DNA of 64,000 bases. It comes from Vulcanimicrobiia bacterium. Lineage in GTDB: Bacteria > Vulcanimicrobiota > Vulcanimicrobiia > Vulcanimicrobiales > Vulcanimicrobiaceae. The stretch covers positions 1 to 64,000 of the forward strand of contig JAICWY010000010.1 of the NCBI GenBank assembly GCA_025934645.1, given 5' to 3'. Both the position numbers and the translations under genes were made by a program. This document shows, piece by piece, positions 1 through 64,000 of the stretch (positions are counted from its first letter, which is position 1; each line of letters opens with the position of its first letter). The notes under the pieces were generated by a model that saw only the letters and a list, made by a program, of their open reading frames with translations, made no database searches and was not told the origin of the DNA.

Positions 1-2610
1 AATCGCGTGATTCGAGATTCCGAAGAAGCCCGAACCACTGATGCCGGCCTGCGGGTTGGATCCGCTCGTGCCCGAGCCTTGGAAGTTGATGTTGTTCACC
101 AAGCCAAGATTCGATCCGGCGACGTTGCAGTTGACCTGCGGCGTTCCGTTGACGACTTGCACGATGCCATAGAAGCACGGGCCAAGACCGTACGGGTACG
201 CGCGCAACAGCGACCCCTGCAGCTTGTAACCGAAGCCCGCCGGGACGATGCGGCGAAGCGCGAGCTCGACGCCCTCGTACCGCGCGGTGCCGATGTTCTG
301 CGGTTGCGTAAAGAAGATCGGAACGTTCTTGTTCGTCGAAGCCGGCGCGACGGTCGTACAACCCTTAGCAGCCGGATCGTAGAACGGGCAATTCGGCGTG
401 GAGACCGTTCCGTTCAGGAACTGATTGCGCAGATTGGTCATGTACGTGTCGACCGTCAGGAACGTCGACTGATCCGCACCCAGACGGAAATCGGCGCCTA
501 GGTCGTATGCCGTGGCGGTCTCCGGCTGCAGGTTCGGATTGTTGAGCGTACCGGTCGCGAACGGCGAACCGCTGCGATAGTTGTTGAACGCGGTTGCGGT
601 GTTGAGCAACGCCGCGTACGGAGGGGCAATTGCGGTGCCCGCCGACAGGCGGTAAGCGACGCGCGAGGTCGGACGCCACTCGAGTGCGATGCGCGGGTCG
701 TAGCGCGAGATGTTCGTATCCTTGAACGTCTTGCCTTGATCCGGGCTGTAGTGCTGCAGGTACGACTCGAAGTAGTTGCCGAGGAGCATCTGCAATTTGG
801 GCGTCAGGAAGATGCTGCCTTTAAGCAGCAGCGTGTTGTAGCGCTGATGCGCGCCGTCCGGAACGCTGAAGCTCTCGTTGGGTCCGCTCCAACCGAACGC
901 CTTCGTGGCCGAGTACACCGTATCGAAGCTCGCCGTCAGCAGATTGTTTCCGCCGAACGGGTGGTTGTACTCGAGCGTGTAGCCGTTGAGCTTATCTTCT
1001 TCCGAATCGCGGAAGTACGCGTTCGGAACCGTAATGGTCACCGGCTGTCCGGTGTAAACGGTCGCGCCGGCCTTGCTGCAGCTTCCCGCGCAGCCGTATG
1101 CATTGAACGTTCCGGTATACGTGCCGTTCGGATCGTCGATCGCGTTGTATTGCAAACGGTTGATCGACGCGGAATAGGCGCGCGCCAGAACAGTGTCTTG
1201 GCCGATGACGCTGCGAAGATCGCCTTCGAAGATCGGCTCGTTGTTGACTTCCCACTCACCGGGCGGCGTGAAGATGTTCTGCCACGTGAAGACTTGTTGT
1301 CCGGCAGCAATCTGCGAGTTCGGATATTGGGGACACGCGGCGGCCGAGGCGCCGTTAGGGCTCGTCGAGCTCAAACCGCAAGGCGCGAAGAGTTGGTTGA
1401 TGCCCATGACGTGGTTACCGTTTTGGTCGGTCCACGTTTGGCTGCCCAGATAACTTCCCGTGAATGACGTCACCGGCGAGAAGTTGTACCGCATCTTCAC
1501 CAGCTCGGTCTTGTTCACGTAAACGTTGCTGACGGGAAAGCAGCATGCTTCCATGGTCGAGCTGTACGCGAACGGGTTGTTCGCAACGCCGGCATTCACC
1601 GGGTTGTTCGTGGTGAAGCCGACGGGCTTACCGTTGATCGTCGCGGAGCTCGGAAGATTCCAGTATTGCGAATCGGAGTTCAACGGACCGTAGAAGCTGT
1701 TCACGCCGTAGTCGAGCACCCAGCCGAACTTTCCGTTCGAGGTCGTTCCCGAGTAGCCGGCGTTCATGAAAGAGCCCTGCGTCGTGCTGTAGCCCAGAAC
1801 CAAGTTTCCTGCCGGCACGCGCGTCGGATCTTTAGTGCGGAAGTTCACCGTACCGCCGATGGCGTACGCGAGTTCCGGCGGCATCGCGCCGGGCCCCTTG
1901 ATGATTTCCGACGATTGCAGCACGTACGGGTTCAAGAACGTCGTGACGTAGTCGCCGAACTTGCCGACCGAGAGCGGATGGCCGTCGATGAACGACGCGG
2001 TTTCGAAACCGAGACCGCCGCGGATCGACGGGAACGTGATCGCGCCCGGCGAGGCGTTGTTCGCGCTCGTGCCGGGGTGGTCGATGACGATACCCGGCGT
2101 TTGATCGAGAACGCGCTGCACTTGCGTGGCGCCTTGGTTCGCATAATCTGCCGAGGTGACGATCTGCGTCGAAGCGGTCGTCGTGTTGAACGTGCCGCGG
2201 CCGACCGCACGCACCGATGCAATGGTGCGCAGGGACGAGAACGTGATGGCGTTCATGACGACGTCGAGCTTGTCGACTTCGCCCGCGAGCACGGCAAACG
2301 ACGGATCCGTCGCGGTGTCGTACCCGGCCTTGGCCGCGGTAACGCTGAATATGCCCGGCGTCACGTTGGAAAACGCAAACGCGCCTTTGGCGTCGCTGCG
2401 CGTCGTCAGCGTTGCAGCGCCGTGCATGGTGATGGTGACGTCGGCGATCGGGTTTCCGCTGCTGTCATGCACGGTTCCCTGAACTGCACCGGCCGTCGAT
2501 GCAGCCTGACTACCCGCCGTGGTTTGCGCAAACGTCGTCACCGTACTCAAAGGTCCGACGAGTCCAAGCACCATCGCAGCGGCGATCAGGATACGTAAAA
2601 ATCGATTCAC
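1..2610 (-). CDS. TonB-dependent receptor with N-terminal carboxypeptidase-regulatory-like domain (partial)
   Basis: This is an outer-membrane beta-barrel receptor for energised uptake of a large substrate. The reading frame is open from a GTG at 2608-2610 to the left edge, so about 870 residues are visible and the C-terminus is missing. A CGGAGGA ribosome site lies just before the GTG. The first 28 or so residues form a signal peptide (MNRFLRILIAAAMVLGLVGP) ending near TTFAQT. A domain with the look of CarboxypepD_reg follows (VQGTVHDSSGNPIADVTI), and then a plug domain with ADYANQGATQVQRVLDQTPG and the SSEIIKGPGAMPPELAYAIG segment typical of TonB receptors. Fusion of these two domains is common in Acidobacteria-like and Bacteroidota-like receptors. 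No TonB box or substrate clue is visible, so the ligand is unknown. The downstream gene ppk1 is on the same strand. Confidence 0.9.
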   Translation of the reverse strand, partial: MNRFLRILIAAAMVLGLVGPLSTVTTFAQTTAGSQAASTAGAVQGTVHDSSGNPIADVTITMHGAATLTTRSDAKGAFAFSNVTPGIFSVTAAKAGYDTATDPSFAVLAGEVDKLDVVMNAITFSSLRTIASVRAVGRGTFNTTTASTQIVTSADYANQGATQVQRVLDQTPGIVIDHPGTSANNASPGAITFPSIRGGLGFETASFIDGHPLSVGKFGDYVTTFLNPYVLQSSEIIKGPGAMPPELAYAIGGTVNFRTKDPTRVPAGNLVLGYSTTQGSFMNAGYSGTTSNGKFGWVLDYGVNSFYGPLNSDSQYWNLPSSATINGKPVGFTTNNPVNAGVANNPFAYSSTMEACCFPVSNVYVNKTELVKMRYNFSPVTSFTGSYLGSQTWTDQNGNHVMGINQLFAPCGLSSTSPNGASAAACPQYPNSQIAAGQQVFTWQNIFTPPGEWEVNNEPIFEGDLRSVIGQDTVLARAYSASINRLQYNAIDDPNGTYTGTFNAYGCAGSCSKAGATVYTGQPVTITVPNAYFRDSEEDKLNGYTLEYNHPFGGNNLLTASFDTVYSATKAFGWSGPNESFSVPDGAHQRYNTLLLKGSIFLTPKLQMLLGNYFESYLQHYSPDQGKTFKDTNISRYDPRIALEWRPTSRVAYRLSAGTAIAPPYAALLNTATAFNNYRSGSPFATGTLNNPNLQPETATAYDLGADFRLGADQSTFLTVDTYMTNLRNQFLNGTVSTPNCPFYDPAAKGCTTVAPASTNKNVPIFFTQPQNIGTARYEGVELALRRIVPAGFGYKLQGSLLRAYPYGLGPCFYGIVQVVNGTPQVNCNVAGSNLGLVNNINFQGSGTSGSNPQAGISGSGFFGISNHAI

Positions 2611-2682
2611 GCGTCCTCCGGTTAATAGCAAGCATCGCCGCCGCATAAAATTGCGGGGGCCTTTGCGTCCAGATTTATTCTC

Positions 2683-2698
2683 TCCGGCCGGGGCCGGA
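2683..2698 (-). terminator. GC-rich dyad just downstream of ppk1
   Basis: TCCGGCC and GGCCGGA form a perfect 7-bp dyad with a 2-base centre, starting three bases beyond the ppk1 stop codon. Read on the minus strand it is followed by GAGAATAAATC and not by a clean U tract. It could be a weak terminator or a transcript-stabilising hairpin. Confidence 0.3.
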
Positions 2699-2700
2699 CC

Positions 2701-4809
2701 CTAGAGCGCCTGCGAGGCCGTCAAGAAGATGCGCTGGGCGTTGACGGCCGCGCGATCGGCGGCTTGGACGCGGATGTAACTGCCGTCCGGGCGCAGCTCG
2801 CGGGCTTTTACATTGTCCGCAAAGAGCACAGCCAGGATACGGGTGCGGATAACTTCGGCGAGCGCCGGCTCGAGCACCGGAACGAGCGTCTCGACGCGCC
2901 GATCCAAATTGCGGCCCATCAAATCCGCTGACCCGATGAACGTTTCGCGATCGCCGCCGTTCTCGAATTCGTAAATGCGCGAATGTTCCAAGAACCGGCC
3001 GACGACGCTGCGCACGCGGATATTCTCGCTCACGCCCGGGATGCCGGGGCGAACGATGCACATGCCGCGCACCTGAAGGTCGATCGGCACGCCGGCTTGG
3101 GAGGCCCGGTAGAGCGCCCGGACCATCGGCGTGTCGGTGATCGCGTTCAGTTTTGCGCGGATGCCCGCGGACCGCCCGGCGCGGGCGTGCTCCGCCTCGC
3201 GGTCGATGAGCGCCGTTAATTCGCGGCGCATATTCACCGGCGCGACGAGCAGATCTTCATAATCCGTGATCTTCGCAAACCCCGTCAGCGCGTTGAACAG
3301 CTGGGTCACGTCGGCCCCAAGTTCCGCCCGGGCGGTAAAGAGGCTGAGATCCGTATATAGGCGCGCGCTTTTTTCGTTGTAGTTACCTGTGCCGAAATGC
3401 ATGTAGCGGCGGATGCCGTCATCTTCCTGGCGCACTACGAGCATCGTCTTCGCGTGCGTCTTCATGCCGGCAAAGCCGTAAACGACGTGCACGCCGGCAC
3501 GCTCCAAGCGCTTCGCCCATTCGATGTTGTTCTCTTCATCGAACCGCGCTTTGAGCTCGATCAGCACTGCGACTTGTTTTTCGTTCTCTGCCGCGTCGAG
3601 CAGCGCGCGAACGATGGGCGAATTTTTTCCCGACGTGCGATAGAGTGTCGCTTTAATCGCCAGCACGCGTTCGTCGTCGGCGGCCTGACGCAAAAATTGA
3701 AGCACCGGATCGAACGATTCGTACGGATGGTGCAGCAGAATATCGCCTTCGCGTATGGCGGAGAACATGTCGGTGACGCCGATCAAGCGCTTTGGAATCG
3801 CGGGCGTGAACTGCGGATCGTGCAGTTGCGGATGATCGGGCAGATTCGCGATGGTCCAAAGATCGGACAGGCCCATCAGACCTTGGATCTCGTAGCAGTC
3901 CACGCCGGAGAGATCCAGCGCGTCGAGCAGCAGTTCGCGCATATACTCCGGCATGCCGCGTTCGATCTCCAGACGCACCGGCTCGCCGAAGCGCCGGCGT
4001 TGCAGTTCTGATTCGATCGCGGCAAGCAGATCGTCGGCCTCGTCTTCTTGCAGATCCAGATCCGCATCCCGCGTCACGCGGAAGAGATACGAATCGCGCA
4101 CTTCCATGCCGGGGAAAAGCGAGCTGAGATGGTGCGCGATCAAGTCCTCGAGCAGCACGTACCAGCGCTGCCCTTCCGGCGCGTCGACGGGCACGTATCG
4201 CGGCAGCGTCTGCGGAATTTTCACCCGCGCGAAATGCAGCTCGACGCCGTCCGCCGTTACTTCTTCCAGTTCGACTGCGAGCGAGAGCGACAAGTTCGAA
4301 ATATAGGGAAACGGATGTCCCGAATCGACGGCAAGCGGGGTAAGCACCGGGAAAACCCGCTCGTCGAACGTCCGCTCGAGTGCCGATCTGCGATCTTCGT
4401 CCAGATCCGCCACGCGCCAGATGCGGATGCCGTTGGCTTCGAGCGCGGGCAGCAGCGTATCGGAAAGCAAGTGCATTTGGCGCGCGAGTGAAACGCGCAA
4501 CCGCTCGGAGATCGCGAGCAGATGCTCCGAGGGCATGCGGCCATCTTCGGAACGGCGGTGAATCTGCGCGTCGATCTGCTGTTTGAGCGCGGCCACCCGG
4601 ATCATGAAATACTCGTCCAGGTTCGTCCCGAAGATCGCGATGAATTTGAAACGCTCCAACAATGGATTGGACTCGTCCAGCGCCTCTTCCAGTACGCGGT
4701 CGTTGAACTCCAGCCACGAGAGCTCGCGGCTGAAATAGAGCGCCGGATCGTCCAGGCTGCGCGGCGCCGTTTCAGCGGGCGCGGCCCGCACCTCGGAGCG
4801 TGAAAGCAT
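2701..4809 (-). CDS. ppk1: Polyphosphate kinase 1
   Basis: Reversibly polymerises the gamma-phosphate of ATP into inorganic polyphosphate. The 702-residue length from the ATG at 4809 fits the family. The N-terminal domain begins with the typical YFSRELSWLEFNDRVLEEA. The central region has NLDEYFMIRVA, and the catalytic core has TLYRTSGKNSPIVRAL and the autophosphorylated-histidine motif HFGTGNYNEKSARLYTDL. The C-terminal domain carries the second conserved histidine in EHSRIYEF. An open frame continues upstream to 4962 but lacks family similarity, so the ATG at 4809 is preferred. The divergent ABC permease gene starts only about 40 bases away. Confidence 0.96.
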   Translation of the reverse strand: MLSRSEVRAAPAETAPRSLDDPALYFSRELSWLEFNDRVLEEALDESNPLLERFKFIAIFGTNLDEYFMIRVAALKQQIDAQIHRRSEDGRMPSEHLLAISERLRVSLARQMHLLSDTLLPALEANGIRIWRVADLDEDRRSALERTFDERVFPVLTPLAVDSGHPFPYISNLSLSLAVELEEVTADGVELHFARVKIPQTLPRYVPVDAPEGQRWYVLLEDLIAHHLSSLFPGMEVRDSYLFRVTRDADLDLQEDEADDLLAAIESELQRRRFGEPVRLEIERGMPEYMRELLLDALDLSGVDCYEIQGLMGLSDLWTIANLPDHPQLHDPQFTPAIPKRLIGVTDMFSAIREGDILLHHPYESFDPVLQFLRQAADDERVLAIKATLYRTSGKNSPIVRALLDAAENEKQVAVLIELKARFDEENNIEWAKRLERAGVHVVYGFAGMKTHAKTMLVVRQEDDGIRRYMHFGTGNYNEKSARLYTDLSLFTARAELGADVTQLFNALTGFAKITDYEDLLVAPVNMRRELTALIDREAEHARAGRSAGIRAKLNAITDTPMVRALYRASQAGVPIDLQVRGMCIVRPGIPGVSENIRVRSVVGRFLEHSRIYEFENGGDRETFIGSADLMGRNLDRRVETLVPVLEPALAEVIRTRILAVLFADNVKARELRPDGSYIRVQAADRAAVNAQRIFLTASQAL

Positions 4810-4851
4810 AGGCGTGTGGGATTCGCCGCTCCGGTGGAAAACTCTAGCGCC

Positions 4852-5454
4852 GTGACGTGGGACGACTTGCTCTTGCACGCGCGCGCATACGTCGCGCTTG
4901 CTTCCGCGGCGCTCGCGCTCGGTATGCTCGCAGGCATCCCGCTCGGCGCGGCCAGCTCCCACGTTCGCGCGCTGCGAACACCGGTTTTAACGTTGGTAAA
5001 CATCGGACGAGTCGTTCCGAGCCTCGCGATGCTCACGTTCATGGTGCCGCTTTTCGGTCTGGGCTTTCGCCCCGCACTCGCAGCGCTTGCGCTTCTGGCG
5101 ATACCGCCCATCGCGATTAACGCGGACCTCGCATTCCGCGGCGTACCCGCCGCCGCCCTCGACGCCGCCGCGGGCATGGGTATGACGCGGACCCAGCGGT
5201 TCGCGCGCGTCGAATGGCCGCTCGCATTTCCGCTGCTTTTCACCGGCGTGCGAACTGCGGCGACCGAAGTGATTGCGAGCGCCGTGCTCGCAGCGTTTAT
5301 CGGCGCGGGCGGGCTCGGTGAATACGTCACGACCGGACTTCAAGCCGATCAGCCGAAGTGGCTGTGGACCGGCGTTGCCGCGATTGCCGTTATCGCGCTG
5401 GCCGTGGAGTTCGCGCTCGCATTCACGCAACGGCGCTTGGAGAAGGGACGCTAA
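4852..5454 (+). CDS. Osmoprotectant/glycine-betaine-type ABC transporter permease
   Basis: An inner-membrane permease of the OpuCB/ProW type with about five or six hydrophobic segments. The BPD_transp_1 coupling loop is recognisable in AAAGMGMTRTQRFARVEWPLA (EAA-like), followed by AFIGAGGLGEYVTTGL. The start is either GTG at 4852, preceded by GGTGGAAA, or an in-frame GTG at 4816. The 4852 start places the first family-like residues (TWDDLLLHARAY) right at the N-terminus. It is the first gene of a four-gene importer, and its TAA overlaps the ATG of the binding protein. The cargo cannot be read from sequence; quaternary amines such as betaine, carnitine or choline are usual for the family. Confidence 0.9.
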   Translation: MTWDDLLLHARAYVALASAALALGMLAGIPLGAASSHVRALRTPVLTLVNIGRVVPSLAMLTFMVPLFGLGFRPALAALALLAIPPIAINADLAFRGVPAAALDAAAGMGMTRTQRFARVEWPLAFPLLFTGVRTAATEVIASAVLAAFIGAGGLGEYVTTGLQADQPKWLWTGVAAIAVIALAVEFALAFTQRRLEKGR

Positions 5455-6341
5455 TGCCTACTCGAAAGGAATCGCTCGCGCTCATCGCCGCCGCGCTCGC
5501 GCTGCCGAAGTGCTCGAGCGGCAGCAGCACCGGGAACGCGGTGCGCGTCGGATCGAAAAATTTCACCGAAGACATCACGATCGCGGAGATCTACGCAGCC
5601 GCGCTGGAGAACGCGAAGATTCCCGTCGAGCGCCACATGAATCTGGGCAGCACGCAGATTGCCATGGCCGCGCTGCAGCGCGGCGACATCGACCTCTATC
5701 CGGAATACACGGGGACTGCGCTCATCGACGTGCTGCACCTGCCGCCGATGCGCACGCGCCCTCAAATCTACGGAACGGTCAAACAGGCATTCGAGAAGCG
5801 CTACGGCCTCACGTGGCTCATGCCCTCACCGATGAACGACTCACAGGGTCTGTGCGTCACGCAGGCGGTCGCGCAGAAGCATAACGTGCGCACGCTCTCG
5901 CAATGCGCGAAGATTGCGCCGCAGCTGCGGCTGGCGACGATTGCCGAGTTTCTCACGCGCGCGGACGCGCTGCCGGGACTGCAAAAGTTCTACGGCGGTT
6001 TCCATTTTTCGTCGGCGCGCACATATGAAATCGGCTTGCAGTACGAGGCGCTGGTACGCGGCGATGCGGATGTGGCGACGGCGTTCACCACCGATTCGCA
6101 GATCGGCACGGACAATCTGCTGGTGTTGCAAGACGACCGGCACTTCTGGCCCGAGTACAACGTCGCGCCCGTCGCGCGCATCTCCGCTTTGAAAGTGCAT
6201 CCGCAGATCGCTGCGGTGCTCAACCGCATCTCGCCGCTGCTCACCGATGCGGTCGTGCGGCAGTTGAATTACCAAGTCAACGTGCAGCATGCGGATCCGG
6301 CGGACGCGGCACAGCAGTTTCTGAAGGAGCACGCAGTCTGA
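5454..6341 (+). CDS. Osmoprotectant ABC transporter substrate-binding protein (OpuAC/OsmX type)
   Basis: A 295-residue extracytoplasmic binding protein. After a hydrophobic leader (SLALIAAALALPKC) comes the family signature VRVGSKNFTEDITIAEIYA and then GDIDLYPEYTGTALIDVL, both characteristic of the quaternary-amine-binding OpuAC family. The cysteine at residue 20 sits where a lipobox would end, but LPKC is a poor match, so lipid anchoring is uncertain. The ATG overlaps the stop of the preceding permease by one base. The stop TGA at 6339-6341 lies inside the putative CTGA start junction of the ATPase gene. Confidence 0.92.
   Translation: MPTRKESLALIAAALALPKCSSGSSTGNAVRVGSKNFTEDITIAEIYAAALENAKIPVERHMNLGSTQIAMAALQRGDIDLYPEYTGTALIDVLHLPPMRTRPQIYGTVKQAFEKRYGLTWLMPSPMNDSQGLCVTQAVAQKHNVRTLSQCAKIAPQLRLATIAEFLTRADALPGLQKFYGGFHFSSARTYEIGLQYEALVRGDADVATAFTTDSQIGTDNLLVLQDDRHFWPEYNVAPVARISALKVHPQIAAVLNRISPLLTDAVVRQLNYQVNVQHADPADAAQQFLKEHAV
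6324..6340 (+). promoter_or_regulatory. Ribosome-binding site and apparent CTG start of the ABC ATPase
   Basis: AAGGAG at 6324-6329 is followed, after 8 bases, by CTG at 6338-6340, which overlaps the upstream TGA as CTGA. The nearest in-frame GTG is at 6419 and would remove the conserved first beta-strand of the ATPase. No in-frame ATG, GTG or TTG lies between 6281 and 6418. Confidence 0.55.
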
Positions 6342-7285
6342 CCGGCGCGCGCGGCGCCATCGCCTTCGATTCGGTCGCGGTCCGGTATCCCGGCAGCGAT
6401 CGCAATGCGGTCGACGGCGTGACGCTGGACGTGCAAGGCGGCAGTTTCACCGTTCTGCTCGGCCCATCGGGCTGCGGAAAAAGCACGCTGCTGCGCACGG
6501 TAAACGCGCTCGTCAAACCGCAGAGCGGCCGCGTCACGATCGACGGCAACGATGTCGCCGAAGCCGACGGCACGCAGCTGCGGCGCGGCATCGGCTACGT
6601 TATTCAAGCCGTCGGGCTCTTCTCGCACATGACCGTCGGGGAGAACATCGCCGTCGTTCCATCGCTGCTGCACTGGGATCGCGCGCGCACGGCCGAACGC
6701 GTCGACGAGTTGCTGGAACTCACCGGTCTTCCGCCGGATCGTTACCGCGATCGCTATCCGCGCGAGCTGTCCGGCGGCGAACAACAACGCGTCGGCGTCG
6801 CACGCGCTATTGCGGCCGAGCCGCGCGTGCTGCTGATGGACGAGCCGTTCGGCGCCGTGGATGCGATTTTGCGTGCCGGCCTGCAAGACGAGATGCTGCG
6901 GATCGTCCGTTCGCTGAAAACGACGGTGCTGTTCGTAACGCACGACGTCGATGAAGCGCTGCGTCTGGCCGACCGCATCGTGGTGATGCGCCAAGGCCGC
7001 GTCGAGCAGTACGATACGCCGCTCCAGATACTCACGAAGCCGGCGACGCCGTTCGTCGCGCAGTTGCTGGGCGCGGACGACGCGCTGCGGCGCCTCTCGC
7101 TCATGTGCGCAGGCGATGCAGCCGCTGCGGGCCAGAGCACCGCACCCGAAACCATTGCCGCGGACGCATCGCTGCGCGACGCGCTGAATCGCCTGCTCGG
7201 CGGCGTAACGCGGCTCAGCGTCGTGCGCGACGGGGCACCCATCGGAACGCTCGGCCTGGAAGAGATCCGCAAGGCGCTGCAATGA
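6338..7285 (+). CDS. Osmoprotectant ABC transporter ATP-binding protein
   Basis: The cytoplasmic ATPase of the importer. It has the Walker A GPSGCGKST, the signature LSGGEQQRVGVARA, the Walker B VLLMDEPFGAVDA and the switch histidine FVTHDVDEA. Family members begin with a strand like IAFDSVAVRYPGSDRNAVDG, and that sequence is present here but lies upstream of the first canonical start codon (GTG 6419). I therefore place the start at CTG 6338, which has a good ribosome site and gives 315 residues. The C-terminal 60 or so residues (from about 7130) look like a shortened CBS-type regulatory tail, ending RLSVVRDGAPIGTLGLEEI; related OpuCA proteins carry two CBS repeats. The stop overlaps the next ATG as ATGA. 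Confidence 0.93.
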   Translation: MTGARGAIAFDSVAVRYPGSDRNAVDGVTLDVQGGSFTVLLGPSGCGKSTLLRTVNALVKPQSGRVTIDGNDVAEADGTQLRRGIGYVIQAVGLFSHMTVGENIAVVPSLLHWDRARTAERVDELLELTGLPPDRYRDRYPRELSGGEQQRVGVARAIAAEPRVLLMDEPFGAVDAILRAGLQDEMLRIVRSLKTTVLFVTHDVDEALRLADRIVVMRQGRVEQYDTPLQILTKPATPFVAQLLGADDALRRLSLMCAGDAAAAGQSTAPETIAADASLRDALNRLLGGVTRLSVVRDGAPIGTLGLEEIRKALQ

Positions 7286-7902
7286 GTTACCTCATGAAGC
7301 ATTTGCCGCACATTGGCGGACTGACGCTTCAGCATCTTGCGCTCGTCGGAACAGGCCTTGCGATCGCCCTCCTTATAGCGGTACCGCTGGGCGTCTTCAC
7401 CGCTCGAACGCCGCGCTACGGGCCGCCGGTTTTCGGCCTCGCAGGCGTCGTGTACACGATTCCCTCACTTGCGCTGCTCGCGGTGGCCGTGAAATATCTC
7501 GGCCTCGGCTTTTGGCCCGTCGTGCTCGTGCTGGCGGCGTACGCGCAGTTCATCCTTATCCGCAATATCGCCGCCGCAATCGCGGGGGTTCCCGCCGCGC
7601 AGATCGACGCGGCAAAAGGCCTGGGCTTATCCGGGTGGCAACGCTTCACGCGGGTCGAAATTCCGCTCGCCGCGCCCGCGCTGCTCGGCGCGCTGCGCCT
7701 TACCACAATCGCGCTCATTGCGATCGCAACGCTCGGCGGTTACGTCGGCGCAGGCGGCTTGGGCAGCGAAATTTTCTTCGGCCTGCAACGCCAATACATC
7801 GAAGAAACGCTCGCCGGAAGCATTCCCGCGGCGGTTCTTGCGATACTTGCCGACGCTTTTTTCAGAACGCTGGAACGCGCCGCGCTGCGCAAAAGCGGCT
7901 AA
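7282..7902 (+). CDS. Osmoprotectant ABC transporter permease (second subunit)
   Basis: A 206-residue inner-membrane permease with six hydrophobic segments and the same coupling-loop pattern as the first permease (AAKGLGLSGWQRFTRVEIPLA, then GGYVGAGGLGSEIFFGL). It starts at an ATG that overlaps the ATPase stop. Two permeases flanking a binding protein and an ATPase is the standard OpuC/YehWXYZ arrangement. A hairpin at 7906-7937 follows the stop directly and probably ends the operon. Confidence 0.92.
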   Translation: MSYLMKHLPHIGGLTLQHLALVGTGLAIALLIAVPLGVFTARTPRYGPPVFGLAGVVYTIPSLALLAVAVKYLGLGFWPVVLVLAAYAQFILIRNIAAAIAGVPAAQIDAAKGLGLSGWQRFTRVEIPLAAPALLGALRLTTIALIAIATLGGYVGAGGLGSEIFFGLQRQYIEETLAGSIPAAVLAILADAFFRTLERAALRKSG

Positions 7903-7905
7903 TGG

Positions 7906-7937
7906 GCAGCAGCACCTACGGGTGTAGGTGCTGCTGC
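7906..7937. terminator. 14-bp perfect hairpin between convergent genes
   Basis: GCAGCAGCACCTAC (7906-7919) pairs perfectly with GTAGGTGCTGCTGC (7924-7937) across a GGGT loop. The element sits 4 bases after the permease stop and encodes the last residues and stop codon of the convergent S9 peptidase gene. There is no U tract on either strand, so it may act as a bidirectional or factor-assisted terminator. Confidence 0.6.
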
Positions 7938-10012
7938 AGCCATTGCATTTCGATACGGAGGCGCTCGACGCGGTGAATCGGAGAGCCGTCGCGTGAGAGA
8001 TCGTGGTTTTCGCCCGGGAAAACGACGTATTCGACCGGGCGGCCAAGAATCTTCAGCGACGTAAACTCCTGAAGCGTTTGGTCGACCGGCGTCCGCGTGT
8101 CTTCCTCACCGTGCAGAATCAACAGCGGCGTGTGCACGTTTTCGACATACGTGAGCGGCGATTCGGTGTAGTTCAGGCTCTTCGGATTCCACGGCAGACC
8201 GAAACCGTATGTCTTGAACTGACCGAAGCCGTTGTCCGATGCGAAGTCCGCGACGAGCTGCTCGCTTGTGAGATTGCTGACGACGCGCTCCGCGATCGCA
8301 ACCTTGTAACGGTTCGTGTGCGAGACGACCCAGAGCGTCGCGTAACCGCCGTAGCTGCCGCCGCTTACGGCCAGCCGCGACCTATCGACGCTCGCGCGCG
8401 CCGATGCCGCGTCCATGACGCGCTGCACGTCGTCGAACATTGCATTGCCCCAATTGGAGTTCAGCGCGGCTTCAAACGCGTAGCCGTGTCCCACGCTGCC
8501 GCGCGGATCCGAAAAGACGACGTTGTAGCCGAGTCCCGCGAGATACTGGAATTCGTGGAAGAACGTCTCGCCGAACTGCGTTTGCGGTCCGCCGTGGATA
8601 TCCAGGATCGTCGGCCGCGGTCCGCTCGCCTTCGGTCCGACCGCCGGCATGAACCACGCCTGCACCGCGTAGCCGGCATCGTCTTTCACGGTGAATTCCT
8701 GCGGCGTCGAGAGTTGCACGCCCGCGAGATACGCGTCGTTCATTCCGGTCAGGCGTTTTTTCTGCCCGGTTTGCAGATCCAGCACGTACACTTCACGCGG
8801 ATGCGTGAAATCCGAGTACGTGTACGCAGCATAGCGGCCATGCTCGTCCATCGTGCACTCCGCCGATTCGCCGCCGCTCGTAAGCGCGGTGACCGCGCCG
8901 GTTTTCGGATCGATCTTCACCAGAACGCCGGTGCCCGGGCGGTTCTCGTTCGCGAGCATAAAGGCATCGCCGGGCGCAAAGAACGGCCCGCACAGGCCGC
9001 CCGGCTCGCCCATGTCGGCAAGGACCGTATCGCCGTAATCGAACGTGTTCTTCGCGATGACCGTGCGCGCGTTCGCGCCGTTTGCCGCCGACTGTACGAG
9101 ATTCGGCGTCGACGCCGGATCCGCAACGCCGCCGCGCAGCGTCCAGATATTGCCGCCGCGATCGTAACCCGCCAAATAGGTTGCAACGGTTGCCGCCGGC
9201 AGTTTGCGCATCGCTCCGCCGCCTGAGGGCATCGTGTACACGTCGTTCGGGCCGCCGCTGGGCGTGTGATAGCGCAGCGAATCGAACGCGATCGTCCTAT
9301 CGTCCGGCGACCACAGCGGATTGCCTTCCGACCATTGCGTGCCGGACGTCAACGCATGTGCGCCGCTGCCGTCGGCGTTCATCACCCAAATGTGAGGATG
9401 GCGGTCGTAGACGTAGCCGGCGCCGTTCTCCCGGAAGTGCAGGTCGTGAATGATCCGCACGTCGGTTTTCTTCTGATCTTTTTTGGGCTTGAATCCAGCG
9501 GCGCTAAAATCGATATACGCGTCGTGCACCGGATCGGTCATTACGCTCGAGAACGCGATGTGTTTTCCATCGTGCGAATACACCGGATGTGACGCGCCGG
9601 CTTTGACGTTGGAGAGCCGGCGCACGCGCCCGCTCGCAACATCGTACGCGAAGATCTGCGAATGCTCGCCCTTCTTCCCAGGCTCGGGCGCGCGATCGAA
9701 CGCGATCGTGCGGCTGTCGGGCGCCCAGACCGGATCCGAGTCGCGGCGTGTCGTGGTGATACGCTGCACCGCGCCGCCGGCCACCGGAACCAAATACAGA
9801 TCGCTATCGTAGGTGTCTTTCGGACCGTTCATCCGCGCGACGACGAACGCGACGCGCGTTCCGTCGGGCGAGATTTGCGGGTCCGAGACGTACGCGATTT
9901 TGAAGAGATCTTCCGCGGCCACAGGCCGCGGCGCGGCAGGGGCCGCGAGTGGGGCGGCGCTGCATGCCAAAACGGCAGCCGCGCAAACGCCGGAAACGAT
10001 GCGAGCGTTCAT
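7916..10012 (-). CDS. S9 family prolyl-oligopeptidase-like serine peptidase, secreted
   Basis: A 698-residue peptidase with an N-terminal signal peptide (VCAAAVLACSAAPLAAPA) and a large beta-propeller built of DPP4/TolB-like repeats (PDSRTIAFDRAPEPG, SPDDRTIAFDSLRYH). The C-terminal alpha/beta-hydrolase domain has nucleophile VSGGSYGGYATLW, acid HGEEDTRTPVDQ and histidine GENHDLSRDG. It probably trims oligopeptides in the periplasm, closest in style to acylaminoacyl-peptidase or dipeptidyl-peptidase enzymes. Its ATG overlaps the egtD stop as ATGA, so it is co-transcribed with and downstream of egtD. The C-terminus (QWLQQHLHP) is encoded within the hairpin at 7906-7937. Confidence 0.93.
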   Translation of the reverse strand: MNARIVSGVCAAAVLACSAAPLAAPAAPRPVAAEDLFKIAYVSDPQISPDGTRVAFVVARMNGPKDTYDSDLYLVPVAGGAVQRITTTRRDSDPVWAPDSRTIAFDRAPEPGKKGEHSQIFAYDVASGRVRRLSNVKAGASHPVYSHDGKHIAFSSVMTDPVHDAYIDFSAAGFKPKKDQKKTDVRIIHDLHFRENGAGYVYDRHPHIWVMNADGSGAHALTSGTQWSEGNPLWSPDDRTIAFDSLRYHTPSGGPNDVYTMPSGGGAMRKLPAATVATYLAGYDRGGNIWTLRGGVADPASTPNLVQSAANGANARTVIAKNTFDYGDTVLADMGEPGGLCGPFFAPGDAFMLANENRPGTGVLVKIDPKTGAVTALTSGGESAECTMDEHGRYAAYTYSDFTHPREVYVLDLQTGQKKRLTGMNDAYLAGVQLSTPQEFTVKDDAGYAVQAWFMPAVGPKASGPRPTILDIHGGPQTQFGETFFHEFQYLAGLGYNVVFSDPRGSVGHGYAFEAALNSNWGNAMFDDVQRVMDAASARASVDRSRLAVSGGSYGGYATLWVVSHTNRYKVAIAERVVSNLTSEQLVADFASDNGFGQFKTYGFGLPWNPKSLNYTESPLTYVENVHTPLLILHGEEDTRTPVDQTLQEFTSLKILGRPVEYVVFPGENHDLSRDGSPIHRVERLRIEMQWLQQHLHP

Positions 10013-11010
10013 CTACGCTGCATTAGATTTACGCTGAACTGCCCCTGCGCGTCGTTCCACGACCGGATGAACTCGTAGCCTGTCTCGCCGGCGAGCCGGG
10101 CGATATCTTCTTCGGAATATTTGTACGAGGACTCGGTATGCACGCGTTCGCCGGATGCAAAACGCACGACCGTGTCGAGCGCGTCGATCGGCACGCTGAC
10201 GGCGCGTTTGGCTTCGAGGTACGAACGCACGCAGCCCGCGTTTTCGTCATACTCGGCGATATGCGCGAAGCCGCTGAGGTCGAAATGGCCGCCCAGCTCG
10301 CGGTTGATGCGGGCCAACACGTTCAAATTGAACGCCGCCGTGACGCCCGTCGGGTCGCTATAAGCCGCGTGCAGCACCGCCGGATCTTTCTTCAAATCCG
10401 CGCCCAGCAACAATCCGTCGCCGGGCTTGAGCGCGGCCGCGACGCGCATCAGCAATTCTTTTCCGTCGCGCGGCTCGTAGTTGCCGATATTCGAGCCCAT
10501 GAACATCGCCAGCACGCGCCCGGGACGCGCAATGGCGTTCGTCTGCAAAATGCTGAAATAATCGCCCGCATATGCGACGACCTCGAGCGGCGGATACGAT
10601 TCCACCAAACCGACCGCGGATGCGCGAAGCGCTTCTTCCGAAATGTCGATAGGCGAATAGCGCAGCCGCCTCTGCGCGCGCAGCGCCTCTTCGATGAGAA
10701 TGCGCGTCTTAACCGCGCTGCCGCTGCCGAGTTCCACGAAATCGACCGGGTTGCCGATGGAGCGCACCATCTCCCAGCCCCATTCGCGCAAGATCTCCGT
10801 CTCGGCGCGCGTCAAGTAGTATTCCGGCAGGAGCGTGATGGCATCGAACAGCGCCGAACCCAGCGCATCGTAAAAATACTTCGAGGGCAAGCGCTTGCGG
10901 GACGCGCACAGACCGGCGCGCACATCCTCCGCGAAGGAGGCGGCGTGAACCGGCGCCAGTCCCGAGACGATGCGCAGGCGGTCCGGCGTTTTAGCGATAG
11001 GCGTGTTCAT
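10009..11010 (-). CDS. egtD: L-histidine N(alpha)-methyltransferase EgtD
   Basis: Trimethylates histidine to hercynine using three SAM molecules, the first committed step of ergothioneine synthesis. At 333 residues it matches the family in length and pattern: LPSKYFYDALGSALFDAIT, the SAM loop VELGSGSAVKTR, FMGSNIGNYEP (a histidine-binding asparagine) and the conserved TESSYKYS near the C-terminus. The ATG at 11010 has a strong ribosome site (AAAAGGAGGGAGCAC). No egtB, egtA or egtC is nearby, so the rest of the pathway must be elsewhere or absent. It is transcribed together with the S9 peptidase; I see no mechanistic reason for that pairing. Confidence 0.94.
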   Translation of the reverse strand: MNTPIAKTPDRLRIVSGLAPVHAASFAEDVRAGLCASRKRLPSKYFYDALGSALFDAITLLPEYYLTRAETEILREWGWEMVRSIGNPVDFVELGSGSAVKTRILIEEALRAQRRLRYSPIDISEEALRASAVGLVESYPPLEVVAYAGDYFSILQTNAIARPGRVLAMFMGSNIGNYEPRDGKELLMRVAAALKPGDGLLLGADLKKDPAVLHAAYSDPTGVTAAFNLNVLARINRELGGHFDLSGFAHIAEYDENAGCVRSYLEAKRAVSVPIDALDTVVRFASGERVHTESSYKYSEEDIARLAGETGYEFIRSWNDAQGQFSVNLMQRR

Positions 11011-11112
11011 GTGCTCCCTCCTTTTCCCCGCAAACGCCCGCGGGTTGCAAATGGATGCATGCTACAGAGCCTGCCGGGCGGGGAATACTGCCTACCGGAG
11101 GACGAGAAACGC
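11011..11112. promoter_or_regulatory. Divergent intergenic region between egtD and the DLH-like gene
   Basis: About 100 bases separate the divergent starts and must hold both promoters. GGAGG at about 11096 serves the plus-strand gene and the AGGAGGG complement near 11018 serves egtD. I could not assign convincing -35 and -10 boxes. Confidence 0.4.
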
Positions 11113-11955
11113 ATGATCAGCCAAGACGTCACCATTTCCGTTGATGGCTCGCAAATGCCCGCATATCTGGCGCGTCCCGAAGAGAATTCCGGGGCCCATC
11201 CGGCGGTCATCGTGCTGCAAGAAGTCTTCGGCTTCACGCCGGAAGTCAAGCGGGTGACCGACCTGCTCGCCAGCACCGGGTACGTCGGTTTGGCGATCGA
11301 TTATTACCACCGGGACCACGCGCGCTTCAGTGCTCCGTACACCGAACAAGGAATCAAGAACGCGTTCGAGGCGGCAGCCGGCGTGACGGCTCAATCGGCG
11401 ATTGCCGACGTCTCCGCCGCGATCTCGTGGCTGAACGAACAGAGCTTCGTTCGCTTCGGCAACATCGCGACGTGGGGCTTCGGTTTCGGCGCAACGCTTG
11501 CATTCGCAAGCGCGTCGCTGCGCGAACTGAGCGGCGCTATTTGTTTCTATCCCGGCAACGTCGCGGCCCCGATGCCGGCGGGCGGCGACCCGCCGATCGA
11601 ACGCGCGGAAGATGTTGCGGTGCCGCTGCTGCTCGCGTTCGGCGAAAAAGATTACTACGTCTCGCGCTTCGATATGGATCGCATCTACACGTCGCTCAAA
11701 CAAGCGAACAGCGATTTCCGGATGCAGATCTATCCGAACGTCGGCCACTCGTTCTTCCGCCACGGCAGCCCCGCGGCAATCGCGGAGCAGCAGCGCTACT
11801 CCGATGAGTCGGTCGCGCAGGCCGTCGCGGATTCGTGGGACCTCGTTCGGAAGTTTCTAAAAGATTGCTTCGCTACGTCGGCACGGCGCGCAGCCGAGAC
11901 CGGTGAAATCCATACAGCGCGTACACAACCACTCCAACCACAAACCAAACGATAA
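11113..11955 (+). CDS. Dienelactone-hydrolase-family protein lacking the nucleophilic cysteine
   Basis: A 280-residue alpha/beta hydrolase. Family landmarks are present: VIVLQEVFGFTPEVKRV (with the conserved glutamate), DYYHRDH, the acid in AFGEKDYYVS and the histidine in NVGHSFFRHGSPAAI. At the nucleophile elbow, where the family has GFCLGG, this protein reads WGFGFGATLA, so residue 124 is glycine (GGT at 11482-11484) instead of cysteine (or serine). It may therefore be a non-catalytic relative, or the base may be a sequence error. The start is ATG 11113 after GGAGG. The last 28 or so residues run antisense into the 3' end of the convergent permease gene. Confidence 0.88.
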   Translation: MISQDVTISVDGSQMPAYLARPEENSGAHPAVIVLQEVFGFTPEVKRVTDLLASTGYVGLAIDYYHRDHARFSAPYTEQGIKNAFEAAAGVTAQSAIADVSAAISWLNEQSFVRFGNIATWGFGFGATLAFASASLRELSGAICFYPGNVAAPMPAGGDPPIERAEDVAVPLLLAFGEKDYYVSRFDMDRIYTSLKQANSDFRMQIYPNVGHSFFRHGSPAAIAEQQRYSDESVAQAVADSWDLVRKFLKDCFATSARRAAETGEIHTARTQPLQPQTKR

Positions 11956-13282
11956 AGCGGATCCACGTCGCAAGGCCCAACCCGTACGCCATGAAATAAA
12001 AGCAGCCGCCCGCGCCCAGTGTAGTGATCAAGGGCATGAGCGGCACGTGGAATCCCCGGCGCGCGTGCGGGTTCACGATGCGCAGTACGAAGACGCCCAC
12101 ACACACGATTCCGAACGCGGAAAACGTGCCGATGTTTACCAGATTCAGCAGATCGGCCAGTGGAAACGTCGCAGCCAGCACGGCGACGATGAGCCCGGTG
12201 ATCGCCGTCATGCGGGCGGGCGTGCGGAAACGCGGGTGCACGCGCGCCACGCCGGGCGGCAGCATGCGGTCGCGCGCCATCACGTAAAAAATTCGAATTT
12301 GTCCGAGCAGCGAGGTGAGCATCACGGTCGTGTTGCCTGCCAGTCCGCCGACGGCGACGATCCAATACACGACACGCGAGCCGTGCGCGGCGCTGACCGC
12401 GTCCAGCATTGCGGCGCCGTCGCTGAGTTTGACGTACTGCAGCGCGCCCACGGTGACGAACGACAAGGCCATGTAGAGCAGCGCGCCCAGCACGAGCGAG
12501 AGCATGATGCCGATCGGCACGTCGCGCGTCGGATTGCGCGCTTCCTCCGAAGCGACGGTGACGGTGTCGAAACCGATGTAGGCGTAAAAGACGAGCGCGG
12601 CGCCGCTCACGATCCCGTGCCAGCCCATCGGCGCGAAGGGATGAAAATTGGCCATGTGCACGCTGCCCGCAACGGCGCTCACGAACACGACCATCGTTGC
12701 GATCTGCAACACGACGAGCGCAGCGTTTACGCCGGCAGATTCGCGGATGCCAATCGCCACCAGCACCGTCACCGCAATGGTGACCAGCGCCGCGATCGCG
12801 TCGTATTGCGGATGTGCGCCGAACGGCGCGGCGGTTTGCAGCGCTTGCGGTAAACGCAAGCCGAAATCGCCGATGAGATGCTGCGCGAAATCCGACCAGG
12901 ACGATGCCGTCGGCGCAAGTGACAAGCCGTATTCGAGGATGAGGTCCCAGCCGATCACCCACGCAACGAGCTCGCCGAGCGTGGCGTAGGCGTACGTGTA
13001 CGCGCTGCCTGCGACCGGGACCATCGAGGCGAACTCCGCGTAGCACAGCGCCGCGCACAGACAGATCAGTCCGGAGAGCGCGTACGCAAGCACGACGCCC
13101 GGGCCCGCGACGTGCGCGCCCGCACCAATCGTGGGAAAGATGCCGCCGAGCATCGTGCCAAGGCCGATCGCAGTGAGCGCCGGCCAACCCAACGCGCGCC
13201 GCAGCACGGGTCCTTCGGCTTCAGGCAATGTCCACCCGAGCGGCTGGCGCGCGAAGAGACGGCGGATTAGGCTTTGGGACAA
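11873..13282 (-). CDS. APC-family amino acid permease
   Basis: A 469-residue inner-membrane transporter with about 12 hydrophobic segments. The first helix carries the APC-type glycine-rich motif (IGLGTMLGGIFPTIGAG), and the third region has FASMVPVAGSAYTYAYATLGE. This is closest to the cationic or basic amino-acid permeases of the YfnA/CAT type, and a second relative lies at 44550. The only family-compatible start is TTG 13282, inside the last codons of the upstream lipoprotein gene (16-base overlap), so translation is probably coupled. The substrate cannot be told from sequence. The gene is convergent with and overlaps the DLH-like gene by 83 bases. Confidence 0.92.
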   Translation of the reverse strand: MSQSLIRRLFARQPLGWTLPEAEGPVLRRALGWPALTAIGLGTMLGGIFPTIGAGAHVAGPGVVLAYALSGLICLCAALCYAEFASMVPVAGSAYTYAYATLGELVAWVIGWDLILEYGLSLAPTASSWSDFAQHLIGDFGLRLPQALQTAAPFGAHPQYDAIAALVTIAVTVLVAIGIRESAGVNAALVVLQIATMVVFVSAVAGSVHMANFHPFAPMGWHGIVSGAALVFYAYIGFDTVTVASEEARNPTRDVPIGIMLSLVLGALLYMALSFVTVGALQYVKLSDGAAMLDAVSAAHGSRVVYWIVAVGGLAGNTTVMLTSLLGQIRIFYVMARDRMLPPGVARVHPRFRTPARMTAITGLIVAVLAATFPLADLLNLVNIGTFSAFGIVCVGVFVLRIVNPHARRGFHVPLMPLITTLGAGGCFYFMAYGLGLATWIRFIVWFVVGVVVYALYGFHRSRLRAVPT

Positions 13283-13758
13283 ATCGAGCGCAGGGCGTTC
13301 TCGGCTTGCGCGTCGGGTTTAACCGCAATGGGTCGGATGTACAGCACGAGATATTTCGAATCGGCGATCGTCGTCGTAACGCCTTCGATCGCTTCGACGA
13401 CGTGCGCGTTTCCGTTGGTCGTGCTCTGACCTTTGCCGGTGAAATGGTCGGCGGGCTGCGTTCCGCAGATCGTGATCGTGTCTCGTTTTACGTCGGAGAC
13501 GTTCTTATTGCCGCCGACAGGCGAGGATGCGCTGAGATCGGCCGTGCTCATGTTTTTGTCGCCGCGGATCAGCATGAGGATTTGGCGGCTTTGCGTATCG
13601 CTGCCGGTCATCCACATCTGCAGGCGTCCGAACATGCCCGGCGTGGCTTTCCACGTAGAGGGCGGCTGGAACGCCGTGTTTTGAGCGGGGCTGCTGCACC
13701 CGGCGAGCGCTGCGCCAACGCAAAGCGCCGCGAGCGTCGAGAAAACTCGCTTCATCAT
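13267..13758 (-). CDS. Putative lipoprotein of unknown function
   Basis: A 163-residue protein that I do not recognise. It starts at ATG 13758 (a second ATG follows immediately) and has a clear lipoprotein signal: MKRVFSTLAALCVGAALAGC, with lipobox LAGC. The mature part is hydrophilic, with NKNVSDVKRDTITICGTQPA and a stretch VVEAIEGVTTTIADSKYLVL that may form a beta-rich domain. Its start overlaps the lytic transglycosylase stop as ATGA, and its 3' end overlaps the permease start, so the three form one operon. Confidence 0.8.
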   Translation of the reverse strand: MMKRVFSTLAALCVGAALAGCSSPAQNTAFQPPSTWKATPGMFGRLQMWMTGSDTQSRQILMLIRGDKNMSTADLSASSPVGGNKNVSDVKRDTITICGTQPADHFTGKGQSTTNGNAHVVEAIEGVTTTIADSKYLVLYIRPIAVKPDAQAENALRSICPKA

Positions 13759-14429
13759 CGTGCGGATATTGGCCGCTCGTAGGAGACAATCTTTGCCCAG
13801 CGGTCTACGATGTCGGCGACATACTCGCGCGTCTCCGGATACGGCGGCACGCCATGGTATTGCGTTACGGCGCCGGGGCCGGCATTGTATGCCGCAAGCG
13901 CGGCTGCATACGGATCGGCGTATGCGCCGCGGTATGCCCGCACGTAGCCGGAGAGCAGCGCCGCGGCGCCGCGAATCGCGTCGTACGGATCGAATGGATC
14001 GACGCCGGCTTCTTGCGCGGTGGAGAGCATGAACTGCGCGATGCCCACGGCGCCCGCAGCGGAGATCGCGCGAGGATCGAACGCGGATTCCTGGAGCAGC
14101 GTGGCGGCGAGGAATTCCGGCGGGAGCGCATTCGCGCTAGCGGCACGCGCCGTCTCGCCGGCTAAATGCAGCGCGTCAGCCGGCGCGATCTGCGGATTGG
14201 TGCGCAGCACCGCGCGCGCGATCGCGAGGACCGGATCGACGCCCGGCGGACCGTCGCGCAACAGGCGCATTCCGAAGAGCGTGTCCGCATACGCGGGCGC
14301 ATGCCAGCTTAAGGCGCTGTTCCGCACCATGGGTATGTACACCGTCGTATTCGGCTCACGGACCGCCGTTTGGTCCGCGCACGCGCAGAGCGCAAGAAAG
14401 ATCGCAAGAAAGCATGGCGGTAGTCGCAG
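13755..14429 (-). CDS. Lytic transglycosylase (SLT domain), exported
   Basis: Cleaves the MurNAc-GlcNAc bond of peptidoglycan. The catalytic glutamate lies in LPPEFLAATLLQESAFDP, followed by the family motifs AISAAGAVGIAQFML and AALAAYNAGPGAVTQYHG. The first canonical start, GTG 14342, would give 195 residues with no export signal. Translating upstream gives an evident signal sequence (RLPPCFLAIFLALCACADQT), with no ATG, GTG or TTG before an in-frame stop at 14442-14444. The only plausible codon is CTG at 14427-14429, preceded by GAGGA about ten bases away, giving 224 residues. LCAC could serve as a lipobox. With that start, the 5' end overlaps the divergent hydroxylase gene by 16 bases. Confidence 0.87.
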   Translation of the reverse strand: MRLPPCFLAIFLALCACADQTAVREPNTTVYIPMVRNSALSWHAPAYADTLFGMRLLRDGPPGVDPVLAIARAVLRTNPQIAPADALHLAGETARAASANALPPEFLAATLLQESAFDPRAISAAGAVGIAQFMLSTAQEAGVDPFDPYDAIRGAAALLSGYVRAYRGAYADPYAAALAAYNAGPGAVTQYHGVPPYPETREYVADIVDRWAKIVSYERPISAR

Positions 14430-14923
14430 CGCTCGTCGTCCTCATCGTCGGCGATTTCGGGTCAACGTTCTTCTATCACGTACCGCAGCACCTATGGTTC
14501 ACGCTGCATCTGCGCACGCACCACGACCGCCGCCGCCCGTACTTCGACCATGCCGTGCTCTCGACGGACCCGTGGGTGCTGCTCGACGGCTTTCTGGGCG
14601 CCCTGCCGTACATTCTGGCGGCCGCGCTGCTCTGGCACGTGTCGTGGCCCGGCGCGATCGCCGGCCTGCTGCTGGGGCAGTTGCACGTTTGGTGGCGTCA
14701 TACGACCGAAATCGGCTGGCGCACGCCGCCTCGCCTAGCCGCCGTGCTGCGGGCCGCCCAAATCGTCTTGCCCGAGGACCATGACGGCCATCACCGAAAC
14801 CCCCACACCGAGTTCGGCGACATCTTCCGCTTTTACGATGCCCCTGCGCGGGCGCTTCTTGCCTTACTCGCTCCGACTCGGCGGAGGCAGCGGAAGACCG
14901 TGAAGAGGTTACAAAGCATTTGA
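14414..14923 (+). CDS. Fatty-acid-hydroxylase / sterol-desaturase-superfamily membrane protein
   Basis: A 169-residue membrane protein with the histidine clusters of the integral-membrane di-iron oxygenases: HVPQH near residue 22, HLRTHH near 32, HVWWRH near 91 and DHDGHH near 123. Between them are hydrophobic segments (LLDGFLGALPYILAAALLWH and GAIAGLLLGQL). The family hydroxylates or desaturates lipids, sterols or carotenoids at the membrane; which lipid is unknown. Its TGA overlaps the TTG start of the lipid-type glycosyltransferase, so the two probably act on the same membrane lipid. The start at ATG 14414 has only a weak AAGAAAG ribosome site. Confidence 0.78.
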   Translation: MAVVAALVVLIVGDFGSTFFYHVPQHLWFTLHLRTHHDRRRPYFDHAVLSTDPWVLLDGFLGALPYILAAALLWHVSWPGAIAGLLLGQLHVWWRHTTEIGWRTPPRLAAVLRAAQIVLPEDHDGHHRNPHTEFGDIFRFYDAPARALLALLAPTRRRQRKTVKRLQSI

Positions 14924-16110
14924 CCAAACGGGCGCTTTTTCTGATCTCCGATACCGGGGGCGGTCATCGCAGTGCTTCCAACGCGATCACCGCGGCCCTG
15001 GATGAAATTCGGGAACCCAGCGCCTTCGAGCACCGCATCGACGACGTCGCCGCCCACTGCTCGTTCCCGCTCACGCAGCTGGGGTGGGGCTACTCCGCGG
15101 CTCTGCGCTACGCGCCCCCCGTCTACGGGGCGCTCTATTATGCGACCAACGGCCGGCGCCGGTATAAGGCGCTGGTTCGTTTTTGCGAGCCGCTGTACCG
15201 CGAGCGCCTGCGCGATCTGTTTACGAGCTATAAACCCGACATCATCGTCTCCGTGCACCCGCTTTTGAATCATGCCGCGCTGCGCGCTCGCGCCGATGCA
15301 AAGATGCAGCACATTCCAATCATCACGGTGATCACCGATCTCGGAAAAGTGCACGAGTCGTGGCTGACGCCGGAAGCCGACGCAGTCGTCGTGCCGGCGC
15401 GCGAAGTCTACGAACGCGCGATCTCGCGCGGCGTGCAGCCGTCGCGTCTGCGCATGCTCGGTCAGCCGATTCATCCCAAGTTCGACGACGTCGTCGGCAG
15501 CAAAGTCGAATTGCGCGAGCAGCTCGGGTTGCCCAGAGAAGGCTTTATCACGCTGCTCATGGCCGGCGGTGAAGGCGGCGGAAAACTCATGCCTACGACG
15601 ATGGCGCTCGCGAAAGCGAAGCTGCCCATGCATTTAGTCGTCGTGTGCGGGCGCAATGAAACGCTGCGCACGAAGCTCGACGATCTCGCGACGTCGCTGC
15701 CCACGCCGATGACGGTCATGGGCTTCACCGACAAAGTTCCCGAACTGATGCGCGCGGCCGATTTACTGGTCACCAAAGCCGGACCGGGAACCCTTGCGGA
15801 GGCGAATGCCGCGCAATTACCGGTGGTCGTGTACGACTACGTGCCGGGGCAAGAGCGCGGGAACGTCGAGTTCGTGCGCCAGAACGGCATCGGCGAAGTC
15901 GCTATCAACAGTACGGCCGAGGTCGTGCGCTCGGTGGAGCGTCTGGTCAAGAATGAATCGCGTCTGGCTGCTATGCGCCGGAATCAAGAGCTCGTCGCAC
16001 CCAAACGCAGCTCGCGCCGCATCGCCGCGCTGATCGCGCAAATGGCGAACGCCGGCACGATGCCGGCCGACGACGAGTACGTGCCTTTACAACACGCCGT
16101 CGCGCTGTAA
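14920..16110 (+). CDS. MGDG-synthase-like / processive diacylglycerol glycosyltransferase (GT28)
   Basis: A 396-residue glycosyltransferase. The N-terminus LFLISDTGGGHRSASNAITA is the MGDG-synthase domain signature, and the C-terminal GT28 half carries the donor-binding segment LVTKAGPGTLAEANAAQLP and VYDYVPGQERGNVEFV. Such enzymes transfer galactose or glucose from a UDP-sugar to diacylglycerol at the cytoplasmic membrane face. The start is TTG 14920 after GAGG, overlapping the stop of the hydroxylase gene. It is the last gene of its pair, and the convergent ROK gene ends one base later. Confidence 0.88.
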   Translation: MTKRALFLISDTGGGHRSASNAITAALDEIREPSAFEHRIDDVAAHCSFPLTQLGWGYSAALRYAPPVYGALYYATNGRRRYKALVRFCEPLYRERLRDLFTSYKPDIIVSVHPLLNHAALRARADAKMQHIPIITVITDLGKVHESWLTPEADAVVVPAREVYERAISRGVQPSRLRMLGQPIHPKFDDVVGSKVELREQLGLPREGFITLLMAGGEGGGKLMPTTMALAKAKLPMHLVVVCGRNETLRTKLDDLATSLPTPMTVMGFTDKVPELMRAADLLVTKAGPGTLAEANAAQLPVVVYDYVPGQERGNVEFVRQNGIGEVAINSTAEVVRSVERLVKNESRLAAMRRNQELVAPKRSSRRIAALIAQMANAGTMPADDEYVPLQHAVAL

Positions 16111-16111
16111 T

Positions 16112-17074
16112 CTACTTCCCGTGTTGCTCCGTTAGCCCGCCCGCGAATGCGACGCTGGCGGCGCCGACTTGGCCGGCATCGTTGCCCAGTTTTGCGATGA
16201 CGAGTTTCGTCGTGCCCTTCGGCACCATGGTCGTGAGCGCTTCGACGCGATCGCGTACGGCATCGAGCATGAAATCGCCCGCGGAGCTCACGCCGCCGCC
16301 GAGTGCGACGATCTCGGGATTCACGAACGCGATGACGTTCGCAAGGCCGATGGCCAGATCGGCTGTGAAGTTCTTCCACGCCGCAAGCGCGTGACCGTCG
16401 CCGGCCTGTGCGGCACGGCGAATCGCTTTGGAGCCGAGCTTATCGGGACTTTTCTCGAGCAGCATGCTGCGGGGAAACGACGGCGCCACCGCGACGGCGT
16501 GACGAAGCAATCCGGTGCCCGATGCTTGCGCTTCGAAGCAGCCGACCTTGCCGCATCCGCAGATGAATCCATCCGTCGGACGGATTTGATGGTGGCCGAT
16601 CTCGCCGGCGCCCGCGCGGTTGCCGACGAGCAGCACGCCGCCCGAGACGATGCCGCCGCCGATTCCGGTTCCCAGCGTGAGGAGCACGAAATTCCGCGTG
16701 CCGCGCCCCATGCCGAAACGGTATTCGCCCAGCGTCGCACAGCGCGCATCGTTCGCTACGAACACGGGCAGCGAGAACGAACTGCGTAACCGCTCGCCCA
16801 GCGGCGCGTTCTCCCACATGAAGTTCGGCGAGTACAGCACGGCGCCGCTGCGTAGATCGATGTTGCCCGGCGATCCGATGCCGATTCCGACGAGATCTTT
16901 TTCCTTGCCGTCCTTGACGGCAGGCCGGATCACATTCTCGACCGCGGCGATCACCGCCTCGAACGAGCGATCCGTGATGTCCTGCTCGTGTTGGCTCAAA
17001 ATCGTGCCGTCTTCTTGCACGACGGCAGCGGTGACGTGCGAACCGCCCAAATCGACGCCGATAGCCTTACGCAT
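16112..17074 (-). CDS. ROK-family sugar kinase (glucokinase-like)
   Basis: A 320-residue cytoplasmic kinase of the ROK family. The N-terminal phosphate loop GVDLGGSHVTAAVVQEDG is followed by VANDARCATLGEYRFG, the ATP site LTLGTGIGGGIVSGG, and the zinc-binding signature GEIGHHQ plus ICGCGKVGCFEAQASG. No helix-turn-helix domain is present, so it is an enzyme and not a repressor. Glucose is the usual substrate, but GlcNAc, ManNAc or mannose are possible. The ATG at 17074 has AGGAG five bases upstream. A longer open frame upstream is non-coding. It lies divergent from the cysteine-cluster gene. Confidence 0.93.
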   Translation of the reverse strand: MRKAIGVDLGGSHVTAAVVQEDGTILSQHEQDITDRSFEAVIAAVENVIRPAVKDGKEKDLVGIGIGSPGNIDLRSGAVLYSPNFMWENAPLGERLRSSFSLPVFVANDARCATLGEYRFGMGRGTRNFVLLTLGTGIGGGIVSGGVLLVGNRAGAGEIGHHQIRPTDGFICGCGKVGCFEAQASGTGLLRHAVAVAPSFPRSMLLEKSPDKLGSKAIRRAAQAGDGHALAAWKNFTADLAIGLANVIAFVNPEIVALGGGVSSAGDFMLDAVRDRVEALTTMVPKGTTKLVIAKLGNDAGQVGAASVAFAGGLTEQHGK

Positions 17075-17138
17075 TCTTGCTCCTGTACGCGTGTTTCCGG
17101 GGGCTGTTTCTGCCCGCTTGTCGAAGCCCCTATGCGCC

Positions 17139-17810
17139 ATGGAAACCATCGACCTCATCGCTCTGCGCAATTTCACGCGCGAGACCGGCCAGCCCACGCA
17201 TCCCGAACTGCTCGACGCGCGCCCGATCGAACGCGTCAAAAAGATCGAGATAGACGAAGAACACATAACGGTCACGTACAACCAGGACATCACCCGCTAT
17301 TACAACGCGAACGAAATCGTGCAACGGGAGTGGGAGTACAAATACAACGACGATCCGGAGATGGTAGCGGCAATCGCGCGCGTCATCGAACTCTCGCGCC
17401 GGCATCACAAAGACATGCCGGAGAACGTCGCGTGTCCGCCCGGATGCGCGGAGTGCTGTAGCGGCTACGAGCCGTTCGTGAGCCGCGACGACGTGCGCCG
17501 CATCGCCGCGCATTTGAAGATGACGCCGCGCGAAGTGATGGACGAGTACATCGTCAAGCGCAAATCCGCCGACGGTTATCACGTAGGCTGGGTTCGCAAA
17601 GTCACCGACGACGTCACCGACCAATGCGTCTTTTTGCAGGAAGCGCGCCCGGGCCGCTATTACTGCGGCATTTACGAAGCGCGCCCCGGAGACTGCCGCG
17701 AATTTACGCCAATCGGCTGCGCCGACGTGAACGAGTCGATCCGCCACGACCGTCCGATCAAGATCGGCGCGCCGTTCCAGCCCAAACACAGGAAGCAACG
17801 CAAGCGATAA
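17139..17810 (+). CDS. YkgJ-family cysteine cluster protein
   Basis: A 223-residue protein with a cysteine-rich cluster likely to hold zinc or an iron-sulfur centre: ACPPGCAECCSGYEPF, then CVFLQEA, YYCGIY, DCREFTPIGC. The N-terminal 100 residues are charged and lack a signal peptide. The family's biochemical role is not settled. The start is ATG 17139, as a nearby ATG at 17132 is out of frame. The 64-base gap to the divergent ROK gene must hold both promoters. The VPS10-like gene follows 13 bases after the stop and may be co-transcribed. Confidence 0.86.
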   Translation: METIDLIALRNFTRETGQPTHPELLDARPIERVKKIEIDEEHITVTYNQDITRYYNANEIVQREWEYKYNDDPEMVAAIARVIELSRRHHKDMPENVACPPGCAECCSGYEPFVSRDDVRRIAAHLKMTPREVMDEYIVKRKSADGYHVGWVRKVTDDVTDQCVFLQEARPGRYYCGIYEARPGDCREFTPIGCADVNESIRHDRPIKIGAPFQPKHRKQRKR

Positions 17811-17823
17811 GAACGGTGCGGGC

Positions 17824-20694
17824 ATGCTCGCACTAACGCTCTCTGCCGCGCTCGCGGCACACTCGAATCCGCTCACGTGGCGTCTTATCGGACCCTTCCG
17901 CGGCGGCCGCACTGTTGCGGTCAGCGGCGTTCGCAAAGAGCCCGGTACGTACTACATTGCCGCGACGGACGGCGGCGTGTGGAAGAGCACCGATTTCGGA
18001 CGTACCTGGTCGCCGATCTTCGACGGCCAGGACACCGGTTCGGTCGGCGCGATAGCTGTCGCGCAAAGCGATCCGAACGTCATCTACGCCGGTTCGGGCG
18101 AAGGTTTGCGCCGTCCCGATCTTTCCGTCGGCGACGGGGTTTACAAATCAACGGACGCCGGCAAAACGTGGAAGCATTTGGGGTTGCGCGACGGACAGCA
18201 GATAAACGGCATGGCCGTCGATCCGCAGAATCCGGATCGCGTCTTTGCAGCGGTGATGGGACATCCGTACGGCGCGAACGCCGAGCGCGGACTCTACCGC
18301 AGCACCGACGGCGGCGCGACGTGGACGAAAGTTCTCGGGAAGAACAGCGACACGGGTGCTGCCACCGTCGTCATCGATCCGGACAATCCGCAGATCGTGT
18401 ACGCGGCGCTTTGGGCCTCGCGCAATCCGCCGTGGCGTTTGAGCGACGAGCTGCAAATTTTTCAAGACGGCGGTCTGTACAAGTCCACCGACGGCGGCAC
18501 GACTTGGAGTCAATTGCACGGCGGACTGCCGGCCGCCGTCGGGCGCATCGGCCTGGACGTCTCGCGCAGCAACTCGAACCGCTTGTTTGCGTGGGTAAAC
18601 ACGGAAGACAAGTGCGGCATCTACCGTTCGGACGATGCGGGCGCAACGTGGACGAAAACCGACAGTGAAGAGCGGATCTGCGGACGCGGCGACGACTTCT
18701 CCGGCATCGGGATCGACCCGTCCGACGAGAACGTGGTGTACGTCACGAACACGACGACGTACCGTTCGGTGGACGGCGGTAAAACGTGGAAGGGCATCAA
18801 AGGCGCTCCCGGCGGCGACGATTACCACAGCGTTTGGATCGATCCGGACAACCGCAACATCATTTTGCTCGGCGCGGATCAAGGCGCCACGCTTTCGGTT
18901 AATTACGGCGCTACCTGGAGCTCGTGGTACAACCAGCCGACGGCGCAGCTCTATCACGTCATAACCGACGACCGTTTTCCGTACCGCGTGTTCGGCGGAC
19001 AACAAGAGAGCGGCAGCGTCGAAACGCTGAGCCGCAGCGACGACGGGGAAATCTGGTCGCGCTATTGGCATCCGGTCGGCGCCCAAGAGTACGCATACGT
19101 CGCGCCCGACCCGCTGCACCCGAACATCATTTACGGCGCGGGAGCCGGCACGGTTTCGCGCTACGACGAGACGACGCATCAAACGCAGACCGTCTCGCCG
19201 GTTTACGGCGGCCGCTTCTTCGTAAAAGGCTACCGCTACAACCGCACAAATCCGCTCGTCTTCAACCGCGTCGACAAACGCACGTTGTATCTGGGATCGA
19301 ACGTTATTTTCGCGACGCGCGACGGCGGAAAACACTGGAACGTCATCAGCCCGGATCTCACTCGCGAGCATCCCGGCGTCCCGGCGAATCTCGGCGCGTT
19401 CGCGAAGTCGCCGCTTGCAAAAGAGCAGCGCGGCGTCGTGTACAGCATCGCGCCGTCGTACGTGAACGCGAACGTCATCTGGGCCGGAACCGACGATGGT
19501 CTGGTGTGGATGACGCGCGACGCCGGCAAGCATTGGAGCAACGTCACTCCTCCGGCGATGGGCGCCTGGAACAAAGTCACGCAGATCGATGCGTCGCATT
19601 TCGATCCGCAAACCGCGTACGTATCGGTGAGCCGCCTGCGCCTGGACGATCTGCGCCCGTACATCTACCGTACGCACGACGGCGGAAAGCACTGGACGCT
19701 CGTCACGAGCGGGTTGCCGGCGGATGCGCCGGTGAACGCGGTGCGTGAAGACACGGTGCGGCGGGGCCTATTGTTTTGCGGAACCGAACGCACGGTGTAC
19801 GTCTCACGCGATGACGGCGCGCACTGGGAATCGCTGCAAAACAATCTGCCGTCGACGTCGATCCGCGATCTCGTCGTGCACGGCAACGACATCGTCGTGG
19901 GTACGCACGGCCGCTCGTTCTGGATTCTGGACGACATCGCGCCGCTGCGCACCGCGCCTTCGGGCAATCTCGCCGCAAACGGCGCGTATCTCTTCAAGCC
20001 CGCGAATGCTTACCGCGTGCGCCGCGACACGTGGAGCGACACGCCGCTGCCGCCGGAAGAACCGGCGGGACAGAATCCGCCCGACGGCGCGATTATCGAC
20101 TACGCGCTTGCAAGCGATGCGCGAGGACCGGTGACGATCGCGATTTACGACGCGGCCGGCCGCCTTGCGCGCGAATACAAGAGCATCGATAAGCCGGCGC
20201 CGATCGATCCGGAGATCACGGTTCCCACGTACTGGGTGAGGACGCCGCGCGTGCCCGCAGCAACGGCAGGGCTGCACCGTTTCGTTTGGGACTACCGGTA
20301 CGCGACGCCGCGCTCCGTGTCGTACGATTACCCGATCTCGGCTATCGAGCACGACACGCCGCTCGTTCCCCAGGGCGTGCTCGCAATGCCCGGGCGCTAC
20401 ACCGTAAAACTCACGGCGGACGGACACACCAGTACTCAATCGTTCGTTCTGAAAATGGATCCCCGCGTGAACATCGGCACCGCCGCGCTGCGCGAGCAGT
20501 ACGATCTCGCGACGCGCATCGTCTCGTTGATGAACCGCACGTACGCCGCAGCCAAGTCCGACAAACGCATGGCGCGCTTGAACGCTCAGCTCGGCAATCT
20601 GCTCGACGTCGTCGAGAGCGCCGATGCGGCGCCCGGTGCGCCGGTCATCGCCGCCGTCGATGACATCGAGCGTCAACTCAACGCACATCGCTAG
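17824..20694 (+). CDS. VPS10/sortilin-like beta-propeller protein with Asp-box repeats, secreted
   Basis: A 956-residue protein with a short leader (MLALTLSAALAAHS). About twelve Asp-box motifs can be read, for example STDFGRTW, STDAGKTW, STDGGATW, STDGGTTW, SDDAGATW, SVDGGKTW, TRDGGKHW, TRDAGKHW and SRDDGAHW, which gives a large sialidase- or sortilin-like propeller over residues 30-700. The last 250 residues form a separate beta domain and an Arg/Lys-rich helical tail. Such proteins are often annotated as glycosyl hydrolases, but no catalytic residues can be assigned with confidence. Scaffold, binding or peptidase-accessory roles are possible. Confidence 0.88.
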   Translation: MLALTLSAALAAHSNPLTWRLIGPFRGGRTVAVSGVRKEPGTYYIAATDGGVWKSTDFGRTWSPIFDGQDTGSVGAIAVAQSDPNVIYAGSGEGLRRPDLSVGDGVYKSTDAGKTWKHLGLRDGQQINGMAVDPQNPDRVFAAVMGHPYGANAERGLYRSTDGGATWTKVLGKNSDTGAATVVIDPDNPQIVYAALWASRNPPWRLSDELQIFQDGGLYKSTDGGTTWSQLHGGLPAAVGRIGLDVSRSNSNRLFAWVNTEDKCGIYRSDDAGATWTKTDSEERICGRGDDFSGIGIDPSDENVVYVTNTTTYRSVDGGKTWKGIKGAPGGDDYHSVWIDPDNRNIILLGADQGATLSVNYGATWSSWYNQPTAQLYHVITDDRFPYRVFGGQQESGSVETLSRSDDGEIWSRYWHPVGAQEYAYVAPDPLHPNIIYGAGAGTVSRYDETTHQTQTVSPVYGGRFFVKGYRYNRTNPLVFNRVDKRTLYLGSNVIFATRDGGKHWNVISPDLTREHPGVPANLGAFAKSPLAKEQRGVVYSIAPSYVNANVIWAGTDDGLVWMTRDAGKHWSNVTPPAMGAWNKVTQIDASHFDPQTAYVSVSRLRLDDLRPYIYRTHDGGKHWTLVTSGLPADAPVNAVREDTVRRGLLFCGTERTVYVSRDDGAHWESLQNNLPSTSIRDLVVHGNDIVVGTHGRSFWILDDIAPLRTAPSGNLAANGAYLFKPANAYRVRRDTWSDTPLPPEEPAGQNPPDGAIIDYALASDARGPVTIAIYDAAGRLAREYKSIDKPAPIDPEITVPTYWVRTPRVPAATAGLHRFVWDYRYATPRSVSYDYPISAIEHDTPLVPQGVLAMPGRYTVKLTADGHTSTQSFVLKMDPRVNIGTAALREQYDLATRIVSLMNRTYAAAKSDKRMARLNAQLGNLLDVVESADAAPGAPVIAAVDDIERQLNAHR

Positions 20695-20708
20695 ACTAAG
20701 GAGGCACC

Positions 20709-21110
20709 ATGCGCGTCAAAATCGCCCTCGGAACCGTTCTCTCGCTCTGCTTGTGCGCGGGCGCGGCGAGCGCCGCAGCGCCCACGGCAATAACCCTCCC
20801 GATGGCCGCGGAGAACGGCAGCAATGAATCGGGTACCGCCACACTCACGCAAACCGCGAAAGGCGTGCACATCGCCGTCGATCTCAAAAATGCGCCGGCC
20901 GCGGCTCAGCCGACGCACATCCATCCCGGAACGTGCACGAAACTCAACCCCGCGCCGGAATATCCGCTGACGAGCCTGACGAACGGCAAATCGGTGACCG
21001 ATCTTCCCGGCAAGAAACTCTCGGATTTGACCGGCGGCAAGTTTTCGATCAACGTGCACAAGAGCTCGGACGATCTGAAAACCTACGTTTCCTGCGGCCT
21101 GATCAAGTAA
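20709..21110 (+). CDS. Small secreted SOD/CHRD-like protein
   Basis: A 133-residue exported protein with a signal peptide (LGTVLSLCLCAGAASAAAP) and a compact beta-rich domain. The motif QPTHIHPGTCTKL and the late NVHKSSDDLKTYVSCGLI resemble the CHRD and Cu/Zn-SOD-like fold, including a possible disulfide between the two cysteines. The full set of Cu/Zn-SOD metal ligands is not evident, so dismutase activity is not supported. It starts at ATG 20709 after a strong AAGGAGG and is only 14 bases from the preceding gene. Confidence 0.72.
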   Translation: MRVKIALGTVLSLCLCAGAASAAAPTAITLPMAAENGSNESGTATLTQTAKGVHIAVDLKNAPAAAQPTHIHPGTCTKLNPAPEYPLTSLTNGKSVTDLPGKKLSDLTGGKFSINVHKSSDDLKTYVSCGLIK

Positions 21111-21114
21111 CGAC

Positions 21115-21711
21115 ATGCGGCAACACATGGAAACGCGCTCGTCAATCTCGCGCTTCGGGGAGCCGCCGGAAAGCGATCTTCCGGACGACATTCGCGAAAT
21201 CTACGACAAGAACCGTGAGAAGATCGGGTTCGTTCCCAACGTGTTCCGCGCTTACGCCAAACGCCCGGATCACTTCCGGGCGTTCATGGCGTATCACGAC
21301 GTGCTGATGAAGGGCCCGGGAAACCTCACGCGCGCAGAACGCGAAGCGATCGTCGTAGCCGTCTCTTCCGAAAATCGCTGCCAATACTGCATGGTTGCGC
21401 ATGGCGCGGCGCTTCGAATTCTCGGCAAAGATCCGATCGTCGCAGAACAGATCGCCAACAATTGGCGCACCGCGAGCATATCGCCGCGCCTACGCGCGAT
21501 GCTCGCGTTTGCTTCCCATGTGAACGAGCCGGGTTTCGCCGCCAGGGAGCGAGAGATCGACGAACTTCACCTGGCAGGCTTTAGCGACGAGGATATTTGG
21601 GACATCGCCGCCATCGCCGCATTCTTCGGCTTTTCCAACCGCATGGCCGGCGTCATGGACATGCGTCCGAACGTTGAATTCTATTCGATGGGCCGCGGAG
21701 AGCAAGGCTAA
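21115..21711 (+). CDS. AhpD-like / peroxidase-related carboxymuconolactone-decarboxylase-family protein
   Basis: A 198-residue helical protein. The redox motif ENRCQYCMVAHGAALR contains the CxxC and histidine of the AhpD-like family, preceded by the usual VPNVFRAYAKRPDHF and followed by AIAAFFGFSNRMAG. It belongs to the uncharacterised peroxidase-related branch and probably uses a thiol relay to reduce peroxides. The ATG at 21115 or the internal ATG at 21127 could start it. Its stop TAA (21709-21711) merges with the apparent ACG start of the next gene. Confidence 0.86.
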   Translation: MRQHMETRSSISRFGEPPESDLPDDIREIYDKNREKIGFVPNVFRAYAKRPDHFRAFMAYHDVLMKGPGNLTRAEREAIVVAVSSENRCQYCMVAHGAALRILGKDPIVAEQIANNWRTASISPRLRAMLAFASHVNEPGFAAREREIDELHLAGFSDEDIWDIAAIAAFFGFSNRMAGVMDMRPNVEFYSMGRGEQG

Positions 21712-22856
21712 CGAACCCCTTCGAAGAGATTTCGCTTGCGGAACTGCGCAAGCGCAGAAGCGAAAAGTGGGCAGCCTATCCCGCGGACGTGCTGCCGGCG
21801 TTCGTTGCGGAAACCGACTTCCCGGTTCCGCCGGCGATCCGATCGGCGATCGACGCCGCATTGGACTGCGGCGATACGGGCTATGCGTGGCCCGGTAGCG
21901 TTGCGCCGGCCTTCGCCGGATTCACGCGCCGCCGCTTCGGCTGGGAACCCGATCCGCAAACGATCTTCGAAGTTCCGGACGTTATGGCTGGCGTCGCGCA
22001 AGCGCTGCAGGTTCTAACGGAGCCCGGTGCCGGAGTCGTCGTCAATCCACCGGTGTACGCGCCGTTTTTCGAAACGATCCGCACCTCGCATCGCCGGTGC
22101 GTAGAGGCGCCGTTGCTGCGCGACGCCGCCGGCCGTTGGGATCTGGATTTCGAAAAGTTAGAGGAAGCATTCACAGCAGGCGCACGAGCGTATCTGCTTT
22201 GCAGCCCGCACAATCCGGTTGGACGTGTATGGACGGGCGAACAGATCGAACGTATAGCACAGCTTGCGACGCGATACAACGTAGCGGTCATCGCCGACGA
22301 AATTCACGCGCCGCTCACGATGCCGGGCATTGCGTTTACGCCGTTTCTTCAAGGCGGCGGCCGGGCGCGCGCTGTCTCGCTGATATCCGCGTCCAAAGCG
22401 TGGAACATCGCGGGCCTAAAATGCGGCGTGCTAGCAGCATCGCCCGACATAGCGGCGGCGGTAAAGGCGCGCCTGCGCAGCATCCCCACCGAGATTGAGG
22501 CGCGCGTCGGCCATTTTGGTTCGCTCGCCACGGCTGCCGCGTTCGAGCACGGCGATGCGTGGCTCGACGAAGAATGCGCGCATCTACGCAAAAACGCGCT
22601 GTTGCTCGAATCGCTGCTGCGCGAGCATATTCCGGCGGCCCGTTTCGTTTCGCCGCAAGCGACGTACCTGGCGTGGATCGACTGCAGCGCACTGGGAATG
22701 GACGAACCCGCAAAGCATTTTTTAACGCGCGGCCGGGTAGCGCTCGAGCGCGGAAACAAGTTCGGTACCGGAGGCGCGCAGCACGTGCGGCTTAATTTCG
22801 GAACGTCGAGCACCATTCTGCGCGAGATCGTCGCGCGAATGGCTAGAGCCGGATAA
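21711..22856 (+). CDS. PatB/MalY-like PLP-dependent aminotransferase or C-S lyase
   Basis: A fold-type I PLP enzyme of the MalY/PatB group (cystathionine beta-lyase-like). The Schiff-base lysine lies in SLISASKAWNIAGLKCG; other marks are LLCSPHNPVGRVWT and VIADEIHAPLTMPG. The family N-terminus is NPFEEISLAELRKRRSEKWA then YPADVLPAFVAETDFPVPP, yet no ATG, GTG or TTG precedes it. The first canonical codon, GTG 21789, would cut it off. ACG at 21711-21713 lies exactly where family proteins have their initiator methionine, within TAACG, one base away from the TAATG junction used at 29725. This gives 381 residues. The 3' end overlaps the convergent gene by 14 bases. Confidence 0.88.
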   Translation, partial: TNPFEEISLAELRKRRSEKWAAYPADVLPAFVAETDFPVPPAIRSAIDAALDCGDTGYAWPGSVAPAFAGFTRRRFGWEPDPQTIFEVPDVMAGVAQALQVLTEPGAGVVVNPPVYAPFFETIRTSHRRCVEAPLLRDAAGRWDLDFEKLEEAFTAGARAYLLCSPHNPVGRVWTGEQIERIAQLATRYNVAVIADEIHAPLTMPGIAFTPFLQGGGRARAVSLISASKAWNIAGLKCGVLAASPDIAAAVKARLRSIPTEIEARVGHFGSLATAAAFEHGDAWLDEECAHLRKNALLLESLLREHIPAARFVSPQATYLAWIDCSALGMDEPAKHFLTRGRVALERGNKFGTGGAQHVRLNFGTSSTILREIVARMARAG

Positions 22857-24120
22857 TCGTCGGGGGTTTGTAGGCTTTGGCGCGGGCGCGCGCGGCGAGG
22901 ACATTGGCGGCCATCGCGATCCAGCCCGTCAGCCCGAAGATTGCGCCGCGCGCCGCAAGCGCATTATCGCTGCGTAGCAGCGCAATCAAAATGGCCGCGA
23001 TTGCGAGTTGAAACGCAAGGAACGAATACCACGTCAGCCGGTTCTCCAGCAGCTCTTGCGGTGGCGTCTCGTCGTCTTCACCGCGGTAGATCGTCGAGAG
23101 CAGGCGGATACCGATGTGATACAGATGCGCGTTCACCATCTGGCCTGCCCAGCCGATGAGCAACACGAAGAAGTACGCGTCGCCCCACGGTTTTCCGGCG
23201 AGCACGTAGCCGCCGAGCACCATCGCGCACAAGAACCACAGCACGCTCACCGCGACGAACGCCTGGGGCGGACGGTGCGGATTCGTCGCGCGCCGCAAGA
23301 TGTCGAACGTATCGAAAGCATAACCGAGCGCGCCCAACGCGAACAACGCCCCGCCGATCCACCACAGAGTAGCATTGCCGGTAGAGAGCCCGGCCGCAAG
23401 AAGCGGAACGCCGAATAACGCGCACGATCCGACGACGATGTGCATCCAACGGAACCGGGTGGCGCCGCCGGTTATCGGACGCAGCGTTCGCATCGAGACG
23501 CCGAAGATCAGCAGCGAAAGCCACCCCAAAACGCCCAAATTGCCGTGCGCGGGCGGCAGCGTAGCAACCCACGCCGGTGCTGCGCGTCCGCTCAGCATCC
23601 ACGCGAGACCGAAGCCGATGATCGCCGTCGCAAGCAAGAACACGAACGTGCCCGAAAATGCCCGCGCAACGGCGCGTTGCACAGCCTGTCCTGAGCCTGC
23701 CGAAGGGCGCTTGCGGCGCATCGCCTGCGCGAGCGTAATGAACGCGCAGGCTACGTACACGATCAACGCCGCTAAAATCAGCGCGCCTGCGCCGGCAAGC
23801 GCACGCGGCTGCCCGAGGAACCCGTAGAGCAGCGCCGCCACGCCGATGCCGTAGAAAACGATGGACCAGCGCGCCGGGGTTTGTGCGCGCGGCTCCACGT
23901 CGACGAACGCAGGCAACGCGTGCTGCAGAACGCCGAGCGCGGCCATTGTCACCCAGCCGAGCGCGATCGTATGAATCCACGCGAAGCCGTACAAGCCGCC
24001 GGTAAGGTTTCCGGTCCACGCAGCCCACAAGATCAGCAGCCAGGAAAACCCGTGGCCGAGCTGCGCGTACATCAACGCAGCGGGCGGGATCCAATGACGG
24101 CGTGCGAAGACCGCGCTCAC
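22843..24120 (-). CDS. Polytopic membrane protein resembling NnrS / heme-copper oxidase subunit I
   Basis: A 425-residue protein with about 12 transmembrane segments. Histidines sit within helices in the manner of heme-copper oxidase subunit I or NnrS-type proteins (GHGFSWLLILWAAWTG, WIHTIALGWVTMAALGVLQH, PPAHGNLGVLGWLSLLIFG, VNAHLYHIGIRLLSTIYRG). The precise family is uncertain, and no subunit II is adjacent. It starts at GTG 24120, overlapping the dehydratase stop as GTGA. The cytoplasmic loop around residue 140 contains the octapeptide PSAGSGQA, encoded by a short interspersed repeat (23685-23707). Confidence 0.75.
   Translation of the reverse strand: MSAVFARRHWIPPAALMYAQLGHGFSWLLILWAAWTGNLTGGLYGFAWIHTIALGWVTMAALGVLQHALPAFVDVEPRAQTPARWSIVFYGIGVAALLYGFLGQPRALAGAGALILAALIVYVACAFITLAQAMRRKRPSAGSGQAVQRAVARAFSGTFVFLLATAIIGFGLAWMLSGRAAPAWVATLPPAHGNLGVLGWLSLLIFGVSMRTLRPITGGATRFRWMHIVVGSCALFGVPLLAAGLSTGNATLWWIGGALFALGALGYAFDTFDILRRATNPHRPPQAFVAVSVLWFLCAMVLGGYVLAGKPWGDAYFFVLLIGWAGQMVNAHLYHIGIRLLSTIYRGEDDETPPQELLENRLTWYSFLAFQLAIAAILIALLRSDNALAARGAIFGLTGWIAMAANVLAARARAKAYKPPTIIRL
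23685..23707. repeat. Short interspersed repeat inside a coding region
   Basis: CCTGTCCTGAGCCTGCCGAA plus GGG, whose other strand reads as the familiar CCTTCGGCAGGCTCAGGACA motif. I recognise this motif from memory as scattered through many bacterial genomes and metagenome bins, often within genes. Here it is in frame and adds a small, flexible, charged loop. No second copy is visible in this window. Confidence 0.6.
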
Positions 24121-25091
24121 GACGCTAACAGCGAGGTAAAGCGTTCCAAGTCGACGTTGCCGCCGCTGATAACGATGCCGGTGCGTTTGCCGGAAACCGG
24201 AATCTTGCCGCTCAGTACCGCGGCCAACGACGCCGCGCCGCTCGGTTCCATAACCAGCTTCATCCGCTCGAATGCAAAGCGCATTGCGTCTTTGAGTTCA
24301 TCGTCGCGTACCGTAACGATCTCGCGCACGTGCTCGCGCATGATGGGAAACGTGAGCGAACCGGGCGCCTGCGTTTGCAAGCCGTCGGCGATCGTGCGCG
24401 GGACGCCGATGTGCACGATCTCGCCCTTCTGCAACGATTGCTGCGCGTCGTTTCCGGCTTCCGGTTCGACACCGTACATCGCAATCGCGGGATTCGTGCC
24501 GTGCGCTGCCAGACACGAGCCGGAGAGCAATCCGCCGCCGCCGACCGGCGTGAGAACGTTGTCGAGATCGGGAACTTCTTCGAGCAATTCCAGTGCCGCA
24601 GTGCCCGCGCCGGCGATGATCTCCCGGTCGTTAAAGGGCGGGACCATGATCGCGCCGCGTTCGTCGCAGAGGCCCTGCGCGATCTCTTCGCGGTGCGAGC
24701 GGTACCGATCGTAGAGGATGACTTCCGCGCCATACCCTTCCGTCGCCGCAATCTTCGACTTGGGCGCATCTTCCGGCATGATGATGGCCGCGGGAATTCC
24801 GAGCAGCTTCGCGGCGAGCGCTACGCCTTGCGCGTGATTTCCGCTCGAAAACGCCACCACGCCGCCGCGCCGCTGCGCCTCATTCAATTGCACCAAACGG
24901 TTGTAGGCGCCGCGGAACTTGAACGCGCCCATGCGCTGGAAGTTCTCGCATTTCAAAAAAATACGCCCGCCGGCGCGAGCGTCGAGCGTGGCCGAGGTCA
25001 GCACCGGCGTGCGATGCGCAATGCCGTTCAACCGCCGCGCAGCCGCGCGAACGTCGTCTATGCTTAAGTCTGCGGCGCTGCGTGTATCCAC
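24117..25091 (-). CDS. Threonine/serine dehydratase (PLP-dependent ammonia-lyase)
   Basis: Converts threonine to 2-oxobutanoate and ammonia, or serine to pyruvate. A 324-residue fold-type II PLP enzyme with the Schiff-base lysine in MGAFKFRGAYNRL, the substrate loop FSSGNHAQGVALAAK and the phosphate-binding glycine loop TPVGGGGLLSG. It lacks the C-terminal ACT-like regulatory domain of biosynthetic IlvA, so it is more like catabolic TdcB. It starts at GTG 25091 inside the last 28 bases of the preceding lipoprotein gene and is coupled to the next gene by GTGA. Confidence 0.92.
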   Translation of the reverse strand: MDTRSAADLSIDDVRAAARRLNGIAHRTPVLTSATLDARAGGRIFLKCENFQRMGAFKFRGAYNRLVQLNEAQRRGGVVAFSSGNHAQGVALAAKLLGIPAAIIMPEDAPKSKIAATEGYGAEVILYDRYRSHREEIAQGLCDERGAIMVPPFNDREIIAGAGTAALELLEEVPDLDNVLTPVGGGGLLSGSCLAAHGTNPAIAMYGVEPEAGNDAQQSLQKGEIVHIGVPRTIADGLQTQAPGSLTFPIMREHVREIVTVRDDELKDAMRFAFERMKLVMEPSGAASLAAVLSGKIPVSGKRTGIVISGGNVDLERFTSLLAS

Positions 25092-25429
25092 CAGTATTGA
25101 ACCTTTCCGTCCGAGCCGACTTGCATGATCTCGTGGTACGGACGCTTCGCGAACTTCACGTCAAAGCAAAGGTATCCGGTGCGGCACCACGTTGTCGTCT
25201 GCTTTAGTCCCTCGTAGCTGCCTTGATCCGCAAGCTCGTCCGACAATTCAGCCACGCGCACGCGCGTGATTTGGCCTTTGATGGACGGCGCGAAATCGCC
25301 CATCACCGGCGCGACGTTATTGTTCATGACGGCGCGCGTAATCTTGTCCGCTTCGCGCTCGTTCTTATTCTGGAACGAACAAGCCGTCAAACTAAGCGCT
25401 GCGAGCGCCAGCGCCAGAAACCGTTTCAT
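25064..25429 (-). CDS. Small lipoprotein of unknown function
   Basis: A 121-residue protein with a lipoprotein signal MKRFLALALAALSLTACS (lipobox LTAC). The mature part is hydrophilic with aromatic residues near the end (YLCFDVKFAKRPYHEIMQ, YWWIHAAPQT). I do not recognise the family. It starts at ATG 25429, where it overlaps the 3' end of prfC by 38 bases and the start of the dehydratase gene by 28 bases. Such nested overlaps imply co-transcription. Confidence 0.78.
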   Translation of the reverse strand: MKRFLALALAALSLTACSFQNKNEREADKITRAVMNNNVAPVMGDFAPSIKGQITRVRVAELSDELADQGSYEGLKQTTTWCRTGYLCFDVKFAKRPYHEIMQVGSDGKVQYWWIHAAPQT

Positions 25430-27026
25430 CTTCACTCCCCCGATCGATAGCGGTGAAATCGATAAAGCGCAGTTTCGGATTCCATTCCTCGGCAAGCCGC
25501 AGACTCCACTCCGATTCGAAGAGCGCGACCGGGTTGCCGTCCCAATCCTCGACGAGTCTGGCATTCGACGGCAGCTGCGCGCGCGCGGCAGCGTCCGCAT
25601 CCCCGGCGATGCGGCGCGCCACCGAGTACGGCAGCGGTCCCATCACCGTTTTCACGTTGTACTCGGATTCCAGCCGGTACTTCGCGACCTCGAATTGCAG
25701 CGCACCGACCGCGGCGAGAACCGGTTCCGTCCGCGTCGATCCATACGGATACATGACCTGGATGGCGCCCTCTTCCCGCAGCTGTGCGATGCCCTTGCCG
25801 AACGATTTGTAACTGCCCGTGTCGATACTCCGGACGCTGGCAAAATGTTCCGGAGCGAACGAGGGTACGCGTTCGAACTGCACGTCGCGGCCTTCGCAGA
25901 GTGTGTCGCCGATCGCGAATACACCCGGATTGGCCAGGCCGACCACGTCGCCCGCGTACGCCGCTTCCAGCGACTCGCGCTCGCTTGCGAACAAACGCAT
26001 CGCGCGCGAAAGACGCACTTCTTTTCCGGTGCGCGTGTTCCGCACCGTCATGTCACGCTCGAATTTGCCGGAGCAAACGCGCACGAAAGCGACGCGATCG
26101 CGGTGACGCGGATCCATGTTCGCTTGAATCTTGAAGACGAAACCGGAAAACTGCTCGCGCGTGGGCTCGACGGGTTCACCTTCGGAAAGGCGCGGCACCG
26201 GCGGCGGGCTCATCTTCACGAACTCGTCCAAGAAGAGTTGCACGCCGAAGTTCGTGACGGCGCTGCCGAAGAAGACCGGCGTCACGTCGCCGCTCAGCAT
26301 CGCTTCACGTTCGAAACCGGCGCCGGCGCCCTCGAGCAGTTCCAGTCCGTCGCGGAATTCGCCGTACGATTGCTCGTCCATCAGTTCGCGGATCTGCGGA
26401 TCGTCCACACTGGCGACTTGCACGTTCGCGCGCTTGGCGCCGTGGGCGCTGCGCTCGAAAAGATGCACTTGGTGCGAATGGCGGTCGTACACGCCTTTGA
26501 ATGACGGCCCGCTGCCGAGCGGCCAATTCATCGGGAAAGCGCCGATCCCCAGCACGCTCTCCAATTCGTCGAGCAACTCCAACGGGTCGCGGCTCGGACG
26601 GTCCATTTTGTTCACGAACGTGAAGAGCGGAATGCGCCGCGCGCGGCAGATCGCAAAGAGCTTTTTCGTTTGCGGCTCGACGCCCTTAGCGGCGTCGATC
26701 AACATGACTGCGCTGTCCGCAGCAAGCAGCGTGCGGTACGTGTCCTCGCCGAAATCTTGGTGGCCCGGCGTGTCGAGCAGATTTACGGTGAAGCCGTTGT
26801 ACGGGAACTGCAGCACGGTAGACGTGATCGAAATCCCGCGCTGCTTCTCGAGCTCCATCCAGTCGCTGGTCGCAGCGCGCTGCGCGCGGCGCGCGGAAAC
26901 TTGCCCCGCAGTCTGAATCGCTCCGCCGTACAGCAGCAGTTTTTCGGTCAGCGTCGTCTTGCCGGCATCCGGATGCGAAATGATCGCAAACGTGCGCCGC
27001 TTTTCTACTTCTTCTTGAATAGACAT
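25392..27026 (-). CDS. prfC: Peptide chain release factor 3
   Basis: A translational GTPase that recycles RF1/RF2 after peptide release. The 544-residue length is usual. GTPase motifs are G1 SHPDAGKTTLTEKLL, G2 region KQRGISITST, G3 DTPGHQDFGEDTYR and G4 FVNKMDRPSRDPLELLDELE. The RF3-specific C-terminal part includes VGALQFEVAKYRLESEYNVK, then MGPLPYSVAR. The ATG at 27026 is followed by SIQEEVEKRRTFAIISHPDA. A cluster of palindromes lies 33-66 bases upstream. It heads a minus-strand run of overlapping genes ending at 22843. Confidence 0.95.
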   Translation of the reverse strand: MSIQEEVEKRRTFAIISHPDAGKTTLTEKLLLYGGAIQTAGQVSARRAQRAATSDWMELEKQRGISITSTVLQFPYNGFTVNLLDTPGHQDFGEDTYRTLLAADSAVMLIDAAKGVEPQTKKLFAICRARRIPLFTFVNKMDRPSRDPLELLDELESVLGIGAFPMNWPLGSGPSFKGVYDRHSHQVHLFERSAHGAKRANVQVASVDDPQIRELMDEQSYGEFRDGLELLEGAGAGFEREAMLSGDVTPVFFGSAVTNFGVQLFLDEFVKMSPPPVPRLSEGEPVEPTREQFSGFVFKIQANMDPRHRDRVAFVRVCSGKFERDMTVRNTRTGKEVRLSRAMRLFASERESLEAAYAGDVVGLANPGVFAIGDTLCEGRDVQFERVPSFAPEHFASVRSIDTGSYKSFGKGIAQLREEGAIQVMYPYGSTRTEPVLAAVGALQFEVAKYRLESEYNVKTVMGPLPYSVARRIAGDADAAARAQLPSNARLVEDWDGNPVALFESEWSLRLAEEWNPKLRFIDFTAIDRGSEDETVSGAGARSA

Positions 27027-27058
27027 TTTAAAAGGCGCTGCGGCCTAGCCTCCGCGCC

Positions 27059-27092
27059 CCCCATCGCGATGGGGCCCCCATGGTCACCATGG
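27059..27092. promoter_or_regulatory. Stacked palindromes upstream of prfC
   Basis: Three abutting dyads: CCCCATCGCGATGGGG (27059-27074), GGGGCCCC (27071-27078) and CCATGGTCACCATGG (27078-27092). They lie between the end of the 27113 gene and the prfC start. They may form a terminator for the upstream gene, an operator or a structured leader. No run of T follows. Confidence 0.4.
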
Positions 27093-27112
27093 CGCCTACA
27101 TATTTTCTCAAC

Positions 27113-27613
27113 TTATAGTCTCCCCGTGGGCGCCCCGATGATGCGATAAACCCGTAATTCGTAGCCGCCGTCGCTGCCGCGCAGCAGTGCGACCTTGCCC
27201 GGCGCGGTGTAGAGCCGGGCCTGCGGCGGGATACGCATGTGGTCCGTGCCGCGGTCGACGAACACCTGCGCGCCCTGCACGTGCAGCGTGCAATCATCGT
27301 AGCGGAGCGTCGCAGGCGGACGCACCATCTGCGAACCTGCCGGCAAGTGCGCGAGCATGTAGGAAAGCTCCGGTCCGGTGGATTTGCTCTGCTGATCGAA
27401 ACATTCCGGAAGTGCGGAAAGCGCCCACGGCGCGTCTCCGGTGACGCCGGCAGCCTTTCGCGTGCCGGCCGGCGCAGGCTGTGCCGCTTTGGGCGGCACT
27501 TTCACGTACACCGATTTAATTTTGAGCGCGATTTTGCCGGGGTTCACATACCCCGACACGACCGCGAATGCCAGCACGACGACGACCGTCGCGATGACGT
27601 AGTATCTAAGCAG
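27113..27613 (-). CDS. Membrane-anchored hypothetical protein
   Basis: A protein of unknown function with an N-terminal membrane anchor and an extracytoplasmic domain. The domain includes SVYVKVPPKAAQPAPAG and two cysteines (LPECFDQQ, DDCTLHVQG). The first canonical start, GTG 27577, leaves only a truncated hydrophobic stretch. Upstream sequence in frame completes a full segment (LLRYYVIATVVVVLAFAVVS), but no ATG, GTG or TTG precedes it before an in-frame stop. CTG at 27611-27613 is the likely alternative and overlaps the end of the GH130 gene by 8 bases, giving 166 residues. The ribosome site is weak. Confidence 0.62.
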   Translation of the reverse strand: MLRYYVIATVVVVLAFAVVSGYVNPGKIALKIKSVYVKVPPKAAQPAPAGTRKAAGVTGDAPWALSALPECFDQQSKSTGPELSYMLAHLPAGSQMVRPPATLRYDDCTLHVQGAQVFVDRGTDHMRIPPQARLYTAPGKVALLRGSDGGYELRVYRIIGAPTGRL

Positions 27614-28706
27614 CGCTTTCGGCGGGTTCGCGCGCGCCTTTGGGTTCGCCCAGCGTCATGCGCGCGGCGCCGATAGACCAATCCGCCATGCCGTAATAGA
27701 AATCGAAAACGCGCTCGCCCAGATCCGGACGCGGATCGATCGCCGTCGGGAAGACGACGTTGTCCACGATGCCGCGCAGTTCGCTCTCCGACTCCGGCGC
27801 GAGGACCGGACGCGGCGAGCGGTACACAATCTTGTGCGGGTGCTCGAGATCGTGAATCATGATGCCGGCGCTGTAGCGCAGCTTCGGTTTGGTTTGCGTG
27901 TGATCGATCACGTCCACCGCATGGTAGAGCGACATCCAGCCTTCCGCAATGCGCACGGGCGGCGTGCCCGCGCCGAGCTTGAGCGAACCCCATTGCGCGT
28001 CGGGCGACATCACGAGCACGCTCTCGTGCACGTCCAAGATGGCGTTCAGGTCGTCGAGCACGGGCTCCAGCGGAATGTACGCCATCCGGATCGATTCGCG
28101 GTCCTTGAACGGCATGCGTTCGATCATCGGAATCGCCGCGCGACCGTCGACCGCGGAAAGATGCAACATCGGACGATGGTAGAGCGCCAACGAGAGCACG
28201 CCTCGCGGCGAGAGTACCGGCTCCGGGAAGAACGCGGCATCTTTATCATCGCCGATGTGCATGCCCGGTTTGTCGAAATGCAGTAGGCCGATGCGCGTCC
28301 ACTGCACCGCGTCTGTGGAAACGGCCACCGCGATGCGCGGACCTTGCGGACCGAAGGCGGTGTACGCCATCACGTATTTGTCGAGCGCTTCGATGAACGT
28401 GACGCGCGGATCTTCGCAGCCGTATCCCGGATGCGGACGTAACTCGTACGGCGCTTCGGGATCCAGCGCGAAGCCGTCCCGCTGAAACGCGAAACGGTCG
28501 CCGTGCGCACGGGCCTTCACCAGGCCGACGCGCGAAATATTGCCGCGCGCTACGTCGCGCGGATACATGATCAACTGTCCGTCGCGCGTGCGCGCGGACG
28601 CGGGGTTTAGCGTACCTTCGGCTTCCGCGGGATCGCCGGACGGTTCGAGAACCAGTCCCAGACGCTCCACGTGTACGTCGAATGCAATCGCTTCGTGTGC
28701 CAGCAT
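27606..28706 (-). CDS. GH130-family glycoside phosphorylase/hydrolase (mannoside-type)
   Basis: A 366-residue five-bladed propeller of the GH130 type. Such enzymes phosphorolyse beta-mannosides, including beta-1,4-mannosyl-GlcNAc, releasing mannose 1-phosphate. Marks include GTLNPASARTRDGQLIMYPR, PHPGYGCEDPRVTFIEALDK (catalytic aspartate region), HIGDDKDAAFFPEPVLSPRG and EGWMSLYHAVDVIDH. No signal peptide is seen, so it acts in the cytoplasm. It starts at ATG 28706, joined to the alr stop as TGATG. A TTG immediately upstream is also in frame. Confidence 0.86.
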   Translation of the reverse strand: MLAHEAIAFDVHVERLGLVLEPSGDPAEAEGTLNPASARTRDGQLIMYPRDVARGNISRVGLVKARAHGDRFAFQRDGFALDPEAPYELRPHPGYGCEDPRVTFIEALDKYVMAYTAFGPQGPRIAVAVSTDAVQWTRIGLLHFDKPGMHIGDDKDAAFFPEPVLSPRGVLSLALYHRPMLHLSAVDGRAAIPMIERMPFKDRESIRMAYIPLEPVLDDLNAILDVHESVLVMSPDAQWGSLKLGAGTPPVRIAEGWMSLYHAVDVIDHTQTKPKLRYSAGIMIHDLEHPHKIVYRSPRPVLAPESESELRGIVDNVVFPTAIDPRPDLGERVFDFYYGMADWSIGAARMTLGEPKGAREPAESAA

Positions 28707-29725
28707 CAAACCTCTATAGAAACGCCGTTGGCGCGTGCGCAGTTACCGAAAGCCGTTACGATTTCGTGAGGCAGACGGCCGCACTGTGCGGCAAACGCGT
28801 CTAAGCTTCGCGAACGATCCAAAAGCGTAACGGAATCGCCGGCGTCATTCAAACGCGTGACTTGCACGGTGACGTACTGCATGCCAACCGATAGAATATC
28901 GTCCGCTCCGGCCAGACTCTTAGGCACACCGTCGGCATAGCCGCAACGCGCGGTCGCAATGCTCTGAGCCATTGGGAGCATGGTACCCCCATATCCCACG
29001 CGCGTCCCGGCGGCATGGCGCTCCACGCGCACTACGGGAGCTACGACTCTTATCGCACATTGCACGCCCGGTACGGAGGCGCCGCCCGTCGCTCCGAAGA
29101 GCCCCACGCCCACCCGCACGCTCGTTCCGGGGGCGCCCGAGGCCAGTGGAATCGTGCTCGCCGCGTCCGTTCCGGCCACGCGCACGCCGGCCGCTTCGAA
29201 TGCGCGCAGCGCCTCGTGGAAGATCTGCATTTGTTCTTCGCGCGCGTCAATATCCGTAATGTGCGTCCAGGCTTGAACCTCAACTCCGGCGGCCGCGAGC
29301 GCGGGCGCGAACGACTTCAGCTCTTCGAGCGAAAGGCCGCTCCAGCCGGCAGCGGGACGGATACCTACGCGCAGCCGCAGCGGCGCACCCATCCCTTCCA
29401 GAACCGCCACGGCAACTTCCAGCTCGGTAACGGTGGTGATCGTCGGGATGCCGCCCGAGCGCAGTACCTCGGCGAGCCGGTCCGGGGCGACCGCGCCGAG
29501 GATGACGACCGGCAGATTGGTGAGCGCCCGAACCTCGCGCAGTTCATCGGCATCGGCCACGCAGAAGGCCTCCGCGACGCCCTCGCAGGCGCGCACCATC
29601 GGCGCGTAACCCCAGCCATACCCATCGCCCTTCACGACCGCCCACAGAGGCACGCCGGCGAAGGCACGCCAGGCCTGAGCGTTCGCGCGCACCTGCGCTT
29701 CGTCGAGCGAGATTGCGGGACGCAT
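28706..29725 (-). CDS. alr: Alanine racemase
   Basis: Interconverts L- and D-alanine for peptidoglycan synthesis. 339 residues, a little shorter than most. The PLP lysine is in PLWAVVKGDGYGWGYAPMV, close to the family's VKADAYGHG, and the second catalytic tyrosine is in GTRVGYGGTM, with CGYADGVPKSL following. The ATG at 29725 forms a TAATG junction with the preceding lipoprotein gene. A long frame continues upstream in the window but encodes no family sequence. Placing a cell-wall racemase beside GH130 is not a standard arrangement. Confidence 0.92.
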   Translation of the reverse strand: MRPAISLDEAQVRANAQAWRAFAGVPLWAVVKGDGYGWGYAPMVRACEGVAEAFCVADADELREVRALTNLPVVILGAVAPDRLAEVLRSGGIPTITTVTELEVAVAVLEGMGAPLRLRVGIRPAAGWSGLSLEELKSFAPALAAAGVEVQAWTHITDIDAREEQMQIFHEALRAFEAAGVRVAGTDAASTIPLASGAPGTSVRVGVGLFGATGGASVPGVQCAIRVVAPVVRVERHAAGTRVGYGGTMLPMAQSIATARCGYADGVPKSLAGADDILSVGMQYVTVQVTRLNDAGDSVTLLDRSRSLDAFAAQCGRLPHEIVTAFGNCARANGVSIEV

Positions 29726-30165
29726 TACGGCAGCGTGGTCACGGCGACGGGCTCGTCGCCGGGCGTCACGACCTCGACCCTTGCGCCGCGCCGGTACGCC
29801 GAGTTCGGCACGATCCACAAGGTGTACGTCCGGTACCGGTCCGATGGCTCGCCGCCGCTCGCCGGCGCCTGCTCGAACGCGACGACGCGCACGCCGCCGG
29901 GATTGGCGCGAATCGATTCGATGATCTGTCTGTAGCCGCTGCGATCGTGCGGCCCCATGAGCAACACTACGGCGAATTCGTTCCGGTAACGCACCGGCGC
30001 ATGAATCCCGAGCCGTTCGAGCGAGGGCGTATCGCGCACGATTGCGATCTCGTTGCCCCCCAAGACAGGCGTAGTGCCGGTTCTGAGCGTTTGCACGCGC
30101 ACGTCGCGGCATGCCGTGAGCAACAGCAGAGCAAGCAGAGGCCAAAGACGTCTTACGGGGGACAC
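29725..30165 (-). CDS. Putative lipoprotein of unknown function
   Basis: A 146-residue protein starting at GTG 30165. The leader SPVRRLWPLLALLLLTACRD ends in lipobox LTAC. The mature domain has regular alternation (RNEFAVVLLMGPHDRSGYRQ, RTYTLWIVPNSAYRRGARVE) like a small beta-sandwich. It resembles protease-inhibitor-like lipoproteins only loosely, and I do not assign a function. It is the first gene of the run alr, GH130, 27113, and is divergent from the gene at 30231. Confidence 0.72.
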   Translation of the reverse strand: MSPVRRLWPLLALLLLTACRDVRVQTLRTGTTPVLGGNEIAIVRDTPSLERLGIHAPVRYRNEFAVVLLMGPHDRSGYRQIIESIRANPGGVRVVAFEQAPASGGEPSDRYRTYTLWIVPNSAYRRGARVEVVTPGDEPVAVTTLP

Positions 30166-30230
30166 GCGCAGGGCGTTCGCGCTGTTGTCACGGGGCGCCC
30201 TGCGGGTGCATTCTATAAGGAGCAGCGGAG

Positions 30231-30977
30231 GTGACCATGCTCGACCGGATGGTCCTAGTCGCCGCGTTGACGGCGAGCGCGCTCCCGAGCCCCGCGCCCT
30301 CACCGCAAGCGCCGGCCTTAAAAACGATTGCCAGCGTGCGGGCATCGATGCGCTGTGCTGACATTATCACGCACGCGAATAGCGCGATAGACAAAACGCT
30401 CAATAACGACGCGGTTATCAGCCAGACGATCACGACGCTGCGCCTCACGAATCTTGACGACAGCAACGACATCCGCCGGCGCAACAACCTCAATGCACTC
30501 GGCGATCTGGCTAAAACGCTGATGCAGCAGGCGCGCTCGGGCGACGACGAAGTGAAACGCTTGCGCGCGATGGCGAAGCAAACGAAAGATTCGGATGCCG
30601 CGAAGGCCCTGGCGGATTTCGCAAACGAACTCGGCGGGGCGCTTTGGAGTCAGCAAAAGATCGCGCGCGACATGAACGGCTTTTTGGCGTACGTCGATTT
30701 TCACGACATGTCCCAGTTTAGCGAAGCCGATCAGAATATGAACAGCGCCGTGTTCGGCGTGAAAGATCCGCTCGTTCAGAACCCGCCGGAATTCAACCCG
30801 GCGCGCGACGGACAGCCCGGATGGCGGCCTGCGGCCCTCGGACACGACGCAACCGACCCGACGCCCGGTCAGCAAGCGAAATGGGCCGCCGACGACTTTC
30901 AGAAGCGCATCCCGGATATCGTCATTGACGAAAATCATGCTGCCGCGCACGTAGAGCCCGCGCTGTCCGGCTGTTAA
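30231..30977 (+). CDS. Exported hypothetical protein
   Basis: A 248-residue protein with an N-terminal hydrophobic leader (LDRMVLVAALTASALPSPAP). The mature part is mostly helical and charged (DEVKRLRAMAKQTKDSDAAK, LADFANELGGALWSQQKIAR) with a proline-rich C-terminal third. I do not recognise the family. GTG 30231 and ATG 30237 are both possible starts; AAGGAG at about 30218 and GGAGG at 30228 serve them. It is divergent from the lipoprotein gene at 30165. Confidence 0.7.
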   Translation: MTMLDRMVLVAALTASALPSPAPSPQAPALKTIASVRASMRCADIITHANSAIDKTLNNDAVISQTITTLRLTNLDDSNDIRRRNNLNALGDLAKTLMQQARSGDDEVKRLRAMAKQTKDSDAAKALADFANELGGALWSQQKIARDMNGFLAYVDFHDMSQFSEADQNMNSAVFGVKDPLVQNPPEFNPARDGQPGWRPAALGHDATDPTPGQQAKWAADDFQKRIPDIVIDENHAAAHVEPALSGC

Positions 30978-31030
30978 AGCGCGGTTCAGCGACAAAGTCA
31001 TTGTCCGGAGGGATAGCCTTCCGATAGACT

Positions 31031-31954
31031 TTGAGTCTAGTGAAGATTCTTGGGCGTCTCAGTCTGGCGGCGGTCATCGTCGCATACGGCGAGGTGATGC
31101 TGGGCAGCTGGACCCGCATCAACGGCGCGGGGATGACCTGCCCCGATTATCCGCTGTGCCACGGGGAGTTCATCCCCTCCATGGGCGGAGGCACCGTTTG
31201 GGAATGGACTCACCGCCTGACGGCCGCGCTCTTATCGCTGCTGGTCCTTGGCGTGCTGTTCCTGGCCTGGCGACTGCGCAAAAGTGCAGCATTCGTCGCC
31301 CCTGCAGGCATCGTGATCGCCGCGCTCTTTGCGTTTCAAGTATTCCTGGGCGCAGCCACTGTCCACTTATCAAATAGTCCGATGTCGGTCGTTTGGCATT
31401 GGGGCACGGCAATGGCGTTCGTCGCCTCACTGAGCGCGATGGCGATCTTTGCGTTCGCCGCGTCGCGGGGCCCGGCGGCGGCCCGAAACGACGTGCGTCA
31501 CCGCGGCATCATCCTGGGCGCGCTCGTCGGCACGGCGCTCGTCGCGTTCGCCACGATGTGCATCGGCGCGTACGTGAGCTCCAGCGGCGCAGGCCTCGCG
31601 TGCGTCGACATTCCGGGTTGCGCGGGAAATGCCGTGGTATATACGCCGGGACAGAACGTGCAAATGCTTCACCGCTTCGTAGCCGCCGCGTGCTTGCTGT
31701 GCGCTGTTGCGGCATTCGGCTTATCGTGGACGCTGGGCGCGGCCGCACGCGTGCGCGCCGCGGTTTCCGTCGCGCTCGGTCTCGTCTTCGTGCAGATTCT
31801 TCTGGGCCTTCTGAACGTAGCGTTCCGTTTGCCGCTCGATCTGCGTGAAGCACACGCGGCGAATGCGGCGCTGGTTTTCCTCTCATTCGTCTGCGCGGCG
31901 GTCTTCGCATCGCTCGAAGGCGCTCGCGTGCACGCGAACGTGCGCGTTTCATGA
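31031..31954 (+). CDS. ctaA: Heme A synthase (COX15/CtaA)
   Basis: An inner-membrane enzyme oxidising the C8 methyl of heme O to make heme A. 307 residues with eight predicted helices. Family marks are GSWTRINGAGMTCPDYPLCH, the heme-ligand EWTHRLTAALLSLL, the HWGTAMAF helix and a second-half repeat with GAYVSSSGAGLACVDIPGC and QMLHRFVAA. TTG 31031 or GTG 31040 may start it. It overlaps ctaB as ATGA, and supplies the cofactor for the oxidase encoded at 36.5-40.4 kb. Confidence 0.93.
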   Translation: MSLVKILGRLSLAAVIVAYGEVMLGSWTRINGAGMTCPDYPLCHGEFIPSMGGGTVWEWTHRLTAALLSLLVLGVLFLAWRLRKSAAFVAPAGIVIAALFAFQVFLGAATVHLSNSPMSVVWHWGTAMAFVASLSAMAIFAFAASRGPAAARNDVRHRGIILGALVGTALVAFATMCIGAYVSSSGAGLACVDIPGCAGNAVVYTPGQNVQMLHRFVAAACLLCAVAAFGLSWTLGAAARVRAAVSVALGLVFVQILLGLLNVAFRLPLDLREAHAANAALVFLSFVCAAVFASLEGARVHANVRVS

Positions 31955-32871
31955 GTACGGCGCTGACCCGCGTTGAAGGGGTCGCGCCTGCGCGCGCTGC
32001 GGGTTGGCTCGGTCTGTTCGGCGATTATTACGAGCTAGGCAAACCGCGCATCATGTATCTGCTGCTGATCACCACGGCGGCAGCGATGGTCATGGCCGCG
32101 CGCGGCATCCCGAATCTTCCGCTGTTCGGCTGGACGATGATCGCGGGCGCGCTCGCCGCAATGTCCGCAGGCACGCTGAACTGCGTGTACGACGTCGACA
32201 TCGACCGGCTGATGCGCCGCACGAGCTCCCGGCCGCTGCCGGCCGGACGCATCTCGGTCCTCGCCGCGACCACGCACGCATGTGTGATGGGCGTGCTCTC
32301 GTTCTCGATCTTTTACTTCCGCGTGAATCACTTGGCGGCGTGGCTTTCGCTTGCGGGCAATGTGTATTACGTGGTTCTCTACACGATGCTGCTCAAGCGC
32401 CGCACGCCGCAGAACATCGTGATCGGAGGCGCCGCCGGATCGATTCCGCCGCTCGTCGGATGGGCCGCGGTCACCGGCTCGATCGGATGGCCGGCGATCG
32501 CGCTGTTCGCAATCATTTTCTTCTGGACGCCGCCGCATTTTTGGGCGCTCGCGCTGATGACCGAAACCGACTACGGGAAAGCCGGCATTCCGATGCTGCC
32601 CAATGTGTACGGCGACAAGCGCACGAAGCGCGAGATCTTCGCGTACACCGCGATCCTTGCAATCGGATCGGTCGCGCTTTTCTTCCCGCTGCACGTCATG
32701 GGCTGGATTTACGGCGTTGCGGCGGCCGCGCTCGGCGGCTCATTTTTGTGGCACGCCTGGCGCGTGCTGCATGATGATTCGCGAGTCGCGGCGCGCAAAA
32801 TGTTCTTGTTCTCGCTGCTGTATCTTGCGCTGATCTGCGCGTTCATGGTGATAGACCGGATCGTCTTGTAA
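31951..32871 (+). CDS. ctaB: Protoheme IX farnesyltransferase (heme O synthase)
   Basis: A UbiA-family membrane prenyltransferase joining a farnesyl group to protoheme IX. 306 residues, about nine helices. The two aspartate-rich motifs are NCVYDVDIDRLMRRTSSRPL and, later, ALMTETDYGKAGIPMLPNVY. It starts at ATG 31951, coupled to ctaA. Together with ctaA it makes heme A. The MFS gene follows after 3 bases, so the operon may continue. Confidence 0.95.
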   Translation: MSTALTRVEGVAPARAAGWLGLFGDYYELGKPRIMYLLLITTAAAMVMAARGIPNLPLFGWTMIAGALAAMSAGTLNCVYDVDIDRLMRRTSSRPLPAGRISVLAATTHACVMGVLSFSIFYFRVNHLAAWLSLAGNVYYVVLYTMLLKRRTPQNIVIGGAAGSIPPLVGWAAVTGSIGWPAIALFAIIFFWTPPHFWALALMTETDYGKAGIPMLPNVYGDKRTKREIFAYTAILAIGSVALFFPLHVMGWIYGVAAAALGGSFLWHAWRVLHDDSRVAARKMFLFSLLYLALICAFMVIDRIVL

Positions 32872-32874
32872 CCG

Positions 32875-34245
32875 ATGGCCGGTGCAACCACTACGCTGGC
32901 GGGTCACAAACTCGACCGCCCGGTAATTCCTCTGCTGCTCACGCTCGGTCTGGGCGTGTTTTTGGGAGCGCTCGATCTGAGCGTGCTCTCACCCGCGCTG
33001 CCGGCACTCGGCACGCAATTCGGCGTCGCGATCGATGGTCTCTCGTGGGTGTTCACGCTCTACTTGCTGGTGAACATCACCGGCATCGCTGTGATGAGCA
33101 CGCTTGCGGATCGCTACGGAAGGCGCCCGGTCTACATCGCATGTGTCGTGATTTTCGTCGCCGGCAGCGCGCTGGCCGTGATCGCGCAAGACTACGGCGT
33201 CTTTCTCGTCGCGCGCGCGATTCAAGCGTTCGGAGCCGGTGGCATCTTCCCGGTCGCTACCGCGGCGATCGGCGATCGCGTTTCACCGGAACGGCGCGGC
33301 GCAGCGCTCGGATTAGTTGCCGCGACGTGGGGGCTCGCAGCGGTCCTGGGACCGACGTACGGCGGCCTCATCACGCATTTCGTTTCGTGGCGCTGGATCT
33401 TCGCGCCGAATTTCCCGATCGCGGCTATTGTACTGGTGCTGGCGCTCAAGCATGTGCCGATGAACGCGCCTCGCACGCGCGGTCCGCTCGACGTGCTCGG
33501 ATTGTTTCTGCTTTCCATCGGTCTGCTGTTCTTGATGTACGGCATCAGCGGCATGCATGCGGTTCCGGCGATTTTTGGCGCGTTGATTCTCGCCGGGTTC
33601 TGGCTGTGGGAGCGCGCGTGTTTGTTTCCGATCGTTCCGCCGGCGATCTTCAGCAGCCCGCAACTTCGCAAAACGTTTTTTCTTGAGATTTTGATCGGCG
33701 TGCTGGAAGGGTCGCTGTTCTTCATTCCGGCGGTGCTCGTCGGCGCGCAGCATCTCTCGTATGCGGCAGCAGGCGCCGTCGCGGCGGTCGGCGCGTTCAT
33801 GTTCGTGGCGGTGATTCCCGCTGCGGGACGCGCGCTCGATCGCATCGGCAGCCGCGACGTGCTCATCGCCGGAACGCTCTTTACCGAAATCGGTCTGGTG
33901 ATCTTCGCGCTCGGGTTCGGTTCGCTCGCGCTCTCGGTCGTCGCGATGATCGTCGCCGGCATAGGCTTCGGCGCGTTGCTCGGCGCGCCGACCCGGTACA
34001 TCATCACGAATGAAACGACGGAGCGCACACGCGCGACGTCGATCGGCCTGCTCAGCCAGTTCCTCATCATCGGACAGATTCTGGGCGGCTCGGCGGCCGG
34101 CGGCGTGATGGGCAACGCGGTCTCGGATGCCTCGGCCTACCGGACGACTTATCTGGTTTTTGCGGGCATCGCGCTGGTCGCGCTCGCAGTCGCGGCCATG
34201 CTGAGTCCCCGCCGACAGGAGATCCCCTCGGGCGCAACCGAGTGA
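32875..34245 (+). CDS. MFS transporter (drug/H+ antiporter-like)
   Basis: A 456-residue permease with about 12-14 helices. The MFS motif between helices 2 and 3 reads LADRYGRRPVYIACVVIF, and the motif C-like region RAIQAFGAGGIFPVATAAI is followed by LGLVAATWGLAAVLGPTYGG. The arrangement fits the DHA2-like multidrug exporters. Its substrate is unknown. It follows ctaB by 3 bases and precedes the AidB-like gene by 7 bases, so all may share a transcript. Confidence 0.9.
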   Translation: MAGATTTLAGHKLDRPVIPLLLTLGLGVFLGALDLSVLSPALPALGTQFGVAIDGLSWVFTLYLLVNITGIAVMSTLADRYGRRPVYIACVVIFVAGSALAVIAQDYGVFLVARAIQAFGAGGIFPVATAAIGDRVSPERRGAALGLVAATWGLAAVLGPTYGGLITHFVSWRWIFAPNFPIAAIVLVLALKHVPMNAPRTRGPLDVLGLFLLSIGLLFLMYGISGMHAVPAIFGALILAGFWLWERACLFPIVPPAIFSSPQLRKTFFLEILIGVLEGSLFFIPAVLVGAQHLSYAAAGAVAAVGAFMFVAVIPAAGRALDRIGSRDVLIAGTLFTEIGLVIFALGFGSLALSVVAMIVAGIGFGALLGAPTRYIITNETTERTRATSIGLLSQFLIIGQILGGSAAGGVMGNAVSDASAYRTTYLVFAGIALVALAVAAMLSPRRQEIPSGATE

Positions 34246-34252
34246 GCCCCGT

Positions 34253-35908
34253 ATGGGCGCCACGCATGAGGTCTTCAATCAGCCGCCGCCGCTGATCGAC
34301 TACGACGTCTTCCAAACAGATCGCGCGTTGCGCGGCGCGCTCGCGCGCGAAGCCGCCGCGCCTTCACCCGAGCTTTTAGAACTGGGTTTGCTCGCAGGCA
34401 GCGCGCAAGCGCTGGAGTGGGGACGGCTCGCGAACGAGCATCCACCGGTATTGCGCACGCACGATCGGTACGGCGCGCGCCTCGATGAGGTCGAATTCCA
34501 TCCTGCGTATCACGAGTTGATGCGCGTCGCCACACGGTACGGCTTACATGCCACGCCTTGGTCCGGCGCAAAGGACGCTTCGCATTTGCAGCGTGCGGCG
34601 AAGTTTTATATCTGGGGGCAAGTCGATGCGGGCCACGGATGCCCTATCTCGATGACCTACGCCGCTGTGCCCGCGCTGCGCGCGAACGCATCGATAGCGG
34701 CGCTTTGGGAGCCGGCGCTCGAAGCGGCTGCGTACGATCCGGAGTTGCGGCCTATCGCGGATAAGCAAAGCGCGACTTGTGGGATGGCGATGACGGAGAA
34801 GCAAGGCGGATCCGACGTGCGCGCGAACCGCACGCGCGCGGTCTTCTCGCATCGCGACGACCTCGGCGATGCGTATGTGTTGACCGGTCACAAATGGTTT
34901 TGCTCCGCGCCCATGAGCGATGCGTTTCTGGTGCTAGCGCAAACCGATGCCGGGCTGACGTGCTTTCTCATGCCGCGCATTCTGGACGACGGAACGCGCA
35001 ACGCGATCCGCATTCAGCGTTTGAAAGACAAGCTCGGCAACCGTTCCAACGCATCGAGCGAGATCGAACTCGAAGACGCGTACGCGCTTCTGCTCGGCGA
35101 GCCGGGCCGCGGCGTGCAAACGATCGTCGAGATGGTCAACTACACGCGGTTGGACTGCATAAACGGCTCCGCGTCAATTATTCGTAAAGCCGCCGCGGAG
35201 GCGATCCATCACGCGTCGCACCGCAGCGCGTTCGGAAAAGCGCTCGTCGATCAGCCGCTCATGCAGAACGTGCTCGCAGACATCGCGATTGAGTCCGAAG
35301 CCGCTGTGGCGCTCCTGCTGCGTCTTGCGCGAGCGGTGGACAACGCACTCGATCCCGCGGAAGCGGCGCTCAAGCGGCTCGGCACCGCAATCGGAAAATA
35401 TTACGTGTGCAAACGCGCGCCGGCGGCGATCGGTGAAGCGCTGGAGTGTCTGGGCGGAAACGGCTACGTGGAAGAATCCGGCATGCCGCGGCTCTACCGC
35501 GAAGCACCGCTCAACTCCATTTGGGAAGGCTCGGGCAATATCAACGCGCTCGACGTCTTGCGCATTCTACAGAAACAACCCGAAACGCTGAGCGCGTATA
35601 GCGCCGAGATCGAACCCGCACTCACCGATTCGCGCCTGCGCGGCGCTGCAAGCGAAGTGATGCAACTGCTGACGGACGGCGTATCCGAATCCGGCGCGCG
35701 TGCACTCGTCGAACGTATGGCGTTGCTGTGGCAAGCAGCCTTGCTTGCCCGGGACACGGCGAGCCCGGCCGCCGACGTATTTATCGAATCGAGGATAAGC
35801 AACCGTTGGGGGCGCACGCTTGGAACGCTTCAGCCTTCCGCGGAACATAAAAAAATTGTGGAACGTGCTGCGCCGGTACAGGATGTGGAATATACTTTAA
35901 GGCGATGA
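34253..35908 (+). CDS. AidB-like acyl-CoA dehydrogenase
   Basis: A 551-residue flavoprotein of the acyl-CoA dehydrogenase superfamily. The N-terminus THEVFNQPPPLIDYDVFQTD and the core CGMAMTEKQGGSDVRANRTR are characteristic of the AidB branch, which in E. coli is linked to alkylation damage and binds DNA. The flavin and tetramer region includes ALECLGGNGYVEESGMPRLY and SIWEGSGNINALDVLRIL. Real substrates of AidB-like enzymes are unclear. It begins at ATG 34253 and overlaps the next gene as ATGA. Confidence 0.9.
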   Translation: MGATHEVFNQPPPLIDYDVFQTDRALRGALAREAAAPSPELLELGLLAGSAQALEWGRLANEHPPVLRTHDRYGARLDEVEFHPAYHELMRVATRYGLHATPWSGAKDASHLQRAAKFYIWGQVDAGHGCPISMTYAAVPALRANASIAALWEPALEAAAYDPELRPIADKQSATCGMAMTEKQGGSDVRANRTRAVFSHRDDLGDAYVLTGHKWFCSAPMSDAFLVLAQTDAGLTCFLMPRILDDGTRNAIRIQRLKDKLGNRSNASSEIELEDAYALLLGEPGRGVQTIVEMVNYTRLDCINGSASIIRKAAAEAIHHASHRSAFGKALVDQPLMQNVLADIAIESEAAVALLLRLARAVDNALDPAEAALKRLGTAIGKYYVCKRAPAAIGEALECLGGNGYVEESGMPRLYREAPLNSIWEGSGNINALDVLRILQKQPETLSAYSAEIEPALTDSRLRGAASEVMQLLTDGVSESGARALVERMALLWQAALLARDTASPAADVFIESRISNRWGRTLGTLQPSAEHKKIVERAAPVQDVEYTLRR

Positions 35909-36480
35909 AACTGCGCACCGTCAAACGGCGCCTGCACCTCGCGAGCCGCCCTTGGACGGATCGCGAACGGCTCGTCGTATGGCGCGGGATGACCGGGCGG
36001 TTTGCAATCGCGATCGAACCGCTGCTCGGTACGATCTTCTTCGCAGCGCTTACGTACGGCGTTATCTGGCGGGCGCGCATCGCAAAGCCGCACGACCTGT
36101 GGATCCTCTCGCCGATCTTCGGCATGGTCGCAGCCGGTTTTGCGGTCTACTTCATTTGCGTGATGGTCGCGCCGTTCATCGCCTATATGCAAACGTACAA
36201 GCCGATTTATCTGCTCGACGGATACGTGCGCTACCGCGGCCCCGACGACGATTCCGATCTCGGCAGCAGCGGCTACGTCGCCGTGCTCTTCGAAGATCGC
36301 GAGGTCTGCTGCGAATGGGAGTGCTACGGCATGAAGAATCTGCCGAGCGTCACGCTCCCCGCGATGGCGGAGTTCTCCGAGTTCGGCGGCATTCACAAAA
36401 TAGACGGTAAATCCACCGGCGTGCTGCCCGACGAAGTGCCGGTGCTCGCAATCGGTATTGCAAACAAAAACCGCCGCTGA
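35905..36480 (+). CDS. Hypothetical membrane protein
   Basis: A 191-residue protein with two hydrophobic helices (EPLLGTIFFAALTYGVIW; FGMVAAGFAVYFICVMVAPF) followed by a soluble domain rich in acidic and aromatic residues (YVRYRGPDDDSDLGSSGYVA, EVCCEWECYGMKN). I do not recognise the family. Its ATG overlaps the AidB-like stop. Its last codons (NKNRR) lie in the first arm of the terminator hairpin at 36466-36494. Confidence 0.72.
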   Translation: MKLRTVKRRLHLASRPWTDRERLVVWRGMTGRFAIAIEPLLGTIFFAALTYGVIWRARIAKPHDLWILSPIFGMVAAGFAVYFICVMVAPFIAYMQTYKPIYLLDGYVRYRGPDDDSDLGSSGYVAVLFEDREVCCEWECYGMKNLPSVTLPAMAEFSEFGGIHKIDGKSTGVLPDEVPVLAIGIANKNRR

Positions 36481-36494
36481 TTGCGGCGGTTTTT
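36466..36494. terminator. Rho-independent terminator between convergent operons
   Basis: AAAAACCGCCGC pairs with GCGGCGGTTTTT across the loop TGATT. It has A-rich and T-rich flanks, so it can stop transcription from either side: the ctaA-to-36480 operon and the cox operon. The left arm is coding for the end of the 35905 gene. Confidence 0.9.
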
Positions 36495-36515
36495 TCGTTG
36501 GTAGAGACGCGCCGG

Positions 36516-36710
36516 CTACGGCCTGTACGAGCCGTTCAGCGGCACGCGCAGCGATTTAACCGACGGGAACGAGTGGCTGTAGCCCGAGTACGCGATGGTC
36601 GTCGCGCCGACGCCGAAGATTGCTAGGATGCCGATGATCGCGGCGATCTGCACGGCGCGCGGCACTCCGCGGCTGGTGGGAACGCCCCGGTCGTCGAGTT
36701 GATCGTACAT
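36516..36710 (-). CDS. Small single-helix membrane protein of the cox operon
   Basis: A 64-residue protein with one transmembrane helix (AVQIAAIIGILAIFGVGATT) and a short extracytoplasmic tail. It overlaps the preceding small gene by one base and is the last gene of the oxidase operon. It may be an accessory or structural subunit of the oxidase; I cannot assign a family. Confidence 0.72.
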   Translation of the reverse strand: MYDQLDDRGVPTSRGVPRAVQIAAIIGILAIFGVGATTIAYSGYSHSFPSVKSLRVPLNGSYRP

Positions 36711-36925
36711 CAGATTTCCACGCCTTTCCCGGCGAGCACGTTCACGCTGGCCAGAATTGCCAGGAACGCGCCGAGCGCCAGCAGTGCGAGCATCATTTTA
36801 AAGACTTGATTTTCCAGGCCTTTGGCCTTCCAATCATTTTTCAGCGCGACGGCAGCCACGAACAGGACGACGATGCCGCCGGCGAAGGCCAGGATGCGCT
36901 CGACGTGCGCGAGAGTTTCATTCAT
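36710..36925 (-). CDS. Small two-helix membrane protein of the cox operon (subunit IV-like)
   Basis: A 71-residue protein with two hydrophobic segments (LAFAGGIVVLFVAAVALK; MMLALLALGAFLAILASVNV). It sits 12 bases downstream of subunit III. Its size and position match the small fourth subunit (CoxD/CtaF-like) of bacterial oxidases, but sequence similarity is not decisive. Confidence 0.7.
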   Translation of the reverse strand: MNETLAHVERILAFAGGIVVLFVAAVALKNDWKAKGLENQVFKMMLALLALGAFLAILASVNVLAGKGVEI

Positions 36926-36937
36926 TATCGACCGCTC

Positions 36938-37555
36938 CTAGATGAGATAGAAAATCGAGAACAGCACGACCCAGATGACGTCGACGAAATGCCAGTACAG
37001 CGTGCCGAGCGTCAGACCGGTGTATTTCTGGAACGTGTATTTGCCTTGCGCCGCCTGCAGCAGCAGAATCGTCAGATAGATGATGCCGCAGAAGACGTGG
37101 AAGCCGTGCATGCCGGTGAGCGTAAAGAAGCCGGCGCCGAAGATGCCGCTGCTTCCCCAGCCGACCGCGAGTTTTCCGTACTCAACGATCTGACCGCTCA
37201 GGAACATCGCGCCCAGGACGATCGTGGAGACCATCCATCCCGCGAACTTCATGAACTTCTCGTGCTTCCAGTTCTCGAGCGCGAAGTGCATCGTCGCGCC
37301 GGATCCGAACAGGATGACCGAGTTGATCGCGGCAAGCGCGAGGTCGAGCTTCGGCGCGCCCGGCGGCGGCCAGCCCTGACCCGTGTTGCGCAGGTACAAG
37401 TACGCGAAGATAAACGACGAGAACAGCACGAGGTCGCTGACCATGAAAAGCAGGAAGCCCTGGACGCGCAGTTCGCGCGTCTCGACGTAGAGCTGATCCG
37501 GCTCCTCGTGATGGCGGCCGACGATTCCGGCCTGCGTTACGCTTGCTACAGCCAT
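36938..37555 (-). CDS. ctaE: Cytochrome c oxidase subunit III
   Basis: A 205-residue polytopic membrane protein. Family marks are FSSFIFAYLYLRNTGQGWPP, MHFALENWKHEKF, GMHGFHVFCGIIYLTILLLQ and the C-terminal YWHFVDVIWVVLFSIFYLI. It has the five-helix short form seen in many bacterial oxidases. It is in the operon order II-I-III-small-small, and follows subunit I by 21 bases. Confidence 0.95.
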   Translation of the reverse strand: MAVASVTQAGIVGRHHEEPDQLYVETRELRVQGFLLFMVSDLVLFSSFIFAYLYLRNTGQGWPPPGAPKLDLALAAINSVILFGSGATMHFALENWKHEKFMKFAGWMVSTIVLGAMFLSGQIVEYGKLAVGWGSSGIFGAGFFTLTGMHGFHVFCGIIYLTILLLQAAQGKYTFQKYTGLTLGTLYWHFVDVIWVVLFSIFYLI

Positions 37556-37576
37556 GTGTAAGATTTGCTCCCAGAA

Positions 37577-39250
37577 TTAGTGCGCGGCAGGCACGGGCGG
37601 CGGAGAATCGGTGAGTTCTTCTTCGAGCCCGCGGTACGGCAGCGGTTCGGCGAAGTCGTACGGCGTCGCGAAGACCGACGGGATGTGTTTGAAATTGTAG
37701 TACGGCATCGGCGAGGGAATCTGCCACTCGAGCGTGCGCGCATCCCAAGGATTGTGTCCGGATTTCTTTCCACGCTTCATGCTGACGAGCACGTTGACGA
37801 ACGTCAGGATGATACCGGCGGTCATCACCAGCGAGAATACCGATTCGATCTGGTTCCACGTTTGGAACTGCGGATCGTACACGGCGATGCGGCGCGGCAT
37901 GCCCCACAGCCCCAGCCAGTGCATCGGCAAGAACGTGCCGTTCATACCGATGAAGTAGAGCCAGAACGACCACTTGCCCCACGTCTCGTTGAGCATGCGG
38001 CCCGTCATCTTCGGGAACCAGAAGTACAGGCCCGCGAGCGCGCCCATCAGGCTGCCGCCGGCGATAACGTAGTGGAAGTGCGCGACGATGAAGTACGTGC
38101 CGTGCGCGTGCAGATCGAACGGAACCGCCGCGAGGAACACGCCGGTGATACCGCCGAGCGTGAACAGCGCAAGGAAGCCGACCGAGTAGAGCATCGCGGT
38201 CGAGAACGTCAGCACGCCGCCCCAGAGCGTGGCCATCCACGAGAAGATTTTGACGCCGGTCGGAATGGCGATGAGCATGGTGAGCACCATGAACGGCAGC
38301 TGGAGCTGCGGCGCCATGCCCGAGGTGAACATGTGATGCGCCCAAACCATGAAGCCCAGAATCGCGATCGCGCACGACGAGAACGCGATCATCTTGTATC
38401 CGAAGATCGGTTTGCGGCCGAACGTCGGGAAGATCTCGGAGATCATGCCGAACGCCGGCAGAATCATGATGTACACGGCGGGGTGCGAGTAGAACCAGAA
38501 CATGTGCTGCCACAGCAGCGGGCTGCCGCCTTTGGTCGGGTCGAAGAACGGCACGCCGAATTCGCGCTGCACGAACAGCGCGGCGAGCGCGGCGCCCAGC
38601 GCCGTCGTCGCGATCATCAGCAGCGGCGCCGTGACGAACTGGCCCCAAACGAACAGCGGCATGCGAGTGAACGTCATGCCGGGCGCGCGCATCTTGAGAA
38701 TGGTCACCAGGAAGTTCATGCCGGTCATCGTCGAGCCGACGCCGACCAAGAAGATCGCCGCGCACCACATCGAGGTTCCCGGCGCGCCTTGCAGCGACAT
38801 CGGCGGATACTCCGTCCAGCCGGCCGCGGGAGCGCCCATCAGGAACGACGAGTACAGCATCAGACCGGAGACCGGGAAGATCCAGAACGCGATCATGTTG
38901 AGCCACGGGAACGCGACGTCGCGCGCACCGATTTGCACGGGCATGACCAAATTGCCGAACCCGCCGGTAAGCAGCGGAATGATGACGAGCCACACCATCG
39001 TCGAGCCGTGCATGGTGAACACGGTGTTAAAGGTGTCGGGCGTCATGAACCCGCCGTTCGCGCGCATCAGCTGCGCGCGGATCATCTCGGCGAGCGCGCC
39101 CGCCAGCAGCATGAAGATGCCGGCGGTGATCATGTACTGGATCCCGATGATCTTGTGATCGATCGAGAACACGTACTTCCGGATGAAGCCTTGCGGTTCC
39201 GGATGGATGTGGTCGGCGATGCCGCCTGAGTGTACAGCTGCTACTGCCAT
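37577..39250 (-). CDS. ctaD: Cytochrome c oxidase subunit I, A2-type
   Basis: The 557-residue heme-copper catalytic subunit. It has the heme ligand in FTMHGSTMVWLVIIPLL, the CuB histidines in FWFYSHPAVYIMILPAFG and MVWAHHMFTSG, and HFHYVIAGGSLMGALAGLYFW near the C-terminus. Where A1 oxidases carry the D-channel glutamate (HPEV), this one reads YSHPAVY, the signature of A2-type oxidases, such as Thermus caa3, which use a Tyr-Ser pair. It pairs with the cytochrome c-tailed subunit II. Confidence 0.97.
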   Translation of the reverse strand: MAVAAVHSGGIADHIHPEPQGFIRKYVFSIDHKIIGIQYMITAGIFMLLAGALAEMIRAQLMRANGGFMTPDTFNTVFTMHGSTMVWLVIIPLLTGGFGNLVMPVQIGARDVAFPWLNMIAFWIFPVSGLMLYSSFLMGAPAAGWTEYPPMSLQGAPGTSMWCAAIFLVGVGSTMTGMNFLVTILKMRAPGMTFTRMPLFVWGQFVTAPLLMIATTALGAALAALFVQREFGVPFFDPTKGGSPLLWQHMFWFYSHPAVYIMILPAFGMISEIFPTFGRKPIFGYKMIAFSSCAIAILGFMVWAHHMFTSGMAPQLQLPFMVLTMLIAIPTGVKIFSWMATLWGGVLTFSTAMLYSVGFLALFTLGGITGVFLAAVPFDLHAHGTYFIVAHFHYVIAGGSLMGALAGLYFWFPKMTGRMLNETWGKWSFWLYFIGMNGTFLPMHWLGLWGMPRRIAVYDPQFQTWNQIESVFSLVMTAGIILTFVNVLVSMKRGKKSGHNPWDARTLEWQIPSPMPYYNFKHIPSVFATPYDFAEPLPYRGLEEELTDSPPPVPAAH

Positions 39251-39263
39251 TGATGCTCCGGTG

Positions 39264-40379
39264 TTATTTCAACGAATTGAGGTAGGCGACGAGGTTGGCG
39301 ATGTCCTTATCGGAGATGCCGTTCGCCGTCTGGTTCGGCATCACGCCCAGCGGGCCGCTGAAGCCGTTTTGCAAAATCTTGGCGACGTCTTCGGGCGTCG
39401 CTTTTTCGCCGTCGACGAGATTCGGATGCGATGGATCGTGAAGCACGCCTTTGAGGCCCGGTCCGACGATCTTCTGTTCGAACGGTGCGACTGCATGGCA
39501 AGCGGAGCACTTCGTTTGGAACATCGCCTTACCCGCGGCCACGTCGCCCCCGGTCAGATTGATCGAGCTGCTCGAAGCGACGGCGATCTCGTTGCTCGCG
39601 TTCGCGTTCGCTTTCTGCTGCGAATCGTACCAAGACTTGTATTGCGCGGGCGTGTCGATGAAAAGATACGCCTTATCGTTCGGCGTGCCGCTGCGCATGT
39701 CGCCGTGCAGCGTGCCGCAGAACTCGGTACACACGATGTTGTACCGGCCGGTGCGCGTCGGCGTGAACGTCAGCGTGTTGACCAGCCCCGGCACCATGTC
39801 GACCTTCAACCGCATGTCCGGCACCCAGAACGAGTGGATGACGTCGTACGAAGAGACGTGCAACGTGACTTGCTGATTGAGCGGCAGGTGCAGCTGCTTG
39901 ACTTCGCCGTTGATGCCCGGATAACGGAACGTGTAGTACCATTGGTGGCCAAGGCCTTCGACGACCAGCGAGTTCGACGGCATATTGATCGGTTCGATGC
40001 CGTAGAAAATGCGGACGCTGATGATCGCGAGCCCGACGACGAACAAGAACGGGAAGAGCGTCCACCAGAACTCGAGCTTGTGGCTGTCGTGGATTTGGAC
40101 GCCGATTGCGTCGGCCGCATGGCTCGACCGCCGCCGGAACGCGACACAGAAATAGACGATGTAACCGACAACGTAGACGAAGAGCGCCGAGCCGGAGGCC
40201 GCAAGGAACCTGTAGAGCGCGTCGATTTGCGCGGCTTTATCTACTGCCTCCGGCATAATGGCGGTGATCGGCGCATACACCCACCAAAAAATGACGATGA
40301 GCGCCAAAACCGTTAAGACGGCCGTAGCCGTCCAAAATCCCCGGTCCAGTCTCACTGCCGGATCTCTATTCTCTACCAA
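39264..40379 (-). CDS. ctaC: Cytochrome c oxidase subunit II with fused cytochrome c domain (caa3-type)
   Basis: A 371-residue subunit. The N-terminal part has two helices (FWTATAVLTVLALIVIFWWV; GSALFVYVVGYIVYFCVAF). The cupredoxin domain bears the CuA ligands in YNIVCTEFCGTLHGDM. The C-terminal domain is a cytochrome c with KCSACHAV and a late methionine in GPLGVMPNQT. This domain order defines a caa3 oxidase. The start is TTG 40379, or possibly a GTG a few codons in; the ribosome site is not clear. It is the first gene of the oxidase operon, so the promoter should lie in 40380-40442. Confidence 0.95.
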   Translation of the reverse strand: MVENRDPAVRLDRGFWTATAVLTVLALIVIFWWVYAPITAIMPEAVDKAAQIDALYRFLAASGSALFVYVVGYIVYFCVAFRRRSSHAADAIGVQIHDSHKLEFWWTLFPFLFVVGLAIISVRIFYGIEPINMPSNSLVVEGLGHQWYYTFRYPGINGEVKQLHLPLNQQVTLHVSSYDVIHSFWVPDMRLKVDMVPGLVNTLTFTPTRTGRYNIVCTEFCGTLHGDMRSGTPNDKAYLFIDTPAQYKSWYDSQQKANANASNEIAVASSSSINLTGGDVAAGKAMFQTKCSACHAVAPFEQKIVGPGLKGVLHDPSHPNLVDGEKATPEDVAKILQNGFSGPLGVMPNQTANGISDKDIANLVAYLNSLK

Positions 40380-40442
40380 CGTTCAACCCCAAAAAGCGCG
40401 GCGAAATTCAGGTTCCCCTATTTGACTATAGGGAATCGCGTC
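40380..40442 (-). promoter_or_regulatory. Gap between nanE and the cox operon
   Basis: 63 bases hold an imperfect dyad, TTCCCCTAT and ATAGGGAA around TTTGACT (40413-40435). It may be a nanE terminator or part of the oxidase promoter. No T-run confirms a terminator. Confidence 0.3.
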
Positions 40443-41132
40443 CTATGCGGGCCACGACTTTTGAGGGGCAAGCGAGGCCACGTACTCTGCGGTGAGCCAT
40501 TCCGTGTTGGTGATCGCCGTGCCGACGACGACGGCGTTCGCGCCCGCGGCGATAGCCGAGGCGGCTTCCGCCGGCGCATGAATGCCACCCTCGCAGATGA
40601 CGAAGCGTTCGAGTTTCGCAAGCGAGCGGACCAGATCGAGCGCAGGAAGCTCCGCGCCGCGCGTTTCCTTTGTATATCCGCACAACGTGGTGGCCAGAAT
40701 GTCGGCACCGGCGGCCTGCGCGCAAACGCCGTCGGCTTCCGTCGCGCAATCGGCCATGGCAAGCGCTCCGCCGCGATGGATGGCCTCGACGATCTGGGCG
40801 ACCGTCACGCCTTCGGGGCGCGGGCGCTCCGTCGCGTCGAAGGCGATAATCTCCGCACCGCACTCCAAAATCTCGCGCACCTCGCGCAGCGTCGGCGTAA
40901 TGTACGGTTCGAACCCGTCGTACTCGCGCTTGACGATGCCCACGACCGGCACGCTCACGCGCCGGCCCACCGCCTGCAGATTTGCGACGCCTTGAATGCG
41001 CACGCCAAGAGCACCGTTGTCCTGCGCGGCGCGTGCCATCGCAGCCAGCACGTGGGGATCGTCGAGCGCGGAGCCTGCCCGGGCCTGCACCGAAACAATG
41101 AGACCGCCGCGGATCAGATCGAGCACGCTCAT
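40443..41132 (-). CDS. nanE: N-acetylmannosamine-6-phosphate 2-epimerase
   Basis: Converts ManNAc-6-P to GlcNAc-6-P in sialic acid and amino-sugar catabolism. A 229-residue TIM barrel with GGLIVSVQARAGSALDDP at the N-terminus, the catalytic lysine region VGIVKREYDGFEPYITPT, EIIAFDATERPRPEG and the C-terminal phosphate site ICEGGIHAPAEAASAIAAGA, then VVGTAITNTEWLT. It starts at ATG 41132, which overlaps the kinase stop as ATGA. No nanA, nanK or nagA/nagB is nearby. Confidence 0.92.
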   Translation of the reverse strand: MSVLDLIRGGLIVSVQARAGSALDDPHVLAAMARAAQDNGALGVRIQGVANLQAVGRRVSVPVVGIVKREYDGFEPYITPTLREVREILECGAEIIAFDATERPRPEGVTVAQIVEAIHRGGALAMADCATEADGVCAQAAGADILATTLCGYTKETRGAELPALDLVRSLAKLERFVICEGGIHAPAEAASAIAAGANAVVVGTAITNTEWLTAEYVASLAPQKSWPA

Positions 41133-42052
41133 GCGATGCTTTCCGGTACCGGGACGCCCGCGCGTTTGTACGCCAAGATCAGCGACCCGACTGCCGGATC
41201 GTATCGCGGCCGCACGCGCTCGCATTGCGGAAGCGCCTCGCGAAGCGCCGCGGCGACCTCGCCTGCGTACGTGGAACTGAGCATCATGCCTCCGGTGACC
41301 GCGATTTTGCCCCGCGAGATGCCCGCTTGATGCATGGCTTGCCTGGCAAGTGCGGCGAGCGCGTGCGCGCCGGCGCGTACGGATTGCATCGCGGCGACAT
41401 TGCCGCGTTCGGCCGCGTGCACGATGGTGCCCGAGAATGCCGCCACCTGCGCACGCGAAATCTCTCCGGCGTAAAAGGCGCGCGCGATCGCGCGCAACGA
41501 CGGTTTGTTGAAATGCTCGAGCGCGAGCGCGCCCAGCTCGTTATCTTCTCCGGCGTCGCGATCGCGCATCGCCGCGGAAAGCGCTTCCCGCGCGAGCCAA
41601 AACCCGCTCCCTTCATCGCCGAAGAGGAAGCCCCAACCTCCGAGCAGCGCGGTGACGCCGCGCTCGCTGCGCGCGAAAGCCACGGATCCGGTTCCGGCAA
41701 TAGCGATCGTTCCGGCTTCCCCGGCGAGCGCGCCGGCGTGCGCATTTTCGGTATCGTGCACGAGCAGCACGGACTGCGCCGGCAGCTGGGGCGCCGCGCC
41801 GTACACGCGCCCTTCGTAGCCGCTCACGCCCGCGGCGATCGCCGAGAACTGCGTATCCGCCGGAAGCCCGGCCTTTGCAACGGCGTCTGCGAGCGCCGAA
41901 GCGAGCGCATCGCGCAAGCGCGTTGAATCGCGGGTTTGCCCGATCTCGTCGGCCGGCCCGGCGCTGCCGCGCGCCAGAATACGGCCCTTTTCATCGGCAA
42001 TGGCGGCCGTAGTGGAACTCTGTCCGCCGTCGATCCCGGCGTAGTACGTCAC
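41129..42052 (-). CDS. BadF/BcrA-family N-acetylglucosamine-type kinase
   Basis: A 307-residue ATPase of the ASKHA fold. The phosphate-1 motif is AGIDGGQSSTTAAIADEKG, the adenosine region IAIAGTGSVAFARSERGV, and GGWGFLFGDEGSGFWLAREA matches GlcNAc/glucosamine kinases of this family. Its product would be the substrate for, or a neighbour of, the coupled NanE step. It starts at GTG 42052, overlapping the ImmA/IrrE gene stop as GTGA. Confidence 0.86.
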   Translation of the reverse strand: MTYYAGIDGGQSSTTAAIADEKGRILARGSAGPADEIGQTRDSTRLRDALASALADAVAKAGLPADTQFSAIAAGVSGYEGRVYGAAPQLPAQSVLLVHDTENAHAGALAGEAGTIAIAGTGSVAFARSERGVTALLGGWGFLFGDEGSGFWLAREALSAAMRDRDAGEDNELGALALEHFNKPSLRAIARAFYAGEISRAQVAAFSGTIVHAAERGNVAAMQSVRAGAHALAALARQAMHQAGISRGKIAVTGGMMLSSTYAGEVAAALREALPQCERVRPRYDPAVGSLILAYKRAGVPVPESIA

Positions 42053-42363
42053 GGAAGCGGGGGTGCCGCGCCGCAAAGCTCTCGGGCGAAGTCGTTGGCC
42101 GCAGTCTCGCGCGAAGCGCGGTCGCGCAGTTGCGGCACCTCGCCCAAACGTTCGCGGTGATGATAGATCTCGTGCGCGATCGAGAAGGCGACGAAGTCAC
42201 CGATCTCGCCGAGCGGAAGATTTTCAATCACGCGCTTGTTGATGCGGATTGCCGGTCCGTCAGGATCGTACTCCGAGCGCAACTCGTCCACGCCCCATTC
42301 GCCCAGATCGTCGTAATGGATCGCAACGTTGTACTTTTTCGCTAATTCGAAGACCGGATGCAT
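42049..42363 (-). CDS. ImmA/IrrE-family zinc metallopeptidase-like protein
   Basis: A 104-residue protein with the HExxH zinc motif in AFSIAHEIYHHRERL. The N-terminus HPVFELAKKYNVAIHYDDLG is typical of the short IrrE-like fold. Relatives cleave helix-turn-helix repressors in phage immunity or stress responses, but no such repressor is next to it. It is sandwiched between a sugar kinase and an FAD oxidoreductase, with GTGA coupling to the kinase and only a TAA/ATG junction to the oxidoreductase. Confidence 0.85.
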   Translation of the reverse strand: MHPVFELAKKYNVAIHYDDLGEWGVDELRSEYDPDGPAIRINKRVIENLPLGEIGDFVAFSIAHEIYHHRERLGEVPQLRDRASRETAANDFARELCGAAPPLP

Positions 42364-43704
42364 TTACAATACGACACCATCAGCAAGCAGCAGCGCGCGC
42401 AGCTGTTCCGTATCGACATCGCGCAAGCGCCTGCCCGCTTCCTTCGCGAGCGCGGCCGCAGTTCCGGCTGCCTGGCCGAGCGTCATGACGGTGGGCGTCA
42501 GGCGCGTCGATGCGAGCGCTTCGTGCGTGGTGGAAATGCACCGGCCGGCGACGAGCAGCCCGTCAACGGCCGCCGGAACGAGGCAGCGGTAGGGAATCTC
42601 GTAACTCTCGCCTTCGGCTAGGCGGTGCGTTACCGTGCCGCTGCCCGATGGATTGTGAATGTCGATCGGGTACGCGCTGCGCGCGACTGCGTCGGGAAAT
42701 TTACGCCCTTGCAGCACGTCGTCCCGCGTAAGCGTGTACTCGCCGACGATGCGGCGCGATTCACGCACGCCGATCTGCGTGCCGGTCGCCGCGATGCGCG
42801 CGTTCTCGAATCCCGGAACGCGTGCGCGAAAGAATTCGAGCAACTGCATTACTTGCGCGCGCGCTTCCACTTCCGCGCGGGTCAGATCGTCCGGATCGAG
42901 CGGATCGATATCGGTCACGCGCGTCATGTTGACGGAGACTTCGTCGGCATACGGTGTGATGAAAAACGAAACCAGTTCCCGGGGGATCTCCACTTCACCG
43001 TGCTGCTGCGCATCGTGCCAGAGATCGTACAAGCCCGCAACGGCGGTGAGCGCAGGCGCGGTGCGTTCGTGCGCTTTGAGGGATGTGCGCATTTGATCCG
43101 GGTGCATGCGGACGTATGTCGCCGTCTTCGCCAAATCGACGTGACTGAGCCGAAACATCAAACTGGCGGGCTGCACGCGTCCGCGTTCGTCGCCCTGCTG
43201 CGTCTGCACGCCCGCCGACGCTGCCACGTAAGCATCCGCAGTCGCATCGATAATGGCGGCCGCGCGGTATTCACGCTCGCCCGCGACCGTCGCAAAAACC
43301 GCGCCTCCCGGCGTCGAACGCAAAAAATAGGCGTGCAGCAGCAGCTTCACGCCGGCTTCGCGCACCATCTCGAAGAGCAGCGCTTTGTGGATCTCGGGAT
43401 CGAAGGGCGTTATCGTCGAGACGTAGCCGGAAGAATCGTAAATGTGCCCGGGCGATCCGCCGCGCCGCTGGAGACGCTCGACGATCTCCTGCGCGATGCC
43501 GCCGACGATACGCTTGCTTCCGCTATGGTACGTCATCCACGGCCCGACCATCGACGCGGTCGCGGTTCCGCCTAAAAATCCGTAGCGTTCGACGAGCATC
43601 GTGCGTGCGCCGTGGCGCCCCGCTGCGAGCGCGGCCGCGCATCCTGCATTGCCTCCGCCCACAACGAGAACGTCGATCTCTTCCATGCAGTCGGCGTTTC
43701 CCAT
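42364..43704 (-). CDS. FAD-dependent oxidoreductase
   Basis: A 446-residue flavoprotein of the FAD_oxidored type. The dinucleotide fold is VLVVGGGNAGCAAALAAGRH, followed by YGFLGGTATASMVGPWMTYH and, near the C-terminus, the FAD-contact segment ISTTHEALASTRLTPTVMTL. Such enzymes commonly occur with sugar-catabolism genes. It heads the nanE operon and probably oxidises an imported sugar or its derivative. The ATG at 43704 or an internal ATG at 43686 could begin it. Confidence 0.87.
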   Translation of the reverse strand: MGNADCMEEIDVLVVGGGNAGCAAALAAGRHGARTMLVERYGFLGGTATASMVGPWMTYHSGSKRIVGGIAQEIVERLQRRGGSPGHIYDSSGYVSTITPFDPEIHKALLFEMVREAGVKLLLHAYFLRSTPGGAVFATVAGEREYRAAAIIDATADAYVAASAGVQTQQGDERGRVQPASLMFRLSHVDLAKTATYVRMHPDQMRTSLKAHERTAPALTAVAGLYDLWHDAQQHGEVEIPRELVSFFITPYADEVSVNMTRVTDIDPLDPDDLTRAEVEARAQVMQLLEFFRARVPGFENARIAATGTQIGVRESRRIVGEYTLTRDDVLQGRKFPDAVARSAYPIDIHNPSGSGTVTHRLAEGESYEIPYRCLVPAAVDGLLVAGRCISTTHEALASTRLTPTVMTLGQAAGTAAALAKEAGRRLRDVDTEQLRALLLADGVVL

Positions 43705-43754
43705 CGCTTACCCGGCAGGCCTTCCGCACGCGTGTCCCAAACCGACGGGCCTCG

Positions 43755-44471
43755 ATGTACTCCCAATCCGCCAAATATTACGATGCGTTATATCGCTCGT
43801 TAGGAAAAGACTACGTGCAAGAGGCGCAGCGCATCAAAGAGATTGCTGCGGAGCGATGCCGATCCGGCGGAAACGACCTGCTCGACATTGCGTGCGGTAC
43901 GGGCAAGCACATCGAATATTTGCGCGACACGTACCGCTGCGAAGGCCTGGACGTGGACCGCACGATGCTCGACATCGCACGAGAACGTAATCCCGGCATG
44001 CAGTTTCACTTGGGCGACATGATCGGCTTCAATCTCGGCAAAAAATTCGACGTCATCACGTGCCTATTTGGTGCGATCTCTTACGCGCCGAACGTGCAGC
44101 GTCTGGATCAGAGCATTCAAACGTTCGCGCGCCATCTCAAGCCGGGCGGCGCGGTCATCGTGGAGCCGTGGCTCAGACCCGAGGAGTGGAAAGACGGATT
44201 CGTTCAGGCGCTTTACGTGGACGAGCCGGATCTGAAAGTTGCGCGCATGAGCGTGAGCCGCCGCGACGCGAACGTTTCGATTCTAAATTTTCACTACATG
44301 GTCGCTTCGCGCGACGGCATCCGCACGTTCACAGAACCGCACCGGCTCACGCTTTTCACCCCGGACGAATACCTGAACGCGTTCCGCAAAGCCGGCCTGT
44401 TCGTGCAGTACGAAGAGAATCACGGATTTTCGGCCCGCGGTCTCTATGTGGGGTACTCCCGGGCGGAGTGA
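43755..44471 (+). CDS. Class I SAM-dependent methyltransferase
   Basis: A 238-residue methyltransferase. The SAM loop is NDLLDIACGTGKHIEYLRD, with the acidic residue in YRCEGLDVDRTMLDIARERN, and a later FDVITCLFGAISY. The size and motif spacing resemble the TDP-aminosugar N,N-dimethyltransferases (DesVI-like), although the substrate cannot be assigned. The start at ATG 43755 is family-appropriate (MYSQSAKYYDALYRSLGKDY). It is divergent from the FAD oxidoreductase gene, with 50 bases between the starts. Confidence 0.86.
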   Translation: MYSQSAKYYDALYRSLGKDYVQEAQRIKEIAAERCRSGGNDLLDIACGTGKHIEYLRDTYRCEGLDVDRTMLDIARERNPGMQFHLGDMIGFNLGKKFDVITCLFGAISYAPNVQRLDQSIQTFARHLKPGGAVIVEPWLRPEEWKDGFVQALYVDEPDLKVARMSVSRRDANVSILNFHYMVASRDGIRTFTEPHRLTLFTPDEYLNAFRKAGLFVQYEENHGFSARGLYVGYSRAE

Positions 44472-44549
44472 CAGCGATGTGACAACGCAGCGACTTTTGG
44501 CATAAAAAACCAGGGAGACGCCCGCCAAAGGTTAATTTCCGGCGTTAAT

Positions 44550-46079
44550 ATGTTGTCACGTGTGAAGCCGCTCGAGCGAATTCTCGCCGAGGGCACCAAT
44601 CAAGAGCATGGGCTGAAACGAACGCTCGGGCCTTGGGCGTTAACCGCCATGGGCATCGGCGCGATCATCGGCACCGGCATTTTCGTTCTTACGGGTGTCG
44701 CGTCGGCTACGCGCGCGGGCCCGTCACTCACCATCTCATTCATCGTCGCAGGCATCGTGAGCGCGCTCGCCGCGCTCTGTTACGCCGAAGTCTCCAGCAA
44801 AATTCCGATCTCGGGCAGCGCGTACACCTATACGTATGCGACGCTGGGTGAATTCCTGGCGTGGGTCATCGGCTGGGATTTGGTGCTCGAATACGCGCTC
44901 GGCGCAGCGACGGTCAGCATCGGCTGGTCGGGCTATTTCGTCAATATTCTAAGCCAATTCGGCGTGCACGTTCCGGTCGAGTGGGCCAACGGTCCCACGT
45001 GGGGATTTGCCGGTCAAGGCACGGCTGGACATGCGAATATCCCGGCCGCGATCATCATCTTGATCATCACGGCACTGCTCGCTCGAGGCACGAAAGAATC
45101 CGGCACGGTCAACGCGGTTATCGTCGCTTTGAAGATCTGCGTCGTGCTCTTCTTCATTGCGATCGGCGTCGGGCACATCGTGCCGGCGAACTATCATCTG
45201 CCTCCCCATCCGCTTCCTACAGGCGGCGGAATGGATATGGGCGGATTCACGCCATTCGGCTGGAGCGGCATGCTCGGCGGCGCAGCGTTTATTTTCTTCG
45301 CGTACATCGGTTTCGACGCGGTGTCGACGACCGCCGAAGAAGCGAAGAACCCGGGGCGCGATCTGCCGTTCGGCATCATCTCGAGCTTGATCATCTGCAC
45401 GATCCTGTACATCATCGTCGTGCTCGTGCTCAACGGCGTCGTTCCGTACTACACGCTCAACAATGCGTTCCCGGTCGCATACGCGGTGAACCACATGGGG
45501 CTCTCGTGGGGACCGGCCGCATCGGTCATCATCTCGCTCGGCGCCATCGCCGGTTTGACCACGGTGCTGCTCGTCATGATGTTCGGGCAAAGCCGCATCT
45601 TCTACGCGATGTCGCGCGACGGATTGATTCCGCCGTCCTTCACCCGCGTGCATCCGACGTGGCGCACGCCGATTTACTCGACGGTATTCTTCGGTATCTG
45701 CATCTCCGCGATCGCGGCGTTCACGCCGATCAACATCGTCGGTTCGCTCACGAACATGGGCACGTTGTTCGCGTTCATTTTGGTTTCCATCGCCGTACCG
45801 ATTCTTCGCAGGCGGCATCCGGAACTGAGAGGTTCGTTCGTGCTGCCGGGCGGCCCGTATATCATCCCGATCCTGTCGGCCGTTACGGCAGCGGGACTGA
45901 TCTACTATCTGCGCTACGGCAATCCGGAACTTTGGGGCTTCTTCCCGCTGGTCTGGTTCGCGTTCATCGTTTGGCTCGTCGTCGGCCTGGTGTTCTACTA
46001 CGCGTACGGCCGCAACAAGAGCACCGTCGCGCTGCAACAGACCGAAGGTCTGGCAATAGCGCAACCGCCAGTCAACTAA
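44550..46079 (+). CDS. APC-family amino acid permease
   Basis: A 509-residue permease with about 12 helices, close to the cationic amino-acid transporter/YfnA group. The N-terminal motif is MGIGAIIGTGIFVLTGVASA, followed by AALCYAEVSSKIPISGSAYT. The pore region has FIFFAYIGFDAVSTTAEEAK, then NPGRDLPFGII, typical of the family. It is more closely related to family norms than the gene at 11873. It is monocistronic, with its own terminator at 46102-46133. No strong ribosome site is visible before the ATG. Confidence 0.93.
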   Translation: MLSRVKPLERILAEGTNQEHGLKRTLGPWALTAMGIGAIIGTGIFVLTGVASATRAGPSLTISFIVAGIVSALAALCYAEVSSKIPISGSAYTYTYATLGEFLAWVIGWDLVLEYALGAATVSIGWSGYFVNILSQFGVHVPVEWANGPTWGFAGQGTAGHANIPAAIIILIITALLARGTKESGTVNAVIVALKICVVLFFIAIGVGHIVPANYHLPPHPLPTGGGMDMGGFTPFGWSGMLGGAAFIFFAYIGFDAVSTTAEEAKNPGRDLPFGIISSLIICTILYIIVVLVLNGVVPYYTLNNAFPVAYAVNHMGLSWGPAASVIISLGAIAGLTTVLLVMMFGQSRIFYAMSRDGLIPPSFTRVHPTWRTPIYSTVFFGICISAIAAFTPINIVGSLTNMGTLFAFILVSIAVPILRRRHPELRGSFVLPGGPYIIPILSAVTAAGLIYYLRYGNPELWGFFPLVWFAFIVWLVVGLVFYYAYGRNKSTVALQQTEGLAIAQPPVN

Positions 46080-46101
46080 CACCCGGACGCTTCCGGAAAC
46101 G

Positions 46102-46133
46102 AAAAGAGCCGCGCAACTTTGCGCGGCTCTTTT
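46102..46133. terminator. Rho-independent terminator
   Basis: AAAAGAGCCGCGC pairs with GCGCGGCTCTTTT around AACTTT, followed by a T-rich tail. It ends the permease gene, and the A-rich left flank lets it also work for the convergent gene ending at 46150. Confidence 0.93.
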
Positions 46134-46149
46134 TGTTATGCTGCTGCCT

Positions 46150-46515
46150 CTACACTTTGCCGATGCGGCGGTTGATTTCGGCGGCTAATGCGTCGGGATC
46201 CTGATCGCGGTCCGGTTGTACGATCACCGTTTTGTAACGTTCGTGCTGCGTTTCGAGCACCAAGCAATTCCGTCCGTCGGAGTAGTCCAGAAACGCGAGG
46301 CCGCCGTTCATGAAGAACGTACCGGCCATCTTCAAACCCGGCGCGTTCGTGCCGATGACTTTGCGCCAAAGATGTTCCCAGCCGTTTTCGTCTTCCACGC
46401 GCGCGAGCGTGATGTTCGAGAGCGGAATCTGCAGCGAGCCGTGGACGGTCCAAACTTTGTCCATCGGGGAGAGCGCAACGGAAACCACGTTGCTTTCAAC
46501 GGAAATGCGTGCCAT
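46150..46515 (-). CDS. PH-like-fold hypothetical protein
   Basis: A 121-residue cytoplasmic protein. The pattern ISVESNVVSVALSPMDKVWT, SLQIPLSNITLARVEDENGW, APGLKMAGTFFMNGGLAFLD then CLVLETQHERYKTVIVQPD resembles small PH-like proteins known in actinobacteria and others. The function is unknown. It starts at ATG 46515, 32 bases downstream of the hydantoinase gene end. Confidence 0.72.
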   Translation of the reverse strand: MARISVESNVVSVALSPMDKVWTVHGSLQIPLSNITLARVEDENGWEHLWRKVIGTNAPGLKMAGTFFMNGGLAFLDYSDGRNCLVLETQHERYKTVIVQPDRDQDPDALAAEINRRIGKV

Positions 46516-46546
46516 GGGGGTATTTTACCGCAAATTTCCGCCGGGG

Positions 46547-48685
46547 TTACGCCGGGCGGGAAGCAGTGAGGATGACGGCCGGCGCATCCGGTGCGCGCCC
46601 GGCGAGCTCTTCGGACGCCAGCGCGACGGCTTGCTCCGCAGCGGCCAGGCCGCTGAAGTCGGCAATACGTGCGCCGTGCAGGACATAGATGTCCGGGAGT
46701 GCACGCCCGACGTCGCCGAATGCGGTGGCTTCCTCGATAGCAGCAGGCAGCACGTTGAGCGCTTGCGATGCCGTGGTTTGCGTGATGAAGGCGTCGCGCA
46801 GGGCAAGGCGTCCGACACCGGTGCGGTCGAGGACGCGTAGGTCGCGGGTAATCCGCGCTCGCCCAAGGCGCCTGCGCGAGTGCCGCTCGCGCTCGTATAC
46901 GAAGAGCGCGCCGGTTTGCGCTGCGAGCGTCACGTCTTCCGGCGCGGCGCGCATCAAACGCGCCGCGTACGTCCGCAGATCTTCATCGCTCTCGACGCGA
47001 TGCGCCGCGCTTTCGGCGAGTTCGCTTGCGCCCGAGGCCGTCGCCCGCACGAGATTGCGCTGCGCGTCGATCTCGACCGCAACCTCGACGCGCTCGGGCG
47101 ACGCGCCGGCGGCAACCACGGCATCTTGGGCTTCGCGGCGGATGCGAATGATATCGTCCGGCGACGGATCGACGATCGTGCGCTCCACCACTTCACGCAC
47201 CAGCGCCAGCGCGACCCCGATCGGTGAAATCACTTCGGCATCGCGCGCCAAACGGAATTCAAAACCCGTGCGCTGCGCGGCGTACGGCACCAGCGCCGCG
47301 GCGCCGCCGCCTCCACCGACGACGACGAGCGTTTCGCGATCCAGTTCGTAGTCGGCGATCAATTCTTCAATGGCCGCGATCACCCTCGCGGACGCAATCT
47401 CGAGCAGGTCACGCGCGAGGGATTCCGCATCGCCGTCGAGCGCCTGGGCAAGCACCTCGAAACCACGGCGTGCCGCTTGCGCGTTACCGCGCGCGAACGC
47501 GCTTTCCGGCACGAAGCCCAGCATATTCGATGCGCACGTCGGCGTCAGTGCGACACGTGTGCCGTCCCGAGCGACGATTGCAGTATAATCCTCGCTATCG
47601 TGGGGCGTGGGGCGCATGCGTTCGATCTTTGCACCGTCAAAAAGCGCCGGATCGACGAAACTCGCATATTTCAGTCCGGCGATATGCGCAGAGCGCGGTC
47701 CGACGTCGACGATGTTGCGATCGTTCGCGCGGATCATGCTGCCGCCGGCGATCGCCAGTGTGCGCACGTCGAGCGTGCGCAGCATCGTGCGGTGACCGCC
47801 AACGCGCGCGGGGCGCATCTGCGGCATGCCGGCGCGAATCGCCGAGCAGTCGGCGCTGGTGCCGCCCACTTCGATGAAGATTCCGTCGGTGACGTTCTCG
47901 TGCAGCAGCGCGCCGGCAACGCCCGCGGCCGGGCCTGAAAGAAGCGTGAGGATCGGGCGGCGCTCCATCTCGCGCACGTCCATCACGCCGCCGTCGCTGC
48001 GCATGACCATGAGCGGCGATAAAATTGCCGCGCGCTTCACCGCGTCATCCGTCATGCGCGCCGTTCGTACCATCTTCGGTAGAATCGCCGCGTTCAGCGC
48101 CGCGGTGCGGGTGCGCGCGCGCAAGCCGTACATCGAACTGACTTCATGGCCCGCCGTCGCGTACAGCCCTTGCGCACGAGCGTCCGCTACCGCGGCGGCC
48201 TCCGCATCCGGACGGTCCACTGCGAACGGCTGCGAGACCGCAATTGCCTGCGCGCCTTCGGCTTGCAAATTCGAAATCGCGGCGTGCGCCGTATTCCCAT
48301 CTCCGGCGCGCGCAAACGCAAAACGCGTTTCGAACGGCACGCCGGGCGCGAGCTGCAACTGAGGGAAGCGAATCTGGATCCGTGCGAGCGGCGCAAAGCC
48401 GTCGAGCAACCCCAACACGCCTACGGTGGCGACATCACCTTCGAGCAGTGCGTTGGTGGCCTGCGTCGTTGAATGCGCGATAAAGGCGACATCGTCCGGA
48501 TCGATGCCGGATTGCGCGAAGAGCGCCTCAATGCCGGCGACGATGCCGGCTGCAACGCCTTCCTGCGCGCTGTGGGTGGTCGGCACTTTGACGCGCGCGA
48601 CGACCTCGCGCGTCTGCGCGTCTATCGCCACGACGTCAGTAAACGTGCCTCCGACGTCAATACCCAGGCGGAGCGTTCGCGCCAT
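46547..48685 (-). CDS. Hydantoinase/oxoprolinase subunit A (HyuA-like)
   Basis: A 712-residue ATP-dependent ASKHA enzyme. The N-terminal signature is LGIDVGGTFTDVVAIDAQTR, then FIAHSTTQATNALLEGDVAT, and the central LSGPAAGVAGALLHENVTDG with EVGGTSADCSAIRAG. It hydrolyses N-methylhydantoin- or oxoproline-like lactams together with a B subunit. No HyuB is adjacent, so the partner is elsewhere or the enzyme has diverged. ATG 48685 is a normal start. Confidence 0.88.
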   Translation of the reverse strand: MARTLRLGIDVGGTFTDVVAIDAQTREVVARVKVPTTHSAQEGVAAGIVAGIEALFAQSGIDPDDVAFIAHSTTQATNALLEGDVATVGVLGLLDGFAPLARIQIRFPQLQLAPGVPFETRFAFARAGDGNTAHAAISNLQAEGAQAIAVSQPFAVDRPDAEAAAVADARAQGLYATAGHEVSSMYGLRARTRTAALNAAILPKMVRTARMTDDAVKRAAILSPLMVMRSDGGVMDVREMERRPILTLLSGPAAGVAGALLHENVTDGIFIEVGGTSADCSAIRAGMPQMRPARVGGHRTMLRTLDVRTLAIAGGSMIRANDRNIVDVGPRSAHIAGLKYASFVDPALFDGAKIERMRPTPHDSEDYTAIVARDGTRVALTPTCASNMLGFVPESAFARGNAQAARRGFEVLAQALDGDAESLARDLLEIASARVIAAIEELIADYELDRETLVVVGGGGGAAALVPYAAQRTGFEFRLARDAEVISPIGVALALVREVVERTIVDPSPDDIIRIRREAQDAVVAAGASPERVEVAVEIDAQRNLVRATASGASELAESAAHRVESDEDLRTYAARLMRAAPEDVTLAAQTGALFVYERERHSRRRLGRARITRDLRVLDRTGVGRLALRDAFITQTTASQALNVLPAAIEEATAFGDVGRALPDIYVLHGARIADFSGLAAAEQAVALASEELAGRAPDAPAVILTASRPA

Positions 48686-48753
48686 GCCGCGCGGTTCGCC
48701 GCGCCGGGCTTAAAACCCGTGGCCGCGCATGCGGGCGGCTAAGAACAATCGGA

Positions 48754-50664
48754 TTAGATACCGTTGTCGTGCAGGCGGATGATGTCGTCGATACTCGCGC
48801 GCGGGTTCGTCTTGCGCACGCTTGCGGCGTACGAAGCCGAGACGCCGCGATCCATCATGCGCACCACATCGGCAACCGAAATGCCGGAGAGACCATAGCG
48901 CTGCAACTCGTACAAGCAGTTGGCCTGCTCGCCGTGGTCGCTTAAATACACCATGTCGGCGGCCGAAATGCCGTTGCTGAAATACGAGCGGGCCGCACGC
49001 ATGAGGTCCGCATTCACGCCGTGATCCATCAGCAGGACCGTCGAGGCGGGCGAGATGCCGTCGATCCCGTTTTCACGCAACGCATTGAGGTAGCGCGGCG
49101 AAACGCCGTGGTCCGCAAGCATAGCAAGACTTTTTGGATCGATTCCCCGGCCGAAGTAGGCGGCCGCCGATTGCACCAGCTGCGGGCTTACGCCATGATC
49201 GCGAATCGTAATGAGATCGTCGACCGAAAGGTTACGCAATCCCGCAGCTTGCAGCGCATCGAGCAAATCGGCGGACGGACCGCCGGACGAGCGCGCATCG
49301 GCAATTTTGACCGGCGGCTCGGGAACGTACGCATAGGAATACGCGTAAGAAGCCGTTGACGCAGCCGATGCGAGCATGGCAGCGCGAGCCGCGGTAACAG
49401 CTGAAACGCGCAGTTCGTTTGTGGCGGCGATCTTCGGCGCGTGCGGCGCTTTTAGCGGCTTTGCGGGGTGCCTTGGCTTCGGTGGACGCGCTATCGCATG
49501 CGCTTTGGGCGCAACCGGCGCTGCAGGCTTCGGTGCGCTGACCGCAATGCCGGCTGGCGCCTTGGGCGCTTTGGCCGTCTTCGGCGCGGCTGCCGGCGCG
49601 TGCGGCGCGGCCGGCGCCTTGAGCGGCGGCGCGATCACTTGCGCAATCACGGGAACTTGGAAGCGCAACACGATCGCGGCGGCAAGCAGCATAGCGGCGC
49701 ATGCGCTCAGTGCAAAGCGCCGGTTCGTGCGCAGCGAATGGTTCACCGCCGTGTCCAGCAGCACTTCAAGACGGTGCATCAACTGTTTGCGCTTGAAGAT
49801 CAGACTCGGCACGGGAACCCCCCGGCCTTGCGCCCATTGGGCCATGCCGGTGAGGGTCATCGCGTACGAGACGGGATCGCCGATGCCGTCGACGGCGGCG
49901 TCATCGCAGATCTGCTCGCGGTATAGCGCGAGTTCCCGCAGCGCAAGGCGTACCCCGGGCAAGAAGAACGCGACGGCGCCAATCGCGCGGTACAGCACGT
50001 TCTGCACATCGTCGTAACGGCGCACGTGTTCGCGCTCGTGCAGCACGATGCTGAGCAGTTCGTTGTGCGTCGCCGAGAGCAACTTATCCGGAATGACGAT
50101 CAGCGCGGGGGAAAAGCCCAGCACGCACGGCGACGTGAGCTCGGACGTGGAAGCGAACGCAAACGGGCGCGACAGGCGTTCGACCCGGAACGGTAATTCG
50201 ATCGGTTTCGCGGCGCGGCGCGCGGCGAACATCCCGATGAGATCGCGCACGAGCACGGCTAAACGCAGCAGCGCGACCAGCGCCGCAAGCAACAACACTA
50301 GCCACGCACGTTCCAGGACTGCGGTTACCGCACTTACGGCGATTTCCCCAACCGGCGGACGCGAAACCGTTAGCGGCGCAGCGGCCGATACGGCAACGCG
50401 CGACGGCACCGGCGCATGAACGTTCCGCGCGTGCAAAACGGGCGTGCTCACGGCATACGTGCGCACCGTGTACGGACGCGCGGCAAAGATATAATTGAAA
50501 GCGGGTAACGCCAGCGCGATCGCGAGCAGGGCGCTCCAAACGGCGAACATCGTCGTTGCGTTCAAGCGGCGTAGCAGTTGAAACGCCGCATACGCTGCAA
50601 AGCACAGGACGGCGCCCTGCCAAGCTCCATTGAACAGCGCGGTAAGCAATAACGCTGCGTTCAT
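48754..50664 (-). CDS. BlaR1-like M56 transmembrane metallopeptidase with C-terminal repeat domain
   Basis: A 636-residue sensor/signal transducer of the BlaR1/MecR1 type. Hydrophobic segments lie near residues 8-30, 38-58 and 118-142, with a last helix at about 315-340. The zinc site is IVLHEREHVRRYDDV (His209, Glu210, His213) with EQICDDAAVD downstream. No penicillin-binding sensor domain is present. Instead there is an Ala/Pro/Lys-rich linker at about 345-420 and seven 29-residue repeats at 460-636. The peptidase presumably cleaves or inactivates the adjacent BlaI-type repressor when a cell-envelope signal is sensed. It overlaps blaI by 4 bases. Confidence 0.9.
   Translation of the reverse strand: MNAALLLTALFNGAWQGAVLCFAAYAAFQLLRRLNATTMFAVWSALLAIALALPAFNYIFAARPYTVRTYAVSTPVLHARNVHAPVPSRVAVSAAAPLTVSRPPVGEIAVSAVTAVLERAWLVLLLAALVALLRLAVLVRDLIGMFAARRAAKPIELPFRVERLSRPFAFASTSELTSPCVLGFSPALIVIPDKLLSATHNELLSIVLHEREHVRRYDDVQNVLYRAIGAVAFFLPGVRLALRELALYREQICDDAAVDGIGDPVSYAMTLTGMAQWAQGRGVPVPSLIFKRKQLMHRLEVLLDTAVNHSLRTNRRFALSACAAMLLAAAIVLRFQVPVIAQVIAPPLKAPAAPHAPAAAPKTAKAPKAPAGIAVSAPKPAAPVAPKAHAIARPPKPRHPAKPLKAPHAPKIAATNELRVSAVTAARAAMLASAASTASYAYSYAYVPEPPVKIADARSSGGPSADLLDALQAAGLRNLSVDDLITIRDHGVSPQLVQSAAAYFGRGIDPKSLAMLADHGVSPRYLNALRENGIDGISPASTVLLMDHGVNADLMRAARSYFSNGISAADMVYLSDHGEQANCLYELQRYGLSGISVADVVRMMDRGVSASYAASVRKTNPRASIDDIIRLHDNGI
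48757..49287 (-). repeat. 29-residue tandem repeats in the M56 protein
   Basis: Starting at residue 460, the spacing of the recurring DHGV/DHGE/DRGV/DNGI element is 29, 29, 29, 29 and 28 residues (Asp489, 518, 547, 576, 605, 633). Each unit carries a loose GIS..D.V.L pattern before the DHG turn. The copies differ at most positions, so they are an old protein repeat and not a recent DNA duplication. Confidence 0.85.
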
Positions 50665-51044
50665 GATTTATGCTCCGCTTCCGCGATGAGGCGGCGGATG
50701 CGCGCGATCTCCTCGGCGCTCAGGTTCTCATTCTGCAACAAATTCAGCGCGAGCGCACCGGGCGAGCCGAAGAACCGGCGGACCACGGAATGCACGGCAC
50801 TGCGCGAAGCCTCGGCCTTGTCTACTACGGGAATGTAGCGGAACGCGCGGCCCTCTTCGGTGTGCCGCACGTAGCCCTTTTGCTCCAGTATCCGGAGCAT
50901 GGTTTGCACGGTGTTAAAGGCCAACGGCTTGGGCGAATCGACCGCCGCGAGCACCTCGCTGACCGTTCCGCTGCCGGCCGACCAGAGCACCTCCATGACG
51001 CGCTGCTCGACCTCGGTAAGGCTCTCGGATTTACGCCGCGGCAC
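50661..51044 (-). CDS. BlaI/MecI/CopY-family transcriptional repressor
   Basis: A 127-residue winged-helix repressor. The N-terminal DNA-binding domain includes LTEVEQRVMEVLWSAGSGTV and FNTVQTMLRILEQKGYVRHT, followed by GRAFRYIPVVDKAEASRSAV. The C-terminal dimerisation helices contain NENLSAEEIARIRRLIAEAE. GTG 51044 has GGAGG five bases upstream. A perfect 16-base dyad at 51063-51078 overlaps the promoter, so autoregulation is very likely. The last four bases overlap the M56 gene. Confidence 0.94.
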   Translation of the reverse strand: MPRRKSESLTEVEQRVMEVLWSAGSGTVSEVLAAVDSPKPLAFNTVQTMLRILEQKGYVRHTEEGRAFRYIPVVDKAEASRSAVHSVVRRFFGSPGALALNLLQNENLSAEEIARIRRLIAEAEHKS

Positions 51045-51062
51045 TCGTACCTCCAGGCTTAT

Positions 51063-51078
51063 ACCTAAAACTTTAGGT
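51063..51078 (-). promoter_or_regulatory. Probable BlaI operator
   Basis: ACCTAAAACTTTAGGT is a perfect dyad with 7-base arms and a 2-base centre, located 19-34 bases upstream of the blaI start. A TATAAG-like -10 box lies beside it on the minus strand (about 51057-51063). BlaI-type repressors bind such dyads as dimers. Confidence 0.75.
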
Positions 51079-51112
51079 CATCATAGCACCGGGGCCGAGG
51101 GGATGTCCAGCG

Positions 51113-52486
51113 TTACCGCGCCAGCTCGTCGTAGAGCGCGCACATCGTCTTGATGCCGCCGAAGAACTGCGAGAGTGTGAACTTCTCATTGGGCGCGTGA
51201 ATCCGATCGTCGGGCAGGCCTACGCCGATGAGCACTTGCGGCAACCCAAGGATGCGATCGAAACTCGAAACCGGTCCGATGGTGCCGCCCGTGCCGATAA
51301 AGACCGGCGGTTTGCCGAAGCCGGCTTCCATCGCCCGCGCAGCCGCCGCGACGGCGGGGTGCTCGCGCGATGTGACGACGGCGCGGGTATCGCCACCCGT
51401 GTGAATCTCGACGCGAACGCCGGGCGGCGCAATGCATTGAACGAACTGCGTTAGCGCCTCTTTGACACGGCCCGGCTCTTGCCGGCCGACGAGGCGTGCG
51501 GAGATCTTCGCGTACGCAACACTCGGGATAATGGTTTTACTGCCCGGTCCTTGATAACCGCCCCAAATGCCGTTGCACTCGAGCGTCGGGCGAAACCACT
51601 GACGTTCGAGCGGCATGCGATCGCGCTCGCCGCCCAGCGCCGGCACGCCAAGCGTTTCCGCTTCTTTTTTCTCGTCGAAAGCCAGGGCGCGAAGTTCATC
51701 GAGCGCGCGCGGATCCAGATCGTCGACGCCGTCGTAAAAACCGGGAACCGCAACACGGCCGGCATCATCTTTCAACTGTGCGATGATCTGCGCGAGCGCC
51801 TCGATTGGATTCTTCACCAATCCGCCGAAATAGCCGGAGTGCAAATCTCCACTCGGCCCGCGCACCGCGATCTCCCAATGCACTAAGCCGCGTATCGACG
51901 TCGTAAGCGACGGCGTATCTTCCGCGTACACGGCCGTATCCGAAATCACCGCAAGGTCGGCACGGAAGCGATCTTCGTACGTCGCAAGCGCCTTCTCGAA
52001 GTTCGGCGAGCCGATCTCTTCTTCGCCTTCGACGACGACTTTGACGTTCACCGGCAGCGAACCGCGCACGCGCAAATGCGCTTCGATCGCCGCAAGGTGC
52101 ATCAACACTTGGCCTTTGTCATCGACTGTGCCGCGTCCGTAAATGTTGCCGTCGCGCACCTGCGCTTGAAACGGAGGGCTATGCCATAACTCTTCCGGAT
52201 CCGCCGGCTGCACGTCGTAATGTCCGTAGAGCAGCACGGCCGGTTTTCCTGGCGCGTTCATCCACTCGCCGTACGCGAGCGGATTGCCGTCGGTTTCCAG
52301 CACTTCGGCGCGCAGGCCGATGCCGCGCATGCGCTCGACCAGGCGTTCGCAGCAGCGGCGTACGTCCTCGCGGTGGGCCGGATTCGCGGAAATGGACGGG
52401 ATCGCAACCCACGATATCAATTCGTCGACGTAGTCGTTTTCATGCGCGTCGCAATAGCGGGCGAGGTCTGAGTCGATTACGGTCAT
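51113..52486 (-). CDS. M20-family dipeptidase (CNDP-like)
   Basis: A 457-residue zinc peptidase. The metal site regions are LLYGHYDVQPADPEELW, IYGRGTVDDKGQVLMHLAAI and KVVVEGEEEIGSPNF, with the C-terminal segment FIGTGGTIGPVSSFDRILG. No signal peptide is seen, so it is cytoplasmic. It would cleave small peptides delivered by the coupled transporter. It starts at ATG 52486, overlapping the transporter stop as ATGA. Confidence 0.94.
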   Translation of the reverse strand: MTVIDSDLARYCDAHENDYVDELISWVAIPSISANPAHREDVRRCCERLVERMRGIGLRAEVLETDGNPLAYGEWMNAPGKPAVLLYGHYDVQPADPEELWHSPPFQAQVRDGNIYGRGTVDDKGQVLMHLAAIEAHLRVRGSLPVNVKVVVEGEEEIGSPNFEKALATYEDRFRADLAVISDTAVYAEDTPSLTTSIRGLVHWEIAVRGPSGDLHSGYFGGLVKNPIEALAQIIAQLKDDAGRVAVPGFYDGVDDLDPRALDELRALAFDEKKEAETLGVPALGGERDRMPLERQWFRPTLECNGIWGGYQGPGSKTIIPSVAYAKISARLVGRQEPGRVKEALTQFVQCIAPPGVRVEIHTGGDTRAVVTSREHPAVAAAARAMEAGFGKPPVFIGTGGTIGPVSSFDRILGLPQVLIGVGLPDDRIHAPNEKFTLSQFFGGIKTMCALYDELAR

Positions 52487-54480
52487 GTGGTAAATGGTGC
52501 TCCGAGTTGGATGTCGAGAACTTGGGCTCCGCGGTGCAATTCAAACGCATGCGGCTTGCCGTCATAGGCGCGCGCCTGCGTCTGATACGTTCCGTATTCC
52601 CACCAGAACTTGCCGTCGAGTTTGTCGACGATGTCGTTCGTGCGCATGCCTGCGGCATAGGCCGGACCCCCGGCGCGCACATAGGTGCGCATGTTGCCGT
52701 CGACCGTTTTGAAAAGCGAGTAATAGTACGCCGGCGCATCGCCCGGCGCGTACGCAAGGCCTTGTGTGATCAGATGCGTCCAGCGCACCGTGTTACCGTT
52801 CGCCCATTCGCGCAGCCGCGCGACGCCTTGCAGGGCAAGCGCTTGAAGCGCCGGCGCATCGCCTTGCGGAACGACGGCATGGTCGTGCCATTCGTCCACT
52901 TCCCAGCCGCCGCAGTCGAAGAGCCGGATGCCGATATCCACGTCCGTGCCTTCTATCAACGAGAACTTCGTCGACGTGATGCCGGCATAAGCCGCATAGG
53001 GTTTGCGCGCGCAATCTTGCGCATTCGGTTCGGCCGTCATCACGAAGGCGGCGACGCCATTTTTGGAGAGCGCATCGGCGACCACACGCGTGACGGCGCG
53101 CGCTTCCGGCGAACCGTCATCACCCACGGCAATGCGTCCGTTCCCGCGCGGACCGGCAAACATTCCGGGCGGCGCAAGCTCCGCGGCCTGCGCGCTTTGA
53201 AACGGGATGCCGAACGGATGCGCGCCGAACAGCGCGCCGGAAGCGAGCGCGACGACGATGCACGCGACCGTCGCGACAGCGGTTTGGTACGGCAGCGTGC
53301 GGCGCGTGATCTCGTCGATCGGAACGCCCGTATAATTCGCGATCCAGACATTCGCGGTATTGGTAGGGTCGCACACATTCTGCACTTGCACCACGGCCAT
53401 AATGGCGGCCACGAGAACGACCGGCGGAAAAACGTGCGCGGTGAGCAGCACCGTGAAGATCGCGATGCCGACGCCGAACGGATTGAGCGGCCCGCGATAC
53501 AGCGCGAGCGGACTCAGTATGCCGAAAATGACGACGAAGGCGAACGGATTGCGCAGCGCTTCACCGGCGATGAGCGGCTGCATGGCGGCTGCGAACTGCG
53601 GCTGTGTCGTCGCGGTAAGCAGCATGCCGATGCCGATGAAGAGCACCACCGCCGGCGCGACGTCTTCGACGCCGCGAATTGCCGCCGCGACAAGAATCTG
53701 CACCGCTTTCGCCGGACGCGTGGTCAGCGCGCCGTACAGCGCCGACACCAAGAACGCCAGCACGGGGTCGAGATGAGCCCAGAAATATAAACCGATCGGC
53801 AATACCGGCGTGATGAGCGCATACCACGGAACCCGCGTAAGCGGCTGCTCCGCTTTGACCGCCCACGTGGCGTACGCGCGCGAATGGCGAAATGATATCG
53901 TCGCGTACACGAGCAGCGCAATTGCATCGATTGCCGCCAGAATCAGGGCGTAGTGATACATCTGCTGCTGCGTTACGCCGAAGAACTGGGTGTAAAACTT
54001 CCAGTTGACGATGTTGAAGATAAAGCCGAGCGCAAGAGCCATCAGGAATAGCGTTGCAGCGATCTTTCGCGGCACGCCGGTGGTCATCATGATCGGAAGG
54101 ACGATCGAGCCGACCATAATCACGGCGCCTAAACCAGACAGCGAGACGAACAGCACTGCGACGACGACGCTGAGGACTAGCGCTACAACCGCGGGACGTT
54201 CGCCGCCGAACTCCGCGGCAAAGTTTACGATCGCCTTCGCGATGCCCGTGTCGAGCGTCACGCGGCCCAGCATCGCGCCGAAGATCACCGCAACGTAAAC
54301 CGGCGCGAGCCGGGATGCGCCGGTCACGATCATCGTCGCTACGTTTCCGGCCGGAACGCCTGCGACGAACGACATGACGATCGCCATCGCGGGCACCGCA
54401 AGCAGCGCGGGCATGACCCGCGCATACATCAGACCGGCAAAGACGAGAAAAACCGCAAGTATCAGGATGCCGGCGGTCAC
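52483..54480 (-). CDS. Polytopic transporter fused to an extracytoplasmic PDZ-containing domain
   Basis: A 665-residue protein. The first 430 or so residues form about 11-12 transmembrane helices of the CitMHS/GntP-like ion-transporter style (AVIFGAMLGRVTLDTGIAKA, FVSLSGLGAVIMVGSIVLPI, NVCDPTNTANVWIANYTGVP). After a last helix near residue 440 comes a soluble part with RIAVGDDGSPEARAVTRVVA and, at the end, a PDZ-like fold (YVRAGGPAYAAGMRTNDIVD then KLDGKFWWEYGTYQTQARAY). Such a tail is not part of ordinary transporters and may bind substrate or a partner. GTG 54480 overlaps the GH20 stop. The substrate is unknown. Confidence 0.78.
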   Translation of the reverse strand: MTAGILILAVFLVFAGLMYARVMPALLAVPAMAIVMSFVAGVPAGNVATMIVTGASRLAPVYVAVIFGAMLGRVTLDTGIAKAIVNFAAEFGGERPAVVALVLSVVVAVLFVSLSGLGAVIMVGSIVLPIMMTTGVPRKIAATLFLMALALGFIFNIVNWKFYTQFFGVTQQQMYHYALILAAIDAIALLVYATISFRHSRAYATWAVKAEQPLTRVPWYALITPVLPIGLYFWAHLDPVLAFLVSALYGALTTRPAKAVQILVAAAIRGVEDVAPAVVLFIGIGMLLTATTQPQFAAAMQPLIAGEALRNPFAFVVIFGILSPLALYRGPLNPFGVGIAIFTVLLTAHVFPPVVLVAAIMAVVQVQNVCDPTNTANVWIANYTGVPIDEITRRTLPYQTAVATVACIVVALASGALFGAHPFGIPFQSAQAAELAPPGMFAGPRGNGRIAVGDDGSPEARAVTRVVADALSKNGVAAFVMTAEPNAQDCARKPYAAYAGITSTKFSLIEGTDVDIGIRLFDCGGWEVDEWHDHAVVPQGDAPALQALALQGVARLREWANGNTVRWTHLITQGLAYAPGDAPAYYYSLFKTVDGNMRTYVRAGGPAYAAGMRTNDIVDKLDGKFWWEYGTYQTQARAYDGKPHAFELHRGAQVLDIQLGAPFTT

Positions 54481-56429
54481 GGCGCTCCGGAATCCGTGCG
54501 GAGCAGCGCGTCGAGATCCGGCAGCGCCGCTTTCTTTTGATAGTAGTTCAGCGAAGCGTAGAACATCCGGTCCGCCCGATCGGTGGCGCGCTGCGCAGCT
54601 AGGTGGTAGCGCTCGAGATTGCTTTGCAGATGGCTCTCGCGATCCTCGTACCGCCACGCCTGCGCGTAGAGCGGCGCGAGTTCTTCATAGCCGTCGCGCA
54701 TCTCCCAGAACCAGTATTTCGACCAGGCGATATTGCGGCCGGTGGGACTGTGCGGTTTGCCTGCCTGCGCTTGCGCCTGCGTCCACATCGCGCGGATCTC
54801 TTGCGCCGCCTCGAACTTGCGTCCGATGAAATCGTACTTGCGCGCGGCCAAGAACATCACGCGCGCAGCATTGGCGTGCAGCGGCGGCGTGTTCTGCAGC
54901 AGGTGCTGCTGCACGTCCTCGGTCTCGCGCCGCAGCGCCGGAATATCCACCGTGGCCATGTGCTGCGCCGGAAGCGCGTCGAACGGATCGGCCCAGAACA
55001 GATAATGGCTGGTAAAGTCATAGGAGTCCGCCATACGCGATTGCACGTCCGCCAAATCGCGGATGTCATCGCCATAACGGCTATCGTTCGCGCCGAAGAA
55101 CGCGGCAGGAAAATCGCTGCGGAAGCGCTCCTCATCGACGTGTCCGTTTTCCCATGCAGCGCTTGCGGCGTACAACACCGGATACCACGTCGCCTCGAAC
55201 AGCGATTCGCCGTCATCATGCCAGATCGTCTGAAACAAGCCGAAGACGTGCGCGCGCTTGCCTTCGTCGATGAACGTCCCTTCATTCTTGAGCGCGGTGT
55301 TGATGTCGGGATAGATCTGGTTCCAATTGCTGTCGCCGGGCGCCACCATCTGGTCGAATCCACCCTTGGCGAGCAGTGAAATGTACGGCATGAACGTCTT
55401 CTCGTTGCCGTAGTGCCAATTGACGACAACCGCGTCTTTGGGAATTAACTTCATAATCGCCGGATCGTTTTCAATGCCGTCGTCCCACAGCATGAGCCGC
55501 GCACCCGACGGTCTGATGATGCGGTCCATCTGAACGACGTGGTCTGCGTAAACTTGTGAGAGCCCGTGCTGCTGCACCATTCGCGCGCTCTGGCCTTTGC
55601 CCAGCGTCGACGTCTCGTCGGAGCCGATGTGAAAGAACGGCGGGCGCTTCAGCAAGGCGAGTTCGTCGCGAATCACCTGGCCGATATATTGCAGCGAAAG
55701 CGGCTGCGCCGGTGTCAGCAGAAAGCCATGCGGCAATTCGGCCGCCGGCGCGTAGCGATCGTAGCGCAGCGTATTGTGCATGTGCGCGAACGTCTGCTGC
55801 TCGGGAACGAACGTGACGTGATAGCGCGCGGCATAGCGATCCAACTCGCGCAGCTGCGCGGGCGTAATGCCGTCGAGCGGCGCGGGCAGCGGGTGATGCG
55901 AATCGACGAACACGTGCTCCATGTACGGCGAGTAGCCGTTCATTTTGAACGCCGCGATGGTACGGATACGCTCTTTGAAATAGCGCATGTTCGGCAGCGG
56001 GCCGCGCGAGACGTCGTCGGAGAGAATGCGCCAGCGCAGCGCCGGCACGTCCGAGATCTTCACGCACGGCAGCACCCAATGCGCGCCGTCGCGCTGCGGC
56101 AGCTGTGCGAGCGTCATCGCGGCGTAAAAAGCGCCGTCGTCGTCGCCGGATTCGATGGTTACGTGCGATCCGGATACGCTCAACGTATACGCTTGCGCCG
56201 GCAGAGCAGCGTGCCGCAGGGTGAGCTCCGGAACGGCGGATCGAACGGCGAGTGGAATGCGCAGCGCCTTCCAGCGCTCGTTGACGAGATTGAGCGCGCC
56301 GGGATCGAACGACGCAGGCACGCGCAGCGGCTCGTTCATGACGTACGGCGACGCACAGGATTGCGCGGCAATCTTCGCGGGCCGCGGCAATATATGGATG
56401 GCGGCGAGCGCGGCGGCGATCGCAATCAT
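54477..56429 (-). CDS. GH20 beta-N-acetylhexosaminidase, exported
   Basis: A 650-residue glycoside hydrolase that removes terminal GlcNAc or GalNAc. The leader MIAIAAALAAIHILPRPAKI suggests export. The catalytic Asp-Glu pair lies in FFHIGSDETSTLGKG (Asp271, Glu272), and the N-terminal GH20b-like domain is present (YTLSVSGSHVTIESGDDDGA, then FYAAMTLAQ). Other barrel marks are AAFKMNGYSPYMEHVF and RLMLWDDGI. It starts at ATG 56429, which overlaps the preceding gene stop as ATGA. Coupling to a transporter and a peptidase suggests cleaving amino-sugar-containing oligomers for uptake. Confidence 0.93.
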   Translation of the reverse strand: MIAIAAALAAIHILPRPAKIAAQSCASPYVMNEPLRVPASFDPGALNLVNERWKALRIPLAVRSAVPELTLRHAALPAQAYTLSVSGSHVTIESGDDDGAFYAAMTLAQLPQRDGAHWVLPCVKISDVPALRWRILSDDVSRGPLPNMRYFKERIRTIAAFKMNGYSPYMEHVFVDSHHPLPAPLDGITPAQLRELDRYAARYHVTFVPEQQTFAHMHNTLRYDRYAPAAELPHGFLLTPAQPLSLQYIGQVIRDELALLKRPPFFHIGSDETSTLGKGQSARMVQQHGLSQVYADHVVQMDRIIRPSGARLMLWDDGIENDPAIMKLIPKDAVVVNWHYGNEKTFMPYISLLAKGGFDQMVAPGDSNWNQIYPDINTALKNEGTFIDEGKRAHVFGLFQTIWHDDGESLFEATWYPVLYAASAAWENGHVDEERFRSDFPAAFFGANDSRYGDDIRDLADVQSRMADSYDFTSHYLFWADPFDALPAQHMATVDIPALRRETEDVQQHLLQNTPPLHANAARVMFLAARKYDFIGRKFEAAQEIRAMWTQAQAQAGKPHSPTGRNIAWSKYWFWEMRDGYEELAPLYAQAWRYEDRESHLQSNLERYHLAAQRATDRADRMFYASLNYYQKKAALPDLDALLRTDSGAP

Positions 56430-56788
56430 GCTTTTTGCATGGCGGCGTCGCGCCGGTCGAAGGCGAGTTCGATCTGCGCCAGGTCGCCGGTTTGCGCGGC
56501 GGACACGAGCCGCAGGTCTGCGGCCGCCACGCCCTCGATCCATTCTCGATCGCCAGCATCTTTAAATCGGGTGAACGCGAGTTGATTGACGAACTCACAC
56601 CGCATGAGCAACCGTTCGTAGCGGGCGAGCTCGTCGCCCGAGAACGCGTCCACCGTGGCCGCCGGTAAGGCGACGAGCCGCTCGCCTACAAAGGCGCGAA
56701 TCTGCTCGTCCGAAATACGGCGGTGTTCCTCGTCTTGATAACCGGCGAAGCCGCCGATGACGCTTTGGATCTGTTCGGAAAGTTCCAT
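56426..56788 (-). CDS. Hypothetical helical protein heading the GH20 operon
   Basis: A 120-residue protein, soluble and mostly helical (SEQIQSVIGGFAGYQDEEHR, ARYERLLMRCEFVNQLAFTR). It has no signal peptide and no family that I recognise. The ATG at 56788 is used; a GTG at 56794 is also in frame. It is the first gene of the four-gene operon and faces the ECF sigma gene across a 117-base divergent gap. Confidence 0.65.
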   Translation of the reverse strand: MELSEQIQSVIGGFAGYQDEEHRRISDEQIRAFVGERLVALPAATVDAFSGDELARYERLLMRCEFVNQLAFTRFKDAGDREWIEGVAAADLRLVSAAQTGDLAQIELAFDRRDAAMQKA

Positions 56789-56905
56789 CTGCACGCGACC
56801 TACGACGGCCCGCGAGCGGATGCCTCGCCCCTGGCCGAATCCGCGAGCGCGCTTTACGCGTTATCTTGGCCGGGGGAAGCTCCCGATGAAGCGAAGCACC
56901 GGAAC
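56789..56905. promoter_or_regulatory. Divergent gap between the GH20 operon and the ECF sigma gene
   Basis: Promoters for both directions must lie here. GTTATCTTGGCC on the plus strand (about 56862) and its complement are the only AT-richer part. No definite ECF-type -35/-10 pair can be claimed. Confidence 0.3.
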
Positions 56906-57436
56906 GTGGAAGACGCATCCCGGCTCATGGCGCGCGTGCGCGCTCACGATGCCGACGCCTTCGAGGCGCTCTACGATAGGTATCACCGCCTGGTTTACGG
57001 CGTCGCGTTTCGCATGCTCGGGGATGCCCCTACCGCCGAAGACGTCACCCAAGCCGTCTTTCTGAAACTCTGGAGTGCGCCAAATCTGTATCAATCGGGA
57101 AATTTCGAAGGCTGGATCGTCCGCATCACGCGCAATCGCGCGCTGGACATTCTGCGCAGCAAATCGCACGGTCACAGCGAGCTGCCCGAGCAGCAGCCTT
57201 CCGCGGACGATCTTGAAGAGACCGCCTTTGCCGATATCGACGCTGGGCTGGTTCGCGCTGCCATCGCGCAGCTTCCGGCGGAACAGCGCGACCCGATCAG
57301 ACTGGGATTTTTCGGCGGCGTCACCCACGAGCAGATCGCGCAGCGCACCGGCGTTCCGCTGGGCACTGTGAAGACGCGTATCCGCGCGGGTTTGCGCAAA
57401 TTGCGTACGACGCTCGAAGGCACGGTGAGCGTATGA
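56906..57436 (+). CDS. RNA polymerase ECF sigma factor
   Basis: An ECF (group 4) sigma factor of 176 residues. Region 2 has DADAFEALYDRYHRLVYGVA, MLGDAPTAEDVTQAVFLKLW and FEGWIVRITRNRALDILRSK. Region 4 has PAEQRDPIRLGFFGGVTHEQ, then IAQRTGVPLGTVKTRIRAGLRK. GTG 56906 places the family N-terminus (EDASRLMARVRAHDADAF) correctly; ATG 56927 would also work but cuts into region 2. It overlaps the anti-sigma gene as ATGA. Confidence 0.92.
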   Translation: MEDASRLMARVRAHDADAFEALYDRYHRLVYGVAFRMLGDAPTAEDVTQAVFLKLWSAPNLYQSGNFEGWIVRITRNRALDILRSKSHGHSELPEQQPSADDLEETAFADIDAGLVRAAIAQLPAEQRDPIRLGFFGGVTHEQIAQRTGVPLGTVKTRIRAGLRKLRTTLEGTVSV

Positions 57437-58218
57437 ACACGAGCGCGCACGACGAAATGCTCGACACGGTCGCCGTGTACGCGCTTGGCGCGCTGCCCGA
57501 GCGCGAGGCGCGCGCCGTACGAGAGCACCTGCGCAGCTGCGCCGAATGTCGCGAAGAGTACCGCCTTCTCGCGCCGGCCGTGAGCGCGGTGGGCATTTCC
57601 GCCGAGGCGTGCGTGGATGCCGCCAGCGCCGGCGCAAGCGTCGCTCCGCCCGGCCCGCTGCTGAAAAAGCGAATCATGCAGCAGATCCGTCCGAATGTCG
57701 GCGAGATGCGCGCGGTCCGCCCCATCGTGTGGCCCGCTTATGCCGTCGCCGCGGCGTGCGTGGTTGCGGTGCTGATCACCTCGATTTTCAACACGTCGCT
57801 CAACTCGCAGCTTCGCGAATCGCAGACGCGCGTAGCGCAACTCAACGCGCACGCCGCAGCGACGGCGCGCGAACTCAATACGCAGCGTACCGCCATCGCC
57901 GATTTGCTCTCGCCGGACTCGCAACGATTCGAAGTCGCGAACGGGTACGTAATCAAACACGGGTCGCGGCTGTACATCGCCATGAATGCGTTGCCCGAGC
58001 CGCCGAAGGGTAAGGTGTATCAAGCCTGGACGCTGCGGCAAGGCGCGAGCAAAATGTCACCGTCGGTGACGTTCGTGCCGAACGGCAGCGGCGTGGCAGT
58101 CGTCCCGGTGCCCGTCAACGCCGCTTCGGTCGTCGCGGTGGCCGTAAGCGTCGAGCCGGACGGCGGCAGCAAACAACCGACAAGCACGCCGACATTCGTA
58201 CTGAAACTCGCTTCTTAA
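57433..58218 (+). CDS. Anti-sigma factor with zinc-binding N-terminus (RskA-like)
   Basis: A 261-residue membrane-bound anti-sigma factor. The cytoplasmic N-terminus holds the HxxxCxxC zinc motif EHLRSCAECREEYRLL, a single helix follows (YAVAAACVVAVLITSIFNTS), and the periplasmic C-terminal part carries the RskA-type domain (GKVYQAWTLRQGASKMSPSV). It should hold the coupled sigma factor inactive until an envelope signal triggers proteolysis or release. Confidence 0.92.
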   Translation: MNTSAHDEMLDTVAVYALGALPEREARAVREHLRSCAECREEYRLLAPAVSAVGISAEACVDAASAGASVAPPGPLLKKRIMQQIRPNVGEMRAVRPIVWPAYAVAAACVVAVLITSIFNTSLNSQLRESQTRVAQLNAHAAATARELNTQRTAIADLLSPDSQRFEVANGYVIKHGSRLYIAMNALPEPPKGKVYQAWTLRQGASKMSPSVTFVPNGSGVAVVPVPVNAASVVAVAVSVEPDGGSKQPTSTPTFVLKLAS

Positions 58219-58301
58219 AGCCCGGAGCTCAACGCCTCGTCCGCGCGCACGAGCGCGCAACGCTCGCATTCCTGAACCGCGCGCCGTACGACAACGTCTT
58301 C

Positions 58302-59042
58302 TTGACCTGGCTCATCGAGGGCGACCGTTCCGGCACCACGCGCTCCGCGCTTTACGTTTACGTAGACGAACGCGCGCAAATCGCCGGTGCCGCGTTTTTC
58401 GGCCGCCAGGTGGTGCTGGCCGCACAAAGCGACGCGGCGATCGATGCATTTGCAGAGATGGCGCCGGCATACCGCTTTGAACGCATGGTCGTCGCGCCGC
58501 GCCCGACCGTAGAGCGCTTCTGGGCGCGCGTTCGGGCGTGGCATGCGCCGCCGCGCGCCGTTCGTGAGAGCCAACCCGTGCTGGCGGTAGACTCGCACAC
58601 ACTGCGCGGCGATCGCAACGGTGTTATCGTGCGCCGCGCGCGGCCCACCGAGTGGGAAGCCGTCGCGCACAATTCCGCGAAGATGATCGAGCACGAATTG
58701 GAATACGATCCGCGCAGCTTCGCCGCCGAGTTCAATGCGAACGTGCGCATGATGATCGACCGCGGATTATGGTGGGTCGGCGAATCGGACGGAAAGTTGT
58801 GTTTCTTCTGCAACGCCGGTCCGCGCAGCGCGCAAACGCTGCAGCTGCAGGGCATCTGGACGCCGCCGAATTTGCGCGGCCGGGGCCTTGCAACGTCGGC
58901 GCTTTACGGCATATGCCGGCAACTGCTCGAAGACAGCCCGTCTTTGAGCCTGTACGTGAACGGCTTTAACGAACCGGCGTTGCGCCTATACGACCGTACG
59001 GGTTTCCGCCGCGTCGGCGAATTTCAGACGCTGCTGTTTTAG
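58302..59042 (+). CDS. GNAT-family N-acetyltransferase
   Basis: An acetyltransferase with an N-terminal non-canonical half and a C-terminal GNAT fold (the acetyl-CoA loop QLQGIWTPPNLRGRGLATSA; then VNGFNEPALRLYDRTGFRRV). The first canonical codon is TTG 58302. In-frame sequence upstream (AHERATLAFLNRAPYDNVFL) looks like the conserved beginning of this family. The frame is open back through 58218 but has no ATG, GTG or TTG there. The true start may lie in 58236-58272, for example CTG 58272, which follows the GGAG at 58224. It is directly downstream of the anti-sigma gene. Confidence 0.82.
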   Translation: MTWLIEGDRSGTTRSALYVYVDERAQIAGAAFFGRQVVLAAQSDAAIDAFAEMAPAYRFERMVVAPRPTVERFWARVRAWHAPPRAVRESQPVLAVDSHTLRGDRNGVIVRRARPTEWEAVAHNSAKMIEHELEYDPRSFAAEFNANVRMMIDRGLWWVGESDGKLCFFCNAGPRSAQTLQLQGIWTPPNLRGRGLATSALYGICRQLLEDSPSLSLYVNGFNEPALRLYDRTGFRRVGEFQTLLF

Positions 59043-59045
59043 CTG

Positions 59046-59228
59046 CTAACCGTCGCGCTTGAACGTGTGCTCGACACGGTCCACGCCGCTCTCCACGGCG
59101 GCCTCGCCGCGGCGGAAGAGATTGACGATCCAGCGCACGATCGCGATCAAGCCGATGAGCGCCAGAATGAAGATAATGATGAACACCCAGACGGCAAAAT
59201 GCGCCAGGTGCACGAGCGATTGTTCCAT
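59046..59228 (-). CDS. Small single-helix membrane protein
   Basis: A 60-residue protein with one helix (AVWVFIIIFILALIGLIAIV) and a basic C-terminal tail (RWIVNLFRRGEAAVESGVDR). The ATG at 59228 has a strong AAGGAGGG ribosome site. It lies 12 bases downstream of the histidine kinase gene and may be regulated with it. Function unknown. Confidence 0.78.
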   Translation of the reverse strand: MEQSLVHLAHFAVWVFIIIFILALIGLIAIVRWIVNLFRRGEAAVESGVDRVEHTFKRDG

Positions 59229-59240
59229 GGCGGTCCCTCC

Positions 59241-60602
59241 TTAGGCGGAGACGGGAACCCGGGCAAAAGCCGTGAGCGCGCGCGGGAAGCGCAGCATCAC
59301 CACGGTGCCCTGACCGAACCGGCTCTCGACGGAGATACTGCCGCCGTGAGCTTCCATAATGATTTTGACGATGAAGAGCCCGACTCCGCTACCCTTTTGC
59401 TTCCAGCTCGTCTGATCCGAGCGCCAATACTCTTCGAAAATATGCGGCAGCTCCGACTCGGCGATGCCGATGCCGCGATCCCGCACCTTCACGCGGATGA
59501 AGTCTTCCTCGTTCTCAAGGTGAACGTCAATCGGGTCTTCGGAGTATTTGACCGCGTTGCCGATGATGTTGTCCAGCACCCGTGTGACGTAGGAGCGATC
59601 GCCGTCAACCATGGCGGTCGGCGCGCCGTGGTGCACGATGAATTCGCGCTCGGCGCCGTAGCGCTGCACCACCCCCGCGACGACTTCAGAGACGTCAAAG
59701 GTCGAACGCTGCAGCACGATCTTACGCTCTTGGGCACGCGCAAGCAAAATCGCGTTGTCGGCCATCTCCGCCAGCATGTAGCCGGCCGAACGCAGCGATG
59801 CGAGCAACTGCGGGTCGCCGCGCCGTTGCGGAAAATCTTCGAGCAGGTGCGCCGCACCGATGAGAACGGTGAGCTGCGATTTAAAATCGTGGGCCAGCAT
59901 TGCCAGCAGCCGCGAGCGCCATTCGCTCAAGCGCTCCACTTCTTCGCGTTTTTGCACGATGGAAGCGACGAGCCGGTGCTCCCGGCGCAGCGCGCGCCGC
60001 TGGAAAAGTACGAGCAGCGTGCCGACCAGTGCAATCCACGCGATCGAAATCACCGTGGACGCCAGCACGACATCGTACACCTCTCGCGCCGAGCGGGCGG
60101 TTTCTTTCGACGCTTGACCCTGCATGGCCATCGAATCGGCGCGCATGTTGTCCATCAGCAATTTGCCGGTGCGCAGGACGGAGAGAGCCTGCGGGTCACG
60201 CGGGTTAGCGAGAAGTGGGCGTGCCACCGAGGCATCCCACGTCGCGTGCATGCGGGAAAAATCGCGAAGAAACGAATCCGACGAGCTCATGCCGGAGCGG
60301 TCAAACTGGGCGGGCATTGCATGTAGCAGGCTCGCGAGCTGATCGTGAGTGGATTTTATCGGTCCTAAAAACGCAGGCTCGCGCGTGTCCAAATACCCGC
60401 GCACGCCGCTTTCTTCGTCGACTGCAAGTCGCAGGGCGCGCGACACCAGTACGCGCGACTCCCCCAGGGATTCCATACGGTCGCTGAGTTCGTGCACGCG
60501 GTACGTCGCCCAAAAGCTGATCAGCGGCAGGGCTACGATGACGATGAGAAACGCCATCACGGAACGGCGAAGCCCGTCCCTTAAATGGGTGTCGTAACTC
60601 AT
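59241..60602 (-). CDS. CHASE3-domain sensor histidine kinase
   Basis: A 453-residue membrane kinase. Helix 1 is at residues 13-33, a CHASE3-like periplasmic sensor follows (LAVDEESGVRGYLDTREPAF), then helix 2 at about 177-200. The phosphoacceptor is His238 in LLAMLAHDFKSQLTVLI, and the ATPase has N-box VLDNIIGNAVKYSEDP, G1 VRDRGIGIAESEL and G2 GSGVGLFIVKIIMEAHGG. No response regulator is adjacent, so it is an orphan kinase. The ATG at 60602 is a normal start. Confidence 0.92.
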   Translation of the reverse strand: MSYDTHLRDGLRRSVMAFLIVIVALPLISFWATYRVHELSDRMESLGESRVLVSRALRLAVDEESGVRGYLDTREPAFLGPIKSTHDQLASLLHAMPAQFDRSGMSSSDSFLRDFSRMHATWDASVARPLLANPRDPQALSVLRTGKLLMDNMRADSMAMQGQASKETARSAREVYDVVLASTVISIAWIALVGTLLVLFQRRALRREHRLVASIVQKREEVERLSEWRSRLLAMLAHDFKSQLTVLIGAAHLLEDFPQRRGDPQLLASLRSAGYMLAEMADNAILLARAQERKIVLQRSTFDVSEVVAGVVQRYGAEREFIVHHGAPTAMVDGDRSYVTRVLDNIIGNAVKYSEDPIDVHLENEEDFIRVKVRDRGIGIAESELPHIFEEYWRSDQTSWKQKGSGVGLFIVKIIMEAHGGSISVESRFGQGTVVMLRFPRALTAFARVPVSA

Positions 60603-60796
60603 GTCCCTCGGGGAGCGGCAAACTCCGCGCTTTTAAAAAGCGCGGCGCCCCTCGGGCGACTCCGGACCATATTCCCCTCCTCTTGTCAGGATACGGTAGT
60701 GCCCGTGAAGCTTGGGAGAACGAACGGTGCGCTTTGGGTGAAGTGTATCTTAAGGAAGTATATTCCCAAGTCGCTGGAGCCGCGCTGAGAAGCCGC
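60603..60796. other. Intergenic region between histidine kinase and VOC genes
   Basis: About 194 bases with no credible gene. It holds the palindrome at 60625-60645 and two CCCTCGGG direct repeats flanking it (near 60605 and 60650), which may be promoter elements for the kinase gene and the terminator of the VOC gene. Confidence 0.5.
60625..60645. terminator. 21-base perfect palindrome in the kinase promoter region
   Basis: CCGCGCTTTT and AAAAGCGCGG flank a single A. The GC-rich outer arms and T/A centre resemble a bidirectional terminator turned inside out, or a repressor site. It lies 23-43 bases upstream of the kinase start. Confidence 0.4.
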
Positions 60797-61210
60797 CTAA
60801 TCCTTATGGCTTATATTGACCATCCATTCGATGCCGAAGCGGTCGGTGAGGACGCCGAAACGGCCTCCCCAAAAAGCATCAGCGAGCGGCATCGAGACGT
60901 TTCCGCCCTGCGAGAGCGCCTGGAAGACCCGTTCGCCTTCCACGTCATCGGAGGTCTCGAGCGCCAGCGAGATGTTGCCGGCGTCCGGATCCACCGCTTT
61001 CTGCGAGCTGCCGTCGGAGGCCAAAAAGCCTATGCCGGCGCCCGTAAAGCGCGCATGCATGATCTTGTTCTGCGCTTCTGCGGGCATTTGCGCCGCCATG
61101 GGCGTGTCGGATGTGCGCATGGCTTCGTACGTGCCGCCCAATGCGGTTTTGTAGAACTCGAGCGCTTCTTCGCAGCGCCCGTAGAAGAAAATGTACGGCT
61201 GCAGTTCCAT
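60797..61210 (-). CDS. VOC-family / PhnB-like protein
   Basis: A 137-residue glyoxalase-fold protein of the PhnB (3-demethylubiquinone-9 methyltransferase-like) type. Marks are LQPYIFFYGRCEEALEFYKT, AGIGFLASDGSSQKAVDPDA, and the paired-domain end PLADAFWGGRFGVLTDRFGI followed by EWMVNI. Function is not established; it may be an inactive or substrate-binding relative. The ATG at 61210 is family-appropriate. Confidence 0.9.
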   Translation of the reverse strand: MELQPYIFFYGRCEEALEFYKTALGGTYEAMRTSDTPMAAQMPAEAQNKIMHARFTGAGIGFLASDGSSQKAVDPDAGNISLALETSDDVEGERVFQALSQGGNVSMPLADAFWGGRFGVLTDRFGIEWMVNISHKD

Positions 61211-61214
61211 AGGG

Positions 61215-61358
61215 TTAGAGTTTAACGCCCCAGCCGCCGAAAAGCACGCTATCCGCCTGATAGGGCATACGGATTGTTTGGCGTTCGGCCGGCGCCGCAT
61301 CCGTTTGAGCGTCGCTTTCGATTATTCTGCGCCGGATGGCCCGATATACAGTTTCCAT
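61215..61358 (-). CDS. Possible small protein upstream of the VOC gene
   Basis: A 47-residue reading frame (METVYRAIRRRIIESDAQTD, then AAPAERQTIRMPYQADSVLF) that ends 4 bases before the VOC start. GAGAGAACC precedes the ATG. It could be a leader or a short gene in the same operon, but there is no family evidence. Confidence 0.35.
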   Translation of the reverse strand: METVYRAIRRRIIESDAQTDAAPAERQTIRMPYQADSVLFGGWGVKL

Positions 61359-61429
61359 GGTTCTCTCTGCTCGCTGGTGAGTGAGCCTTTCGAGAGTGCT
61401 ACCGCGCACGCCACGCGAATGTTTCCGTT

Positions 61430-62350
61430 ATGATCACCGCGCAAGAACGTTGGCCGGATCTCAAGCAAGCTGCTTGGAGTGATACGCAGCAGACGCTGCA
61501 TCTGTGGACGCAAATCGCGGGCAAAATCCGTTTGCAGTTGGAGCCGCAAGTCAATCACTGGTGGAACGTCACGCTGTACGTTACGCCGCGCGGACTCACG
61601 ACGTCGATGATGCCCTACCGCGACGGCCGGTTCTTCGAGATCGCATTCGATTTTCTGGCGCACGAATTACGCATCGACGGATGCGATGGAGAACGCGCCG
61701 GCTTTGCGCTGGAGCCGATGACCGTTGCGGAGTTCTACCGCCGGATCTTCGCTGCGCTGCGCGACTTGAATTTCGACGTACGCATTCACGGCAAGCCGAA
61801 CGAAGTGCAAGATGCCATTCCGTTCGCGGAAGATACGGTTCACAGATCCTACGATCGCGCGGCGGTCGAACGATTCTGGCGCGTTTTGTTGCAAGCCGAC
61901 CGGCTGTTCAAGCAATTCCGGTGCGGCTTTACCGGCAAGGCAAGTCCGGTGCATTTCTTCTGGGGCAGCTTCGATTTAGCAACGACACGTTTTTCCGGCC
62001 GTGCGGCGCCGCCGCATCCGGGCGGATTTCCGAACATGCCGGACGCTGCCACGCGCGAAGCGTACTCGCATGAGGAATACAGCGCCGGCTTTTGGCCGGG
62101 CGGCTCTGGTATGGAAGCGGCGTTCTACGCGTACACGTATCCCGAGCCGGACGGCTATCCGGAAGCGCGCGTTGCGCCCGAAGAAGCGGCGTGGAGCGCG
62201 CAACTCAAAGAGTTTTTGTTGCCGTACGCAGCAGTACGCACCTCATCCGATCCGGATGGCGCGGTACTCGCATTTTTGAAGAGCACATACAACGCCGCAG
62301 CAGAACTGGCGCGATGGGATCGCCCGGCGCTGGAACGCAAAGCGCCATAA
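61430..62350 (+). CDS. DUF5996-family protein
   Basis: A 306-residue cytoplasmic protein. The pattern WPDLKQAAWSDTQQTLHLWT, NHWWNVTLYVTPRGLTTSM and then ASPVHFFWGSFDLATTRFSG with AAPPHPGGFPNMPDAATREA matches the DUF5996 family as I remember it. The function is unknown. The ATG at 61430 is close to the divergent small gene. Confidence 0.85.
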   Translation: MITAQERWPDLKQAAWSDTQQTLHLWTQIAGKIRLQLEPQVNHWWNVTLYVTPRGLTTSMMPYRDGRFFEIAFDFLAHELRIDGCDGERAGFALEPMTVAEFYRRIFAALRDLNFDVRIHGKPNEVQDAIPFAEDTVHRSYDRAAVERFWRVLLQADRLFKQFRCGFTGKASPVHFFWGSFDLATTRFSGRAAPPHPGGFPNMPDAATREAYSHEEYSAGFWPGGSGMEAAFYAYTYPEPDGYPEARVAPEEAAWSAQLKEFLLPYAAVRTSSDPDGAVLAFLKSTYNAAAELARWDRPALERKAP

Positions 62351-62366
62351 ACGCGTAACAGGACCT

Positions 62367-62726
62367 ATGGCTCTGCGCTGCTGTGAAACGTTGTCCGATA
62401 GAGTAAGAATGCAGCCATCGGAACGCTTCGACCCGCCGACAATGGAATTCGAGATCTGGCCGATTATGGTTCTTATCGAAGGCCCCGCTCAGTTCATCGG
62501 TCAGCTTCTTCTTGAAACGTACGACAATAAGAAAGTCGATCGTGCACGATGGACTGTCGATCACAAGATGAAATCGCGGCGCGATTACGCATTGCATTTG
62601 CAGCGCAGCGGTATGGAGCGGCGCCGGCAAGGCATCGCATTGCGCGACGAGCTGATGCTGCGTCTCGTGCAACTCAACTGCGTGCGGTTGAAGCTGACCT
62701 GCCACATCTTCGGCAAATCCGTTTAG
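62367..62726 (+). CDS. Hypothetical protein
   Basis: A 119-residue reading frame starting at ATG 62367, with an internal ATG at 62442 that may be the real start (MEFEIWPIMVLIEGPAQFIG). It is basic towards the C-terminus (KSRRDYALHLQRSGMERRRQ). I do not recognise it; the opposite strand is also open here, so coding status is uncertain. Confidence 0.4.
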   Translation: MALRCCETLSDRVRMQPSERFDPPTMEFEIWPIMVLIEGPAQFIGQLLLETYDNKKVDRARWTVDHKMKSRRDYALHLQRSGMERRRQGIALRDELMLRLVQLNCVRLKLTCHIFGKSV

Positions 62727-62750
62727 CTTTCGCTGCCCGCCTTCGCGCTG

Positions 62751-64000
62751 CTATTTAGCGCGAAAGGTCCGCGGGCTGGAGCCGGGCGTGTATATGAGCG
62801 GCGAAATCGCGCCGCTCGAGACATCGATCGTTTGAAGCGCGTTATCGCCGCTTACCGCTACATAGATTCTCGTACCATCCTCCGATGCCGCCAAGGCCGC
62901 CGGCTGATCGCCGGTGTGCAGCCTCTGCACGACCTTGCGCGATCGCACGTCGATGACGCTAACCGTGCTGTCGGCCCAATTGGCGACGTACGCCTTGCCG
63001 CTCGCAATCGCGATGGCCCGAGGAAACACGCCTACCGGAATATGCGCGATCGCGGCGTTTGCGCGCGTGTCGATGACGGTTACGTCGTTCGCGAATGCAT
63101 CAGCGACAAACAGCGTGCCGTCCGGCGCGAGCGCGAGTGCACTCGGCGCGGCGCCCGTCGGTATGCGAACCGACTCTTTGCGCTGCCGCAAATCGATCAC
63201 TGAGACGGCGTTTGCGCCTTGATCGGCCGCATACAGCACGCTACCGTCGGGCGATGCGATAAGCGCTACCGGACGCGATGCTACAGGAATTGCCTCACCC
63301 AGCTTCATGCTCCCAAGATCGATTGGCGCTACAGCGTCGGCGCCGCGCTCCGCCACCCACAGCGACCCGCCCGCCAGCGCAAGCGCGTCCGGATTCGCGC
63401 CGACCTTTAGGCGGGTTTGCAGCGACGATGTTTGCAGATCGACGATCGCAACGCTGTCCGTATAGATGCTTGCAAGCGCAATGCGCGCCGTTTCCGGGAT
63501 ACGGAGCGCATCGGGCACACGTTCGCCCAGCGTGAAACTCTTTGCGATGGCCATTGTATGCGCGTCGACCGGTATCACGGTACCGTCGAAATAGGTCACG
63601 ACGAACGGTGCAACGCGAAGGTCTTGCGCGTCCATCGCATCGGCTGGCGCGCCATTGGTCCTCACCGTCCCCGCGTTGCGCGGCGGATGCACGCCCGCAT
63701 CGAACGACGGCGGTTCGTCGCCGCTGGATGAACCCCATGCGGACGGTTCTGCTTGCAGATCGAAAAGCAGACGCAGCGTCCCGTGTTTCGGAACCGTCAC
63801 CCACGTGCGTGACGCGGCGCGGCCGTTCACGCGAAGGCCGCGAACGTATGGCGCGCCGGTGCGTGCGTTCGGAGCGTCTACGACAATGCGCCGCCCGTCC
63901 TCGGAACGCAGCTCGACGTGCGTGAATAATGGGCTGGCGAGATCGAGCGTGGCGGTTCCGGGAGTCTGCGGATATAAACCGCTGGTTTCCCACACGTACA
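62751..64000 (-). CDS. GH92 alpha-mannosidase C-terminus fused to a YVTN beta-propeller (partial)
   Basis: The frame is open to the right edge, so the N-terminus is missing. The first visible part matches the end of a GH92 alpha-mannosidase: YVWETSGLYPQTPGTATLDL, ASPLFTHVELRS, then YVRGLRVNGRAASRTWVTVP and the GTLRLLFDLQAEPSAWGSSS end. From about residue 125 there are roughly six or seven YVTN-type blades, for example PVALIASPDGSVLYAADQGA with VSVIDLRQR, APSALALAPDGTLFVADAFA with VTVIDTRAN, and RAIAIASGKAYVANWADSTV. The propeller may bind glycan or partner, or aid export. Such a fusion is unusual. Confidence 0.85.
   Translation of the reverse strand, partial: YVWETSGLYPQTPGTATLDLASPLFTHVELRSEDGRRIVVDAPNARTGAPYVRGLRVNGRAASRTWVTVPKHGTLRLLFDLQAEPSAWGSSSGDEPPSFDAGVHPPRNAGTVRTNGAPADAMDAQDLRVAPFVVTYFDGTVIPVDAHTMAIAKSFTLGERVPDALRIPETARIALASIYTDSVAIVDLQTSSLQTRLKVGANPDALALAGGSLWVAERGADAVAPIDLGSMKLGEAIPVASRPVALIASPDGSVLYAADQGANAVSVIDLRQRKESVRIPTGAAPSALALAPDGTLFVADAFANDVTVIDTRANAAIAHIPVGVFPRAIAIASGKAYVANWADSTVSVIDVRSRKVVQRLHTGDQPAALAASEDGTRIYVAVSGDNALQTIDVSSGAISPLIYTPGSSPRTFRAK

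Follow-up and report, generated by a model that had tools for sequence, protein, structure and literature searches.

A conserved GH20-transporter unit and an orphan HyuA at a candidate salvage locus of Ca. Eremiobacterota

Genes and features of the locus

The locus belongs to a genome of Ca. Eremiobacterota, a phylum that is little characterised. Open reading frames in the window (the whole stretch of 64,000 nucleotides that was analysed) give the minus-strand order U120, GH20, transporter with PDZ domain (TP) and M20. All four genes of the preliminary description were recovered with their 4-base overlaps, the three junctions being ATGA, GTGA and ATGA. The features are as follows.

57433-58218, plus strand: RskA-type anti-sigma factor with zf-HC2 (PF10099, 70.9 bits)
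56927-57436, plus strand: ECF sigma factor (PF04542, PF08281; start inferred)
56788-56426, minus strand: U120, 120 residues counted from ATG (alternative GTG at 56794, giving 122 residues)
56429-54477, minus strand: GH20, 650 residues
54480-52483, minus strand: TP, 665 residues, start codon GTG; membrane part at residues 1 to about 415, PelC/PqiC-like alpha/beta domain and C-terminal PDZ at about 430-665
52486-51113, minus strand: M20, 457 residues
51063-51078, no strand: palindrome ACCTAAAGTTTTAGGT with 7-base arms, between M20 and BlaI
50661-51044, minus strand: BlaI-type repressor (PF03965, 112 bits), between M20 and HyuA in the host genome only
48754-50664, minus strand: M56 peptidase of BlaR1 type (sole Pfam match PF05569)
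46547-48685, minus strand: orphan HyuA, the ATPase subunit of hydantoinase/oxoprolinase (PF01968, 216 bits; PF05378, 90 bits)
42364-43704, minus strand: FAD_oxidored enzyme, first gene of a conserved downstream operon (PF12831, 413 bits)
42076-42363, minus strand: small M78/IrrE-like putative metallopeptidase (tblastn 56% to relatives)
41129-42076, minus strand: BadF/NagK-type amino-sugar kinase (PF01869, 96.7 bits)
40443-41132, minus strand: NanE, N-acetylmannosamine-6-phosphate 2-epimerase (PRK01130, 273 bits against a cut-off of 189; PF04131)

The GH20 protein, the sole copy in the host genome, carries the GH20b (PF02838) and GH20 (PF00728, 43.4 bits against 22.3) domains above the Pfam cut-offs and keeps the catalytic Asp-Glu pair (HIGSDE), with D-E in at least 95% of 57 aligned members. 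On sequence grounds it is a beta-N-acetylhexosaminidase-like enzyme. It shares these domains and the catalytic pair with known members of that class, but is divergent (43-52 bits), has conserved motifs of its own such as SDDVSRGPLP, and is genetically locked to a transporter. A clear signal peptide is present in many relatives, while that of the host is very short and uncertain. The M20 protein has PF01546 and the dimerisation domain PF07687 above Pfam cut-offs and matches the PRK08201 dipeptidase model over its full length (511 bits, cut-off 441), with the metal-ligand motifs YGHYDVQP, VDDKG, EGEEE, SDT and IHAPNEKF conserved. It does not differ in sequence from CNDP/M20 dipeptidases; the difference is that its place in the operon is optional. 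U120 has no Pfam or NCBIfam match, and its AlphaFold model (all helices, pLDDT 91.6) gave no significant match among PDB folds. No RNA families were found in 39000-60500.

The operon probably ends at M20, since a 68-base gap bearing the palindrome ACCTAAAGTTTTAGGT follows. This is the only such site in the window, where 0.01 chance matches are expected at up to two mismatches, and it is probably the BlaI operator. The BlaI/BlaR1 pair downstream thus has its own palindrome-bearing promoter region. The M56 protein scores 45 bits against NCBIfam blaR1_generic (cut-off 400), and no penicillin-binding (beta-lactam-sensing) domain was found in it by Pfam search. The link to BlaI/BlaR1 made previously was not borne out, the pair occurring in one of 59 loci, that of the host genome itself, and regulation of the operon by it was rejected on three counts, its separate promoter region, missing sensor domain and single occurrence. 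The ECF sigma gene diverging from the operon head was confirmed, together with its RskA-type anti-sigma factor; the divergent ECF gene is found in 31 of 59 loci and the anti-sigma gene in 38. Control of the operon by this factor was also rejected, as no GGAAC-type promoter was found in the short divergent region in seven close relatives, and what is conserved in that region more probably codes for the ECF factor.

Conservation of the gene order and the place of HyuA

Conservation was counted over 59 loci of the host's family, spanning about 30 genera. GH20 lies directly upstream of TP in every one of them (median gap of 27 bases between match ends). Adjacency kept across so many genera rules out chance for this pair, and GH20 plus TP is the truly conserved unit. 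Of the family's 99 genomes, 96 carry TP. The full four-gene order fared differently: it is peculiar to the host genome, and conservation does not exclude chance for it. Of the 59 loci, 31 encode a U120 homologue on the same strand, yet just 11 have it within 150 bases of GH20; with no fold match either, U120 was dropped as an essential part. M20 is at the locus in 33 of 59 and missing beside TP in 26; of 22 genomes tested, 16 lack it altogether, the majority being more than 90% complete, and yet keep GH20, transporter and HyuA. M20 is thus an accessory and optional putative dipeptidase of CNDP-like type, and the peptide-cleavage step once ascribed to the operon is not upheld.

HyuA, which the preliminary description overlooked, lies downstream of TP in 54 of the 59 loci. 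TP is also found in other families of the phylum without the outer domain or GH20, often with HyuA directly after it; in families f7, f13, f14, f15 and f16 HyuA directly follows a stand-alone transporter, with 4-base overlaps in two of these. The two genes come and go together: f4, f5, f14 and f16 have both, and f3 (12 of 12 genomes tested) and genome G003 have neither. HyuA, not the M20 dipeptidase, is the transporter's oldest partner. HyuA normally requires a HyuB partner. No HyuB was found in the locus, and the single HyuB of the host genome is on another contig beside another HyuA, a distant paralogue (26% over 149 residues). Like 5-oxoprolinase and the caprolactamase subunit CapA, the locus HyuA has PF01968, PF05378 and the conserved ATP-site motif DVGGTFTD, which CapA carries (PMC8453981). 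It differs from these in having no HyuB/CapB beside it and in a second phosphate motif that reads EVGGTS rather than DxGGT, and its CapA match reaches 86 bits where the cut-off is 1000.

Architecture and assembly of the transporter

The membrane part of TP matched no Pfam family in any of 18 members searched, and the DctM (M subunit) sequence family was likewise not matched among these, so that the resemblance to TRAP transporters is one of fold only. The AlphaFold model (pLDDT 80.7, pTM 0.60) gave 18 Foldseek matches in the PDB at E<=0.001, nearly all to the IT superfamily, as whole-fold matches rather than helix-by-helix topology. SiaQM was best (7qha_B, E 2.5e-7), followed by NaCT (6.8e-6) and ArsB (8.8e-5), with Pho90 and INDY among further matches to the membrane part; the protein also matched PelC (0.024). 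The membrane part is therefore predicted to have the fold of the IT superfamily (TRAP-M/DASS), and its hairpin-like motifs GLGAIIMVGSIVLP and VQVQNVCDPTNT are strongly conserved in all TP members. The earlier label of a CitMHS/GntP-like transporter finds no support in Pfam or NCBIfam, although the predicted fold does belong to that superfamily. TP thus resembles the TRAP large subunit (SiaM/DctM) and DASS/INDY proteins in predicted fold, but Pfam links it to none of them. The genes of this locus and of its relatives' loci include neither a TRAP Q subunit nor a separate substrate-binding protein P; TP instead has an outward alpha/beta and PDZ domain fused at its C-terminus.

The PDZ tail described previously was borne out. 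By Pfam the host protein has only a weak PDZ_6 match, but PDZ_6 was found in 18 of 18 relatives and PDZ_2 in 17 (best E 1.3e-6), and a PDB sequence search with the protein gave only PDZ matches of note, with similarity to the PDZ of RseP; the tail is accordingly identified as a PDZ domain. Its extracytoplasmic position, also claimed before, is judged most likely, and stand-alone ectodomains begin with signal-like segments. The outer domain is separate in the sister family f2, fused in f1 and absent elsewhere in the phylum, and in genus g16 the ectodomain stands alone beside GH20 with the membrane part beside HyuA. The outer domain joined TP by stepwise fusion.

A candidate salvage role and its alternatives

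Amino-sugar use by the locus is likely, because genes for an N-acetylglucosamine-kinase-like protein and NanE lie downstream in the host and in many relatives, and this theme of the preliminary description gains from them. The two genes overlap by ATGA at 41132-41129. The kinase scores 104 bits against NagK_SO3507 (cut-off 370), and a NagA-like match in the host genome reaches 213 bits, below its curated cut-off. In the host, opposite-strand genes separate this operon from the locus. Its first gene, for the FAD_oxidored enzyme, is conserved downstream in 29 of the 59 loci, and the small M78/IrrE-like protein has a weak PF06114 match, just below cut-off, in one relative. A sodium:solute symporter gene adjoins GH20 in relatives. 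The SiaQM fold match and NanE had pointed to sialic acid import, which was rejected: NanA over cut-off was found in none of 31 genomes, and TRAP Q and P genes are absent from the locus. A literature search on amino-sugar loci of Eremiobacterota found nothing on the subject by the terms used.

The preferred reading, given a probability of about 0.45, is a salvage locus that has an elevator-type secondary transporter and HyuA, an ATP-dependent enzyme, at its core and to which a secreted or membrane-held GH20 was added. It builds on the gene order and its conservation, the domain identities, the predicted TP fold, the co-occurrence of TP with HyuA and the ectodomain fusion; from these we infer transport direction, substrate, ectodomain docking and HyuA chemistry. 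GH20 would act on a glycoconjugate of the envelope or the environment by removing a terminal N-acetylhexosamine, and the outward PelC/PqiC-like and PDZ domain of TP may dock GH20 or its product. TP would then import a small product, probably anionic (carboxylate- or amide-bearing), which HyuA would activate or open with ATP inside the cell. The BadF/NagK-type kinase may phosphorylate the amino sugar, with NanE passing it towards GlcNAc-6-phosphate and NagA, and M20 would serve as an optional dipeptidase for substrates bearing peptide. Against this stand the lack of an adjoining HyuB, the very short and uncertain export signal of the host GH20, the setting apart of the kinase-NanE operon and the persistence of TP and HyuA in families lacking GH20, where their substrate may be one that does not come from GH20. 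The preliminary interpretation survives in part: the GH20-TP unit, the PDZ tail and, as likely, amino-sugar use stand, whereas the peptide step, muropeptide specificity and the BlaI/BlaR1 link do not, and HyuA was left out.

It is also conceivable, if rather unlikely, that two pathways share one locus, TP and HyuA handling a lactam- or hydantoin-like nutrient of the 5-oxoproline type, and GH20, the symporter of relatives, the kinase and NanE handling amino sugars. The TP-HyuA pair is the older and occurs without GH20, and members of the IT superfamily are mostly organic anion carriers. However, GH20-TP is the tightest linkage of all, in g16 the ectodomain has remained with GH20 though the membrane part moved, and the TP-HyuA unit has no HyuB.

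Muropeptides, previously put forward as the specific substrate, are an improbable one. GH20 would cut GlcNAc-MurNAc-peptide outside, TP import the amino-sugar peptide and M20 split the peptide inside, a scheme consistent with the gene order in the host, the match of M20 to the dipeptidase model, the presence of MurQ in nearly all genomes and the inclusion of MurNAc kinases among BadF-type kinases (PMC5790795). Yet this job is already done by a separate peptidoglycan-recycling operon on contig C143 of the host (NagZ, a beta-lactamase-like gene, AnmK, a BadF-type kinase and MurQ), where the NagZ, AnmK/MurNAc kinase and MurQ set missing from the GH20-TP locus is complete. The genomes that retain the core without M20 weaken the scheme further, the cluster has no amidase, and NanE plays no part in MurNAc use. 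The MurT-MurK-MurQ operon for MurNAc salvage in Tannerella likewise serves amino-sugar use with a transporter and a kinase of BcrAD/BadFG type (PMC5790795), but the transporter of the present locus comes from another superfamily, and NanE, HyuA and GH20 stand where MurQ would be.

PDZ domains usually bind protein C-termini, and the ectodomain resembles the envelope proteins PelC and PqiC, but a TP that organises GH20 at the membrane as a scaffold, its membrane part exporting or sensing rather than importing, is very improbable, given a full transporter-like fold, hairpin-like motifs conserved in all members and membrane parts without ectodomain elsewhere.

The link to HyuA is a concrete lead on the substrate and revises the muropeptide interpretation. 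TP is near-universal in an uncultivated family yet lies outside Pfam, so annotation pipelines can be expected to overlook it in many cases. Living lineages preserve its assembly in three stages (the membrane part accompanied by HyuA; the same with a neighbouring outer domain; the fused protein), so that what a tethered periplasmic domain does can be tested directly. There is a slim chance that TP is an elevator-type permease of the IT superfamily to which a recognition module of its own (PelC/PqiC-like and PDZ) is permanently tethered on the outside. This module would dock GH20, as its dedicated glycosidase, by the GH20 C-terminus or by the product and hand the product over, with the orphan HyuA trapping the import by ATP-dependent phosphorylation. 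If true, this would be a new transporter design, in which a fusion does the job of the free binding protein of TRAP systems.

Gene layout at the transporter locus

The locus lies on contig C72 of a Ca. Eremiobacterota genome with a completeness of 85%, and its principal features are as follows.

56426..56788, minus strand: U120, a 120-residue unknown protein, first of four overlapping genes
54477..56429, minus strand: GH20, 650 residues
52483..54480, minus strand: TP, a transporter plus tail, 665 residues
51113..52486, minus strand: M20, dipeptidase-like, 457 residues
48754-50664: M56 'BlaR1'
46547..48685, minus strand: HyuA
downstream of HyuA, minus strand: second operon, with an FAD oxidoreductase, an M78-like protein, a BadF/NagK-type kinase and NanE

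The overlaps between U120 and GH20, GH20 and TP, and TP and M20 are ATGA, GTGA and ATGA, respectively. BlaI starts 68 bases past M20, preceded by the palindrome ACCTAAAGTTTTAGGT, the sole such site within the window, and is followed by M56 'BlaR1' and HyuA (46547-48685); two plus-strand genes separate HyuA from the second operon. Divergent from the head of the four-gene operon are the genes for an ECF sigma factor and an RskA-type anti-sigma factor.

Conserved and variable neighbours

TP was detected in 96 of the 99 genomes of the window's family (f1). All neighbours were mapped for 59 loci, each in a different genome, spanning some 30 genera. In every one of them GH20 is the same-strand gene immediately before TP (or its ectodomain), and the match ends are separated by a median of 27 bases; HyuA lay downstream in 54. 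Among the five loci without it, one stops at a contig edge and two come from genus g16; in one g16 genome, G045, the membrane part adjoins a HyuA elsewhere (L102). M20 was downstream in 33 loci, and a U120 homologue occurred in 31, of which only 11 place it no more than 150 bases from GH20. These counts show the four-gene order of the preliminary description to be local, while the GH20-TP adjacency within it held throughout: the conserved unit is GH20, TP, optional M20 and other genes, and HyuA. BlaI/BlaR1, pointed out earlier as lying just downstream of the operon, are confined to the window locus among the 59. M56 'BlaR1' lacks a penicillin-binding domain and carries a C-terminal run of repeats with DHGV motifs, so its signal is probably not a beta-lactam.

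What stands between M20 and HyuA varies: a SAM methyltransferase, a beta-lactamase-fold protein or, in the window, BlaI/BlaR1; a beta-lactamase2-fold (PF13354) gene occupies this slot in L064, L065, L066, L068, L069, L070, L073, L074 and L083. GntR regulator and ABC transporter genes lie between TP and M20 in L096-L101, L103 and L106 (genera g26, g37 and g16). A sodium:solute symporter, possibly an amino-sugar importer, diverges from GH20 in L067, L071, L091, L096-L101, L103-L106, L108, L111, L112, L114 and L131, as well as in sister family f2; none of that kind was found in the window's genome.

M20, whose metal ligands are kept, is accessory and optional. In 22 genomes, nearly all without M20 at the locus, a whole-genome search was negative for M20 relatives in 16, the majority of which are >90% complete; G061, G074 and G127 have a copy (63-67% identical) away from the locus, that of G127 upstream in the same region. 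Since many species manage without M20, its peptide cleavage, earlier suggested as the step inside the cell, is not central to the pathway.

The transporter and HyuA

No convincing Pfam model matched the membrane part in any of 18 members, and NCBIfam returned nothing for TP. With an AlphaFold model (pLDDT 80.7, pTM 0.60), Foldseek retrieved SiaQM (E 2.5e-7), NaCT (6.8e-6), and also Pho90, ArsB and INDY; the predicted fold resembles that of the IT superfamily. This superfamily also takes in the CitMHS and GntP families, so the original 'CitMHS/GntP-like' label agrees with the predicted fold, with Pfam and NCBIfam matches absent. For the outer part the similarity is to PelC (E 0.024) and, less closely, to PqiC, and a PDZ comes after it. 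This outer region most likely lies outside the cytoplasm, given a positive-inside reading of the RRT ahead of the last helix and the signal-like segments with which stand-alone ectodomains start.

A survey of 149 genomes across the phylum revealed three states. Membrane part and outer domain form one fused protein in f1 and two neighbouring genes in f2 (order: GH20, membrane part, outer domain, HyuA, FAD oxidoreductase, M78-like, kinase, NanE, coxB), and families f4, f5, f7 and f13-f16 have the membrane part only. HyuA directly follows the membrane part in f7, f13, f14, f15 and part of f16, with GH20 absent at the locus and a 4-base overlap in two loci; HyuA is the oldest partner of the transporter. 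In genus g16 the outer domain stands alone beside GH20, with a signal-like start. Twelve f3 genomes, which are not independent cases and possibly reflect one loss event, have neither TP nor any HyuA match; TP, HyuA and GH20 are all missing from G003 (96% complete), and in G046 (77% complete) HyuA occurs but TP does not. Within the fused family, TP of L105 (G057:C9:5559-7540) is encoded by two genes, one for the membrane part and one for the ectodomain, that overlap by 4 bases, possibly a secondary fission. HyuA occupies two overlapping or adjacent frames in L078 and L111, which may be frameshifts or assembly errors.

The first ATP motif of HyuA is kept. In caprolactamase and related carboxylases, a subunit of this kind is held to perform ATP-dependent phosphorylation, with the B subunit carrying out the second step (PMC8453981). 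As the sole HyuB of the window's genome sits elsewhere, next to another HyuA, the locus HyuA works alone or with a different partner. On the main rival reading, two pathways would share one address, transporter and HyuA handling a lactam- or hydantoin-like compound and GH20, kinase and NanE handling amino sugars.

Amino sugars and muropeptides

GH20 is single-copy in the window's genome, and its catalytic Asp-Glu pair is conserved in what is here a divergent family. A signal peptide is clear in many relatives, so export of the window GH20 is likely by descent; it is uncertain because only about 11 residues, counted from the overlap ATG, precede the GH20b domain. NanE scored over its model cut-off; the downstream kinase is NagK-like but scored below the cut-off of that model; a NagA-like enzyme was present in 57 of 58 genomes, mostly under the curated cut-off. 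Some BadF-type kinases are MurNAc kinases (PMC5790795).

Salvage of muropeptides, as first proposed for the locus, has its own place in the same genome, a dedicated operon on contig C143:

L140:2560-10880: ABC ATPase, NagZ (248 bits over a cut-off of 207), beta-lactamase-fold protein, AnmK (408 over 387), a second BadF-type kinase, MurQ (323 over 302), and a conserved protein that we take to be DUF4127

The same order occurs in G068, G069 and G060, and in G086 without the ABC gene. The locus probably deals with amino sugars and not muropeptides. Sialic acid is an unlikely substrate, as NanA exceeded its cut-off in none of 31 genomes.

Substrate, transport direction and PDZ function are all inferred. 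On the best reading, the locus serves amino-sugar-related salvage, with a core of GH20, the transporter with its tethered ectodomain, and HyuA; the kinase and NanE lie downstream, and M20 would be accessory.
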